From the NCBI GenBank assembly GCA_017522445.1, contig JAFWZK010000039.1, forward strand, positions 1 through 40,370: a stretch of DNA of 40,370 nucleotides. The letters run 5' to 3'. Below the pieces are notes generated by a model. That model was not told the origin of the DNA. It was given only the letters and a program-made list of their open reading frames with translations, and did no database searches. The stretch is from Alphaproteobacteria bacterium. Its GTDB lineage: Bacteria; Pseudomonadota; Alphaproteobacteria; Rs-D84. Below are positions 1-40,370 of this stretch, piece after piece. The stretch's first letter is position 1, and the number at the start of each line of letters is the position of its first letter. The position numbers were made by a program, and so were the translations under genes.

Positions 1-240
1 TACAAATGTTCGTGGTAAGGCATCGCGTAAAATTGAACCAGGGAATTTTAGTGGAAACTATATTGATTTTGGCGTGCGGGAAGGGGATGTATTTAAATGG
101 TCTGATAGATGCGGGGGCTGATATCATCGGGGGCAGTGCTGACCTGGGGGGCAGTACAAATGTTCGTGGTAAGGCATCGCGTAAAATTGAACCAGGGAAT
201 TTTAGTGGAAACTATATTGATTTTGGCGTGCGGGAAGGGG
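1..240. repeat. 86-bp perfect direct repeat (1-86 and 155-240) inside transketolase
   Basis: Bases 1-86 are identical to 155-240. The pattern fits a 154-bp tandem duplication whose first copy is cut by the window edge. The offset is not a multiple of three, so copy 1 in the transketolase frame runs into a stop shortly after the junction at 86/87. Copy 2 is in frame with the rest of the gene. A contig-end assembly artefact is the simplest reading; a real frameshifting duplication is possible. Confidence 0.9.
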
Positions 241-965
241 CAATGGCTGCAATTTTAAACGGGTTGGCATTGTCTGGAAAACGTGTGTTTGGTTCTACGT
301 TCCTGGTGTTCAGTGATTATATGCGGCCAGCAATGCGATTGTCGGCACTGTCAGGACTGCCTGTTATTTATGTCCTGACGCATGACAGTGTTGCTGTGGG
401 CGAAGATGGACCAACACATCAACCAATTGAACAATTGCCTTCGCTGCGTCTGATTCCAAATATGAACGTGTTCAGACCATGTAATAAAATGGAAGTTGCC
501 TGGGCGTGGGAAAGGGCGCTGACCGAAAAAAATACACCTTCGTGTATTGTGCTGACGCGGCAAAAAATAAAACTGATAGAACCGCCAATCGGTGCAGAAA
601 TAAACCGTGGTGCCTATGTTATTAAAAATGCACAAACGAAAAATGTGCGGGCAACCATTCTGGCCACCGGCAGCGAAGTGCCACTGGCTGTGCAGGTTGC
701 AGATAAATTGGGCAATGCTGTTCAGGTCGTCTCGGTGCCGTCTGTCGCCGATTTCAGACGACAAAATTCAGAATATAAAAATCAAATCTTGCGGGGAATT
801 GTCATCGCAATCGAGGCCGCTGCATCCGCACCATGGTTTGAATTTGCAGATGCTGTTATCGGTGTCGATCGATTCGGTCTCTCGGCCCCAGGAGAGCAAG
901 TGTATGAAAAAATGGGCTTTGACGTAGATGTAATCGTTAATGAAATTCAAAGCAAAATTAAATAA
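87..965 (+). CDS. tkt: Transketolase, C-terminal part (5' truncated)
   Basis: This is the pyrimidine-binding and C-terminal part of transketolase, the thiamine-diphosphate enzyme of the non-oxidative pentose phosphate pathway. The protein shows GGSADLGGS, the GNYIDFGVRE segment carrying the cofactor-activating Glu, and EDGPTHQP, all as in full-length transketolases. The family is about 650 residues; only about 292 are seen here because the gene runs off the left edge. The open frame extends left to position 6, but those residues are an out-of-frame reading of an 86-bp repeat and are not transketolase-like, so annotation starts at the ATG at 87, where family similarity begins. It may simply be the 3' part of a full-length gene, or the C-terminal subunit of a split enzyme. 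The stop overlaps the next start (TAATG), suggesting translational coupling. Confidence 0.85.
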   Translation: MYLNGLIDAGADIIGGSADLGGSTNVRGKASRKIEPGNFSGNYIDFGVREGAMAAILNGLALSGKRVFGSTFLVFSDYMRPAMRLSALSGLPVIYVLTHDSVAVGEDGPTHQPIEQLPSLRLIPNMNVFRPCNKMEVAWAWERALTEKNTPSCIVLTRQKIKLIEPPIGAEINRGAYVIKNAQTKNVRATILATGSEVPLAVQVADKLGNAVQVVSVPSVADFRRQNSEYKNQILRGIVIAIEAAASAPWFEFADAVIGVDRFGLSAPGEQVYEKMGFDVDVIVNEIQSKIK

Positions 966-1663
966 TGGCGGATTATGTTTTTACTTTGTCAGACGGTACA
1001 GAAATTCCGGTTGTAATGTCGGCTCGGCGGGGGATGCGAAATATTACACTGCGACCAAAAATGCAACCAAAACGGGAAATTCATATCTCGCGGCCGTGGT
1101 TGGTGTCGGAAAGTGCAGCAATAAAATTCTTGGTGTCAAAACAAAAATGGATCGAGTGTGTCTTTGCACGGTGTCCAGAAAAAAAGACTCTGCGGCCAGG
1201 TGATGAAATTGAATACCTGGGGCGGCGGGTGCGTTTGCAACATGATGAAAGTCTGCGTGCAAATAAGTTTAGTGATGATGGTGGGGTGCTGGTTGTTGGT
1301 GGCGATTTGCGCATGTTTGAAAGTCGTGTGCGTGATGTGATAAAAAAAGAATTTCTGAATGTGCTGAAAGAAATGGTGCGGATGGCCCCGCGTGAGTTTT
1401 GGCCCAAAAAAATCGCCATACGTGATACTACGTCCCGATGGGGCAGTTGTTCGACCAGTGGTACAATGTCCTTTTCGTGGAGGTTGGCTTTTGCACCGCT
1501 GGATGTTATGCGATATGTGGTAATGCATGAATTGGCGCATAAAAAACATATGAATCATTCACAACAATTTTGGGCAACTGTGCGGGAACTGTATGGGTCG
1601 GGTGTGGAACGGGCAAAACGATGGCTGACCCAGCATGGGGGGAAACTACACAGATATTTTTGA
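965..1663 (+). CDS. YgjP-like (DUF45) zinc metallopeptidase
   Basis: The 232-residue protein has the layout of the YgjP/DUF45 family: a strand-rich N-terminal half, then a WGSCS segment near residue 158, a helix carrying HELAH near residue 188, and a downstream HSQQFW providing the usual third metal ligand. HExxH His and Glu residues are the expected zinc ligands and general base. The cellular substrate of the family is not well established. No signal peptide is seen, so a cytoplasmic location is likely. The start codon overlaps the transketolase stop by one base, so both are probably on one mRNA. No gene follows on this strand for about 370 bp, and a long imperfect inverted repeat with a T tract (1736-1833) may end the transcript. 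Confidence 0.85.
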   Translation: MADYVFTLSDGTEIPVVMSARRGMRNITLRPKMQPKREIHISRPWLVSESAAIKFLVSKQKWIECVFARCPEKKTLRPGDEIEYLGRRVRLQHDESLRANKFSDDGGVLVVGGDLRMFESRVRDVIKKEFLNVLKEMVRMAPREFWPKKIAIRDTTSRWGSCSTSGTMSFSWRLAFAPLDVMRYVVMHELAHKKHMNHSQQFWATVRELYGSGVERAKRWLTQHGGKLHRYF

Positions 1664-1735
1664 TTGCATGATTGTGTGAATACGTACCTGTGGCATCTGT
1701 CGTGTGTTTCCGATATGATATAGATATATCTTTAC

Positions 1736-1833
1736 GGGGCATAAAATACAGGCCACCACCACATTTGTAAACGCCAAGAAATCTTTTCTTTCGTCATTTG
1801 TGTGTTTGGCTGAGATATTTATGCCCCACCTTT
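1736..1833 (+). terminator. Long imperfect inverted repeat with T tract
   Basis: GGGGCATAAAATA (1736-1748) can pair with TATTTATGCCCC (1816-1827) with a single bulged A. Inner parts (GGCCACCACCACA with TGTGTGTTTGGC) pair partly. A T6 run follows at 1830-1835. It lies in the 366-bp gap between the metallopeptidase and hisS. It may end the upstream operon or be a structured RNA. Nothing else recognisable was seen in the gap apart from the hisS promoter region. Confidence 0.4.
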
Positions 1834-1964
1834 TTTGTTGTGATGGTACTTGATTTTTCTGTGCACAGGGAATACAATACCTGTGAAATGTTAATTGAAA
1901 GCTTTGATTTCGTAGTGTTGCATCACGCCCATGCGGGCGAATATTAGCGTGTGGATTTTTTTCT

Positions 1965-1974
1965 GTGATATAAT
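1965..1974 (+). promoter_or_regulatory. Probable hisS -10 element
   Basis: A perfect TATAAT at 1969-1974 lies 55 bp before the hisS start. No good -35 hexamer is visible at 16-18 bp. The hisS start itself has an AGGA ribosome-binding site at 2019-2022. Confidence 0.45.
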
Positions 1975-2029
1975 GGGCATTGTAATCTTGATGCCAAACG
2001 TTTTACATAAAAACAAATAGGATAAAAAA

Positions 2030-3322
2030 ATGGATTTAAAACCAACAAAACCGTTATCTGGATTTATAGAATTAACACCCGTACAGCAAAGATGCTTTGA
2101 TGAATGTGCCAAACGTATGCAAAACGTTCTGCGTGGGGCGGGATTTAATCACCTGGATTTGCCTGCAATTGAACGTGCCGAGGTGCTGACAGATAAAGAT
2201 AATTGGGACGAAATTGAAACGCAGATGTTCCTGTTTCAAAAGGGTGATACCAAGATGGGGTTGCGTTATGATGGTACGGTGGGATTGTCACGATATGTGG
2301 CCGGAAATATTAATAGTCTGGTGTTCCCATTCCGTGCATATCAATTTGCACGAAACTATCGCGGGGAACGTCCACAACGTGGTCGCTATCGCGAGTTTTA
2401 CCAGATGGATTTGGACATTATGGGCATAAACTCGCTGTCGACAAACTATGATGCGGAAATCGTTGCAACATTGTCACGGGTATATGAATCTGTGGCGGAA
2501 TTTATAGGGCCAACAGTTGTTCGTGTCGGAAACAGAAAGTTTTGGAACGCAATGTTTGATTTTCTGAATCTGGACGAAAAACAACGCCGCAGTGCATTTG
2601 TGTTGATAGATAAAAAAGATAAATTAAAAGACTTTCAAAACGCACTGATAGAGGAAATTGGTGAAAATGCCGCAACGAAAATTAACAAGGTATTTTCAGA
2701 TGGTTATCGTTCGTTTTTGAATATGTCTGATAACTTGGATTTGGCGATTTCTGAACTGGACAATTTTATGGAGTTGCTGGATGCCATGGGGATAAAAAAT
2801 GCCAAAATCGACCTGGGGATTATGCGTGGACATGCGTATTATACCGGCGTGGTGTTCGAATTTTTCCTTGAAAACTTTCCAGAACTGGGGGCGATTGGCG
2901 GCGGTGGTCGATATGAAGACCTGGCGTCTAAGTTTTCCAAGACAAAAATTATCGGTGTTGGTGCAGCTGTTGGATTCTCGCGCTTAATGGTGGCATTGAT
3001 GGACGATAATCGTATAAATTTGACGCAGTTCGAGTCGCCTGTTGATGCGGCAGTGCTGTGTATGGGTGCAAATCAGGTTGTGTATTCTATGTCTGTTTTG
3101 GGGGCGTTGCGTGATGCAAAGATTGCGTCTGTGGCATACCTGGATGCAGATAGAAAGTTTAAAAATCAAATCGAGTACGCCGATAAAATTAACGCTAAAT
3201 ACAGTTTGATAATCGGTGAAGATGAAGTAAAAAATCAGGTTGTGTCTGTCAAAAATATGATAACAGGGGAACAGGCCGCGGTTTCGGTTCCCGAGGCAAT
3301 TCGGATGATAAAGGTGGCGTAA
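2030..3322 (+). CDS. hisS: Histidyl-tRNA synthetase
   Basis: A class II synthetase of 430 residues that charges tRNA-His. Motif 2 reads FARNYRGERPQRGRYREFYQ, the histidine-binding HisA motif is RGHAYYTGVVFEF, and motif-3-side GGGGRYEDL is present. A C-terminal anticodon-binding domain follows from about residue 330. These features and the usual length favour hisS over the regulatory paralogue hisZ. The R-G-E-R-P-Q-R-G-R-Y motif 2 loop resembles the general bacterial type; from memory, many alphaproteobacteria carry a divergent HisRS with a different loop, so gene replacement is worth testing. prfA follows after 2 bp, so the two are almost surely co-transcribed. The start at 2030 is supported by an AGGA site 7 bp upstream. 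Confidence 0.93.
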   Translation: MDLKPTKPLSGFIELTPVQQRCFDECAKRMQNVLRGAGFNHLDLPAIERAEVLTDKDNWDEIETQMFLFQKGDTKMGLRYDGTVGLSRYVAGNINSLVFPFRAYQFARNYRGERPQRGRYREFYQMDLDIMGINSLSTNYDAEIVATLSRVYESVAEFIGPTVVRVGNRKFWNAMFDFLNLDEKQRRSAFVLIDKKDKLKDFQNALIEEIGENAATKINKVFSDGYRSFLNMSDNLDLAISELDNFMELLDAMGIKNAKIDLGIMRGHAYYTGVVFEFFLENFPELGAIGGGGRYEDLASKFSKTKIIGVGAAVGFSRLMVALMDDNRINLTQFESPVDAAVLCMGANQVVYSMSVLGALRDAKIASVAYLDADRKFKNQIEYADKINAKYSLIIGEDEVKNQVVSVKNMITGEQAAVSVPEAIRMIKVA

Positions 3323-3324
3323 TT

Positions 3325-4389
3325 ATGATAATAGAAGAAAAATTGCGGGATATTCAAAGACGGGCCGCCGATATCGAAACTCAGATGAATTCTGGGGCCG
3401 TCAGTGGCGATGAATTAACGCGTCTGTCCAAAGAATATTCACGGTTGAACGAAATCTTGCCGCTGATAGGCGAATATTTCCAGGTTGTTGCGGGTATCGA
3501 TGACGCAAAGGAAATGCAATCTGACCCGGAACTGCGAGAGATTGCAAATGAACAATTGACAGAACTGAATCATTTGCTGCCAGATATAGAAAGGCGTTTG
3601 CAAATTGCATTACTGCCACGTGATGCAGCCGATGATAACAGTGTGATTATGGAAATTCGTGCAGGTGTTGGTGGTGAAGAATCTGCACTGTTTGCAGGGG
3701 ACTTGTATAATCAATACAAGTCTTATGCCTTGCGTCAGGGGTGGAAGGTAGAGGTTATCGAAGAAAATGCAACTTCACTGCGTGGATACAAAGAAATCGT
3801 ATTCAAAATTGATGGTGCAGGTGCGTATGGACGTATGAAATTCGAGTCCGGAATTCATCGTGTGCAACGTGTGCCAGAAACCGAGGCAGGTGGTCGTATT
3901 CATACCAGTGCTGCGTCTGTTGCAGTTATGCCCGAGGCCAAAGATATTGACGTTGTAATCGAAGATAAAGATATTCGTATCGATATTTTCCGTGCATCGG
4001 GGGCAGGTGGTCAACATGTTAATAAAACAGACAGTGCAATTCGTATTACGCACTTTCCAACAGGTATCGTGGTGACTTGTCAAAATGAACGCAGCCAATT
4101 GCAGAACAAGACCGCGGCTATGGCTGTTCTGCGGTCCAAGCTGTATGAAAAACAGCGCATGGAACAAGAAAATGCCAGTAACGCGTCGCGTAAATCAATG
4201 GTCGGTTCCGGCGATCGCAGTGAAAAAATACGTACCTATAATTTCCCAGAACAACGTGTGACCGATCATCGTATCAAATTAACCCTGTATAAACTGGATG
4301 ATATTTTGGCCGGCGGGGCGGGGCTGGACGAGATGATTGATGCGTTGATCGCAGCGGATCAATTGGAACAACTGGCAAATATGGAATAA
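3325..4389 (+). CDS. prfA: Peptide chain release factor 1
   Basis: A 354-residue class I release factor reading UAA and UAG. The catalytic GGQ is at residues 228-230 in SGAGGQHVNKTDSA. The stop-codon tripeptide is P-E-T at 184-186, the PxT form typical of RF1 (RF2 has SPF). The N-terminal helical domain (about 1-100) and the domain 2/4 superdomain are complete, and the length is normal. It follows hisS by 2 bp and ends at a strong bidirectional terminator. No HemK/PrmC methyltransferase gene, often found next to prfA, is present here. Confidence 0.96.
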   Translation: MIIEEKLRDIQRRAADIETQMNSGAVSGDELTRLSKEYSRLNEILPLIGEYFQVVAGIDDAKEMQSDPELREIANEQLTELNHLLPDIERRLQIALLPRDAADDNSVIMEIRAGVGGEESALFAGDLYNQYKSYALRQGWKVEVIEENATSLRGYKEIVFKIDGAGAYGRMKFESGIHRVQRVPETEAGGRIHTSAASVAVMPEAKDIDVVIEDKDIRIDIFRASGAGGQHVNKTDSAIRITHFPTGIVVTCQNERSQLQNKTAAMAVLRSKLYEKQRMEQENASNASRKSMVGSGDRSEKIRTYNFPEQRVTDHRIKLTLYKLDDILAGGAGLDEMIDALIAADQLEQLANME

Positions 4390-4412
4390 AATGCGTTTGT
4401 AATTTTTATTAG

Positions 4413-4442
4413 AAAAACACCCGCAACTGCGGGTGTTTTTTG
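4413..4442. terminator. Bidirectional intrinsic terminator, prfA / barrel protein
   Basis: A perfect 12-bp stem (4413-4424 with 4429-4440) and an AACT loop, with A and T tracts on both sides, lies between two convergent genes. Confidence 0.93.
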
Positions 4443-4456
4443 CGTTTCATGCTTTT

Positions 4457-5551
4457 TTAAAATGCGTATTTGATATTCAAACCGCCAATCCAGCCGTCTC
4501 GACCGCCGTCGCGGCGACCAAAGTTGCCGGTAAAGGTAAAGCCCATAACGGATTTTTCCAGAGAAATTCCGTATTCTATAAAGTCATCGACCTGTGGAGT
4601 GGCGATTTGCGTGCCGCCTGTGGATATGTCGCCGCCATCACCCGTGTTCATAACATACGCAACACTTAACGAGCCGTGCCAACCGTTGCCGATGTGTTTA
4701 ATCGCGTGCAAACTGGGCGAAATCTCAAATGTGCCAAATGAATCGTTGGTTAAAATGTCGCCCGATGCAGATGTGTAATCTTCAGACTTAATCCACGTAT
4801 AACCGATGTTTAATCCTGGGACCAGACTGAATGTATCGTCCAGTGCAATTGTGTATGCGGTGCGTACCGTGCCGCCCAGCCAGAAGTTTGTAAATTCATC
4901 AGTTCCAAATGTTGTATCGGCAGAATTGTTTAAAACGCCGCCGTTTAATATTGCATAAACATTCAGGTTGCCAAATTTGTTGCCGTTGTAAATACCAAAA
5001 AATCCACCTTTTTCTGTCAGCTTTATTTCAGAGTCTTTTTGGCTGCCACCAACATATCCCGCGTACATGCCCCATTTTGATGTGCCATTCCACAACTTGG
5101 TTTGACCGCCAGAAATTCCAAAGGTGAATATGTCTGTGTTTGATAAATAACGGGCTGCGTTGTCAAAATTCGCATAATCACGTCCGTGATGCCAGTTTAA
5201 CCAGGTGCCCGTCAACATGGCGTCTGGGTTTAACATGTCGCCACCGCTGCGACCGTCTGCATTGTATTCGCCGTACAGTGGTTCTGTGCCGTATACCGGT
5301 GCGTGGCCGTATGTGGTTTTTGGGTCTTCGGATGACTGTGGGTCAAATGGTTCGATTTTGGTTGCCGTTTTGCCCAGGCCAGTTGCCATAGAACCGCCAA
5401 ATGATGACAGGGCGGTGTTTGTGATTGTGTGCTGGATAGTCATAATGTTATGTGCGGTAATGTTATTTGCATAAATATGTGCATCATATGCATTTGCCCC
5501 AGAAAATCCCGAAAACAATAGGACTGTGGTTATTATACTGATGTTTTTCAT
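4457..5551 (-). CDS. Autotransporter-like outer-membrane beta-barrel protein
   Basis: The 364-residue protein starts with a signal peptide (about residues 1-21, ending at A-N-A). It has an alternating aromatic/polar strand pattern from about residue 110 to the end, and closes with NIKYAF, a C-terminal aromatic of the kind recognised by the BAM complex. These features fit the barrel domain of the autotransporter family or a related porin-like barrel. The region before the barrel is only about 85 residues, so there is no large passenger. The role is unknown; adhesion or transport are guesses. An AGAGAGAAG ribosome-binding site precedes the ATG at 5551. It is convergent with prfA and divergent from aroK. 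Confidence 0.75.
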   Translation of the reverse strand: MKNISIITTVLLFSGFSGANAYDAHIYANNITAHNIMTIQHTITNTALSSFGGSMATGLGKTATKIEPFDPQSSEDPKTTYGHAPVYGTEPLYGEYNADGRSGGDMLNPDAMLTGTWLNWHHGRDYANFDNAARYLSNTDIFTFGISGGQTKLWNGTSKWGMYAGYVGGSQKDSEIKLTEKGGFFGIYNGNKFGNLNVYAILNGGVLNNSADTTFGTDEFTNFWLGGTVRTAYTIALDDTFSLVPGLNIGYTWIKSEDYTSASGDILTNDSFGTFEISPSLHAIKHIGNGWHGSLSVAYVMNTGDGGDISTGGTQIATPQVDDFIEYGISLEKSVMGFTFTGNFGRRDGGRDGWIGGLNIKYAF

Positions 5552-5651
5552 TTTTACTTCTCTCTTTGGTTGTTTTTCAATTATGTCATTATTATACCAT
5601 AAATTCCCAGGTATAAAAACAAGAAAAGCATGATAAAGGGATGGGATGAAC

Positions 5652-5679
5652 TTGTTTTTTTATTAAAATTTGATATCAT
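5652..5679 (+). promoter_or_regulatory. Probable aroK promoter
   Basis: TTGTTT (5652-5657) and TATCAT (5674-5679) are 16 bp apart. Transcription would start only a few bases before the ATG at 5690, giving a very short or absent leader. If the upstream ATG at 5630 is used instead, this reading falls inside the gene. Confidence 0.45.
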
Positions 5680-5689
5680 ATATATCACT

Positions 5690-6259
5690 ATGGCATTAAA
5701 ACGAAAAGTAAAAGAAGAATTTATCGATCGGCCCGTCGTTATGGTTGGCCTGATGGGGGCGGGAAAAACCAGTGTCGGACGTGCGTTGGCACGGCGATTG
5801 GGAATTCCGTTTGTTGATTCCGATAAAGAAATAGAAGCCGCAGCCGGATGTAGCGTGGTTGATATCTTTGCAATGTATGGTGAAGAAGAGTTTCGTCGTG
5901 TCGAACAGAGGGTGATTGAACGCCTGCTGGATACACCACCTGCGTTAAAGGTGATTTCTACGGGCGAGGGCGCCTTTATTACACCGGCGGTACGTGAAAT
6001 GGTGCTGGAACGGGCGTTGTCTGTGTGGTTGCGGGCGGATTTAGACCTGTTGGTGCGACGTACCGAGTCGCGTGATACGCGTCCGCAGTTGTTGAACGCA
6101 GACAGTCGAAAAATTCTGGGCCAGTTGATAGACGAACGTTATAAAATATATGCCTTGGCCGATATTATGGTGGAAACACATGATGAAAGTCTGAGAAAAA
6201 CATTGGGAAAGGTTTTAAGGGCAATAGAGGATTATTCAAATAAACAAGAAAAGGAGTAA
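5690..6259 (+). CDS. aroK: Shikimate kinase
   Basis: Phosphorylates shikimate at the 3-hydroxyl in the chorismate pathway. The Walker A motif GLMGAGKT is at residues 20-27, shikimate-binding DSD at 43-45, EEFRRVE near 70, and the lid region with R-D-T-R-P near 130. The usual GGGAF loop is TGEGAF here, with one Gly replaced by Glu. The start is chosen at 5690 (MALKRKVK) because the 20 residues read from an upstream ATG at 5630 look nothing like the family and contain a promoter-like sequence; the longer form cannot be excluded, as AAGAAA precedes 5630. mscL follows after 3 bp, so the two are one operon. Confidence 0.9.
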   Translation: MALKRKVKEEFIDRPVVMVGLMGAGKTSVGRALARRLGIPFVDSDKEIEAAAGCSVVDIFAMYGEEEFRRVEQRVIERLLDTPPALKVISTGEGAFITPAVREMVLERALSVWLRADLDLLVRRTESRDTRPQLLNADSRKILGQLIDERYKIYALADIMVETHDESLRKTLGKVLRAIEDYSNKQEKE

Positions 6260-6262
6260 AAA

Positions 6263-6841
6263 ATGGCTAAAAAAAGTAACTTATTAAAAGAGTTTAGCAC
6301 TTTTGTTCAACGTGGAAATGCAATCGATATGGCGGTTGGTATCATTGTTGGTAGTGTTATGACAGGGGTGGTAAATTCGCTGGTGAAAGATGTTATTATG
6401 CCACCGATTGGGCTGTTGATTGGTGGTGTTGACTTCTCGCAGTGGTTTTTTGTGTTGAATAATCCGTCTGGCGGGACGTATGAAACGATTGCCCAGGCAC
6501 AGGCGGCAGGTGCGACAACGCTGAATATGGGGCTGTTCTTGAATTCGGTGGTCAGTTTCTTTATAACGATGTTTGCGATATTCCTGTTTGTGCGGACAAT
6601 GAATAAAATGCGTGATAAAAAACCTGCGAATACACACGCGTGCCCATATTGCAAATCGACAATAAATAATGCGGCAATAAAGTGTCCATTTTGCTGCTCG
6701 GATGTAGAGCAGGTCGAGACGGCTGCAGCCGAAGACAGCGACCTGAAAAAAGGCATCAAAACGGTTACAAAACTGGCGGTCGGTGTTGCCGATGATGCAT
6801 TGGGTAAATTGAAAAAAATTAAAAAAATAACAAAACGTTAG
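6263..6841 (+). CDS. mscL: Large-conductance mechanosensitive channel with C-terminal zinc ribbon
   Basis: Inner-membrane channel that opens under osmotic downshock. The N-terminal amphipathic stretch with FVQRGNAIDMAVG, TM1 (about 21-44) and TM2 (about 88-111) are typical of MscL. The protein is 192 residues against about 136 for E. coli, because after TM2 it carries a four-Cys ribbon (C127, C130, C141, C144, plus C145) and a Lys-rich tail. Zinc-ribbon tails occur in some MscL proteins of other bacteria. The ribosome-binding site AAGGAG lies inside the end of aroK, 8 bp before the ATG. A hairpin terminator follows at 6865-6904. Confidence 0.93.
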   Translation: MAKKSNLLKEFSTFVQRGNAIDMAVGIIVGSVMTGVVNSLVKDVIMPPIGLLIGGVDFSQWFFVLNNPSGGTYETIAQAQAAGATTLNMGLFLNSVVSFFITMFAIFLFVRTMNKMRDKKPANTHACPYCKSTINNAAIKCPFCCSDVEQVETAAAEDSDLKKGIKTVTKLAVGVADDALGKLKKIKKITKR

Positions 6842-6864
6842 GTTTGTTTCTTGATAAATCAGAT

Positions 6865-6904
6865 AAACATGGGTTGCAGTCTGTGTAATCCATGTTTTTT
6901 ATTT
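6865..6904 (+). terminator. Intrinsic terminator after mscL
   Basis: An 11-bp stem (6865-6875 with 6887-6897, one G-U pair) is followed directly by a T run to about 6904. Confidence 0.8.
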
Positions 6905-7183
6905 GGTTGTTATTTGGGTTATGTATAGTTGTTGGGGTGGGGCTGGGACAGGTGGGGTAAGTTATGTGCGGTGTTTTTTGATGATGTTTATTAAGAATCT
7001 GTGGATTTGTGTGGGGGTGTCGCCGCGGGTGCATAGAGAGGCGGTTCGTTTGAAATTGTAATTTTTATGATGAGGTTGTGTGATGTTTGTGCTTATCTTT
7101 GTTTAACAAAACGATTTGTTTTTCGTAAAAATGAGACTGTGTAGGGCGGATGCTACAAAGGCGGATAATGTATATTATGTATA
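6905..7183. other. Gene-free stretch
   Basis: No gene, RNA or terminator could be supported here. A degenerate extra copy of the following repeat may lie at about 7140-7183 (GTAG, spacer, CTAC, then an AT-rich tail), but it is too diverged to include with confidence. Confidence 0.5.
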
Positions 7184-7450
7184 GTTTGGTATGCTGGGGC
7201 ATACACAAACGTATACATAATATCGCTTTTTTGGGTTTGGTGTGCTGGAAATTGTTCGGTGTGCTGATGCACACGCAAACGTATACATAATATCGCTTTT
7301 TTGGGTTTGGTGTGCTGGGACACACGCAAATGTGTACATATTATCGATATTTTTTTGTTTGGTGTGTTGGGTACACACAAACGTCTACATGATATCGTTA
7401 ATTTTTTATTTTGGTGTGATGGGACATACGCAAATGTATACATAATATCG
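7184..7450. repeat. Five imperfect ~52-bp tandem repeats with a hairpin core
   Basis: Five units start near 7185, 7234, 7305, 7356 and 7409. Each has TTTGG, a small hairpin (GTGTG, a 6-7 base loop, CACAC), CGCAAA or CACAAA, GTATAC or a close variant, ATAATATCG and a T run. In the first unit both arms change together to GTATG/CATAC, keeping the pairing. Unit two carries an extra partial core. There are no unique spacers, so it is not a CRISPR array. Frames open through it on the minus strand are a by-product of the repeat. Confidence 0.85.
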
Positions 7451-7463
7451 CCAATGGTGAGTC

Positions 7464-7688
7464 GTGGCCGTTAAAATTGTTCTGCTGTGTGGGATGTGGT
7501 GCGTGCCTGTGGGGCTGATGAATTGTGCTGAACGTATATTTGTCTGCCCAGGTCGCTGAAAATCGATTTGGTTAAGTGGCTGTTAAAATTGTTCTGGTGT
7601 GTGGGATGTGGTACATGCACTGTGACGCTGATGAATTGTGTTGAACGTATATTTGTCTGCCCAGGTCGCTGAAAATCGATTTGGTTAA
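7464..7688. repeat. Tandem pair of 112/113-bp repeats
   Basis: 7464-7575 and 7576-7688 are directly adjacent copies with about eight differences, all in the first 70 bases; the last ~45 bases are identical. They follow the 52-bp repeats and do not share their sequence. No reading frame with protein-like features was found. Confidence 0.9.
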
Positions 7689-7962
7689 TTTGTGTATTGG
7701 CCAATACTGTTGTGGTTTTATATCTTTGGATTGGTTTATGAACGTTGGTTTGAATAAAACTTTGTTGTGAAGTTGTGCGATGTTTTCTGATTTTGTTTAA
7801 GTTAATATTTTACTGTTAAAGTGCAATATATCTTTTTGTAATCAGACTTATAATTTAATTTATCTGTTTATTGTGTGGGTACGGGTGTGGGCTGAAAAAA
7901 ATGCTTAAAAGTGGTTAAACATGCCAAAAAATGTGATTTTTGCCCTGCTCTGAGCCAAAAAA
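7689..7962. other. AT-rich gene-free stretch
   Basis: A TATAAT occurs at 7849-7854 without a matching -35. Nothing else could be supported. Confidence 0.4.
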
Positions 7963-8058
7963 ATGAAAAAAGTGGCGGATTTCTGCGGGTTTGCGGCGAA
8001 AAATGGCCGATGGGGCGATAAAATTTGTGTTTTTTTTGGTGGGGGATTGATTTTGTGA
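7963..8058 (+). CDS. Possible 31-residue small protein
   Basis: A short frame starts MKKVADFCGFAAK and ends LIL, with the stop 3 bp before a strong hairpin with a T run on this strand. There is no clear ribosome-binding site and no recognised family. It may be chance sequence next to a bidirectional terminator. Confidence 0.2.
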   Translation: MKKVADFCGFAAKNGRWGDKICVFFGGGLIL

Positions 8059-8061
8059 AGA

Positions 8062-8107
8062 AAAAAACCTGAGGACATCGCAGACAATGGCGAGCATCAG
8101 GTTTTTT
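8062..8107. terminator. Strong bidirectional hairpin terminator
   Basis: A perfect 11-bp stem (8062-8072 with 8097-8107) with A and T tracts and an inner TCGC/GCGA stem. On the minus strand it would end the candidate small RNA. Confidence 0.85.
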
Positions 8108-8193
8108 CAAGGTGTAATTGGCCAGTTTTATGCAAAACCAATTCTACGCATTGGTGGCCTATGTTTCAGTCGTCCAACAATGGGGGCTTGATG
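8062..8193 (-). ncRNA. Candidate structured small RNA (~130 nt)
   Basis: A promoter-like pair at 8200-8228 on the minus strand would start a transcript near 8193 that ends at the hairpin at 8062-8107. Within it, 8120-8159 can form a compact three-way junction: an outer stem GGCCA/TGGCC (8120-8124, 8155-8159), and two hairpins, TTTT/AAAA (8126-8129, 8134-8137) and CCAAT/ATTGG (8138-8142, 8150-8154), with only one unpaired base at the junction. It does not contain the SRP RNA GGAAG core, a tmRNA tag or other signatures I know. The junction folds equally on the plus strand; the promoter decides the strand. Confidence 0.45.
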
Positions 8194-8199
8194 AGTAAA

Positions 8200-8228
8200 A
8201 GTGTATGTGTGCGGGGCTGAAAAGTCAA
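8200..8228 (-). promoter_or_regulatory. Promoter of the candidate small RNA
   Basis: On the minus strand TTGACT (8228-8223), a 17-bp spacer and TACACT (8205-8200). It lies downstream of the terminator of the 98-residue protein gene, so it would drive an independent transcript. Confidence 0.5.
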
Positions 8229-8288
8229 GATAAGGTTTTGTGTTAAAATAATATTTTATCTGTTTGTTATTACGTTGAAATGTTTTTT

Positions 8289-8342
8289 GAAAAAAAGTTC
8301 CCGGGAATACACTGGCTGGAAACTAATCCAGGGGTCCCGGGA
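8289..8342 (-). terminator. Terminator of the small membrane protein gene
   Basis: TCCCGGGA (8299-8306) pairs with TCCCGGG (8335-8341), with an inner CTGG/CCAG stem. On the minus strand it is followed by CTTTTTTT (8297-8289). Confidence 0.75.
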
Positions 8343-8384
8343 GATGTATTATATATCCACGGGGGTGGAGTGTCAATATTGTTG

Positions 8385-8681
8385 TTATCTGCATTTTTGC
8401 AGGTTGTTGATTTTGCGTTTGGTGCGTTTGGCATCGGAAAATGCATTGTTGGCAGAACTAAAACTCATTTGTGCCAGTATGATAAATAACATGCCAAAGT
8501 ATGCCGGGACAACCCAGGAATCTTCGGCGGTGTTTTGTGATGCGGCATGGTAAATACTGTTTATAATTTCTGCGATTGATGCAAGGGTGCAGCCGTATCC
8601 CGAGATGTTAAAATTTTTGCCCTGGGTTGTTTTATGGTGCAATTGTCGTTTCAGTACGTCGATTTTATCTTGTTTATTCAT
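8385..8681 (-). CDS. Small membrane protein, unknown
   Basis: A 98-residue protein with no family recognised. A charged N-terminus (MNKQDKIDVLKRQ) is followed by a mildly hydrophobic stretch and a clear membrane helix at about 61-80 (VVPAYFGMLFIILAQ), then a basic tail. It is supported as a real gene by an AAAGGA ribosome-binding site 8 bp before the ATG and by its own terminator at 8289-8342. The general plan (short basic soluble part plus one or two helices) also fits small toxins or regulatory membrane peptides, but nothing here shows that. It stands alone in an accessory region. Confidence 0.65.
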   Translation of the reverse strand: MNKQDKIDVLKRQLHHKTTQGKNFNISGYGCTLASIAEIINSIYHAASQNTAEDSWVVPAYFGMLFIILAQMSFSSANNAFSDAKRTKRKINNLQKCR

Positions 8682-8726
8682 GGTGAAATCCTTTTTTTGT
8701 GTTCAGAGTAGTTTAAATAATTAATG

Positions 8727-8756
8727 TTGGCAAGTTTATTTTTTCTGTGATAGCAT
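8727..8756 (+). promoter_or_regulatory. Probable tlyA promoter
   Basis: TTGGCA (8727-8732), 18 bp, TAGCAT (8751-8756). Transcription would begin about at the ATG (8765), suggesting a leaderless message; no ribosome-binding site is seen. Confidence 0.45.
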
Positions 8757-8764
8757 GCTCTATT

Positions 8765-9475
8765 ATGAGACTTGATCAGGCATTGGTTCAACAAAATATA
8801 TATTCGACACGGGCACGCGCCGTGGCGGCGATTAAGTCTGGGCTGGTTATCGTAAATGGTATGCCGGCAAAAAAGCCCAGCCAAGATGTTTTGGAATCAG
8901 ATGTGTTAAGTGGTGGCGATTTGCCCTATTCCACGGGACGTGGCAGTTTAAAGTTGTCGCGTGCGTTGGATACTTTTCAGATTAATCCAGCGGGTATGGT
9001 TTGCCTAGACGTTGGGGCCAGCACAGGCGGTTTTACCGAGGTTTTGTTAAATCATGGTGCGGTGCGTGTCTATGCCGTAGATGTCGGTACAAATCAGTTG
9101 GCGCAATCCCTGAAAAATGATGTGCGGGTGGTGTCGATTGAACAGACCGATATTCGTGCCCTGGCGGTGCAGTCGGTGGTGGATTTGATTGTGATAGATG
9201 TTTCTTTTATTTCGCTGACAAATATTGTAGATTCACTGGTGCCATGGGGTGCAAAAGATATTATTGCACTGATTAAACCACAGTTCGAAGTGCCCAGGGA
9301 AATTGCAGCAAAATCAAACGGTATTATAAAATCACAACAATGGCATGACTTTGCAATCGAACAGGTGGTTAATGCATTTGCAAATTCTGGTTTTCGATTG
9401 CGTGGAATTACAGAATCTCCAATCCACGGTGGCAGTGGAAATGTTGAATTCTTGGCACACTTTTTCAAAGAATAA
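8765..9475 (+). CDS. tlyA: TlyA-family rRNA 2'-O-methyltransferase
   Basis: The 236-residue protein begins MRLDQALVQ, the start of the S4 RNA-binding domain (about 1-60) typical of TlyA. A Rossmann methyltransferase fold follows with the SAM-binding LDVGASTGGFTEVLL at about residue 80 and VIDVSFISL near 145. TlyA proteins methylate 16S and/or 23S rRNA; some are annotated as hemolysins. The start at 8765 is preferred over a GTG at 8747 because family members begin with this motif. It has neither xseB nor dxs next to it, which are common neighbours elsewhere. Confidence 0.92.
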   Translation: MRLDQALVQQNIYSTRARAVAAIKSGLVIVNGMPAKKPSQDVLESDVLSGGDLPYSTGRGSLKLSRALDTFQINPAGMVCLDVGASTGGFTEVLLNHGAVRVYAVDVGTNQLAQSLKNDVRVVSIEQTDIRALAVQSVVDLIVIDVSFISLTNIVDSLVPWGAKDIIALIKPQFEVPREIAAKSNGIIKSQQWHDFAIEQVVNAFANSGFRLRGITESPIHGGSGNVEFLAHFFKE

Positions 9476-9488
9476 TTAAAATAGGTGC

Positions 9489-9517
9489 TTGAATTCATTG
9501 ATGTTTGGCGGTAAAAT
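9489..9517 (+). promoter_or_regulatory. leuS promoter with dyad around the -10
   Basis: TTGAAT (9489-9494), 17 bp, TAAAAT (9512-9517). The -10 is flanked exactly by GGCGG (9507-9511) and CCGCC (9518-9522), a perfect 5-bp dyad that could be an operator or form a hairpin. Confidence 0.6.
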
Positions 9518-9553
9518 CCGCCGTGTTAGCATAAAAAATATAGGAATATACAA

Positions 9554-11950
9554 ATGGCAGACGATATGAAGAAAATTCACGAACGCGAGGCAAAATGGCA
9601 AAAAAAATGGCAGGAAGCACGTGCCTTTACACCAAAAAATGACGGTTCAAAACCAAAGTACTATAATCTGATTGAATTTCCGTTCCCATCAGGGTCGGGA
9701 TTGCATGTGGGGCATATGTTGCCGTATACAGGTATGGATGTGTTGGCACGGTGGCGGCGTATGCGTGGGTTCGATGTTCTGTTCCCAATTGGGTATGATT
9801 CAATGGGAATCTCGTCTGAAAACTATGCAACGAAAATTGGCAAGCACCCCAGTGAATCTGTTGCGGAACTGATTAAGATTTTTGAACGTGATATTTCAAT
9901 TATGGGGTTATCGTTTGACCCAGAATCCAAGGTTTCTACATCAGATCCAGAGTTTATTAAATGGACGCAATGGATGTTTATTCAGTTCTTTAATGCTGGG
10001 TTGGCGTATAAGTCTGAATTGCCAATGAACTGGTGCCCGGCATGTAAAACAAACCTGACCAATGAAGAGTTAGAAGACGGTTGTTGTGAACGCTGTCATG
10101 GGCCGGTGGAAAAGAAAATGAAACTGCAATGGAATCTGGCAATTACAAAATATGCAGACAGACTGATTGATGATTTGAAATTGGTGGACTATCCAGAACG
10201 CGTTAAAACAGAACAAATAAACTGGATTGGACGCTCGCACGGGGCAGATGTGGATTTCCAGGTCGGTGATGATGTGATGACGGTATATACCACGCGTATC
10301 GATACAATATTTGGTGTGACGTTCTGCGTTATTGCACCTGAACATGCGTTGGTGAAAAAGTGGCTGGACGAAGGTAAAATTACAAACGCCGATGCCGTTA
10401 ATGAATATATCGCCGCAGCACGGGCCAAGTCCGAGTTCGAACGTACAGATGTTACCAAAGAAAAAACAGGTGTGGAACTGCAAGGAATCAAGGCCGTAAA
10501 TCCATTTAATGGACGTGAAATACCGGTCTTTATTTCAGACTATGTTTTGGCAGATTATGGATTTGGGGCGATTATGGCGGTGCCGGCACACGATGGACGT
10601 GACTGGGATTTTGCGAAAAAGTTCGGACTGGATATTATTCCAGTTTTGGCCGGTGGTGAACCAGACCAGGTCTGGGAAGGTGACGGAGAACATATAAATT
10701 CTTCTTTCTTGGATGGTATGGGCAAAGATGATGCAATTGCAGCCGCAATTAAATATGGTACTGAACACGGGTTTGCACGTGGTACAACCAAGTACAAATT
10801 AAAAGACTGGGGATTTTCACGTCAGATGTACTGGGGTGAACCAATTCCATTGGTGTACTGCGAAAAGTGTGGTTGGGTGCCGGTGCCAGAATCTGAATTG
10901 CCGTTGCTGCAGCCATATATGTCGGACTATAAACCAACCGATGATGGCGAAGGTCCCCTGGCCCGTGCAACAGATTGGGTAAATACAAAATGCCCACACT
11001 GTGGTGCGGCGGCAAAACGTGAAACAGATACAATGCCACAGTGGGCGGGGTCTTCGTGGTACTTTATGCGGTATTTGGATTCGAAAAATAATGATGCCTT
11101 TTGTTCGCGTGAACAGTTGGATAAATGGATGCCGGTTGACCATTATAACGGCGGTATGGAACATACAACACGTCATTTGCTGTATTCACGTTTTTGGTAC
11201 AAGGTATTGGCAGACCTGGGATTTGTACCAGGGGTCGAGCCATATAAAAAGCGTACCAGCAATGGTCTGATTATGGCGGCCGATGGTTCAAAAATGTCAA
11301 AATCACGCGGTAATACCGTCCCCAGTTCCGATGTCGTAGAACGCAGCGGTGCAGATGCATGTCGTATGGCAATCTTGTACCTGGGGCCATGGGAACAAAG
11401 TGCGAATTGGTCCGAAGATACACTGCGTGGTGTGGAACGATTCCTGAAACGTGTGGAAAACTTGGCAGATAATTTGACAGATGATGAAATGACCGCGGCA
11501 CAGGAACGTCTGGTGCATAAACTGATTGCAGATGTGACGGAACGTCTGGAAAATATGCGCTTTAATACCGCTATTTCTGCGATGATGGAATTTATCAATG
11601 CCTTTGCAGGTAAAATGCCCCGCCCTGCGTATGAAACATTGTTGCAGATGCTGAACCCGTTCGCACCGCATTTGACCGAAGAAATGTGGGAAAAATTGGG
11701 TAATTCTGAGATGCTGGTGTTCAAACAGTGGCCAACATTTGATGTGTCTAAATTGATTGCAACAGAAATGACAATTGTTGTGTCAATAAATGGTAAACGT
11801 GCAGCAGAATTTGTTGTGCCAGCGGATGCGGATGAAGCGACGGTTGTGTCCGCGGCCAAGGTCGCCGCAGGGGCGAAACTGGGGGATGCGGAAATCATTA
11901 AAACAATTGTTGTACCGAAAAAGTTGGTTAACTTTGTTATTAAACGCTGA
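9554..11950 (+). CDS. leuS: Leucyl-tRNA synthetase
   Basis: A 798-residue class I synthetase that charges tRNA-Leu. It has the HIGH-type motif HVGH near residue 52 in FPFPSGSGLHVGH, a CP core with zinc-type CPAC and CERC pairs (about 157-177), a CP1 editing domain with TTRIDTIFGVTF and AVPAHDGRDWDF, GGMEHTTRHLLYSRFW, the KMSKS signature in DGSKMSKSRGN, and a C-terminal anticodon domain. It is somewhat short for bacterial LeuRS (about 860). The usual TTRPDT of the editing site is TTRIDT here. A ribosome-binding site AGGA lies 10 bp before the ATG. It is followed by a terminator, so it is probably monocistronic. Confidence 0.95.
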   Translation: MADDMKKIHEREAKWQKKWQEARAFTPKNDGSKPKYYNLIEFPFPSGSGLHVGHMLPYTGMDVLARWRRMRGFDVLFPIGYDSMGISSENYATKIGKHPSESVAELIKIFERDISIMGLSFDPESKVSTSDPEFIKWTQWMFIQFFNAGLAYKSELPMNWCPACKTNLTNEELEDGCCERCHGPVEKKMKLQWNLAITKYADRLIDDLKLVDYPERVKTEQINWIGRSHGADVDFQVGDDVMTVYTTRIDTIFGVTFCVIAPEHALVKKWLDEGKITNADAVNEYIAAARAKSEFERTDVTKEKTGVELQGIKAVNPFNGREIPVFISDYVLADYGFGAIMAVPAHDGRDWDFAKKFGLDIIPVLAGGEPDQVWEGDGEHINSSFLDGMGKDDAIAAAIKYGTEHGFARGTTKYKLKDWGFSRQMYWGEPIPLVYCEKCGWVPVPESELPLLQPYMSDYKPTDDGEGPLARATDWVNTKCPHCGAAAKRETDTMPQWAGSSWYFMRYLDSKNNDAFCSREQLDKWMPVDHYNGGMEHTTRHLLYSRFWYKVLADLGFVPGVEPYKKRTSNGLIMAADGSKMSKSRGNTVPSSDVVERSGADACRMAILYLGPWEQSANWSEDTLRGVERFLKRVENLADNLTDDEMTAAQERLVHKLIADVTERLENMRFNTAISAMMEFINAFAGKMPRPAYETLLQMLNPFAPHLTEEMWEKLGNSEMLVFKQWPTFDVSKLIATEMTIVVSINGKRAAEFVVPADADEATVVSAAKVAAGAKLGDAEIIKTIVVPKKLVNFVIKR

Positions 11951-11963
11951 TAAAAGTGTTATT

Positions 11964-11991
11964 ATCCCGCCAATTTGGCGGGATTTTTTTG
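11964..11991 (+). terminator. Intrinsic terminator after leuS
   Basis: A perfect 9-bp stem (11964-11972 with 11976-11984), a 3-base loop and a T run to about 11991. Confidence 0.9.
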
Positions 11992-12002
11992 TTTGGTGTC
12001 GA

Positions 12003-12145
12003 GGTAAGAAAAGGCATACACCTGGGTCCCGTGGTTCACACTTTGTTAAAACTTCGTGCGACAAGGCAAGCCACGGGATGACATGAGGGGGTGGCCTGCG
12101 TGGGTAATGACAAGGAGGGATTGATGGGACTGGATTGTCACGGCA
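12003..12145. repeat. Two-hairpin intergenic element
   Basis: GTCCCGTGGTTC (12030-12041) pairs with AAGCCACGGGAT (12068-12079), with an inner CTTTGT/ACAAGG stem; a second hairpin has TGACAA (12107-12112) and TTGTCA (12135-12140). The CCCGTGG...CCACGGGATGACA pattern resembles dispersed palindromic repeats of other alphaproteobacteria such as Rickettsia (from memory). Only one copy is in this window, so its repeat status is inferred. Confidence 0.5.
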
Positions 12146-12151
12146 GAAATT

Positions 12152-12172
12152 AAAAATCCCCCAATTGGGGGA
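12152..12172 (-). terminator. Terminator of the rpiB operon
   Basis: CCCCC, AATT, GGGGG (12158-12171) followed on the minus strand by ATTTTTAATTT. Confidence 0.8.
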
Positions 12173-12175
12173 CTG

Positions 12176-12622
12176 TTACGAGATTTTTTCAATGCGGCGG
12201 ATGCGGCGTTCAATCGCATCAAATGGGCTTTCCAAAAATGCCTGGGCAGTTAAAAATGCAACTTCTATATCCAAATCATCGGCCGCCAATGACAATACGT
12301 TTGTGTCATCGTGAAAGCGGTCGTCACGTGCCTGGGACGGATTGCTGCAACGTGATGCACGTATGTGACGATAGCGGTTCGCAGCAATCGTGACACCCGC
12401 ACCGGTGCCGCAAATAATTATGCCGCGTGATAATTTGTCTTCTGCCATGGCATTTGCCAGTCCTGCTGCAACATCTGGATAGTCAACCATGGAATTTGGA
12501 TCGTCTGTCCCCAGGTTTACAACGGTATATCCCGCCGCATTTAACATGTTGATTAAATATAACTTTAACCCTACCCCGCGGTGGTCAGATGCAATATATA
12601 CAGTTGAAATATTTTTGTTCAT
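12176..12622 (-). CDS. rpiB: Ribose-5-phosphate isomerase B
   Basis: Interconverts ribose 5-phosphate and ribulose 5-phosphate. The 148-residue protein shows the RpiB/LacAB signature: ASDHRG near the N-terminus, CGTGAGVTIAANR with the catalytic Cys, and a later SRCSNPSQARDDRFHDDTNVLSL with the phosphate-binding His/Arg residues. The start at 12622 (MNKNIS) is chosen because an AAGGAC ribosome-binding site lies just upstream and its ATG overlaps the bactofilin stop (ATGA); the frame is open further to 12667, but that part is inside the bactofilin gene. It ends an operon with cell-shape genes, which is an unusual place for it. With transketolase at the left edge, it serves the same sugar-phosphate pathway. 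Confidence 0.9.
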   Translation of the reverse strand: MNKNISTVYIASDHRGVGLKLYLINMLNAAGYTVVNLGTDDPNSMVDYPDVAAGLANAMAEDKLSRGIIICGTGAGVTIAANRYRHIRASRCSNPSQARDDRFHDDTNVLSLAADDLDIEVAFLTAQAFLESPFDAIERRIRRIEKIS

Positions 12623-12981
12623 TTTGTTTTGTCCTTTTCCTTGTCCTTGCGTTTTTCCAATTTGCATTCCAGGCCAGTGTTGCTGGTGATGTTTAATGTT
12701 CTGTATGATAATGTCCCAGTCATCTGGGCGGCGCTGAATATGTTTGCAGTGGTTACTGTTGCAGGCCCGTCCAATGTGCCATGTAAAAATAAGACCGGTG
12801 TTTGAACAGAACCAACAACCCTGCCCCCGCGACCAATAACAACCGTTTCGGCAACGATATTGCCGATGATTTCACCGTGAATCTGAACCGTGTGATCGGT
12901 TTTTATGTCGCCTGTTAATTTGCAACCCGCACCAATAACGGTTGGAGACTGCTTTTCTGATGAGTTTGTGAACGCTAGCAT
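12619..12981 (-). CDS. Bactofilin
   Basis: A 120-residue bactofilin (DUF583) with a short disordered N-terminus, a beta-helix core from about 15 to 103 (VIGAGCKLTGDIKTDHTVQIHGEI and regularly spaced Gly/Val/Ile), and a Lys-rich tail. Bactofilins polymerise without nucleotide into filaments that localise peptidoglycan enzymes. The gene starts 5 bp after the M23 peptidase gene, a pairing seen in other bacteria where the two control cell curvature or stalk formation, for example CcmA with Csd proteins in Helicobacter. The last codons overlap rpiB. It probably binds the membrane peptidase upstream; that is inference. Confidence 0.88.
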   Translation of the reverse strand: MLAFTNSSEKQSPTVIGAGCKLTGDIKTDHTVQIHGEIIGNIVAETVVIGRGGRVVGSVQTPVLFLHGTLDGPATVTTANIFSAAQMTGTLSYRTLNITSNTGLECKLEKRKDKEKDKTK

Positions 12982-12986
12982 TTTTT

Positions 12987-14264
12987 CTATTCTTCCTTTA
13001 CAAATTTGGTTGGATCAAATGGGGCACCTTTGTACCGAATTTCATAGTGCAAGTGTGGGCCTGTTGATCGACCAGATGAACCAGCCAGACCAATTACAGT
13101 ACCCGGACGTACCCAATCCCCACGGGAAACCAATATTTGTGACAAATGGGCATATAATGTGGTAAAGCCCAGACCATGATCAATTTCAACCGTTGTACCA
13201 TAGCCCACACGTTCGCCCGCCGATACAACACGACCAGGTGCAACCGCCATCAGTTCTGTGCCTATTTTGCCTGCAAAATCAATGCCACGATGCAGTTTTT
13301 GTTTCCCTGTAAATGGATCTTTGCGGGTGCCATAGTTTGATGTAATGCGGGAACTGACCGGTTTGCCAAGTGGTAAAATCTCGTTCAGGCGTTTCAGACC
13401 ATTCCAACGTTCCAGACTGTCCGCCAGTTTTTGATACTTTTCATCCAGTTCTGGGTCAAAATCAATTGGGGTAAAGGCCGAACCAACCAATGGATTTGTG
13501 TATTTGTTTGCGTTGCGAAGCAGTGTTTTCTGACTGAGCCCCAATGTCGCCAATGTACCATTTATACGTTTAAGGTTCTTTTGCAGCTTTTCGTTGTTGT
13601 CGCTGGTCAGTGCGGATACTGTATCGACAATAATGTTATCTGCGTCCATTACTTCTGCCATGGATTCAATTATTTTTGCATTGCGTTTCTTTAACTCGTC
13701 GTTTTCGGCACGGGTTAATTCGTATTCGGCAGATAATTCAGACAGTTTTGTATATTCGGGTGTAAAATCCTCGTTCGATAACATCTCTACTATCCTGGTG
13801 CGTAAAAAGTCCAGCTCGCCCCAGGTTTTAATGCGAGAGTTCATTAGCTCTTCCTTCTCGCCAGGGTTTAGTTTTTCTTGGTTAAGTATCTTGTCGTCAA
13901 TTACGTTCAAATCACGTACCAGATTATTATATTTTGTCAGGTATGTCTGCAGGTCTGACATGTGACGCGTGTGCATGTCACGGGCCTGTTCCAGTTGCTG
14001 GGTGCGTTTCTGTAATAATGGACGATGGTATACAAATACATAGGTTGACCATGATGCCCATAAAATCAGCCCAACCTTGCCACAAAAACGGGTAAAACGC
14101 CAAAAACTGCTTTGGGAAAAAGTATAAACATTGCCACGGGGGGTATCCATAACCGTAAACTCACGCGGGGGAAATATGCGAACAATCAGTCGCCATATCG
14201 CACGAAATGGTGATGTGATAAATGCCCACAGCGATGTAAAATATCGTGTTATAAAGTTTATCAT
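12987..14264 (-). CDS. Membrane-anchored M23 (LytM) peptidase
   Basis: A 425-residue protein with a cytoplasmic N-terminus, one membrane helix at about 62-80, a long coiled coil (about 85-250), and a C-terminal LytM domain. The zinc ligands are complete: H325 and D329 in HRGIDF and H406 in GPHLHYEIR, with H372 in YAHLS and H404 nearby, so it should be an active peptidoglycan endopeptidase in the periplasm. The TSNYGTRKDPFTGK lead-in is typical. The gene overlaps the methyltransferase gene by 4 bp and precedes the bactofilin gene by 5 bp. A role in cell shape with the bactofilin is likely. Confidence 0.92.
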   Translation of the reverse strand: MINFITRYFTSLWAFITSPFRAIWRLIVRIFPPREFTVMDTPRGNVYTFSQSSFWRFTRFCGKVGLILWASWSTYVFVYHRPLLQKRTQQLEQARDMHTRHMSDLQTYLTKYNNLVRDLNVIDDKILNQEKLNPGEKEELMNSRIKTWGELDFLRTRIVEMLSNEDFTPEYTKLSELSAEYELTRAENDELKKRNAKIIESMAEVMDADNIIVDTVSALTSDNNEKLQKNLKRINGTLATLGLSQKTLLRNANKYTNPLVGSAFTPIDFDPELDEKYQKLADSLERWNGLKRLNEILPLGKPVSSRITSNYGTRKDPFTGKQKLHRGIDFAGKIGTELMAVAPGRVVSAGERVGYGTTVEIDHGLGFTTLYAHLSQILVSRGDWVRPGTVIGLAGSSGRSTGPHLHYEIRYKGAPFDPTKFVKEE

Positions 14265-14944
14265 GTCCCCGATACTGTAGACAAAATTTCCCTGATAGTC
14301 AAGCCATCACGTAAAATAGGTTCGTAATTCATGGGCAGGCCACGATGCAGAACACTGATGCCGTGTGTGCCCAGGCGACCAGAAATTAATACGCGTTCGG
14401 CTGTGTCTTTGGCACCAAACAGTGGCAGTATGTTTATGTCACCCAGTTTCTTGGACATTTCGCCAACTACCATCGCTGTGGTCGATGCGTCCGTTATGAT
14501 GACAAAGGTGCCCATTGGGCGAACGCGTGCAATACAACGCGATACCCACAGCGGCAGGTCTGCGTTATGGTGGGCATTATGTTTTGCAGGGGTGCCACTG
14601 AAATATGGCGGGTTCGTTATAACCAAATCAAATGTTCGATTGGTCCCCCATGTCGTTATGTCTGATTGAATCAGTTCAATGTCAGCAGAGTTTAAATCTG
14701 CGTTCGCATGGCATGCGGTCAGCATGTCAGGCGATGTGTCCAGCCCTGTTATCTGGGCGGTTGGATTGTTTGCCAACAGGCAAAGTGATACGCCACCACT
14801 GCCAATACCAACGTCCAGTACTGTTTTTACGCCGCATGGTGCAAATGATGCCAGCCAGACCGCGTCGGATGTCGGATTATATAATCCACGGTGCATCTTG
14901 ACGCGACCACCCATCAGAGTAAAAATGTCTTGTTTTATGCTCAT
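14261..14944 (-). CDS. TrmN6/YfiC-type tRNA (adenine-N6)-methyltransferase
   Basis: A 227-residue Rossmann methyltransferase. The SAM-binding motif is LDVGIGSGGVSLCLL at about residues 43-57, and the catalytic motif is NPPYF near 110, as in enzymes that methylate an exocyclic amine. The N-terminal GGRVKMHRGLYNPTSDAVWLA matches the family that modifies A37 of tRNA1-Val in E. coli, where the equivalent begins GxRxxQPxxGYRxxxDAxLLA. The exact target is not proven. It is first in the operon with the peptidase and bactofilin genes, overlapping by 4 bp. Confidence 0.85.
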   Translation of the reverse strand: MSIKQDIFTLMGGRVKMHRGLYNPTSDAVWLASFAPCGVKTVLDVGIGSGGVSLCLLANNPTAQITGLDTSPDMLTACHANADLNSADIELIQSDITTWGTNRTFDLVITNPPYFSGTPAKHNAHHNADLPLWVSRCIARVRPMGTFVIITDASTTAMVVGEMSKKLGDINILPLFGAKDTAERVLISGRLGTHGISVLHRGLPMNYEPILRDGLTIREILSTVSGT

Positions 14945-14957
14945 AGGTATTTATAAT
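14930..14957 (+). promoter_or_regulatory. Promoter of the polytopic membrane protein gene
   Basis: TTGTTT (14930-14935), 16 bp, TATAAT (14952-14957). The start codon is at 14985. Confidence 0.65.
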
Positions 14958-14984
14958 ATAACAACAAATCAAAAAGGCAAGTGT

Positions 14985-15971
14985 ATGTTTGATGGTGTTG
15001 TGATAGTGGATAGTGCAATCAGTGCGTTTAATAATGCCGCGTTGTATGGGGCTGCTTTTTTATGGTGTGCTGTGTTGGCGGTGCCTTTGTTTGCGGTGGT
15101 GTATTTGTGTCGCGATGCAATTATACAAAAACTGGGGTGGAATCAGAATAATATTTTACAGCATGTATCAGTTTGGACCGCTGGATTAACCTTTCTGTGG
15201 GTGGTGCTGTTTGGTGGAAATTATGGCGTGCTGCGTGATGGGTTGTCTGTTTTGCCCGGAATGATGGCAATGATTGTTTTTTTGACATCTTTGTTCGTGT
15301 CTTCGTATCTTAGAAAAATTGCCCTGCCCCGTATGAATTGGTGGAAATGGATAATATTATTGCTTGTTATCGGAATTACAGGTTGGTCTGATACACATGT
15401 GTGGTGGGGGCCATTGTTGCAAATAGGTGCGATGATGTTTGGAATAATGCTGGGACGCTTTGCCAAGGCAGAAATGAGACCTGTTGGTGGAATTGTGTTG
15501 ATTGTGCTGTCTGTGGTAATAGCAATGCTGATGCAGCCAGAGTTTTTCAGATTTGGTCAACTGGGGAACCTGACCGTGGGGCACGTGTTGTGGATGTTGG
15601 TGCTGGGGGGGATGTCAATGGCAACAATAGCAACACTGAATATAAATGCACGGGGAAAAATTAAACGCGGTATTTTTATTAAGCTGAAATGGATGTGCCG
15701 GGTTATGTGTGTGCTGGGGGCCGCTTTGTTCATTATTACCGAGGCCTTGCCCATTTTCCTGGGGATGCTGGCGGCGTTGTTCATCATGTTCGCAATGTCT
15801 GTATGGCACGAAAAACAGGTGGATTTAGTTGTCGGATATAAGATGTTTGCATTGGTATTGGTGTGCTTTGGCGTGATTACTGTTATGCCCGCAATATCAG
15901 CGATGGGAATTTTGTACTGGGCCAGTTTACCCAAAGTTGATTTCTGGTCAAAATTCAAAATACTGTTATAA
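14985..15971 (+). CDS. Polytopic inner-membrane protein, unknown
   Basis: A 328-residue protein with about nine or ten predicted membrane helices and no recognised family. Small basic loops (RKIALPR, RGKIKRG) separate the helices. The frame stays open upstream to 14679, but that part lies inside the divergent methyltransferase gene; the ATG at 14985 follows AAAAAGGC and a good promoter at 14930-14957, so it is taken as the start. It precedes lpxA by 85 bp on the same strand. An envelope role is possible from this context only. Confidence 0.75.
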   Translation: MFDGVVIVDSAISAFNNAALYGAAFLWCAVLAVPLFAVVYLCRDAIIQKLGWNQNNILQHVSVWTAGLTFLWVVLFGGNYGVLRDGLSVLPGMMAMIVFLTSLFVSSYLRKIALPRMNWWKWIILLLVIGITGWSDTHVWWGPLLQIGAMMFGIMLGRFAKAEMRPVGGIVLIVLSVVIAMLMQPEFFRFGQLGNLTVGHVLWMLVLGGMSMATIATLNINARGKIKRGIFIKLKWMCRVMCVLGAALFIITEALPIFLGMLAALFIMFAMSVWHEKQVDLVVGYKMFALVLVCFGVITVMPAISAMGILYWASLPKVDFWSKFKILL

Positions 15972-16056
15972 TTGGTTATATTTATTGAATACCATTTGCG
16001 TTGTTTGTGGTGTATTATTCACTGTGTTAATAACATAAAAAAAGTGAGTTTTTACT

Positions 16057-16854
16057 ATGGCAATACATCCAACGGCAATTATTCATGAAGGTGCAAAACT
16101 GGGGGCGGATTGTAAAATTGGCCCATATTGTGTCATTGGCCCAAATGTGATTTTGGGGGATCGTGTGGAACTGGTGTCGCATGTGGTGATAGATGGAAAG
16201 ACGTCTATTGGTGATGATTCTATTGTTTATCCATTTGCTGTGCTGGGCGTGATGAGTCAAGACCTGAAATGGCAAGATGAAGCGTCTATGACGGGACTGC
16301 GTATCGGTAAACGATGCAGAATTCGCGAATATGCAACGATTCATTCTGGAACACCTGCGTCCGATGGGACGGTGATTGGTGATGACTGTCAGATTATGGT
16401 TAATGCACATGTCGGACATGACTGCAAGGTGGGAAACAGTGTTGTTATGTCAAACCTGGTTCAGGTGGCAGGACATGTGGAAATAGAAGACTTTGCAATA
16501 TTGTCTGGTGGTACAATGGTGCTGCAATTTGCACGTATTGGACGTAATGCGTTCATTGGCGGTATGTCAGGTGTCGGAAATGATGTGTTACCATACGCAA
16601 TATATGATGGTAATCGGGCTGTGTATCGCACTATTAACCGTGTTGGACTGATGCGACATGGATTTACAAACGAAGATATGCATGCAATTCATTCTGTGTA
16701 TTCTGCGGTGTTCCGTGGGGGCGAAGGAACTGTGTCTGAACGTCTGGCCAAGGTGCGCAAGGAAGTTAAAAATAACAAATACGCAATGGATGCAATTGAC
16801 TTTATAGAAAATCGTTCAAAGCGTGGAATTGGTACGTCTAAAAATGCAGAATAA
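16057..16854 (+). CDS. lpxA: UDP-N-acetylglucosamine acyltransferase
   Basis: First step of lipid A synthesis: transfer of a hydroxyacyl chain from ACP to UDP-GlcNAc. The 265-residue protein is a left-handed beta-helix with hexapeptide repeats over about 1-185, then a helical C-terminus. The catalytic His corresponds to H121 in NAHVGHDC (E. coli H125). FIGGMSGVGNDVLPYAIYDGNRA matches the family. The ribosome-binding site is weak (GTGAG). The end overlaps lpxB by 11 bp. Neither lpxD nor fabZ, common partners, is in the window. Confidence 0.95.
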   Translation: MAIHPTAIIHEGAKLGADCKIGPYCVIGPNVILGDRVELVSHVVIDGKTSIGDDSIVYPFAVLGVMSQDLKWQDEASMTGLRIGKRCRIREYATIHSGTPASDGTVIGDDCQIMVNAHVGHDCKVGNSVVMSNLVQVAGHVEIEDFAILSGGTMVLQFARIGRNAFIGGMSGVGNDVLPYAIYDGNRAVYRTINRVGLMRHGFTNEDMHAIHSVYSAVFRGGEGTVSERLAKVRKEVKNNKYAMDAIDFIENRSKRGIGTSKNAE

Positions 16855-17983
16855 AAAAAATCAGCGTATATTCATAATCGCAGGTGAAGTGTCCGGAGAT
16901 GTACTGGGGGGACGCATAATGAAGGAAATGCCAAATGCTGACTTTGTTGGCATTGGTGGCGAAAATATGCAGAATGCGGGATTGAAATCTTTGTTCCCAA
17001 TGTCTGATTTGTCCGTTATGGGTATTGTCGAGGTGTTGGCACACGCAAAAACACTGACGCGACGTATCAAGCAGACTGTTGATGCGATTATTAGGCAAAA
17101 ACCTGATGTGGTGGTATCAATAGATGCACCAGGATTTGCAAAAAGTGTTATAAAACAAGTCAGAAAAAGCCCAGATGGACAAAAATTGATTCAAAATGGA
17201 CTGAGGTTTCATCATGTTGTTGCACCACAGGTTTGGGCATGGCGTTCAGGACGTGCAAAAAAATATGCCCAGATTTTTGATAAATTGTATGCCTTTTTTG
17301 ATTTCGAGGTTCCGTTCTTTACCAAGTATGGTTTAGATACCGTTGCCGTCGGTCATCCAATTGCAGATGTACTGATTGGTAAATACAAAACACCAAAAAA
17401 GTGGGACGAAAAAATAATAACGCTGGTCCCGGGCAGTCGTGTCGGTGAAGTAAAACGTCTGTTGCCACTGATGCGTGATGTTGTCGACAGATTAAGTCGC
17501 GATGGATATATGGGATACAGATTTGTGATACCTGTTGTAGAAACAACCATGGAATTGGTTCAAAATGAAATCCGACGGTGGCGGGTGAAACCAACACTGG
17601 TGCCGGCCGCTGATAGATACGAATTGTATGCAAAAACATATATTGCGATTGTGGCCAGCGGAACTGTTTCGGCAGAATTGGCTATGCTGCATGTCCCAAC
17701 AATTGTGGTTTATAAAATGAATCCAATTACAACATGGATTGGACGGCAAATTATTCGGGTAAAATGGGTTTCTTTGGTTAATATTTTGTTAAATCGCGAT
17801 GTTTATCCGGAATTTTTGGGTGGTGACGCAACAGCCGAAAATGTGTTAAATGCGGTTCAACAATTAACCATACCTTCAAAACGTGAAAAGATGGTGCTTG
17901 ACTTGAAATCAGCGGATTCTGTGTGGCAACCTGATACAGGCGGTGCAGCACGACTGATTGCAAATGGAATTGCCGGTAAATAA
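16844..17983 (+). CDS. lpxB: Lipid-A-disaccharide synthase
   Basis: A GT19 glycosyltransferase that joins UDP-diacylglucosamine and lipid X. The 379-residue protein starts with IFIIAGEVSGDVLG, then VSIDAPGF, HHVVAPQVWAWRSGRAKK, LVPGSRVGEVKRLLP and SGTVSAELAMLHVPTIVVYK, all strong family signatures. The start at 16844 (MQNKKNQ) is preferred over a GTG at 16823; it gives an 11-bp overlap with lpxA and suggests coupling. It ends at a terminator shared with the convergent gene. Confidence 0.95.
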   Translation: MQNKKNQRIFIIAGEVSGDVLGGRIMKEMPNADFVGIGGENMQNAGLKSLFPMSDLSVMGIVEVLAHAKTLTRRIKQTVDAIIRQKPDVVVSIDAPGFAKSVIKQVRKSPDGQKLIQNGLRFHHVVAPQVWAWRSGRAKKYAQIFDKLYAFFDFEVPFFTKYGLDTVAVGHPIADVLIGKYKTPKKWDEKIITLVPGSRVGEVKRLLPLMRDVVDRLSRDGYMGYRFVIPVVETTMELVQNEIRRWRVKPTLVPAADRYELYAKTYIAIVASGTVSAELAMLHVPTIVVYKMNPITTWIGRQIIRVKWVSLVNILLNRDVYPEFLGGDATAENVLNAVQQLTIPSKREKMVLDLKSADSVWQPDTGGAARLIANGIAGK

Positions 17984-18010
17984 AAAAACGCCAAATTGGC
18001 GTTTTTTTTA
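17982..18010. terminator. Bidirectional terminator, lpxB / exported protein
   Basis: ACGCC, AAATT, GGCGT flanked by A7 and T8 tracts between two convergent genes. Confidence 0.9.
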
Positions 18011-20497
18011 CATGCCTTCGGGTACCAGATTCAATATATTATTCCCTACTTTACATTCATTACCGTCTTCGTCTTGTTCTGCGCCAATTGGGCATACTTT
18101 GTTTTTATTCGTAATGACAGGTTGAGTGCACCAATTTGTGGTGTCTTTCTCACGGGTAAAAGATTCTGATTCGATTTGTGCTATGTTTTCTGCGGTGCAA
18201 TCGCGGTCGTTGGCAGGTTCACCGTTCCAAGTGGCCGGTAATGCCGCAACGCATTTTGGTGATTTGCCCCATTTACTGCGACGGCCACCGTTTTCCCAAC
18301 ATAAACATGCACCCCATGATTGAGTGTCAACCTGGGCACGATAGTCGCGTGGACACATATCCTCGCCCGAGCCAATGGAATAAGCTGTTGTGTATACTCG
18401 GTAGATTGGGTTTGTCGCAATCTTGGATTTGCAAAAATCATCCTCGTGATAATTATTTTTGTTAATATAACGATATTCAACAAAGCGACCCTGCAGGTTT
18501 GTGCATTGGGTGGACAGCTGTGACAGAATTTGATGATAAACCTCGGTTGCTACACCAATCTGACGAATTGCACGCTCTTTATAACCGGTTGTCTCTTTCA
18601 GACCGTACTGTTTTTTATCTGTGTAATAATCCAAGCCGCCAAATACGGTTTCTATCATCTTCTCGTCGTTGCATGCGTCAATGGTTGTCAGCTGTTGTGC
18701 ACATTTTGAAACATATACAGGATTCGCATTGTCTGATGATTCCTGCGTTTCGTATAATGCAAACCAACGAAGTGCGTCACCCTGCTCGAACAATCCGCTG
18801 AATGGATAATAGAAATTTTCATAGTTTTGACCGCCGTATTTATCAAAACACTGTTTTGCAATTGCACGGCATGCCGTCAATGTGTCTGTCTGGGTGTGGT
18901 TGTTGATATAGTCCGCAATTATGTTGCCATCAAACATGTTGTCACAGGAATTAACATAGTCCTGGCACATGGTTGCGTTTAACTGTATCTTATCGGGTTG
19001 CAGCAGCAGTGCACTGTCACCACTTAGACCAGCCATTGCCGCAGTTATTGCGGTGTCACCATTCATATAGCATGCGGTGATGTAATCAAAACAACCACGC
19101 TTGATTTGGGCAACTTTGTCCCGCTGGGAATAGTAGATTGATAACATTGCTTTGTCCAGATACTCGGACCATACAAAGTCAGCGTTTTCTACACACTTGT
19201 CCAATGCGGGTTCGGCAAATTTTTTGACGCGATTTTCAAAGTTTGTTACAAAATTGCGGTTGCTGGGATTTTTGGACAGTTTTTGATCTACTGCTTCGAT
19301 TCCGTCGCTGAACGTTAACATTTTTTCCAGTTTATAAAAGTCTTCGATGCCAGATATAGGGGCACCGGTGGATACATCTATAAACTCGCCATTGTCCAGG
19401 CATTTATGATAGTTTGCACCACAAACCTCTTCGCTGAGTATTGCTGTTTCTACCTCGTTCATACAGGTGGTGATATCAGAAGAATTATGTTTTTGACGGT
19501 TCTCGATGCGGGCCAAATCCAGCATGGCACCGCCTTCGCGGACGGCAGACTTTAATTGTTTTTGTGTGTTTTCAATTGCGGTTTGAACCGCGTTGCAGTC
19601 CTGTTCAATCGCCATTAAATATGCGGTAATGGCACGTTGCAAAGACGAATCGTTGCAGTCGGCACGAACCGCCTGGCGACACTGAGGATATACCGCATTG
19701 TACAATGCGTTGCCGTTATATGCGGCGATGGCCTGGCCTATGTCTGTCATGCCAAACGCATTAACTGTGTCAAATGTTATGTTAATACTGTTTAAATCGG
19801 CATATTTACCGCCAACAGTTGTGTCTTCGCCGCGGATAGAGTTCATAATGGCGTTTAATAATGCCTTGGATGCGGAATTATCGCTGGTAAATGCCTTCTC
19901 GCCTTCGGTTTCCTGACGCATGGCAGTGGCCTGGGCGGCAGTCATACCAACGGTTTCCAGATTCTCGGTGAATACGGTTAGCTGGTTGCCCGCATCTTGT
20001 AAAACTTTGCGAAGTTCGGTCAGTTTAAATACGCGGTCATTGCACGAGCATCTGCGATAGTCGTCGTTCTTTAATTTGCAAAACTGGTCCATGCATGAAA
20101 AATACGTATTCTTACAGCGTTCGTATTCGACACCTGTTTGAGTGCTGGATATTACCGAGGTGTCAGATGTTGCACTGCGTGCAGAAATGTTGGTCGAACC
20201 GCCACGTTTCGCAGTTGTTTTGGTCGTTGTGCGGGGGGCTGTTGTACGTGCTGTCTTTGCTTTGCCGGTCGTGCGTGATGACACGGTGGTTGCCGTGCGA
20301 GATATGGTTGCGTCAGAACGTGGTTTTAGCGCCGTTGTTCGTGGCGTGGTTGTGCGTGCAACGCTGGTGGCTGTGCGGGACTGGGTTGTGTCTGTGTCCG
20401 ATTTTGTACGTGAAACAGCCGTTCCATCACGAACAGCCGCATTGGCAAAACCAACGCAAATCAACAAATTTGTAATTAAAACCAGAATTTTATTCAT
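18008..20497 (-). CDS. Large exported Cys-rich protein with Arg/Thr-rich linker, unknown
   Basis: An 829-residue protein with no recognised family. A signal peptide (MNKILVLITNLLICVGFANA) is followed by a low-complexity Arg/Thr/Ser/Ala region (about 21-110, repeated RTT and ART groups). From about residue 120 there is a Cys-rich part that begins CKNTYFSCMDQFCK and CSCNDR, and many more paired cysteines run to the end. The start at 20497 is chosen for the signal peptide; the frame is open to 20599, but the upstream residues lack a signal. Disulfide-stabilised periplasmic or surface location is likely. It ends at a shared terminator with lpxB and is divergent from the tRNA cluster. Confidence 0.8.
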   Translation of the reverse strand: MNKILVLITNLLICVGFANAAVRDGTAVSRTKSDTDTTQSRTATSVARTTTPRTTALKPRSDATISRTATTVSSRTTGKAKTARTTAPRTTTKTTAKRGGSTNISARSATSDTSVISSTQTGVEYERCKNTYFSCMDQFCKLKNDDYRRCSCNDRVFKLTELRKVLQDAGNQLTVFTENLETVGMTAAQATAMRQETEGEKAFTSDNSASKALLNAIMNSIRGEDTTVGGKYADLNSINITFDTVNAFGMTDIGQAIAAYNGNALYNAVYPQCRQAVRADCNDSSLQRAITAYLMAIEQDCNAVQTAIENTQKQLKSAVREGGAMLDLARIENRQKHNSSDITTCMNEVETAILSEEVCGANYHKCLDNGEFIDVSTGAPISGIEDFYKLEKMLTFSDGIEAVDQKLSKNPSNRNFVTNFENRVKKFAEPALDKCVENADFVWSEYLDKAMLSIYYSQRDKVAQIKRGCFDYITACYMNGDTAITAAMAGLSGDSALLLQPDKIQLNATMCQDYVNSCDNMFDGNIIADYINNHTQTDTLTACRAIAKQCFDKYGGQNYENFYYPFSGLFEQGDALRWFALYETQESSDNANPVYVSKCAQQLTTIDACNDEKMIETVFGGLDYYTDKKQYGLKETTGYKERAIRQIGVATEVYHQILSQLSTQCTNLQGRFVEYRYINKNNYHEDDFCKSKIATNPIYRVYTTAYSIGSGEDMCPRDYRAQVDTQSWGACLCWENGGRRSKWGKSPKCVAALPATWNGEPANDRDCTAENIAQIESESFTREKDTTNWCTQPVITNKNKVCPIGAEQDEDGNECKVGNNILNLVPEGM

Positions 20498-20590
20498 CTC
20501 TGGTGTAAAGTTTAGCAAAAATACCAAAAATGACGCAAGTGAATAATAAAATGTGGGTGTGTATATTTTTTCTGTTTTTTTGTTTTTTTC

Positions 20591-20622
20591 TTGTTGCAAA
20601 TATTATAAAATTAGTATATTAT
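20591..20622 (+). promoter_or_regulatory. Promoter of the tRNA cluster
   Basis: TTGCAA (20594-20599), 17 bp, TATTAT (20617-20622), or TTGTTG (20591-20596), 18 bp, TATATT. Transcription would begin just before tRNA-Leu at 20634. Confidence 0.6.
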
Positions 20623-20633
20623 GTTTGTCGCCT

Positions 20634-20720
20634 GCGGATATGGCGGAATTGGTAGACGCGCTAGTTTCAGGTACTAGTGGTAGCAATACCTTGGAAGTTC
20701 GAGTCTTCTTATCCGCACCA
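20634..20720 (+). tRNA. tRNA-Leu (anticodon CAG)
   Basis: Acceptor arms GCGGATA and TATCCGC pair perfectly; the anticodon stem CTAGT/ACTAG encloses TTCAGGT with CAG at 34-36. A long variable arm typical of tRNA-Leu is present, and CCA is encoded. Confidence 0.96.
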
Positions 20721-20729
20721 TTTTTTATT

Positions 20730-20805
20730 GGGGTTGTAGCTCAGTTGATAGAGCGCTACGTTCGCATCGTAGAGGTCGTGGGTTTGAGTCCCATCAGCTC
20801 CACCA
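20730..20805 (+). tRNA. tRNA-Ala (anticodon CGC)
   Basis: Anticodon stem CTACG/CGTAG with loop TTCGCAT. The acceptor stem GGGGTTG/CAGCTCC contains G3-U70, the alanine identity pair. CCA is encoded. Confidence 0.96.
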
Positions 20806-20826
20806 AATAGTAGTTGTTTGGTCCCA

Positions 20827-20913
20827 GGGGATATGGCGGAATGGTAGACGCTGAGGACTTAAAATCCTTTGGTCATTGCGACCGTGTGGGTTCAAGTCCC
20901 ACTATCCCCACCA
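20827..20913 (+). tRNA. tRNA-Leu (anticodon TAA)
   Basis: Acceptor GGGGATA/TATCCCC; anticodon stem GAGGA/TCCTT with loop CTTAAAA, reading UUA. A long variable arm is present and CCA is encoded. It is immediately followed by a short imperfect hairpin (CCACAC...GTGTGG, 20910-20938). Confidence 0.95.
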
Positions 20914-20948
20914 CACTTCGCCAAAGGCTTCGTGTGGCCAGCCATAAT

Positions 20949-20973
20949 TCGCCGGTGTTTGGGCGATTTTTTT
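20949..20973 (+). terminator. Weak terminator-like hairpin inside the tRNA cluster
   Basis: TCGCC (20949-20953) and GGCGA (20962-20966) followed by T7. It may partly end transcription before tRNA-Val. Confidence 0.45.
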
Positions 20974-20979
20974 ATAAAT

Positions 20980-21056
20980 GGATGTGTAGCTCAGTTGGTT
21001 AGAGCGCTTCGTTCACATCGAAGAGGTCGTTGGTTCGAGTCCAATCACATCCACCA
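20980..21056 (+). tRNA. tRNA-Val (anticodon CAC)
   Basis: Acceptor GGATGTG/CACATCC; anticodon stem CTTCG/CGAAG with loop TTCACAT. CCA is encoded. Confidence 0.96.
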
Positions 21057-21063
21057 AAAATTA

Positions 21064-21087
21064 ACCCGCCGTTTGGCGGGTGTTTTT
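21064..21087 (+). terminator. Terminator of the tRNA cluster
   Basis: ACCCGCC, GTTT, GGCGGGT followed by GTTTTTG and further T runs. Confidence 0.88.
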
Positions 21088-21104
21088 GTTTTGTTTTTAT
21101 TACT

Positions 21105-21422
21105 TTACCGCAGGCCTTTGGCACGACAGCATGCAGAAGCCGCGGATTTCCAGTCCGAATAGGTCTTGGACGGGGAACGTAAATCACGCCATGGTTGCCA
21201 GCCGTTGCATTTCTTGGCCGTGCCATTGCCAGTACATTTTGCATAACGGCGAAGTGTGCATGTCTGATTCGATACTTTGCCCGTGTCGGTGGTGCATTTA
21301 ACGGTGACGTTTTGATTTTTTGCCTCGTTCCGGCCCAGTTCCTTGGATGATAATACCTGGTATGCATTTGCAGTGCAGATGCAGGTCGCAAGGATTATTA
21401 ATGCGGAAAATATTTTTCTCAT
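21105..21422 (-). CDS. Small exported Cys-containing protein, unknown
   Basis: A 105-residue protein with a signal peptide (MRKIFSALIILATCICTANA) and a mature part with six cysteines (VKCTTD, QTCTL, AKCTG, KKCNGW, ACCR), likely disulfide bonded. No family recognised. The start at 21422 is fixed by a GGGGGAC ribosome-binding site and the signal peptide; the frame is open to 21479. It is 64 bp downstream of the 547-residue protein gene and is probably the last member of the five-gene operon, or has its own promoter in that gap. Confidence 0.75.
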   Translation of the reverse strand: MRKIFSALIILATCICTANAYQVLSSKELGRNEAKNQNVTVKCTTDTGKVSNQTCTLRRYAKCTGNGTAKKCNGWQPWRDLRSPSKTYSDWKSAASACCRAKGLR

Positions 21423-21486
21423 TTCTTGTCCCCCTGTTTTCGTTGTCTGTATTATAAATAATATTTTTGACTTTGACAATGAGAAT

Positions 21487-23130
21487 TTAATTCGTTGTCC
21501 ATGGGGTGTCGTTCATTATCAAATAATACAGTGCACTGTTGTCTGTCCCGGGGTTCTGTAAAACAGGACGGACAACGAATATATCAACGTTACATGGTGT
21601 GTTTCGACCGTTTTGAATTTCAATTAAGTCCTGGTGAAATTTGGCGGCAAAATCCATCACCTGCAGATATGCGGCATCGTCATCGGCCGGATTGGTGGAA
21701 TCGCCCATCCACATCAGCCACATGCCATAGTTTACAACGTCTTCCTGGGTCGCCAGGTCGTCAGCCGATAATAATAACAGTGGCGCGAAGTCCAGTCCAC
21801 TTGTAAATTCATCGGTGGTGTTGTCTGTAATGTCGTACATGTCGCCCGCAAATTTAAGTATACCTGTCAATAGCCCTGCCCCTGCCCCAACCTTGGCAAC
21901 CATGCCGGCATTGCGAAGTGTTGAATCAAACAGCCAATCACGTACGCGGTTTGAAAAACCGCTGGAACGGCCCAGTTTGCGTGCGTGTTTTATTAAACTG
22001 TTGCCGGTCATGGCGGATTTTGTTGCACGGGCTGTGCGTGCAATGACGTTGCCACGGTGGGCAATACGTATGCCACGTAAACTGTGGCGATATTTGTTCA
22101 GTTCCGAAAATGTTTTGGTCGCATCGCGATACTTTTTTACATCATCGGTTGATTCCAGGGTGCGAATGCTGTTATTAATTCGGTTTAACTCGGCAGTTTT
22201 GTCTGCGATTTCTGCGATTTTTGTGGCATCAGCGACTTTGTCCAGTGCGTTAATTTCTTTGGTCAGGCGGGCGGCATCCTGGGTGGCACGGACATATTTA
22301 ACAACATCGTCTGTTTTGGACAATGTTTTGATTGTAGAACCCAGACCACGCAGTGCACGTGATGCACGGGCGGCCTTGGTCGCACCCAGGACGGCCGTAT
22401 ATCCGCCCATGGTCGCAACCGTTAATATAACGTCCAGTGCAATTTCTGTATAGCCAATCCATTCCAAATTGCGATCGCCGGCAATGTAGTAATCGTTTGT
22501 GTCGTCGTCCAGGTTAACAGTTTGTGCAACGGCACGGTTTATCGCATAGTTGTCGTTCGCCAATGCTGTGCGATTGGTGCATGTGCCACCACGGGGATAC
22601 AGGGTGTCAATGTTGTCCCGAATGTATTCCAACGAAACGGTATTGTTCTTGTCTGGGCCAACAAATTCGGATAATGAACCATGTTCGACAACCATAATTC
22701 CGTACCAGGCCGGGTCTGTGTTTGTCCAAACGGTTCCGTCATTGGATTCGCCGATTTTGGGACTGGCGGGGGTGTCGCGTTTGGTTGTCATCACCATACG
22801 TTGTTGCAGTAACTTTGGTGATGTTTCATAATTTACAGTGATGTTACGACCGCCCGGGAATGTGTATGTGATTGGCGAAAATATAATTGGTTGTGTCGGT
22901 GCGGTGTTGGCAATTTCTGGGCATGCCAGAACACGTTCCAGTGTGTCTTTTGTTGCAAAAGTTTGGCGAACCCATTTATGGACCGTTGATTCTGAATCAG
23001 ATTCAGATATAGCCCCAGAGTTTGCCGCCAGTGCATCAGAAAATGCCCCCGATGCACATGGCGTTTGCATCGCATGTGCAGAAGATATAATTATAAAATA
23101 TGTTGCAAAGATTAAAATGTGTCGCCACAT
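21487..23130 (-). CDS. Exported protein with coiled coil, unknown
   Basis: A 547-residue protein with a signal peptide (about 1-20, ending SSAHA). The part after it is unrecognised; a hydrophobic segment lies at about 235-257 ([21 protein letters not shown]), then an Ala/Lys/Asp-rich likely coiled coil (about 258-355), a basic Arg/His-rich stretch (about 355-415), and a second hydrophobic Gly-rich segment near 420-440. The two internal hydrophobic parts suggest membrane insertion after export. Its start overlaps the end of the upstream gene by 19 bp, so translation is probably coupled. Third exported protein of the prepilin-peptidase operon. Confidence 0.75.
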
Positions 23131-24128
23131 TGTTGTTTTAGTTTGTTGGCTTCTTGGGTTAAACGATATATCAATACCGAGTATGGGTCGTTGGGGTCAA
23201 GATTTTGGCCGTCAGATGTTCTGATGGTGCCCAGTTCGCCGTTATCCACATATTGCCATTTCCAACAAAATCGCTCAGTGTCAGGTATGTATTCTACCAT
23301 TGTTCCAACTGGTGGTTCAGAATCGCAATAGCGTGGAATACATTCGCCTGGAGTCCATGTGTCGTCTTGCCACAGACCGTCCCACCAGGATAATTCGGTT
23401 GGTTGACCGCCCTGTAAACATTGTCTGACCAGTGGTGGCATTACAGTAAGTTGGTCGCCCTGCATTACGCCACAAAACATGTAGTCGCCGATTTTTGCCT
23501 GGCGTTCGCCTTTGTTGAATACAGTGTTGCAACATGTAAATTTACCCGTTACTGGGTCTGTCAGACAATCTGTTTCGGAAAAAAGTTGAGAACCAGTAAT
23601 GGCGGCCCCCGCTGCGGCGCCAATTGCCGCCCCTATCCAGCCACCTTTGGCACCGCGCAAAGCACCAACTGTTGCACCGCCAAGTAATCCAGAAACTGCA
23701 CCTGCGGTGACATTGCCGGTGGTGTGTTCCCCCTGTCCGGCGGTGTTTTCATAGATACCGTACGCGCCCAAGGCAGCACCAACGACTGCGCCGGCACGTT
23801 GCATGTTTCTGGCCCTTGGTGTTGGACTTGGTGCTGGACTTGGTGTTGAACTTGGTGTTGAACTTGGTGCTGGACTTGGAGCCGGCGTTGGTGTTGGACT
23901 TGGTGTTGGACTTGGTGTTGGGCTTGGAGCCGGCGTTGGTGTTGGGGCCGGTGTTGGTGTAACCCCAGGCATGCCGTGGACATTAATTAGACGGCCCGTG
24001 TTTGCATCGCGCCAGCGATGGTCACTTATTGACTGGACGGGGACAACGCCTGGGTCGTTCCATGACAGTGCAAAAGCATTGTTGCAAATTAAACAAACAG
24101 TAAATAATAAAAGTATTGTTTTACGCAT
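23112..24128 (-). CDS. Exported protein with Pro/Thr/Ser repeat and glycine zipper, unknown
   Basis: A 338-residue protein. Signal peptide ([20 protein letters not shown]) at 1-20, a short globular part, then a Pro-Thr-Ser-Ala repeat linker (about 57-105, TPAP and SPTP groups), a Gly/Ala-rich glycine-zipper segment (about 115-185, [12 protein letters not shown] and [14 protein letters not shown]) of the kind that inserts in or spans membranes, and a C-terminal domain with about nine cysteines and many Trp. The frame is open to 24155, but 24128 gives the signal peptide. It starts 2 bp after the previous gene. The linker suggests a surface or cell-wall-spanning protein. No family recognised. 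Confidence 0.78.
23815..23960. repeat. 12-bp-period repeat encoding the Pro-rich linker
   Basis: On the plus strand the units read CTTGGTGTTGGA with variants (CTTGGTGCTGGA, CTTGGTGTTGAA, CTTGGAGCCGGC). Such repeats are prone to in-frame length change. Confidence 0.85.
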
Positions 24129-24130
24129 TG

Positions 24131-25018
24131 TCAATATGTTCCCTGTAATTTGCATTTTGAAAATTCAATGCCTTCGTTACGACATTTTTTTAGTTTTGAA
24201 ATATCTGCGATTATATCAGAATAAATTTTTTTCTTGGTTGCACATAAGGAATCCCGATATGTTGCAATATCTTGTTGGCGGTTCAGGTATTTTTCCTGGG
24301 ATTCGATTTCAATTGGTTTATATGCACTTTTATCCCGATATGGTTCATAGCCAGCCGCAGAGTTTGCCATGCGTTCGCTGAATGATAAATCTGCGTACGT
24401 TGTGGGAAATGACGCACGTTCAATATGTTCGTTCCCTGCCCCATTCATTGATTGCAGTTGTTGCAGTTCCAGTTTGCGTTCAATGACGTCAGTTTGCCAA
24501 TCCATTAACTGAATTTCATACGGATTTTCTGGCCGAAAATCCGATTCTGTCGCCGCAGCATTCGGTGTTGTGGCATGTGGAAATGCAACCACGCCAGTTG
24601 GCATCGCATTGCCGTATTTCTGGACGTATTCGTTAAACGCCGTGTCAATATAGCCAGCACACGCCGTTGCATAATTGCCGTTCGGTATGCGTGACAGTTG
24701 TAACATTACCGTGGGACGGACGTCCGATAACTGGGATTCAATACAATTGTTCTGCATTGCACATGTTGTGGCAATCAGCCCAGATACAACACGTTGACAA
24801 TCACCCGTTTCCACGTCCGGGCCGTCCGCGTAAACCGGTGTTGGCATACGCTGATTATACGGTGCGTTTGGTGACCAAAACGGATTTGATGAATAATTCT
24901 GGACGTTCTGGATTACGCCATATTTGGAAAACGGGGTGTCCGCCGCATGCGACAGCCCGCAGAATATTATAAACTGGGTACAAAATATGCATAATAATGA
25001 TTGGATACGTATTCTCAT
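24131..25018 (-). CDS. Exported protein, unknown
   Basis: A 295-residue protein with a signal peptide (about 1-25, ending GLSHA). The mature part has several cysteines ([45 protein letters not shown]) and a Tyr/Asn/Pro-rich N-terminus; the C-terminal third looks helical. No family recognised. It lies 21 bp downstream of the prepilin peptidase gene and 2 bp upstream of the Pro-repeat protein gene, so it is in the same operon. It does not show a class III (type IV prepilin) leader with a Gly/Glu cleavage site, so it is probably not a substrate of that peptidase. Confidence 0.75.
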
Positions 25019-25039
25019 TTCCGGGTCCCTGTGTGCGTA

Positions 25040-25501
25040 TTATATCAAAAATGTCATGCCAATCAAAGATAAAAATCCACCCAGTAAGAAAAATGGTGCA
25101 AATGGTATGTATTTTTCTTTGTGAATGTATGACCATATCATGCCCGCTATGCACGAAATTACTAATGCAATGGACAGACCTGTTATCCCCAGCCATATCC
25201 CACCAACCCCAATTAACTTGATGTCCCCCAGGCCAATCGGGGTGGTTGCTGGTTTGTGTGGAATGTGCACAAAGATGAACCCCAATGCCACCGCCATAAT
25301 ATATCCGAATATCCCACCAATAATACCCGAATAGATGTCAATCGGATATGAAAAAAATCCGGTCAGTACCAACCCCGTCAGCATCAGTGGAAATAAATAT
25401 ATGTCCGGTATAATGCGATGCCGAAAATCTGAAATAGATATCCGAACCGACAAATATGCCGAAATCAATAATAAAATTGTAAAAAAGATGTATGAATTCA
25501 T
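25040..25501 (-). CDS. A24-family prepilin peptidase (TadV/CpaA-like)
   Basis: A 153-residue polytopic membrane aspartyl protease. The two catalytic Asp motifs are present: SDFRHRIIPD near residue 24 and GLGDIKLIG (GxGD) near residue 91. About five or six helices are seen. It lacks the N-terminal methyltransferase domain of PilD, so it is the short TadV/CpaA form. It is first in a tight operon with four exported proteins and diverges from gcrA, with which it shares a 73-bp region. No prepilin, ATPase or secretin gene is in the window, so its substrates are elsewhere or not of the usual type. Confidence 0.88.
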   Translation of the reverse strand: MNSYIFFTILLLISAYLSVRISISDFRHRIIPDIYLFPLMLTGLVLTGFFSYPIDIYSGIIGGIFGYIMAVALGFIFVHIPHKPATTPIGLGDIKLIGVGGIWLGITGLSIALVISCIAGMIWSYIHKEKYIPFAPFFLLGGFLSLIGMTFLI

Positions 25502-25512
25502 ATTTTTCTTCC

Positions 25513-25550
25513 TTGCCTTTCGAATCGGAACTGTGCTATGCTGATATTAT
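25513..25550 (+). promoter_or_regulatory. gcrA promoter region with a GANTC site
   Basis: TTGCCT (25513-25518), 18 bp, TATGCT (25537-25542), or an extended -10 TGATATTAT (25542-25550). GAATC at 25522-25526, a CcrM-type GANTC methylation site, lies between the -35 and -10. Confidence 0.5.
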
Positions 25551-25574
25551 AAAGTATAACAAGGGTTTTGTAAA

Positions 25575-26195
25575 ATGAGTAAAGGTTGGGATAATATCGC
25601 ACTGAAAAAATTAAAAGCACTGACCGGCAAAGGGTTATCTACGTCCGAAATCGGACGCCGGCTGGGAATGTCAAAAAATGCAATCGTTGGGAAACTGAAT
25701 CGTTTGGGCTGGAATGCCAAGGCCACCAAAGAAGACGATAAAAAAATCGCCACAGCAAAAAAAAGTACCTCGGTCAAATCAACCACCACCAAGGCAGAAA
25801 AAGTAAAAAAATCTGCAACCAAAGGAACGATAAATAAAAAGGCAGAAACTGTTAAGAAAAATGCCACTAAGGCCAAGTCTGCCAGTGCTGTGAAAAAAAA
25901 TACAGCCGCCAAGGTTGCTGAAAAAAATACCAAAAATATAAAAGGTGCAGGAAAAACACAGACCGGGAATAAGTCTGGCACCAAGGTAAGTGTAAAAAAC
26001 TTGGCGGTGCATCAGCGAATTGTTCAGCATGCTTTGGAAATGGCAAATCTGAAAAGTAATCAGTGTCGATGGCCGATTGGGGATCCTGATTCGGAACATT
26101 TCCACTTTTGTGGGGAAACAGTTTTTGTCGGTAAACCGTATTGCTATGAACACTGTAAACAGGCATACCAGTTCGCACCACCAAAGAAAAAATAA
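25575..26195 (+). CDS. gcrA: GcrA cell-cycle regulator
   Basis: GcrA is an alphaproteobacterial transcription factor that binds sigma-70 and methylated GANTC promoters. The N-terminal helix-turn-helix (about 1-45) reads WDNIALKKLKALTGKGLSTSEIGRRLGMSKNAIVGKLNRLG, matched in two parts to the family. The C-terminal sigma-binding domain (about 155-206) has QCRWPIGDP, FHFCGE and GKPYCYEHC. Between them is an unusually long Lys/Ala/Thr/Ser-rich linker (about 47-145), making the protein 206 residues against about 170. The linker resembles eukaryotic H1 or AlgP-like tails and may bind DNA nonspecifically. AAGGG precedes the start. Confidence 0.92.
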   Translation: MSKGWDNIALKKLKALTGKGLSTSEIGRRLGMSKNAIVGKLNRLGWNAKATKEDDKKIATAKKSTSVKSTTTKAEKVKKSATKGTINKKAETVKKNATKAKSASAVKKNTAAKVAEKNTKNIKGAGKTQTGNKSGTKVSVKNLAVHQRIVQHALEMANLKSNQCRWPIGDPDSEHFHFCGETVFVGKPYCYEHCKQAYQFAPPKKK

Positions 26196-26222
26196 TCGCA
26201 GTCAAATATAGGGAATGTTTAC

Positions 26223-28376
26223 ATGTCAAACGAGAGAGAAAAAATTTATCAACCATTGACAAGCAAGGACTTTGAAATCCAAGGGATAGCGTTTCGTGCC
26301 TTTTACGATGCGGATGATAAGCTGGTCTTGGTTTTGGATTTGACGGTTGATGAACTGAAACCAAACGTTTTGTTGGTTATTAATCCCATGGGTAATCGTA
26401 AATGGGATGATATTTTGATGAATGATTTCGGAATCGATTTAGAGACTGTACGTCCAAAAAAGGATAATAAATATCAAAAATTAGATATAGAATATGCCGG
26501 GTTGGCGGATTATGATGCTGTAATTTCAGCAATGCAAAATGGCGAAAATACCGACGTGGCAATGAAAAAATTAATGCGTTTTCGGACCGCCGCAGCCAGA
26601 CGGGCCGCGAATGAACGACTGACAGCGGCAGAGCTGACTGCAGAAAAATCACGTGAAACAATCGAGAAAACAACTGAAGCAATCACAGATTTGCAAGAAA
26701 AATTAAAAAAACTGCGGGCAAAACTGGCAGAATATCGCCGGAATGTCGGCAAAGAACCAACCAAACAATCGGCGGCCAGGATTCTGAAAACAGAATCGCA
26801 GATAGATGCAATAAATGATAAGTTGGCACGTGCAAAAAAACGACTGGATAATGCAAAAGTTCGATTGGATGCGGCCGAAGACGATAAAGAACAGGCAATT
26901 CATATTTTAGGATTGCTGGATAATAACAATGTTGAAAATGCTGATGATGAACAAGGGGCGGATTTGCCAATGGTGGCACCAGTGTTTAAGGTTATGCAAC
27001 CACAACCTGAAAATGGCGATGTTATGGTTGTAGAACCTGTGCCTGTGCCCGCAACTGTTCGTTCGGCAGATAATGATATAACCATGGAATCAAAGGCAAC
27101 TGAAATGGCAGACGAAGAAGTTAAACCATTGTTTGATAAAAATCCAAACATCTTGGATGAAGAAATTGCATTTAAACCAATTGACTTTGACGTGTCGACC
27201 GGCAAAACTGCACCGGTTGAACCTGTGGCACAGCCGGCACATGATGTGGCACCGTTGTCTTTTGCACCACCTGTTGCCAGCCAGAATGCTGATGATAAAC
27301 CTGTGGCAGATGCAGATTATTCCCGTGAATATATCGAACCAATCGGTGGTTCAATGTTGGACAGTTTGACCCCCGTTGTGTTGCCGTCTGAACAGATTGA
27401 TTCTGAATTAATGTCGGATGTGCAGTCCACGCCAGACCTGGTGTCGGAACCTGATATGCCACACCCAGTTGCAGCATCGGCAGATGTGCCCAGTGCAACA
27501 TCACAAGTAATGCCAGAAATTGCACCTGCACCAGTCGATTCAGGGTTCAGACCTGTGTCTCCAATTACAGGTATGGCGACATCAGAAACCGTGGTGACAA
27601 ATCGTAAACCAACTGCGTTGTACTATGTTATGTTGGTTGTACTGATTGCGTTGTCAATATTTACGCTGTGGATGTATCAAACCAAGGTTGCAAATGATGC
27701 CAATCCTGATTTAGGTGCAAAAACAGAACCTGTAGAAGAGATTGTTGTTGAAGAAACCGTCACAAAAGATGCTGTGCCAGAGCCAATTGTTGAAGAAAAA
27801 TCGGTGGAACCAGAACCCGCGACAGTGACGCCTGTGGCGGTCGTTGATGTCGCAGAAATCGTGGCAGATGTAGAACCAGAACCTGTGCCAGTTACGCCCG
27901 CACAGCCCGTTGCAGCGTTGCCTGAAATTCAGCCAGAACCTGTTGTTGTGACACCAGAACCAGAGCCAGTTGTTGTCACAGAAGAACCTGTTAAGAAAAT
28001 ACCGACCGAGGCGGAAGTGCTGGCATCAAAGCCATCTTATAATGTTTCGCAAAATGAAAAAATGTTCCTGGCAGACGATGATTATGAAACAGATGAGGTT
28101 TATGAAGAAGTTGTACAGACATTGCCCAATATGGCGACAAGTAAGCCCGCAGTGACGGTTGGCGGTGCGTCTGTGGTTGTCCAACAACAGCCCGCCCCTG
28201 CACCTGAGATATATGCCGAAGATTTTGTCACAGAAGAGGTTGTGGAAACATGTGCCGATGGAAATTTACCCGATGCAGATGGTTGTTGTGCAGGGGAATT
28301 CTTGGCCGATATGGGGGGCGGTGAATATGCGTGCTGTGTCGAAGAAACTGGTGAGTGTTTCCCGCCAATGTTTTAA
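26223..28376 (+). CDS. Single-pass membrane protein with coiled coil and Pro/Glu-rich regions, unknown
   Basis: A 717-residue protein with no recognised family. The N-terminal domain (1-115) looks globular and cytoplasmic; a strong coiled coil runs about 120-228; a long acidic Pro/Val/Ala-rich stretch (230-460) leads to one membrane helix at 465-485 (ALYYVMLVVLIALSIFTLWMY). After it comes a Pro/Glu/Val-rich periplasmic stretch (490-670), of the kind that spans the periplasm in TonB/TolA, and a six-Cys tail (CADG, GCC, ACC, ECF). It starts 27 bp after gcrA and may be co-transcribed. The plan suggests a protein linking cytoplasm and envelope. Confidence 0.8.
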   Translation: MSNEREKIYQPLTSKDFEIQGIAFRAFYDADDKLVLVLDLTVDELKPNVLLVINPMGNRKWDDILMNDFGIDLETVRPKKDNKYQKLDIEYAGLADYDAVISAMQNGENTDVAMKKLMRFRTAAARRAANERLTAAELTAEKSRETIEKTTEAITDLQEKLKKLRAKLAEYRRNVGKEPTKQSAARILKTESQIDAINDKLARAKKRLDNAKVRLDAAEDDKEQAIHILGLLDNNNVENADDEQGADLPMVAPVFKVMQPQPENGDVMVVEPVPVPATVRSADNDITMESKATEMADEEVKPLFDKNPNILDEEIAFKPIDFDVSTGKTAPVEPVAQPAHDVAPLSFAPPVASQNADDKPVADADYSREYIEPIGGSMLDSLTPVVLPSEQIDSELMSDVQSTPDLVSEPDMPHPVAASADVPSATSQVMPEIAPAPVDSGFRPVSPITGMATSETVVTNRKPTALYYVMLVVLIALSIFTLWMYQTKVANDANPDLGAKTEPVEEIVVEETVTKDAVPEPIVEEKSVEPEPATVTPVAVVDVAEIVADVEPEPVPVTPAQPVAALPEIQPEPVVVTPEPEPVVVTEEPVKKIPTEAEVLASKPSYNVSQNEKMFLADDDYETDEVYEEVVQTLPNMATSKPAVTVGGASVVVQQQPAPAPEIYAEDFVTEEVVETCADGNLPDADGCCAGEFLADMGGGEYACCVEETGECFPPMF

Positions 28377-28391
28377 TTGAAAATGCATTAA

Positions 28392-28421
28392 GAAAAAAAC
28401 CGCCAGTTGGCGGTTTTTTTA
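28392..28421. terminator. Bidirectional terminator
   Basis: A 12-bp stem AAAAAAACCGCC with GGCGGTTTTTTT (28393-28404, 28409-28420) between the 717-residue protein gene and convergent thyA. Confidence 0.92.
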
Positions 28422-29360
28422 TCGGGCGACTTCGCCACGCAGACGTTCATGACATACGTAGTTGTGTAATTTGAATCCGCCGTCTGCATGCCAATTTAAC
28501 ATGCCGTTCCAGTTTTTATCTGGGATTTCAACGGTCGGCAATGGTAATGGTTTGCGTTGTAACTGTAATGCAACCTGGGACAGGTGGTTCGTATAAATGT
28601 GGGCATCGTGCAGTTCGCCCTTTAATATGCCCGGTTTCAGCCCTGCTTCTTTGGCGTACAGTAACAGTAATAATGCATAACTGGCGATGTTGTATGGAAT
28701 CCCCAGGAACATGTCACAGGAACGCTGGGTCCATATCAGATTCAGTTTGCCGTTGCGGACAATTAACTGGTGCATCATGTGGCACGGCGGCAGTGCCATA
28801 TATGGAAAATCAGTCGGATTCCATGCAGATACAATAATGCGGCGATCGTTTGGATTGTTCTTTAGTTTGTCAATGGCATTGGCAACCTGGTCAATGCCGG
28901 GTTTTTGTGGATTAAAATTGTCGGTTGGATTCTTGTCAATGCGTTTGGGGTTCCATTGATATTCGCCACCAAAGTGCCGCCACTGGAAGCCATATACGGG
29001 GCCCAAGTCGCGTTCGTTATCCATAATCGAGTGCAACAATTCTGTGGGGTTTGTTGCCGTGGGCAGCCGCATGTCATATTGTGCTTTTACTTTGACCGGA
29101 TTGGCCCATTCGTTCCAGATGTTGCATTTTCTGTCTTGCAGCCATTTCTTGTCAGTGATTCCATGTAAAAAGAATTCCAGTTCGGTGGCAATGTTTTTCA
29201 ATCCCATTTTCTTGGTCGTAATTAATGGAAAGCCCATTTCCATATCGTGTTCAAATGTAGCACCGTGTCCCAGGCCAATGTCAGGGATTCCTGTGCGATT
29301 GTGGCGAATGTCGCCACATTTTCTGTAAATGTTATCTAAAATATCTAAATATGCTTTCAT
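28419..29360 (-). CDS. thyA: Thymidylate synthase
   Basis: Converts dUMP to dTMP with methylene-tetrahydrofolate. The catalytic Cys is C193 in ALPPCHMMHQ. RTGIPDIGLGH near residue 22, DLGPVYGFQWRHFG near 118, RRIIVSAWNP near 173 and the dUMP-binding SCDMFLGIPYNIASYA and DAHIYTNH complete the signature. At 313 residues it is the longer form with an insert relative to E. coli (264), near residues 85-115 and 135-155. A ribosome-binding site CAGGAC precedes the ATG. No dihydrofolate reductase gene, the usual partner, is next to it. Confidence 0.95.
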   Translation of the reverse strand: MKAYLDILDNIYRKCGDIRHNRTGIPDIGLGHGATFEHDMEMGFPLITTKKMGLKNIATELEFFLHGITDKKWLQDRKCNIWNEWANPVKVKAQYDMRLPTATNPTELLHSIMDNERDLGPVYGFQWRHFGGEYQWNPKRIDKNPTDNFNPQKPGIDQVANAIDKLKNNPNDRRIIVSAWNPTDFPYMALPPCHMMHQLIVRNGKLNLIWTQRSCDMFLGIPYNIASYALLLLLYAKEAGLKPGILKGELHDAHIYTNHLSQVALQLQRKPLPLPTVEIPDKNWNGMLNWHADGGFKLHNYVCHERLRGEVAR

Positions 29361-29379
29361 TGTTGTTGTCCTGTAATTG

Positions 29380-29408
29380 AAAAAAAACGCACCAAGTAGT
29401 GCGTTTTC
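29380..29408 (-). terminator. Terminator after tig
   Basis: AAAACGCAC (29384-29392) and GTGCGTTTT (29399-29407) with a T8 run on the minus strand. Confidence 0.85.
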
Positions 29409-29416
29409 TTGTTTAA

Positions 29417-30724
29417 TTAACGTACGGATGCCTGTTTGAACAACTCGTCTGCAGCGACCTTTTTCTCTTTGGTCTTGACATGTGTTAACATAGCGTCCAG
29501 GGCCTTGCGTTCAAATAACATACCACGCAACATTGCCAAGGCATTTTGATTCTTGTTATAGAATTCAAACACCTGTTTTGGATCTGGATAACGTGCGGCC
29601 TCGGCCCAGATGGCCTGTTGCAGGTCTTCGCGGGATACTTCAACCTGGTTCTGGGTGCCCCACTCGGCCAAGATTAAGCCCAATTTAACACGGCGTTCCG
29701 CATCGCGACGTTCGGTCTTTTCATCCCATTTGTGTTCGCATTTTTCGTCATGGCAATGGCTGTGATTGCGGTCGAATTCAGACTTTGCCATATTGTATTC
29801 CTGGTCAACCAATGTTTCAGGCAAATCAAGTTTTACCTTGTCAGCCAGGATGTCCAATAACTCGTTACGCATTTCGCGTTGGGACGCATCATTGTATTGT
29901 TCTGTTAAAATATTGCGAATATGTTGTTTTAATGCATCGACAGATTCCTGGCCAACTTGCTTTGCCAGGTCGTCATTTAATTCTGGCAAAATATGTTTGC
30001 GAATTTCGTGAATTTCAACCGCAAAACGTGCATCTTGGCCCGCCAGGTTGGATGCGTGATAATCTGATGGGAATTTTACATTTACATCAAATTTGTCGCC
30101 CTTTTTATGACCAATGATTTGATCTTCGAATCCAGGGATAAATGAACCAGAACCCAAAATCAGATGATGCTTTTTCGCGGCACCACCTTCGAATTCTGTG
30201 TCACCCAGAAAACCTGTAAAGTCAATCACAGCAACGTCACCGTTTGCGGCGGCATAATTTTCATCTTGTTTTTCTGCCAAACTGCGTGATTTACGAATGT
30301 TTTCCAGGGCTGTGTCAACCTCGGCCTCGTCTAATTCTGCAACTTTCTTGGTGATTGTGAATTTTTCCAGCTCAATCGCAGGCAATGTTGGTAAAATATC
30401 AAAATCCAGTGTGTATTCGGCATCCTTGCCAATTTCCCAAGCAGTCAGGTCGGCATGTGGTGCACCCGCCAGACGGATTTTTTTGTCTGCTGTATATTCG
30501 TTCAAATCTGTGTTCATTAATTTGTCAATGGCCTCGCCATGGGCGGACGCATTATATTTCTGACGCAGAATGGATAAAGGAACCTTGCCTTGGCGAAAAC
30601 CGGGCATTTTAACCTTTTTGCCATATTCAATCAGAATTTCATCGGCAACAGATTGGATTTTGTCTGCGGAAATAGAACCTGTTAACGAATAATGTAAATC
30701 TTTAATTTTTTCTTTCTTTATCAT
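29417..30724 (-). CDS. tig: Trigger factor
   Basis: Ribosome-associated chaperone and peptidyl-prolyl isomerase. The ribosome-docking signature GFRQGKVP is at residues 42-49; the FKBP-like domain is at about 160-245 (DVAVIDFTGFLGDTEFEGG, GFEDQIIGHKKGD); the C-terminal helical chaperone domain follows. An odd His/Cys-rich insert at 321-331 (HSHCHDEKCEH) in the C-terminal domain looks like a metal-binding site. Length is normal (435). It does not neighbour clpP/clpX, its usual partners. A promoter is seen at 30765-30792 and a terminator at 29380-29408, so it is probably a single-gene unit. Confidence 0.95.
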   Translation of the reverse strand: MIKKEKIKDLHYSLTGSISADKIQSVADEILIEYGKKVKMPGFRQGKVPLSILRQKYNASAHGEAIDKLMNTDLNEYTADKKIRLAGAPHADLTAWEIGKDAEYTLDFDILPTLPAIELEKFTITKKVAELDEAEVDTALENIRKSRSLAEKQDENYAAANGDVAVIDFTGFLGDTEFEGGAAKKHHLILGSGSFIPGFEDQIIGHKKGDKFDVNVKFPSDYHASNLAGQDARFAVEIHEIRKHILPELNDDLAKQVGQESVDALKQHIRNILTEQYNDASQREMRNELLDILADKVKLDLPETLVDQEYNMAKSEFDRNHSHCHDEKCEHKWDEKTERRDAERRVKLGLILAEWGTQNQVEVSREDLQQAIWAEAARYPDPKQVFEFYNKNQNALAMLRGMLFERKALDAMLTHVKTKEKKVAADELFKQASVR

Positions 30725-30764
30725 GTGCTTCCCCTAGTATATTTACTTTTTAGATTGCCGTGTG

Positions 30765-30792
30765 ATTATACACTGTTTTTTAACGAAAGCAA
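30765..30792 (-). promoter_or_regulatory. tig promoter
   Basis: On the minus strand TTGCTT (30792-30787), 16 bp, TATAAT (30770-30765), preceded by TG-like context. Confidence 0.6.
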
Positions 30793-30797
30793 TAATA

Positions 30798-30825
30798 AAA
30801 AAATCCCGAAAGCCGGGATTTTTTG
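30798..30825 (-). terminator. Terminator after rpsI
   Basis: TCCCG, AAAGC, CGGGA with flanking A and T tracts (30798-30825), ending the rplM-rpsI operon. Confidence 0.88.
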
Positions 30826-30848
30826 TTTTCGTTCCAAACGTATGCAAA

Positions 30849-31340
30849 TTAACGTTTGCTGAACTGTGTAGAACGACGTGCCTTGCGATAACCATAATGT
30901 TTACGTTCTACAACACGGCTGTCGCGTGTCAGGAAGCCGGCGGCCTTTAATACAGAACGTAATTCTGGTTCGATTTTTTCCAATGCTTTGGAAATACCGT
31001 GTTTTACCGCACCTGCCTGGCCAGATAAACCGCCACCGTCAACCATCGCAACAACGTCGTATGATGTTTCACGATTTGTGATGCCAAATGGCTGGGCGAT
31101 AATCATCTGCAATACTGCACGACGGAAATATTCGCCAGATGGTTTGCCGTTAACGATGATGTTGCCACGGCCCGGCATTAAATATACGCGTGCAACAGAA
31201 TCTTTGCGTTTGCCGGTTGCGTATGTCGCATCTGCCAATTTTGGTGCAACAACCGGTGCGGATTTTTTTGCAGTGGTTGTTTTTTTCGCAGGGGCAGCCT
31301 TTTTAACTGTCTTTGCTGCTGTTTTCTTTGCTTCTGCCAT
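30849..31340 (-). CDS. rpsI: 30S ribosomal protein S9
   Basis: The S9 core is complete from about residue 40: [48 protein letters not shown], and the basic tail ending [12 protein letters not shown] that reaches the ribosomal P site. The protein is 163 residues, about 30 more than E. coli, because of an Ala/Lys/Thr-rich N-terminal extension (1-38). Its ATG overlaps the rplM stop (TAATG). Confidence 0.97.
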
Positions 31341-31813
31341 TATTCGCCCCTTTTGTTCTTACGGTTCAAACCCGCAAAGTCAATTACCGTTGGGTTTTGA
31401 GCCTGGTGTTTGTGTTCGCCGCCCGCATATACGTGCAGTTTTGTTAAACGCTGGTTCGCCAAGGCAACCGCTGTGCGGCGACCCATCATGCGTTTTACCG
31501 CGTTGAATACCAGTTTTTCTGGCTTTTCAGAACGCATCTGACCCAATGTACGGGATTTTAAGCCGCCTGTCCATAAACTGTGCCAAAAGAAACGATCTTT
31601 GTCAGCTTTGTGACCAGATAATGCAACCTTGTCCGCGTTGATGATGATAACATGGTCACCACAATCCATGTTCGGTGTCCATGTTGGCTTATGCTTGCCA
31701 CGCAGGATGTTCGCAGTGTATGCCGCCAAACGCCCCAGCGTACAATCAGTTGCGTCAATCAGATACCATTTGGCGTCTAATTCGCACTTTTTTAACGATT
31801 TTGTCGCTGCCAT
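31340..31813 (-). CDS. rplM: 50S ribosomal protein L13
   Basis: A 157-residue L13 with the family landmarks [16 protein letters not shown] near the N-terminus, [25 protein letters not shown] and the basic [31 protein letters not shown] in parts. It binds 23S rRNA early in assembly. It is first in the conserved rplM-rpsI operon. A strong promoter with a palindrome over the -10 lies 34 bp upstream; an AAAGG ribosome-binding site precedes the ATG. Confidence 0.97.
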
Positions 31814-31845
31814 TTTATTTTACCTTTTTAAGTTTTTTAATTAAA

Positions 31846-31882
31846 GCGGGGCTATTATGCAATAACCCCGCAGAAATGTCAA
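31846..31882 (-). promoter_or_regulatory. rplM-rpsI promoter with overlapping palindrome
   Basis: On the minus strand a perfect TTGACA (31882-31877), 17 bp, CATAAT (31859-31854). An 11-bp inverted repeat with one mismatch, GCGGGGCTATT/AATAACCCCGC (31846-31856, 31861-31871), covers the -10 and part of the spacer. Transcription would begin near 31847, so the full hairpin would not be in this mRNA; as DNA it could be an operator. As RNA it could instead help end read-through from the kinase gene upstream. Confidence 0.7.
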
Positions 31883-31945
31883 GAAAAATCAGTATGGTAT
31901 TATTGTACCGTATTAATAACATGGCTTGTTTTAATGCACACCCCC

Positions 31946-33226
31946 CTAGATTGGCAAAACTGTGCGTACGCGCAAGCCGCCCATGTCACTGTTTTCCAAA
32001 AACAGCTGGCCGCCATGGTTTTCAATTGCAGTTTTGGCAATTGACAGACCCAGGCCTGTACCCCCTGTGCTGGCAGCACGGGCGTCATCCAGGCGAACAA
32101 ATGGACGCAGAGCGTCATTCTTGCGATTGTCGGGAATGCCAGGACCGTCATCTTCAATGATAATTTCAACCATCTCGTCTGTGTCGCGTTCTGTTATCTT
32201 TATCCGCCGGTTCGCATAACGTGCCGCATTTTCCAGTATGTTGCTGAATGCACGTGCCAATGCCATCGGACGAGCATAAAACTGGGCCGGAACATCAGGA
32301 AAGTCTGTGATGATTTCTTTGTCCGGTGCAGCATCACGGGCAATACGTATTAACATGGGTGGTAATTCTGTGGCCTGCTCGATTTCAGGGGCTTCGCCAC
32401 GGGCAAATGCCAAATAGCCATTTACCATTTCTGTCATACGATCAATATCGCGTATCAGGTCGGCGTTGGTTGCAGTGTTTGTTTCAATTGCCAGTCGCAT
32501 ACGGGCCAATGGCGATTTTAAATCATGACTGACCGCGTTCAGCATGTCTGTACGTGTGCGATTATATCTGTCCAGACGCTCTTTCATTGTAATCATGGAT
32601 GTGGCGGCTTCGCGGATTTCTTGGGAACCTGTTGGGACAAACCCTGGGGCATCCAGACCACGACCAAATCGACTGGCCGCACGGGCAATGCGACGAATGC
32701 TGCGCGTGTGCATGATTATAAATGGGGTAACCAATATTGATACAATCAAAATAGAACCAACCAACCAGATAATAAATACCTCGGTACTGGTGGAATAAAT
32801 GCGATATAGTGATGTGCCGAATGTCGCAATTCGATTATCTTGGGTTGGCACATCTACAAATACCAGTCTTTTTCCACGATCCATATATATGTCGGCGCGA
32901 CGTTGTAGACGCTTGGACAATTCGGACGCCAGGCGGCCTGTTTCGTGGGCATGGTTGTCATTGGACTTTGGTCGATTTAATGTGTCATTTATTGTGACGT
33001 TGATGCCTATGTCGCGGGCCATTTTTTCAACCGCCGCCATATCGCCAGAGTCTATAAATTTGGTCATTGTGGCAATTTCGCCCGCCAATGTTCGTGCCAA
33101 TGTGTCGTGTACACGTGACCAGTGGTTACCAAAAAATGCGTTGGCTACAATTACCTGGGCGATAACCAGGGGTAGTAATATCATCAATATTGTCCGCCAT
33201 AAAAAACTGCGTGGTATAAGTCTCAT
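31946..33226 (-). CDS. Sensor histidine kinase (EnvZ-like)
   Basis: A 426-residue membrane kinase. TM1 is at about 10-32 and TM2 at about 148-172, enclosing a periplasmic domain of about 115 residues; HAMP follows (about 173-225). The phospho-acceptor H234 is in AVSHDLKSPLARMRLAIE. The ATPase domain has the N box NILENAARYA, G1 DDGPGIP, and G2 GTGLGLS. Pfam-style order and the HisKA sequence resemble EnvZ-type kinases paired with OmpR-type regulators. The signal is unknown. It lies 27 bp downstream of its response regulator gene. Confidence 0.92.
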   Translation of the reverse strand: MRLIPRSFLWRTILMILLPLVIAQVIVANAFFGNHWSRVHDTLARTLAGEIATMTKFIDSGDMAAVEKMARDIGINVTINDTLNRPKSNDNHAHETGRLASELSKRLQRRADIYMDRGKRLVFVDVPTQDNRIATFGTSLYRIYSTSTEVFIIWLVGSILIVSILVTPFIIMHTRSIRRIARAASRFGRGLDAPGFVPTGSQEIREAATSMITMKERLDRYNRTRTDMLNAVSHDLKSPLARMRLAIETNTATNADLIRDIDRMTEMVNGYLAFARGEAPEIEQATELPPMLIRIARDAAPDKEIITDFPDVPAQFYARPMALARAFSNILENAARYANRRIKITERDTDEMVEIIIEDDGPGIPDNRKNDALRPFVRLDDARAASTGGTGLGLSIAKTAIENHGGQLFLENSDMGGLRVRTVLPI

Positions 33227-33253
33227 GCCTTTGCCCCCTTTTTTTAGTTGCGT

Positions 33254-33904
33254 TCACTTTGTTGCGTGGGTGGTGGATGTGTCTAATAATTTGTACCCAC
33301 GTCCACGAATTGTTATTATATCCAGATGTGATAATACTAAATTTAATTTCCCGCGCAAGCGTTTTGCAACCATTGGGGCCGCAGGAACAATATTGCCCAT
33401 GGGACTGATTAAACTTTGCAGTAACTTCTTTTCCTCGCCCGATAAGGCCAATAGGCGTGGTGTGCCATTGTCAGATGACAAAACAAAAAACTCGTCATCA
33501 GTAAAAATCATTCCAGCAGGTAATTTTGTGTCGGTTGTGTTTTGACGGCTGATGATGTTATTTAATCTTAGTACCAATTCACGCATCTGAAAAGGTTTTG
33601 CCAAATAGTCGTCCGCACCACCAGATAAACCCGCAATCGCATTTTCCGCCCCGCCCATCGCAGTCAACATTATGACAGGGGTCTTGTTGCCTGATTGCCG
33701 AATGGCACGTAAGAATGTCAGACCATCTGTGTCTGTCATCATTCTGTCCAAAATAATGGCATCAACCGTTATCCTGGAAAGTATTTTATCGCCCTGCTGG
33801 GCCGACGAAGCCAGTACCGCATGAAAACCTTCGCCCCGCAATCCGTGGGCCAATGTGTTCCGTAAAACATCATCGTCATCTATGATAAGTACAGTTCGTG
33901 TCAT
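33254..33904 (-). CDS. OmpR/PhoB-type response regulator
   Basis: A 216-residue regulator. The receiver domain (1-118) has acidic D9-D11, the phospho-acceptor D53 in IILDRMM, T81 and K103 in AKPF. The C-terminal DNA-binding domain (about 125-210) is a short, divergent winged helix ending in TIRGRGYKLL, the usual OmpR wing. It sits first in the pair with the kinase. A perfect 11-bp inverted repeat lies 10 bp before its start codon (33914-33947) and could serve autoregulation. Confidence 0.9.
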   Translation of the reverse strand: MTRTVLIIDDDDVLRNTLAHGLRGEGFHAVLASSAQQGDKILSRITVDAIILDRMMTDTDGLTFLRAIRQSGNKTPVIMLTAMGGAENAIAGLSGGADDYLAKPFQMRELVLRLNNIISRQNTTDTKLPAGMIFTDDEFFVLSSDNGTPRLLALSGEEKKLLQSLISPMGNIVPAAPMVAKRLRGKLNLVLSHLDIITIRGRGYKLLDTSTTHATK

Positions 33905-33913
33905 TTGCGTGTC

Positions 33914-33947
33914 ATCATTATCATTTTTTAATGTATATGATAATGAT
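33914..33947. repeat. Perfect 11-bp inverted repeat before the response regulator gene
   Basis: ATCATTATCAT (33914-33924) and ATGATAATGAT (33937-33947) with a 12-base spacer. It lies between the exported protein gene (ending 33951) and the regulator start (33904). No T run follows on the minus strand, so it is more likely an operator or 5' hairpin than a terminator. Confidence 0.7.
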
Positions 33948-33950
33948 ATA

Positions 33951-34871
33951 CTATTTTTTTACAGGTTCAACTGCATATTCGCCTGGCATAATTGTTCTGG
34001 TGCTGTTCGCAGAATCTGATTCTGGGTCGCCAAACATTTTCGCACGAAACTGCATGTTGCTGGACGCGAATTCGGTTTTGAATAATGCGTATCCTGTACC
34101 GCCCCCCGTTGTGGGCCCCTGCATACCCAACGAGTAATAACCACCCAAAATACCATAGTCCAAGTCTATATAGTCCAGACTGACAATCAAAGATACACTG
34201 CTGATGCCGTCGCTGGTCATATTACAAGAAAACTCGCGATTGGATAAAATGGCCTCGGAATTAACGGGGACCATTATGTCCATAATCGTTGGTTCGCACA
34301 TGCGGTTGATGCCATTAACCAGAAAGTCATAGGTCATGCCAACTGTTGCCTTGGAAAGACCGGTGGATGTACTGACCTGGGAAATTGTGGCCTTGGGTAT
34401 CTTGACCATTGCGTTTGCAATACCACTGCGAACAGGAAATGATATGCCAGATTGCAAACAATCGCGCGAAAATGGGTCTGCTTCGCAAATATATACACGT
34501 GAATGTGCATTCATCATGAACATGTTTGCCAGACTGTTAAATAAAAACGAGCGAGTTATTTTATCGTTTAATCGGGTGCAACCAAAATTACGACAAATTA
34601 CCATGGGCTTATCCGCAAACATTACCCCAGGATGTGCCGCCTGTTCGGCAGCACGTGCATCCAATATGTTTGTGTCATAGTCTAAACTGTCTGCACGTTC
34701 CATAAACTCGGTCTCGGGAATAAAGTTTGGGTCGGATGGATATGCATAGTATGACTGAACGGGTGTTTGTGTATAGATTGTTTGAAAGTTGTCGTACATA
34801 ACTTCTTCCTGGGCATGGGCAGCAAATCCGCACAACGCCACAATGCAGGACATTAAAAATAATCTTAGCAT
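33951..34871 (-). CDS. Exported protein, unknown
   Basis: A 306-residue protein with a signal peptide (about 1-20, ending AAHA) and a mature part with six cysteines (ICRNFGC, YICEADPFSRDC, MCEP, FSCNM). The C-terminal half alternates in a way that suggests beta structure (SSVSLIVSLDYIDLDYGIL, YALFKTEF). No family recognised. It lies 46 bp upstream of the response regulator gene, so may be in one transcript with the two-component pair, possibly as an accessory or sensory protein; that is inference. A TTGACA promoter is at 34903-34932. Confidence 0.75.
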   Translation of the reverse strand: MLRLFLMSCIVALCGFAAHAQEEVMYDNFQTIYTQTPVQSYYAYPSDPNFIPETEFMERADSLDYDTNILDARAAEQAAHPGVMFADKPMVICRNFGCTRLNDKITRSFLFNSLANMFMMNAHSRVYICEADPFSRDCLQSGISFPVRSGIANAMVKIPKATISQVSTSTGLSKATVGMTYDFLVNGINRMCEPTIMDIMVPVNSEAILSNREFSCNMTSDGISSVSLIVSLDYIDLDYGILGGYYSLGMQGPTTGGGTGYALFKTEFASSNMQFRAKMFGDPESDSANSTRTIMPGEYAVEPVKK

Positions 34872-34902
34872 GGTAAATCCCCTTGGTTCTCCTTTGGGTT
34901 AA

Positions 34903-34932
34903 ATCTTAGAACATTTTTGATATTTATGTCAA
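34903..34932 (-). promoter_or_regulatory. Promoter of the exported protein / two-component operon
   Basis: On the minus strand a perfect TTGACA (34932-34927), 18 bp, TAAGAT (34908-34903). An AAAGGAG sits in the leader and AAGGGG near the ATG. Confidence 0.5.
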
Positions 34933-35008
34933 AACAAAAATATTTTTATTGAAAATGATGGTGGCTTTGTTCTAAATTGACGGTGAATAATAAGAAAGGT
35001 GAAGGATA

Positions 35009-35668
35009 ATGATTGACTGTATTATTACAGGCGAGGCCGGAAAACTGCATGCAGTATACCACAAATCTTCCCAGCCGGGGGCACCGTTGGCGGTCGTTCT
35101 GGCAGGAAACCCAAGGGAAAAATATCATATGAATGATCGCGTTTCATATGCCATGTTTCGTGCATTTATGGATATTGGTTTTTCTGTTGTTCGATTTAAC
35201 TATCGCGGGGTCGGCAGCTCGGAGGGGGTAATGGGAACAACGGCAGATAACATGCTGGATATCGCCACAATTATCGATTGGCTGCAAAATAAACATGAAG
35301 ACAGTGAAAAAATTTGGCTGGCCGGAAACCAGTTGGGGGCCTGGTATGTGTTGCAATCTATGATGCGTAGGCCCGAGGTTTCAGGGTTTGTGCTGGTTTC
35401 GCCAGATCCATCGGTTGCAGATTTTTCCTTTTTGTCACCCAGACCAAATCGTGGACTGTTGCTGCAGGGCGGAATGGAGTCTGACGAAGCACGTGCGTTC
35501 GCCGGACATATGACACAAATACTGAAAAAACAGGCCCAAATCGATCTGGAAACCATCAGGGTCAAAGGGGCTGATTCTATGTACAGCCAGCCGGCAGAAC
35601 TGCGGCAGATGTATAATGATTTAAAGGCCTATGTAGGACGCGAAAACGAAGAAGATAAACTGTTGTAA
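35009..35668 (+). CDS. Alpha/beta-hydrolase-fold protein, probably catalytically inactive
   Basis: A 219-residue protein of the small alpha/beta hydrolase group (COG2945-like): [10 protein letters not shown] with the oxyanion-side loop, [11 protein letters not shown] near 63-73, and a central nucleophile elbow. The elbow reads GNQLG (106-110), with Gln where the nucleophile Ser of GxSxG should be, and the usual GADH near the C-terminus is GADS (187-190), so the catalytic His is also lost. It is therefore probably a pseudoenzyme with a binding or regulatory job. A ribosome-binding site GAAGGA precedes the ATG. ruvB starts 2 bp after it. Confidence 0.85.
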
Positions 35669-35670
35669 AT

Positions 35671-36660
35671 ATGCAAAATAAAAATAGATTCTTGGACGCA
35701 AATATACCAGATGATATGGCCGTAACAATTCGTCCACGGTCATTGGACGACTTTATCGGTCATGATAGTTTGAAGCAGAATCTGTCTGTCTTTATATCTG
35801 GTGCAAAAAAACGGGGCGAAGCGATGGACCATGTCTTGTTGTATGGGCCACCTGGACTGGGAAAAACAACATTGGCACATATTGTGGCAAATGAACTGGG
35901 AACCAATTTTCGGGCAACGTCTGCGCCAATGCTGACCAAGCAAGGTGATTTGGCCGCTATTTTAACCGCACTGGAACCAATGGATGTTCTGTTCATTGAT
36001 GAAATACATCGTCTGCCAACGGCAATCGAAGAAGTGCTGTATTCCGCAATGGAAGACTTTAAATTGGATATCATGCTGGGCGAAGGCCCCAGTGCAAAAA
36101 GTGTGCGTATCGACCTGCCCCCGTTTACGTTGGTGGGGGCCACAACACGGACAGGATTGCTGTCTAACCCACTGCGGGACAGATTTGGTATTGATTTGCG
36201 TTTGACGTTCTATTCGCCAAATGATTTGGCACAAATAATTATGCGAAGTGCAAATATCTTGGGTACGCCAATCGATGCAGATGGGGCGTTGATGTTGGCA
36301 AAATCTGCCCGTGGAACACCGCGTATCGCAAACAGGTTGTTAAAACGTGCCCGCGACTTTGCAACCGCTTTACGTCGGGAACAGATTGCCACAGATACAA
36401 TTAAAACAACACTGGCTCAATTACATATTGATGAGTGTGGACTGGATGAAATTGATAGGGAATATATGAGTACGATTATTAATTTCTATGCAGGTGGTCC
36501 AGTCGGAATTGAAAACCTGTCGGCGGCACTGTCAGAGCCGTCTGATACAATCGAAGATGTTATTGAACCATATTTAATGCAGCTGGGGTTCGTTCAGCGT
36601 ACGCCACGTGGGCGTATAATTACAGATATGGGGTATAAACATTTGGGACTGGAAAAGTAA
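35671..36660 (+). CDS. ruvB: Holliday junction branch-migration helicase RuvB
   Basis: AAA+ motor of the RuvABC complex. Walker A GPPGLGKT at 59-66, Walker B VLFIDE at 106-111, sensor 1 [18 protein letters not shown] with the arginine finger, and a C-terminal winged helix with FVQRTPRGR. The length (329) is normal. ruvA and ruvC, its usual neighbours, are not in the window. It is followed at 12 bp by an unknown gene and then the ybgC-tol cluster; ruvB-ybgC-tolQRA order is common in proteobacteria. Confidence 0.97.
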
Positions 36661-36672
36661 AGGGTGTGTTTT

Positions 36673-37410
36673 ATGACAAGAGCAACCGTCATTGGGCTAC
36701 AAATGGATTCAAAACTGTATAATCAGGTTGTTTCCGCATATCGTAATGGTAATAAAAATGAATTAATTCGATTGGTGCTGGAACAGTATAACTGGGTAAT
36801 CAGGATGTCGCATCAGTCTGAAAATACGCTGACGTACACTCAATCGGTTAAACTGACGGTTTTATATATGACTTTGGCAAAAATTGCAAATGCAATTACT
36901 AATCGGGGGGAATATAATTTGTCTGATACGCGTACTTGTGAAGTGATTGGGCATCGTGGATGGTATTTGCATGATTATATATTAAAGGATATTGTTGAAA
37001 CAGCTTTGCCAGAAATGGGAAATCTTCATCAAATGTTTGACAAAGGTCAAGCGTTCTTGTCGCCAGAATATGGTGTGATTCAATCTATCGTTACGGCCCA
37101 GGATTTGCGCAAGTGGTCGGATATGTATAAAACAAAGACGTTCAATTCAAAAGATACGAGTCCAGAAGAATTTTTTGCAGATGCACAACAGTTTTTCAGA
37201 AATATAGATTCTGGACGGTCGGTGATGTTTTTGACGAATGATGGTTTGCGTGCATTGACAGAATTTACAGAAATTTTTGCCGATGAAAAAAATCCTGCGT
37301 ATAAGCCCGAATATGAACCTGCAATAAACAGTGCGATTAATACGATTAAACGTGAAATTACAGAATTTAATAATGCGATGCAGGCAAATTCAATAAAACA
37401 AGATAGATAG
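36673..37410 (+). CDS. Unknown soluble protein
   Basis: A 245-residue protein with no recognised family, no signal peptide and no clear membrane helix. It is mostly helical in appearance, with an acidic/aromatic mix (GHRGWYLHDYILKD near 95, FFADAQQFF near 170). The start at 36673 (MTRATVIG) is preferred over a GTG at 36664 because AAAGGG lies 9 bp upstream. It lies between ruvB and ybgC, so probably is in the operon. The base composition is like that of its neighbours. Confidence 0.75.
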   Translation: MTRATVIGLQMDSKLYNQVVSAYRNGNKNELIRLVLEQYNWVIRMSHQSENTLTYTQSVKLTVLYMTLAKIANAITNRGEYNLSDTRTCEVIGHRGWYLHDYILKDIVETALPEMGNLHQMFDKGQAFLSPEYGVIQSIVTAQDLRKWSDMYKTKTFNSKDTSPEEFFADAQQFFRNIDSGRSVMFLTNDGLRALTEFTEIFADEKNPAYKPEYEPAINSAINTIKREITEFNNAMQANSIKQDR

Positions 37411-37419
37411 TCGCATAAA

Positions 37420-37794
37420 ATGAAAACTCATACTTTCCCTTTTACAATCGCATATGCCGATACCGATGCCGAGGGTATCGTTTATCATGCACGATATCTG
37501 GAAATCGCAGAACGGGCACGCATGAATTGGCTGCGTGGACATGTTGTCGTTGGTGATGATGTTGGATTTGTTATACGTGAGTTAAATATTAAGTATATTC
37601 AACCACTGCGGCCCGCAGACGATTTTGTCGTGGAAACACGAATGCTGGATGTTGGGGCCGCAATTGTAAAAATTGAACAAAAGTTCGTGAAAAATGGGAA
37701 TGTTTATGCTATAATAAATATCAAAGTTGCTTATCTGGGGGGCGATATGCGACCAAAACGGATTCCAGCTGAAATTATAACGGCTTTGGTGTAA
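37420..37794 (+). CDS. ybgC: YbgC-type acyl-CoA thioesterase
   Basis: A 124-residue hotdog-fold thioesterase. The signature YADTDAEGIVYHARYLEIAE, written here at about residues 11-30, carries the catalytic Asp. In other proteobacteria the gene heads the tol-pal cluster and the protein acts on acyl-CoA or acyl-ACP, possibly in phospholipid metabolism. It starts 9 bp after the unknown gene and is 35 bp before tolQ. Confidence 0.92.
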   Translation: MKTHTFPFTIAYADTDAEGIVYHARYLEIAERARMNWLRGHVVVGDDVGFVIRELNIKYIQPLRPADDFVVETRMLDVGAAIVKIEQKFVKNGNVYAIINIKVAYLGGDMRPKRIPAEIITALV

Positions 37795-37829
37795 CAAAAA
37801 AATAACAGTAAAAAAAAGGAAAGAAGGAA

Positions 37830-38333
37830 ATGGAAAACAGTTTTTCTATGTTAACTTTGTTTACAGGCGACATTATGACACTGTGTGTGTCTGTTGTTTT
37901 GTTGATATTCAGTGTTCTGTCATGGGCGGTTATTATAGAGAAGTTCCGACTGTGGCGTATGGCAAAAAAGAATCCTGTAAAAATCAAGCCAAATGATAAT
38001 CTGAACGTGATTGTAGACAGACTGGTTCGGCCATTTGATAAAAATTTGTGGTTTTTGTCTATGGTGGCATATATCTCGCCTTTTATTGGGTTGTTTGGAA
38101 CTGTGTGGGGTGTTATGGATTCGTTTGCGTCCATTGGTGTAAATCAGTCGGTCAGTATCGGTGTTATTGCACCGGGATTGGCGGTGGCACTGGGGACAAC
38201 TGCGTTGGGACTGATTGCGGCGGTGCCGGCGGCAATTGCACATCAGTATTTTGCAAAGCGGGCCGACGATTTATACGAACGTCTGGACGATACACGTCGT
38301 GAAATGCAATCAAAAAACAAGGATAAAAAATAA
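37830..38333 (+). CDS. tolQ: TolQ, short form
   Basis: Proton-channel subunit of the Tol system, which drives outer-membrane constriction at division. Three membrane helices are seen: about 15-37, 77-98 and 112-137. The conserved ISPFIGLFGTVWGVMDSF and the Gly/Ala-rich third helix (APGLAVALGTTALGLIAAVPA) are present. At 167 residues it is about 60 shorter than E. coli TolQ (230), with the loss mainly in the cytoplasmic loop between TM1 and TM2. The stop overlaps the tolR start by one base. Confidence 0.92.
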   Translation: MENSFSMLTLFTGDIMTLCVSVVLLIFSVLSWAVIIEKFRLWRMAKKNPVKIKPNDNLNVIVDRLVRPFDKNLWFLSMVAYISPFIGLFGTVWGVMDSFASIGVNQSVSIGVIAPGLAVALGTTALGLIAAVPAAIAHQYFAKRADDLYERLDDTRREMQSKNKDKK

Positions 38334-38731
38334 TGACACGTATAAGACGCAGACAGTCAGATGCAGGAATTCAACTAACGCCTATGATTGATGTTATGAC
38401 GGTGTTGTTGGCGGTGTTTATGGTCACAACCCCCATGATGACAACGGGAATAGATTTAGAATTGCCGCGGGCCGGTGCATCCGCAATGACGGGCAACGAT
38501 CACGCAATTCAAATAAGTGTAGATTCGTCTGGACGCTTTTTCCTGTCTGAAATGGAGTTGCCATGCGATGAAATCGTAAAGCGGGCGATCGCCATGCGTG
38601 AAGAAAATCCACAACTGACCATTATGATAAGTGGTGATACACATGCAGACTATGGTGCGGTTATGTCTGTGATGGGAAAACTAAAGGATGCTGGCTTCCA
38701 AAAGGTTGGTTTAAGAACGCAGCCGGAGTAA
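38333..38731 (+). CDS. tolR: TolR
   Basis: A 132-residue TolR/ExbD protein. The basic N-terminus is followed by a membrane helix (about 17-38) with the proton-carrying D20 in LTPMIDVMTVLLAVFMV, and a periplasmic domain of about 90 residues. It works with TolQ to energise TolA. It overlaps tolQ by one base and precedes tolA by 7 bp. Confidence 0.95.
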   Translation: MTRIRRRQSDAGIQLTPMIDVMTVLLAVFMVTTPMMTTGIDLELPRAGASAMTGNDHAIQISVDSSGRFFLSEMELPCDEIVKRAIAMREENPQLTIMISGDTHADYGAVMSVMGKLKDAGFQKVGLRTQPE

Positions 38732-38738
38732 AATTAAA

Positions 38739-39524
38739 ATGAATAAATGGTGGCGACAGTTTAATGCTGAAAATATTTTAATGTCAGTTGGTGCACACCT
38801 GGCGTTGGCGGCGGTTATGGTTACTTCCTTTGTTATTGTAATGAACCGTGCAATGATGGTCGCACCAGACAGAATCGAAATTATGGAAATCGACCTGAAT
38901 GACGTTGCGGTCAGTGGTGATGAAACGAAACTGTACAACGTGGGTCAGGTGGCAGAATCAATACCCGAAGAAGAAACGTCTGCCCCAGTGGCACAGCCGG
39001 AACCAGAACAACAGGAACCTGAGCCCGTGACAGATGAACCTGAAAAACTGGATATAGAACAGCCAACACTGGTCGAAGAGCCAAAGCCAGACCCCCTGCC
39101 CCAGCCACAGCCAGAACAAACAGAATCAAAACCTGTGGAACCCGCACCCGTTCCCAAGAAAAAGAAAAAAGTGGTGCGTGTCAATCGCGAAGTTTTATCA
39201 CTGGAACGTACGTTAACTGTTTCTGTGGTGGATGCGTTGCGTGTGGCAATGACACGTTGCTGGGTCATAGATACAAAACGCCCCGATGTTGCAGATATTC
39301 GTGCGGTGGCACATTTGACCATGCGTAAAAATGGAACCGTGCGTGATGTTTGGTTCGAATCCGCCGCACGGGCAGATAATGATCCTGGGTTTGCGTATGT
39401 GCTGGAAACAATTCGTTCGGCCATAGATACATGTCAACCGTTTCGTATGTTGCCTGAAAACGAGTTCAGTAAATGGCAAAAAATTCAGTTAACTTTCTAT
39501 CCCACCCAGGGTAAGGTTATGTAA
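38739..39524 (+). CDS. tolA: TolA (TonB/TolA-like energy transducer)
   Basis: A 261-residue protein. One N-terminal membrane helix (about 14-36), a Pro/Glu/Gln-rich periplasmic spacer (about 75-145, ending in PKKKKK), and a C-terminal TolA/TonB-like domain with two cysteines (RCWVID and DTCQPF) that may form the conserved disulfide. It is in the tolQRA order. The spacer is Pro/Glu-rich like TonB rather than the long Ala/Lys helix of E. coli TolA. tolB and pal do not follow; a terminator and rnpB come next. Confidence 0.88.
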   Translation: MNKWWRQFNAENILMSVGAHLALAAVMVTSFVIVMNRAMMVAPDRIEIMEIDLNDVAVSGDETKLYNVGQVAESIPEEETSAPVAQPEPEQQEPEPVTDEPEKLDIEQPTLVEEPKPDPLPQPQPEQTESKPVEPAPVPKKKKKVVRVNREVLSLERTLTVSVVDALRVAMTRCWVIDTKRPDVADIRAVAHLTMRKNGTVRDVWFESAARADNDPGFAYVLETIRSAIDTCQPFRMLPENEFSKWQKIQLTFYPTQGKVM

Positions 39525-39601
39525 AGAGTTAACACATATGGTATCTGTTATGCGTTTTTGCACAGGATAAATCACTTTTATGGAAAAAGCAGGTAGTGTT
39601 T

Positions 39602-39624
39602 GCCCCGTTTTGGGGCGATTTTTT
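39602..39624 (+). terminator. Terminator of the tol operon
   Basis: GCCCC, GTTTT, GGGGC (39602-39616) followed by GATTTTTT. Confidence 0.82.
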
Positions 39625-39625
39625 A

Positions 39626-39653
39626 TTGAAAATCACATAAAACATGATAATAT
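39626..39653 (+). promoter_or_regulatory. rnpB promoter
   Basis: TTGAAA (39626-39631), 16 bp, extended -10 TGATAATAT (39645-39653). Transcription would begin near 39660, at the 5' end of rnpB. Confidence 0.6.
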
Positions 39654-39661
39654 TATTGGCA

Positions 39662-39993
39662 CGTCAGATGAACGGAACATGGCTGATTGTCGTTTGACGG
39701 TCAGAGGAAAGTCCGGACTGCATGGGACGACGCACTGGCTAATCTACCAGGCGGGGCGACCCGACGATTAGAGCAACAGTGACGAAACGATTAAGTTCGA
39801 GTGAAACGGGCAATCTCTGCGTGCAGCAACTTCAAATAGGCCCCCTATGCTGGTCCCAGGCGGGGGCGGGTAGAAGGCTTGACATATCGCAGTAATGCGA
39901 TATGCAGATTAATCATGTTCACTGCCCCGGTATGAGTAAGCAATTACTGGGCTGGTGGCAGAACAGAATCCGGCTTATATGTTTGTCTGTGCA
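39662..39993 (+). ncRNA. rnpB: RNase P RNA (bacterial class A)
   Basis: The catalytic RNA that trims tRNA 5' leaders. Conserved region I, GAGGAAAGTCCGGAC, is at 39704-39718. AGAGCAACAGTGACGA with the later GTGAAACGGGCAA and GGTAGAAGGC-type segments match the core, and the 3' ACAGAATCCGGCTTAT is at 39963-39978, pairing with region I to form P4. P1 is CAGATGAAC (39665-39673) with GTTTGTCTG (39981-39989), including G-U pairs. Ends are estimated from P1 to within a few bases. It has its own promoter and terminator. Frames open across it are not genes. Confidence 0.95.
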
Positions 39994-40020
39994 CGTGTCC
40001 ATTTGGGCACGTGTTTTTTT
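39991..40020 (+). terminator. rnpB terminator
   Basis: CACGTGTCC (39992-40000) pairs with GGGCACGTG (40005-40013, one G-U), followed by T7. Confidence 0.88.
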
Positions 40021-40033
40021 GTGCAAAAAACAC

Positions 40034-40063
40034 TTGCATAAATTCCGCGGGATGCAGTATAAT
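40034..40063 (+). promoter_or_regulatory. Promoter upstream of the surface-protein gene
   Basis: TTGCAT (40034-40039), 18 bp, a perfect TATAAT (40058-40063). AAGGAG at 40076-40081 follows; the only start near it is a TTG at 40092 that opens a 6-codon frame ending in TAA inside the left inverted repeat. Confidence 0.65.
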
Positions 40064-40100
40064 ATCTGGCATAGCAAGGAGATTACCACTGTTGTTTTTT

Positions 40101-40195
40101 AACGGTGGTTAAAAATTGGCATATTTGTTAAATATTTTTTCCCAGAAATCCGCATGTTTCACATCCCCCCATGGTGTTGTTTTTTAACCACCGTT
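40101..40195. repeat. Perfect 15-bp inverted repeats flanking a 65-bp segment (candidate invertible switch)
   Basis: Left arm AACGGTGGTTAAAAA at 40101-40115; right arm TTTTTAACCACCGTT at 40181-40195. The right arm lies within codons 4-9 of the surface-protein gene as written. If the segment between is inverted, an ATG behind GGGGGGA joins the coding frame after the right arm without a stop, and the left arm becomes a perfect hairpin with TGTTGTTTTTTAAC arms. No recombinase gene is in the window. Confidence 0.7.
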
Positions 40196-40370
40196 TATTT
40201 TCGGCAATTCGTGTATTATTGGTGTCAATTGCACTGATGTCAACCGGCGACGCATTTGGCATTATATGCAATGCGGGGTATTACCTGTCCAATGGCACAT
40301 GCGTCAAGTGCAGTGCGGGAACATATTCTGCCGCAGGGGCAACATCATGCACTTCATGCGGTACAGGTAA
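40171..40370 (+). CDS. Cys-rich surface protein, 5' end (partial)
   Basis: The start of an exported protein that runs off the right edge; 66 codons are seen. A signal peptide (about 1-30; hydrophobic core RVLLVSIALMS, ending GDAFG) is followed by CNAGYYLSNGTCVKCSAGTY and TSCTSCGTG, a pattern like GCC2/GCC3 or TNFR-type Cys repeats of large surface proteins. The ATG at 40171 is the only ATG in frame, but it has no ribosome-binding site: CCCCCC precedes it. The N-terminus lies across the right arm of an inverted repeat, and an alternative N-terminus (MRISGKKYLTNMPIFN before HRLFSAIR) would be made if the segment is flipped. As drawn, expression is doubtful. Confidence 0.7.
   Translation, partial: MVLFFNHRLFSAIRVLLVSIALMSTGDAFGIICNAGYYLSNGTCVKCSAGTYSAAGATSCTSCGTG

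Follow-up and report, generated by a model that had tools for sequence, protein, structure and literature searches.

The window analysed here, a stretch of 40,370 bp, is the whole of contig C38 and ends inside a gene for a Cys-rich secreted protein. It comes from a MAG (G000; 991 kb in 62 contigs) of a gut alphaproteobacterium of the Candidatus Enterousia group, whose genome is about 1 Mb in size. Three large ORFs of the window, of 863, 547 and 717 aa (18008-20599 and 21487-23130 on the reverse strand, 26223-28376 on the forward strand), have no Pfam match at an E-value of 0.001. Towards its end, a TolQ-like gene of the MotA/ExbB family, a small gene and a gene for a TolA-like Pro-rich protein (37830-39524) lie just upstream of the RNase P RNA gene, which is followed by a promoter, a leader and a short segment bounded by inverted repeats, the right arm of which runs into the first codons of the Cys-rich gene (Table 1). 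The last 82 bp of the window (40289-40370) overlap the end of contig C17 (L012) in frame and with one mismatch, and about 690 further codons of the truncated gene probably lie there; the assembly break falls in a repeated Cys-rich module common to contigs C2 and C17.

Table 1. Features of the switch region and its further copies in the source genome (window coordinates unless a contig is named)
Feature	Position	Strand	Remarks
rnpB (RNase P RNA gene)	39664..39994	+	Rfam RF00010, 178.4 bits; upstream neighbour, outside the switch
Fixed promoter TTGCAT-18-TATAAT	40034..40063	+	outside the segment; conserved before 5/5 copies in the genome (located by pattern in the four non-window copies)
Leader AAGGAG	40076..40081	+	in the OFF state serves only a six-codon TTG frame
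Putative invertible segment, 95 bp	40101..40195	.	OFF orientation in the window; inverted counterpart at contig C8
Left inverted-repeat arm, half of recombination site	40101..40115	+	core dinucleotide GT at 40105-40106, placed from palindromic half-sites
ATG start codon of start module	40153..40155	-	inside the segment
Shine-Dalgarno GGGGGGA of start module	40164..40170	-	faces the gene only once inverted
Forward in-frame ATG, OFF state	40171..40173	+	no Shine-Dalgarno; preceded by CCCCCC; lost in copy C23
Right inverted-repeat arm	40181..40195	-	with the bases after the arm, translated as NHRLFSA
Cys-rich secreted protein gene, 5' part	40187..40370	+	cut off by contig end
Further cassette copies	C2:8766-8860; C47:2975-3069; C23:1172-1266; C8:2737-2831		a different gene for a secreted protein follows each copy

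The two arms are perfect 15-bp inverted repeats with 65 bp between them, and when the window was shuffled 20 times with dinucleotides preserved, no inverted-repeat pair of such quality appeared. As assembled, the segment is in the orientation that we call OFF: the TTG frame behind the leader closes at a TAA within the left arm (40110-40112), and the forward ATG has a Shine-Dalgarno duplex energy of +1.0 kcal/mol, versus -12.7 kcal/mol at the ATG on the opposite strand (pairing scored against an E. coli-type anti-SD). When the segment is inverted in silico (the ON orientation), it reads GGGGGGA, 8 nt, ATG and the frame MRISGKKYLTNMPIFNHRLFSAIR, which stays open to the contig end. These elements, namely the repeats, the promoter with its AAGGAG and truncated frame, the forward ATG lacking a ribosome-binding site, and an inverted reading in frame with the signal peptide, had been picked out in the initial annotation, and all of them are present. 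Its estimate that such a frame match would arise by chance in a few percent of cases was too low: shuffled inner segments of this locus have an in-frame inverted ATG in 51% of cases, and one with a Shine-Dalgarno in 15%. Because of the latter figure the window locus alone is weak evidence, and the significance of the frame match comes from its recurrence at many other loci. No terminator-like site was found within the window segment, and predicted mRNA accessibility does not differ between ON and OFF, the two states differing in the Shine-Dalgarno. An exact 24-mer of the module has no match in viral contigs.

Searching the source genome with the window region recovered four further copies of the promoter, the segment and the signal-peptide start; the additional repeats ahead of surface genes that had been anticipated are thus found at four other loci, one of them oppositely oriented. 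Four of the five cassettes, the window included, are OFF, and the copy on contig C8 is ON. Its flanks match those of the other copies and the inversion is confined to the 95 bp that the repeat cores enclose, so that the arrangement foreseen for the window is found assembled here: GGGGGA, 8 nt, ATG and MRIFGKKYLTNMPIFN fused to the signal peptide (DNA GGGGGATGTGAAACATGCGGATTTTTGGG..., protein MRIFGKKYLTNMPIFNHRLFSAFR...), with the frame open for more than 900 codons. Both orientations are thereby present among paralogous loci of one genome, C8 versus the four others, as they likewise are in a second species (G089). Differences private to one copy and close to the core move along with the inner segment, which is consistent with crossing over at the central GT. 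The half-site types agree in the ON state in the source genome and in the OFF state in G089, and the suggestion that the palindrome formed on inversion marks the older state is accordingly not upheld.

The comparison with related genomes, which the initial annotation had also suggested, found both orientations among the relatives. G089 has nine cassettes (94 bp where measured), eight of them OFF and one ON (C5:118-209). Its module has diverged (GGAGAGACAAAATG; MLRKSGKN..NMPKKNHR), the module ATG has a Shine-Dalgarno pairing of about -6.5 kcal/mol, and inversion gives MLRKSGKNSIQNMPKKNHRLF in frame. ON is found in 2 of the 14 cassettes of the two genomes, a departure from an even split (p = 0.006), and the OFF state is favoured in both assemblies; that each has exactly one ON cassette is suggestive only. 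The promoter and an AAAGGA leader are kept in most copies of both genomes. The leader itself, TGGCATAGAAAGGA...ACTG (e.g., window 40070-40094), is conserved across the two though it serves no conserved frame; candidate roles for it are an upstream ORF, ribosome standby or an ancestral start. A conserved upstream ORF initiated from the leader AAGGAG was rejected, as neither its start nor its frame is conserved between the two genomes. A profile built from the cassettes of both genomes led to a third species with start-type cassettes (G108) and to a general module pattern. G108 has one OFF copy and two ON copies with degenerate sites; it is the left sites of these ON modules (C1, L239; C16, L240) that are degenerate, and the two are perhaps locked ON.

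A search for recombinases, likewise indicated at the outset, turned up a serine recombinase gene adjoining one of the cassettes, at a distance of 0.7 kb (C47:3767-4378). The product is a 203 aa protein with a Resolvase domain and an HTH. At 278.2 bits it exceeds the cut-off (272) of the NCBIfam model NF009949, 'master DNA invertase Mpi family', and its alignment with Gin and the gamma-delta resolvase extends across the catalytic serine region. Relatives of this enzyme include one protein of Candidatus Enterousia excrementavium with 70% identity, and Prevotella, Treponema and Bacteroidales have homologues at about 60%. The gene directly adjoining that of the invertase in the source genome codes for a subtilase-like, autotransporter-type protein of 630 aa (L010 4375-6267). 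In G089, too, the gene for an Mpi-family invertase, with a score above the NF009949 cut-off, lies 0.7 kb away from a cassette, and among 46 genus genomes cassette matches co-occur with invertase orthologues of at least 64% identity (15/19 versus 5/27, Fisher p = 7e-5 with phylogeny ignored). The source genome holds five cassettes, a single Mpi-like gene and four tyrosine recombinases, and most likely the Mpi-family enzyme flips all five cassettes. That the inversion is real and is instead carried out by a tyrosine recombinase would agree with the four such genes and with the shortness of some repeats; we nonetheless think this unlikely, as the sites resemble those of serine invertases in having what appear to be palindromic half-sites around a 2-bp GT core, and the gene next to the cassette is a member of the master DNA invertase family and has orthologues that co-occur with the cassettes.

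Across the genus, the pattern of a ribosome-binding site followed by an ATG in such a module has 98 occurrences, spread over 25 of 156 genomes, versus a single one for the reversed-pattern control. Seventy-seven modules were read, and 46 of them are flanked by inverted repeats of 7 bp or more that enclose 82-109 bp. In 33 of the 46, inversion joins the module ATG to a frame that runs for 100 codons or more, versus 0 and 2 for the two remaining frames; such frame counts are inflated by the common ancestry of the cassettes, but the sites, the modules and the genes behind them are not the same from species to species. Nine of the 46 have an open frame without inversion (0 and 5 in the other frames). 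The repeats in G098 are reduced to a few bases around a conserved core, and inversion between these cores yields an in-frame fusion in 19/19 cases, versus 0/38 in the other frames, with fused N-termini that resemble signal peptides (e.g., MQKSGIKFLNIMPITIVGLGLAMVVNAASAAT). All classified modules are OFF in this genome (19) and in G087 (8), and for both we infer the ON state. DNA that never inverts has no reason to hold frame across a nonexistent junction, and it is accordingly the frame kept across the inversion junction that speaks most strongly for use of the inverted state. The original suggestion that the start codon and the ribosome-binding site are themselves flipped is supported by the inverted C8 copy and by the frame relation kept in other species. 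Codon-position bias is absent within the module (16, 16 and 19 changes at the three positions), and the module copies counted contain no stops in the ON frame, versus 19 and 18 in the other frames; so the module frame is maintained, with a peptide sequence that appears only loosely constrained and protein-level selection unproven.

These counts also bear on whether the cassette might be a static dispersed repeat that was inserted either way round and never inverts. Such a repeat would accord with the many copies, with the single orientation seen per locus in the assemblies and with the uniform direction of all classified copies in two genomes. We hold it to be extremely unlikely, however, since C8 and the other copies have both flanks in common with the inversion confined between the repeat cores, the frame-exact junction fusions of G098 would be senseless unless the inverted state were used, and an invertase of the right family adjoins a cassette.

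A further possibility is that both orientations are translated, the inversion swapping the N-terminus of the signal peptide and not turning expression on or off. In-frame starts (ATG or GTG; MVLFFNHRLF, MLFLNHRLF) do persist in most OFF copies, and much of the segment is open in the reverse frame. The forward start, however, lacks a Shine-Dalgarno and is preceded by the reverse complement of one; it has been lost (ACG, GTG) in the C23 copy and in C5 of G089, where the module ATG is retained; and a TAA closes the longer reverse frame in both the window and C8. An exchange of N-termini in this form is in our judgement improbable, and an ON/OFF switch is preferred, though one whose OFF state may be leaky because the forward ATG or GTG remains in frame.

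Related cassettes elsewhere in the genus carry a different cargo. Cassettes of about 94 bp with the same AACGGTGG/CCACCGTT cores hold a promoter in G021, G090, G161, G034 and G029: TTGAC-N17/18-TAAAAT lies inside the segment and the gene's own ribosome-binding site and ATG lie outside, with the promoter facing away from the gene in the examined loci of this type except that of G029. These relatives lend some credence to the idea that the window holds an ordinary Bacteroides-like invertible promoter, next to which the start-codon match would be incidental. Against this, a promoter-like site is found inside none of 44 start-type segments, whereas in 29 of the 44 loci a promoter aimed at the gene lies upstream of the segment, typically 53-70 bp before the left arm; the conserved TTGCAT-TATAAT of the window is likewise outside; and the gene has no start with a Shine-Dalgarno unless the segment supplies its ATG. 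We accordingly rate an invertible promoter at this locus as very unlikely. Related sites therefore carry either a promoter or a translation start, depending on the locus and the species. At a few loci of G042, G080 and G151 (L251, L338, L340, L308), identified by eye, an invertible promoter cassette and a reversed start module stand in tandem before one gene and share a site, and possibly constitute a two-key switch on transcription and translation.

Taken together, we consider it very probable that the window contains a site-specific inverton that acts as a switch on translation initiation for a surface-protein gene, most likely through an Mpi-family invertase, and that it was assembled in the OFF state. 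A fixed promoter outside the segment would transcribe the locus in either orientation, while the segment would carry the Shine-Dalgarno, the ATG and about 15 codons of the n-region of the signal peptide. In the ON state, the module would be joined in frame, via a translated recombination site (NHRLFSA), to the signal peptide's hydrophobic part and the Cys-rich protein behind it, and the resulting proteins would begin with N-terminal peptides such as MRIFGKKYLTNMPIFNHR or MQKSGIF. In the OFF state, the mRNA would have no Shine-Dalgarno before any in-frame start. The serine invertase is predicted to act in all five cassettes, on palindromic sites that span about 30 bp around a GT core. Reversibility in cells and an effect of orientation on expression are what the sequences suggest, each assembly displaying one orientation per locus and the predicted ON/OFF effect being derived from the Shine-Dalgarno and the frame only.

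In Bacteroides fragilis, the Mpi master DNA invertase acts on invertible promoters (PMC4747536, citing Coyne 2003). The system described here is similar in the NCBIfam family of its serine invertase, in its many small segments dispersed before surface genes and, as we posit, in the use of one invertase for many loci. It differs in that the flipped unit is not a promoter but a Shine-Dalgarno, an ATG and an n-region, in that its promoter stays in place outside the segment and in that its recombination site is translated, and it would represent Mpi-like phase variation without the defining trait of an invertible promoter. The nearest precedent for a moved ribosome-binding site and start codon is the vsa locus of Mycoplasma pulmonis, where a tyrosine recombinase moves a promoter, a ribosome-binding site and 714 nt of coding sequence between gene bodies (PMC2268961). 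There too inversion gives a silent surface gene its ribosome-binding site, start codon and N-terminus, but here about 90 bp flip in place at many separate loci and the promoter is unmoved. The cwpV and flg switches of Clostridioides difficile operate by transcription termination in the 5' leader, the ribosome-binding site and start codon staying put (PMC2784873, PMC7446863). The Candidatus Enterousia cassettes share with them an upstream fixed promoter, an invertible element before the gene and, as predicted, control after transcription initiation, but have the ribosome-binding site and ATG within the segment and no terminator-like site. The C. difficile recombinase RecV is of another class than the Mpi-type serine invertases. 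Intragenic invertons, reportedly described by Chanin et al. in Nature in 2024 (cited in PMC11892184), are said to recode or truncate proteins; they resemble the present cassettes in that inversion overlaps a coding region and alters the N-terminal coding sequence, and are not known to include a dedicated and repeated module of a ribosome-binding site and ATG like the one seen here. A full-text literature search, whose scope lay outside the key surveys of gene-altering and intragenic inversions, found no inverton consisting of a ribosome-binding site and start codon alone.

On a wider scale, we regard it as somewhat favoured by the evidence that Mpi-type flipping of translation-start modules, with the recombination site within the signal peptide, is a genus-wide phenomenon, complemented in some species by two-key switches of promoter and start. 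Known small invertons mostly move promoters or terminators, whereas the part moved here is the translation start. Tools that model invertons as promoters only would misread such modules, and gene callers will overlook or shorten the genes behind them because the start codon lies on the opposite strand in most assemblies. Start modules recur in many species of host-associated bacteria whose genomes measure about 1 Mb, and a single genome has them at up to about 20 loci; these predicted switches would bring both translation initiation and Candidatus Enterousia within the range of inversion-based phase variation.
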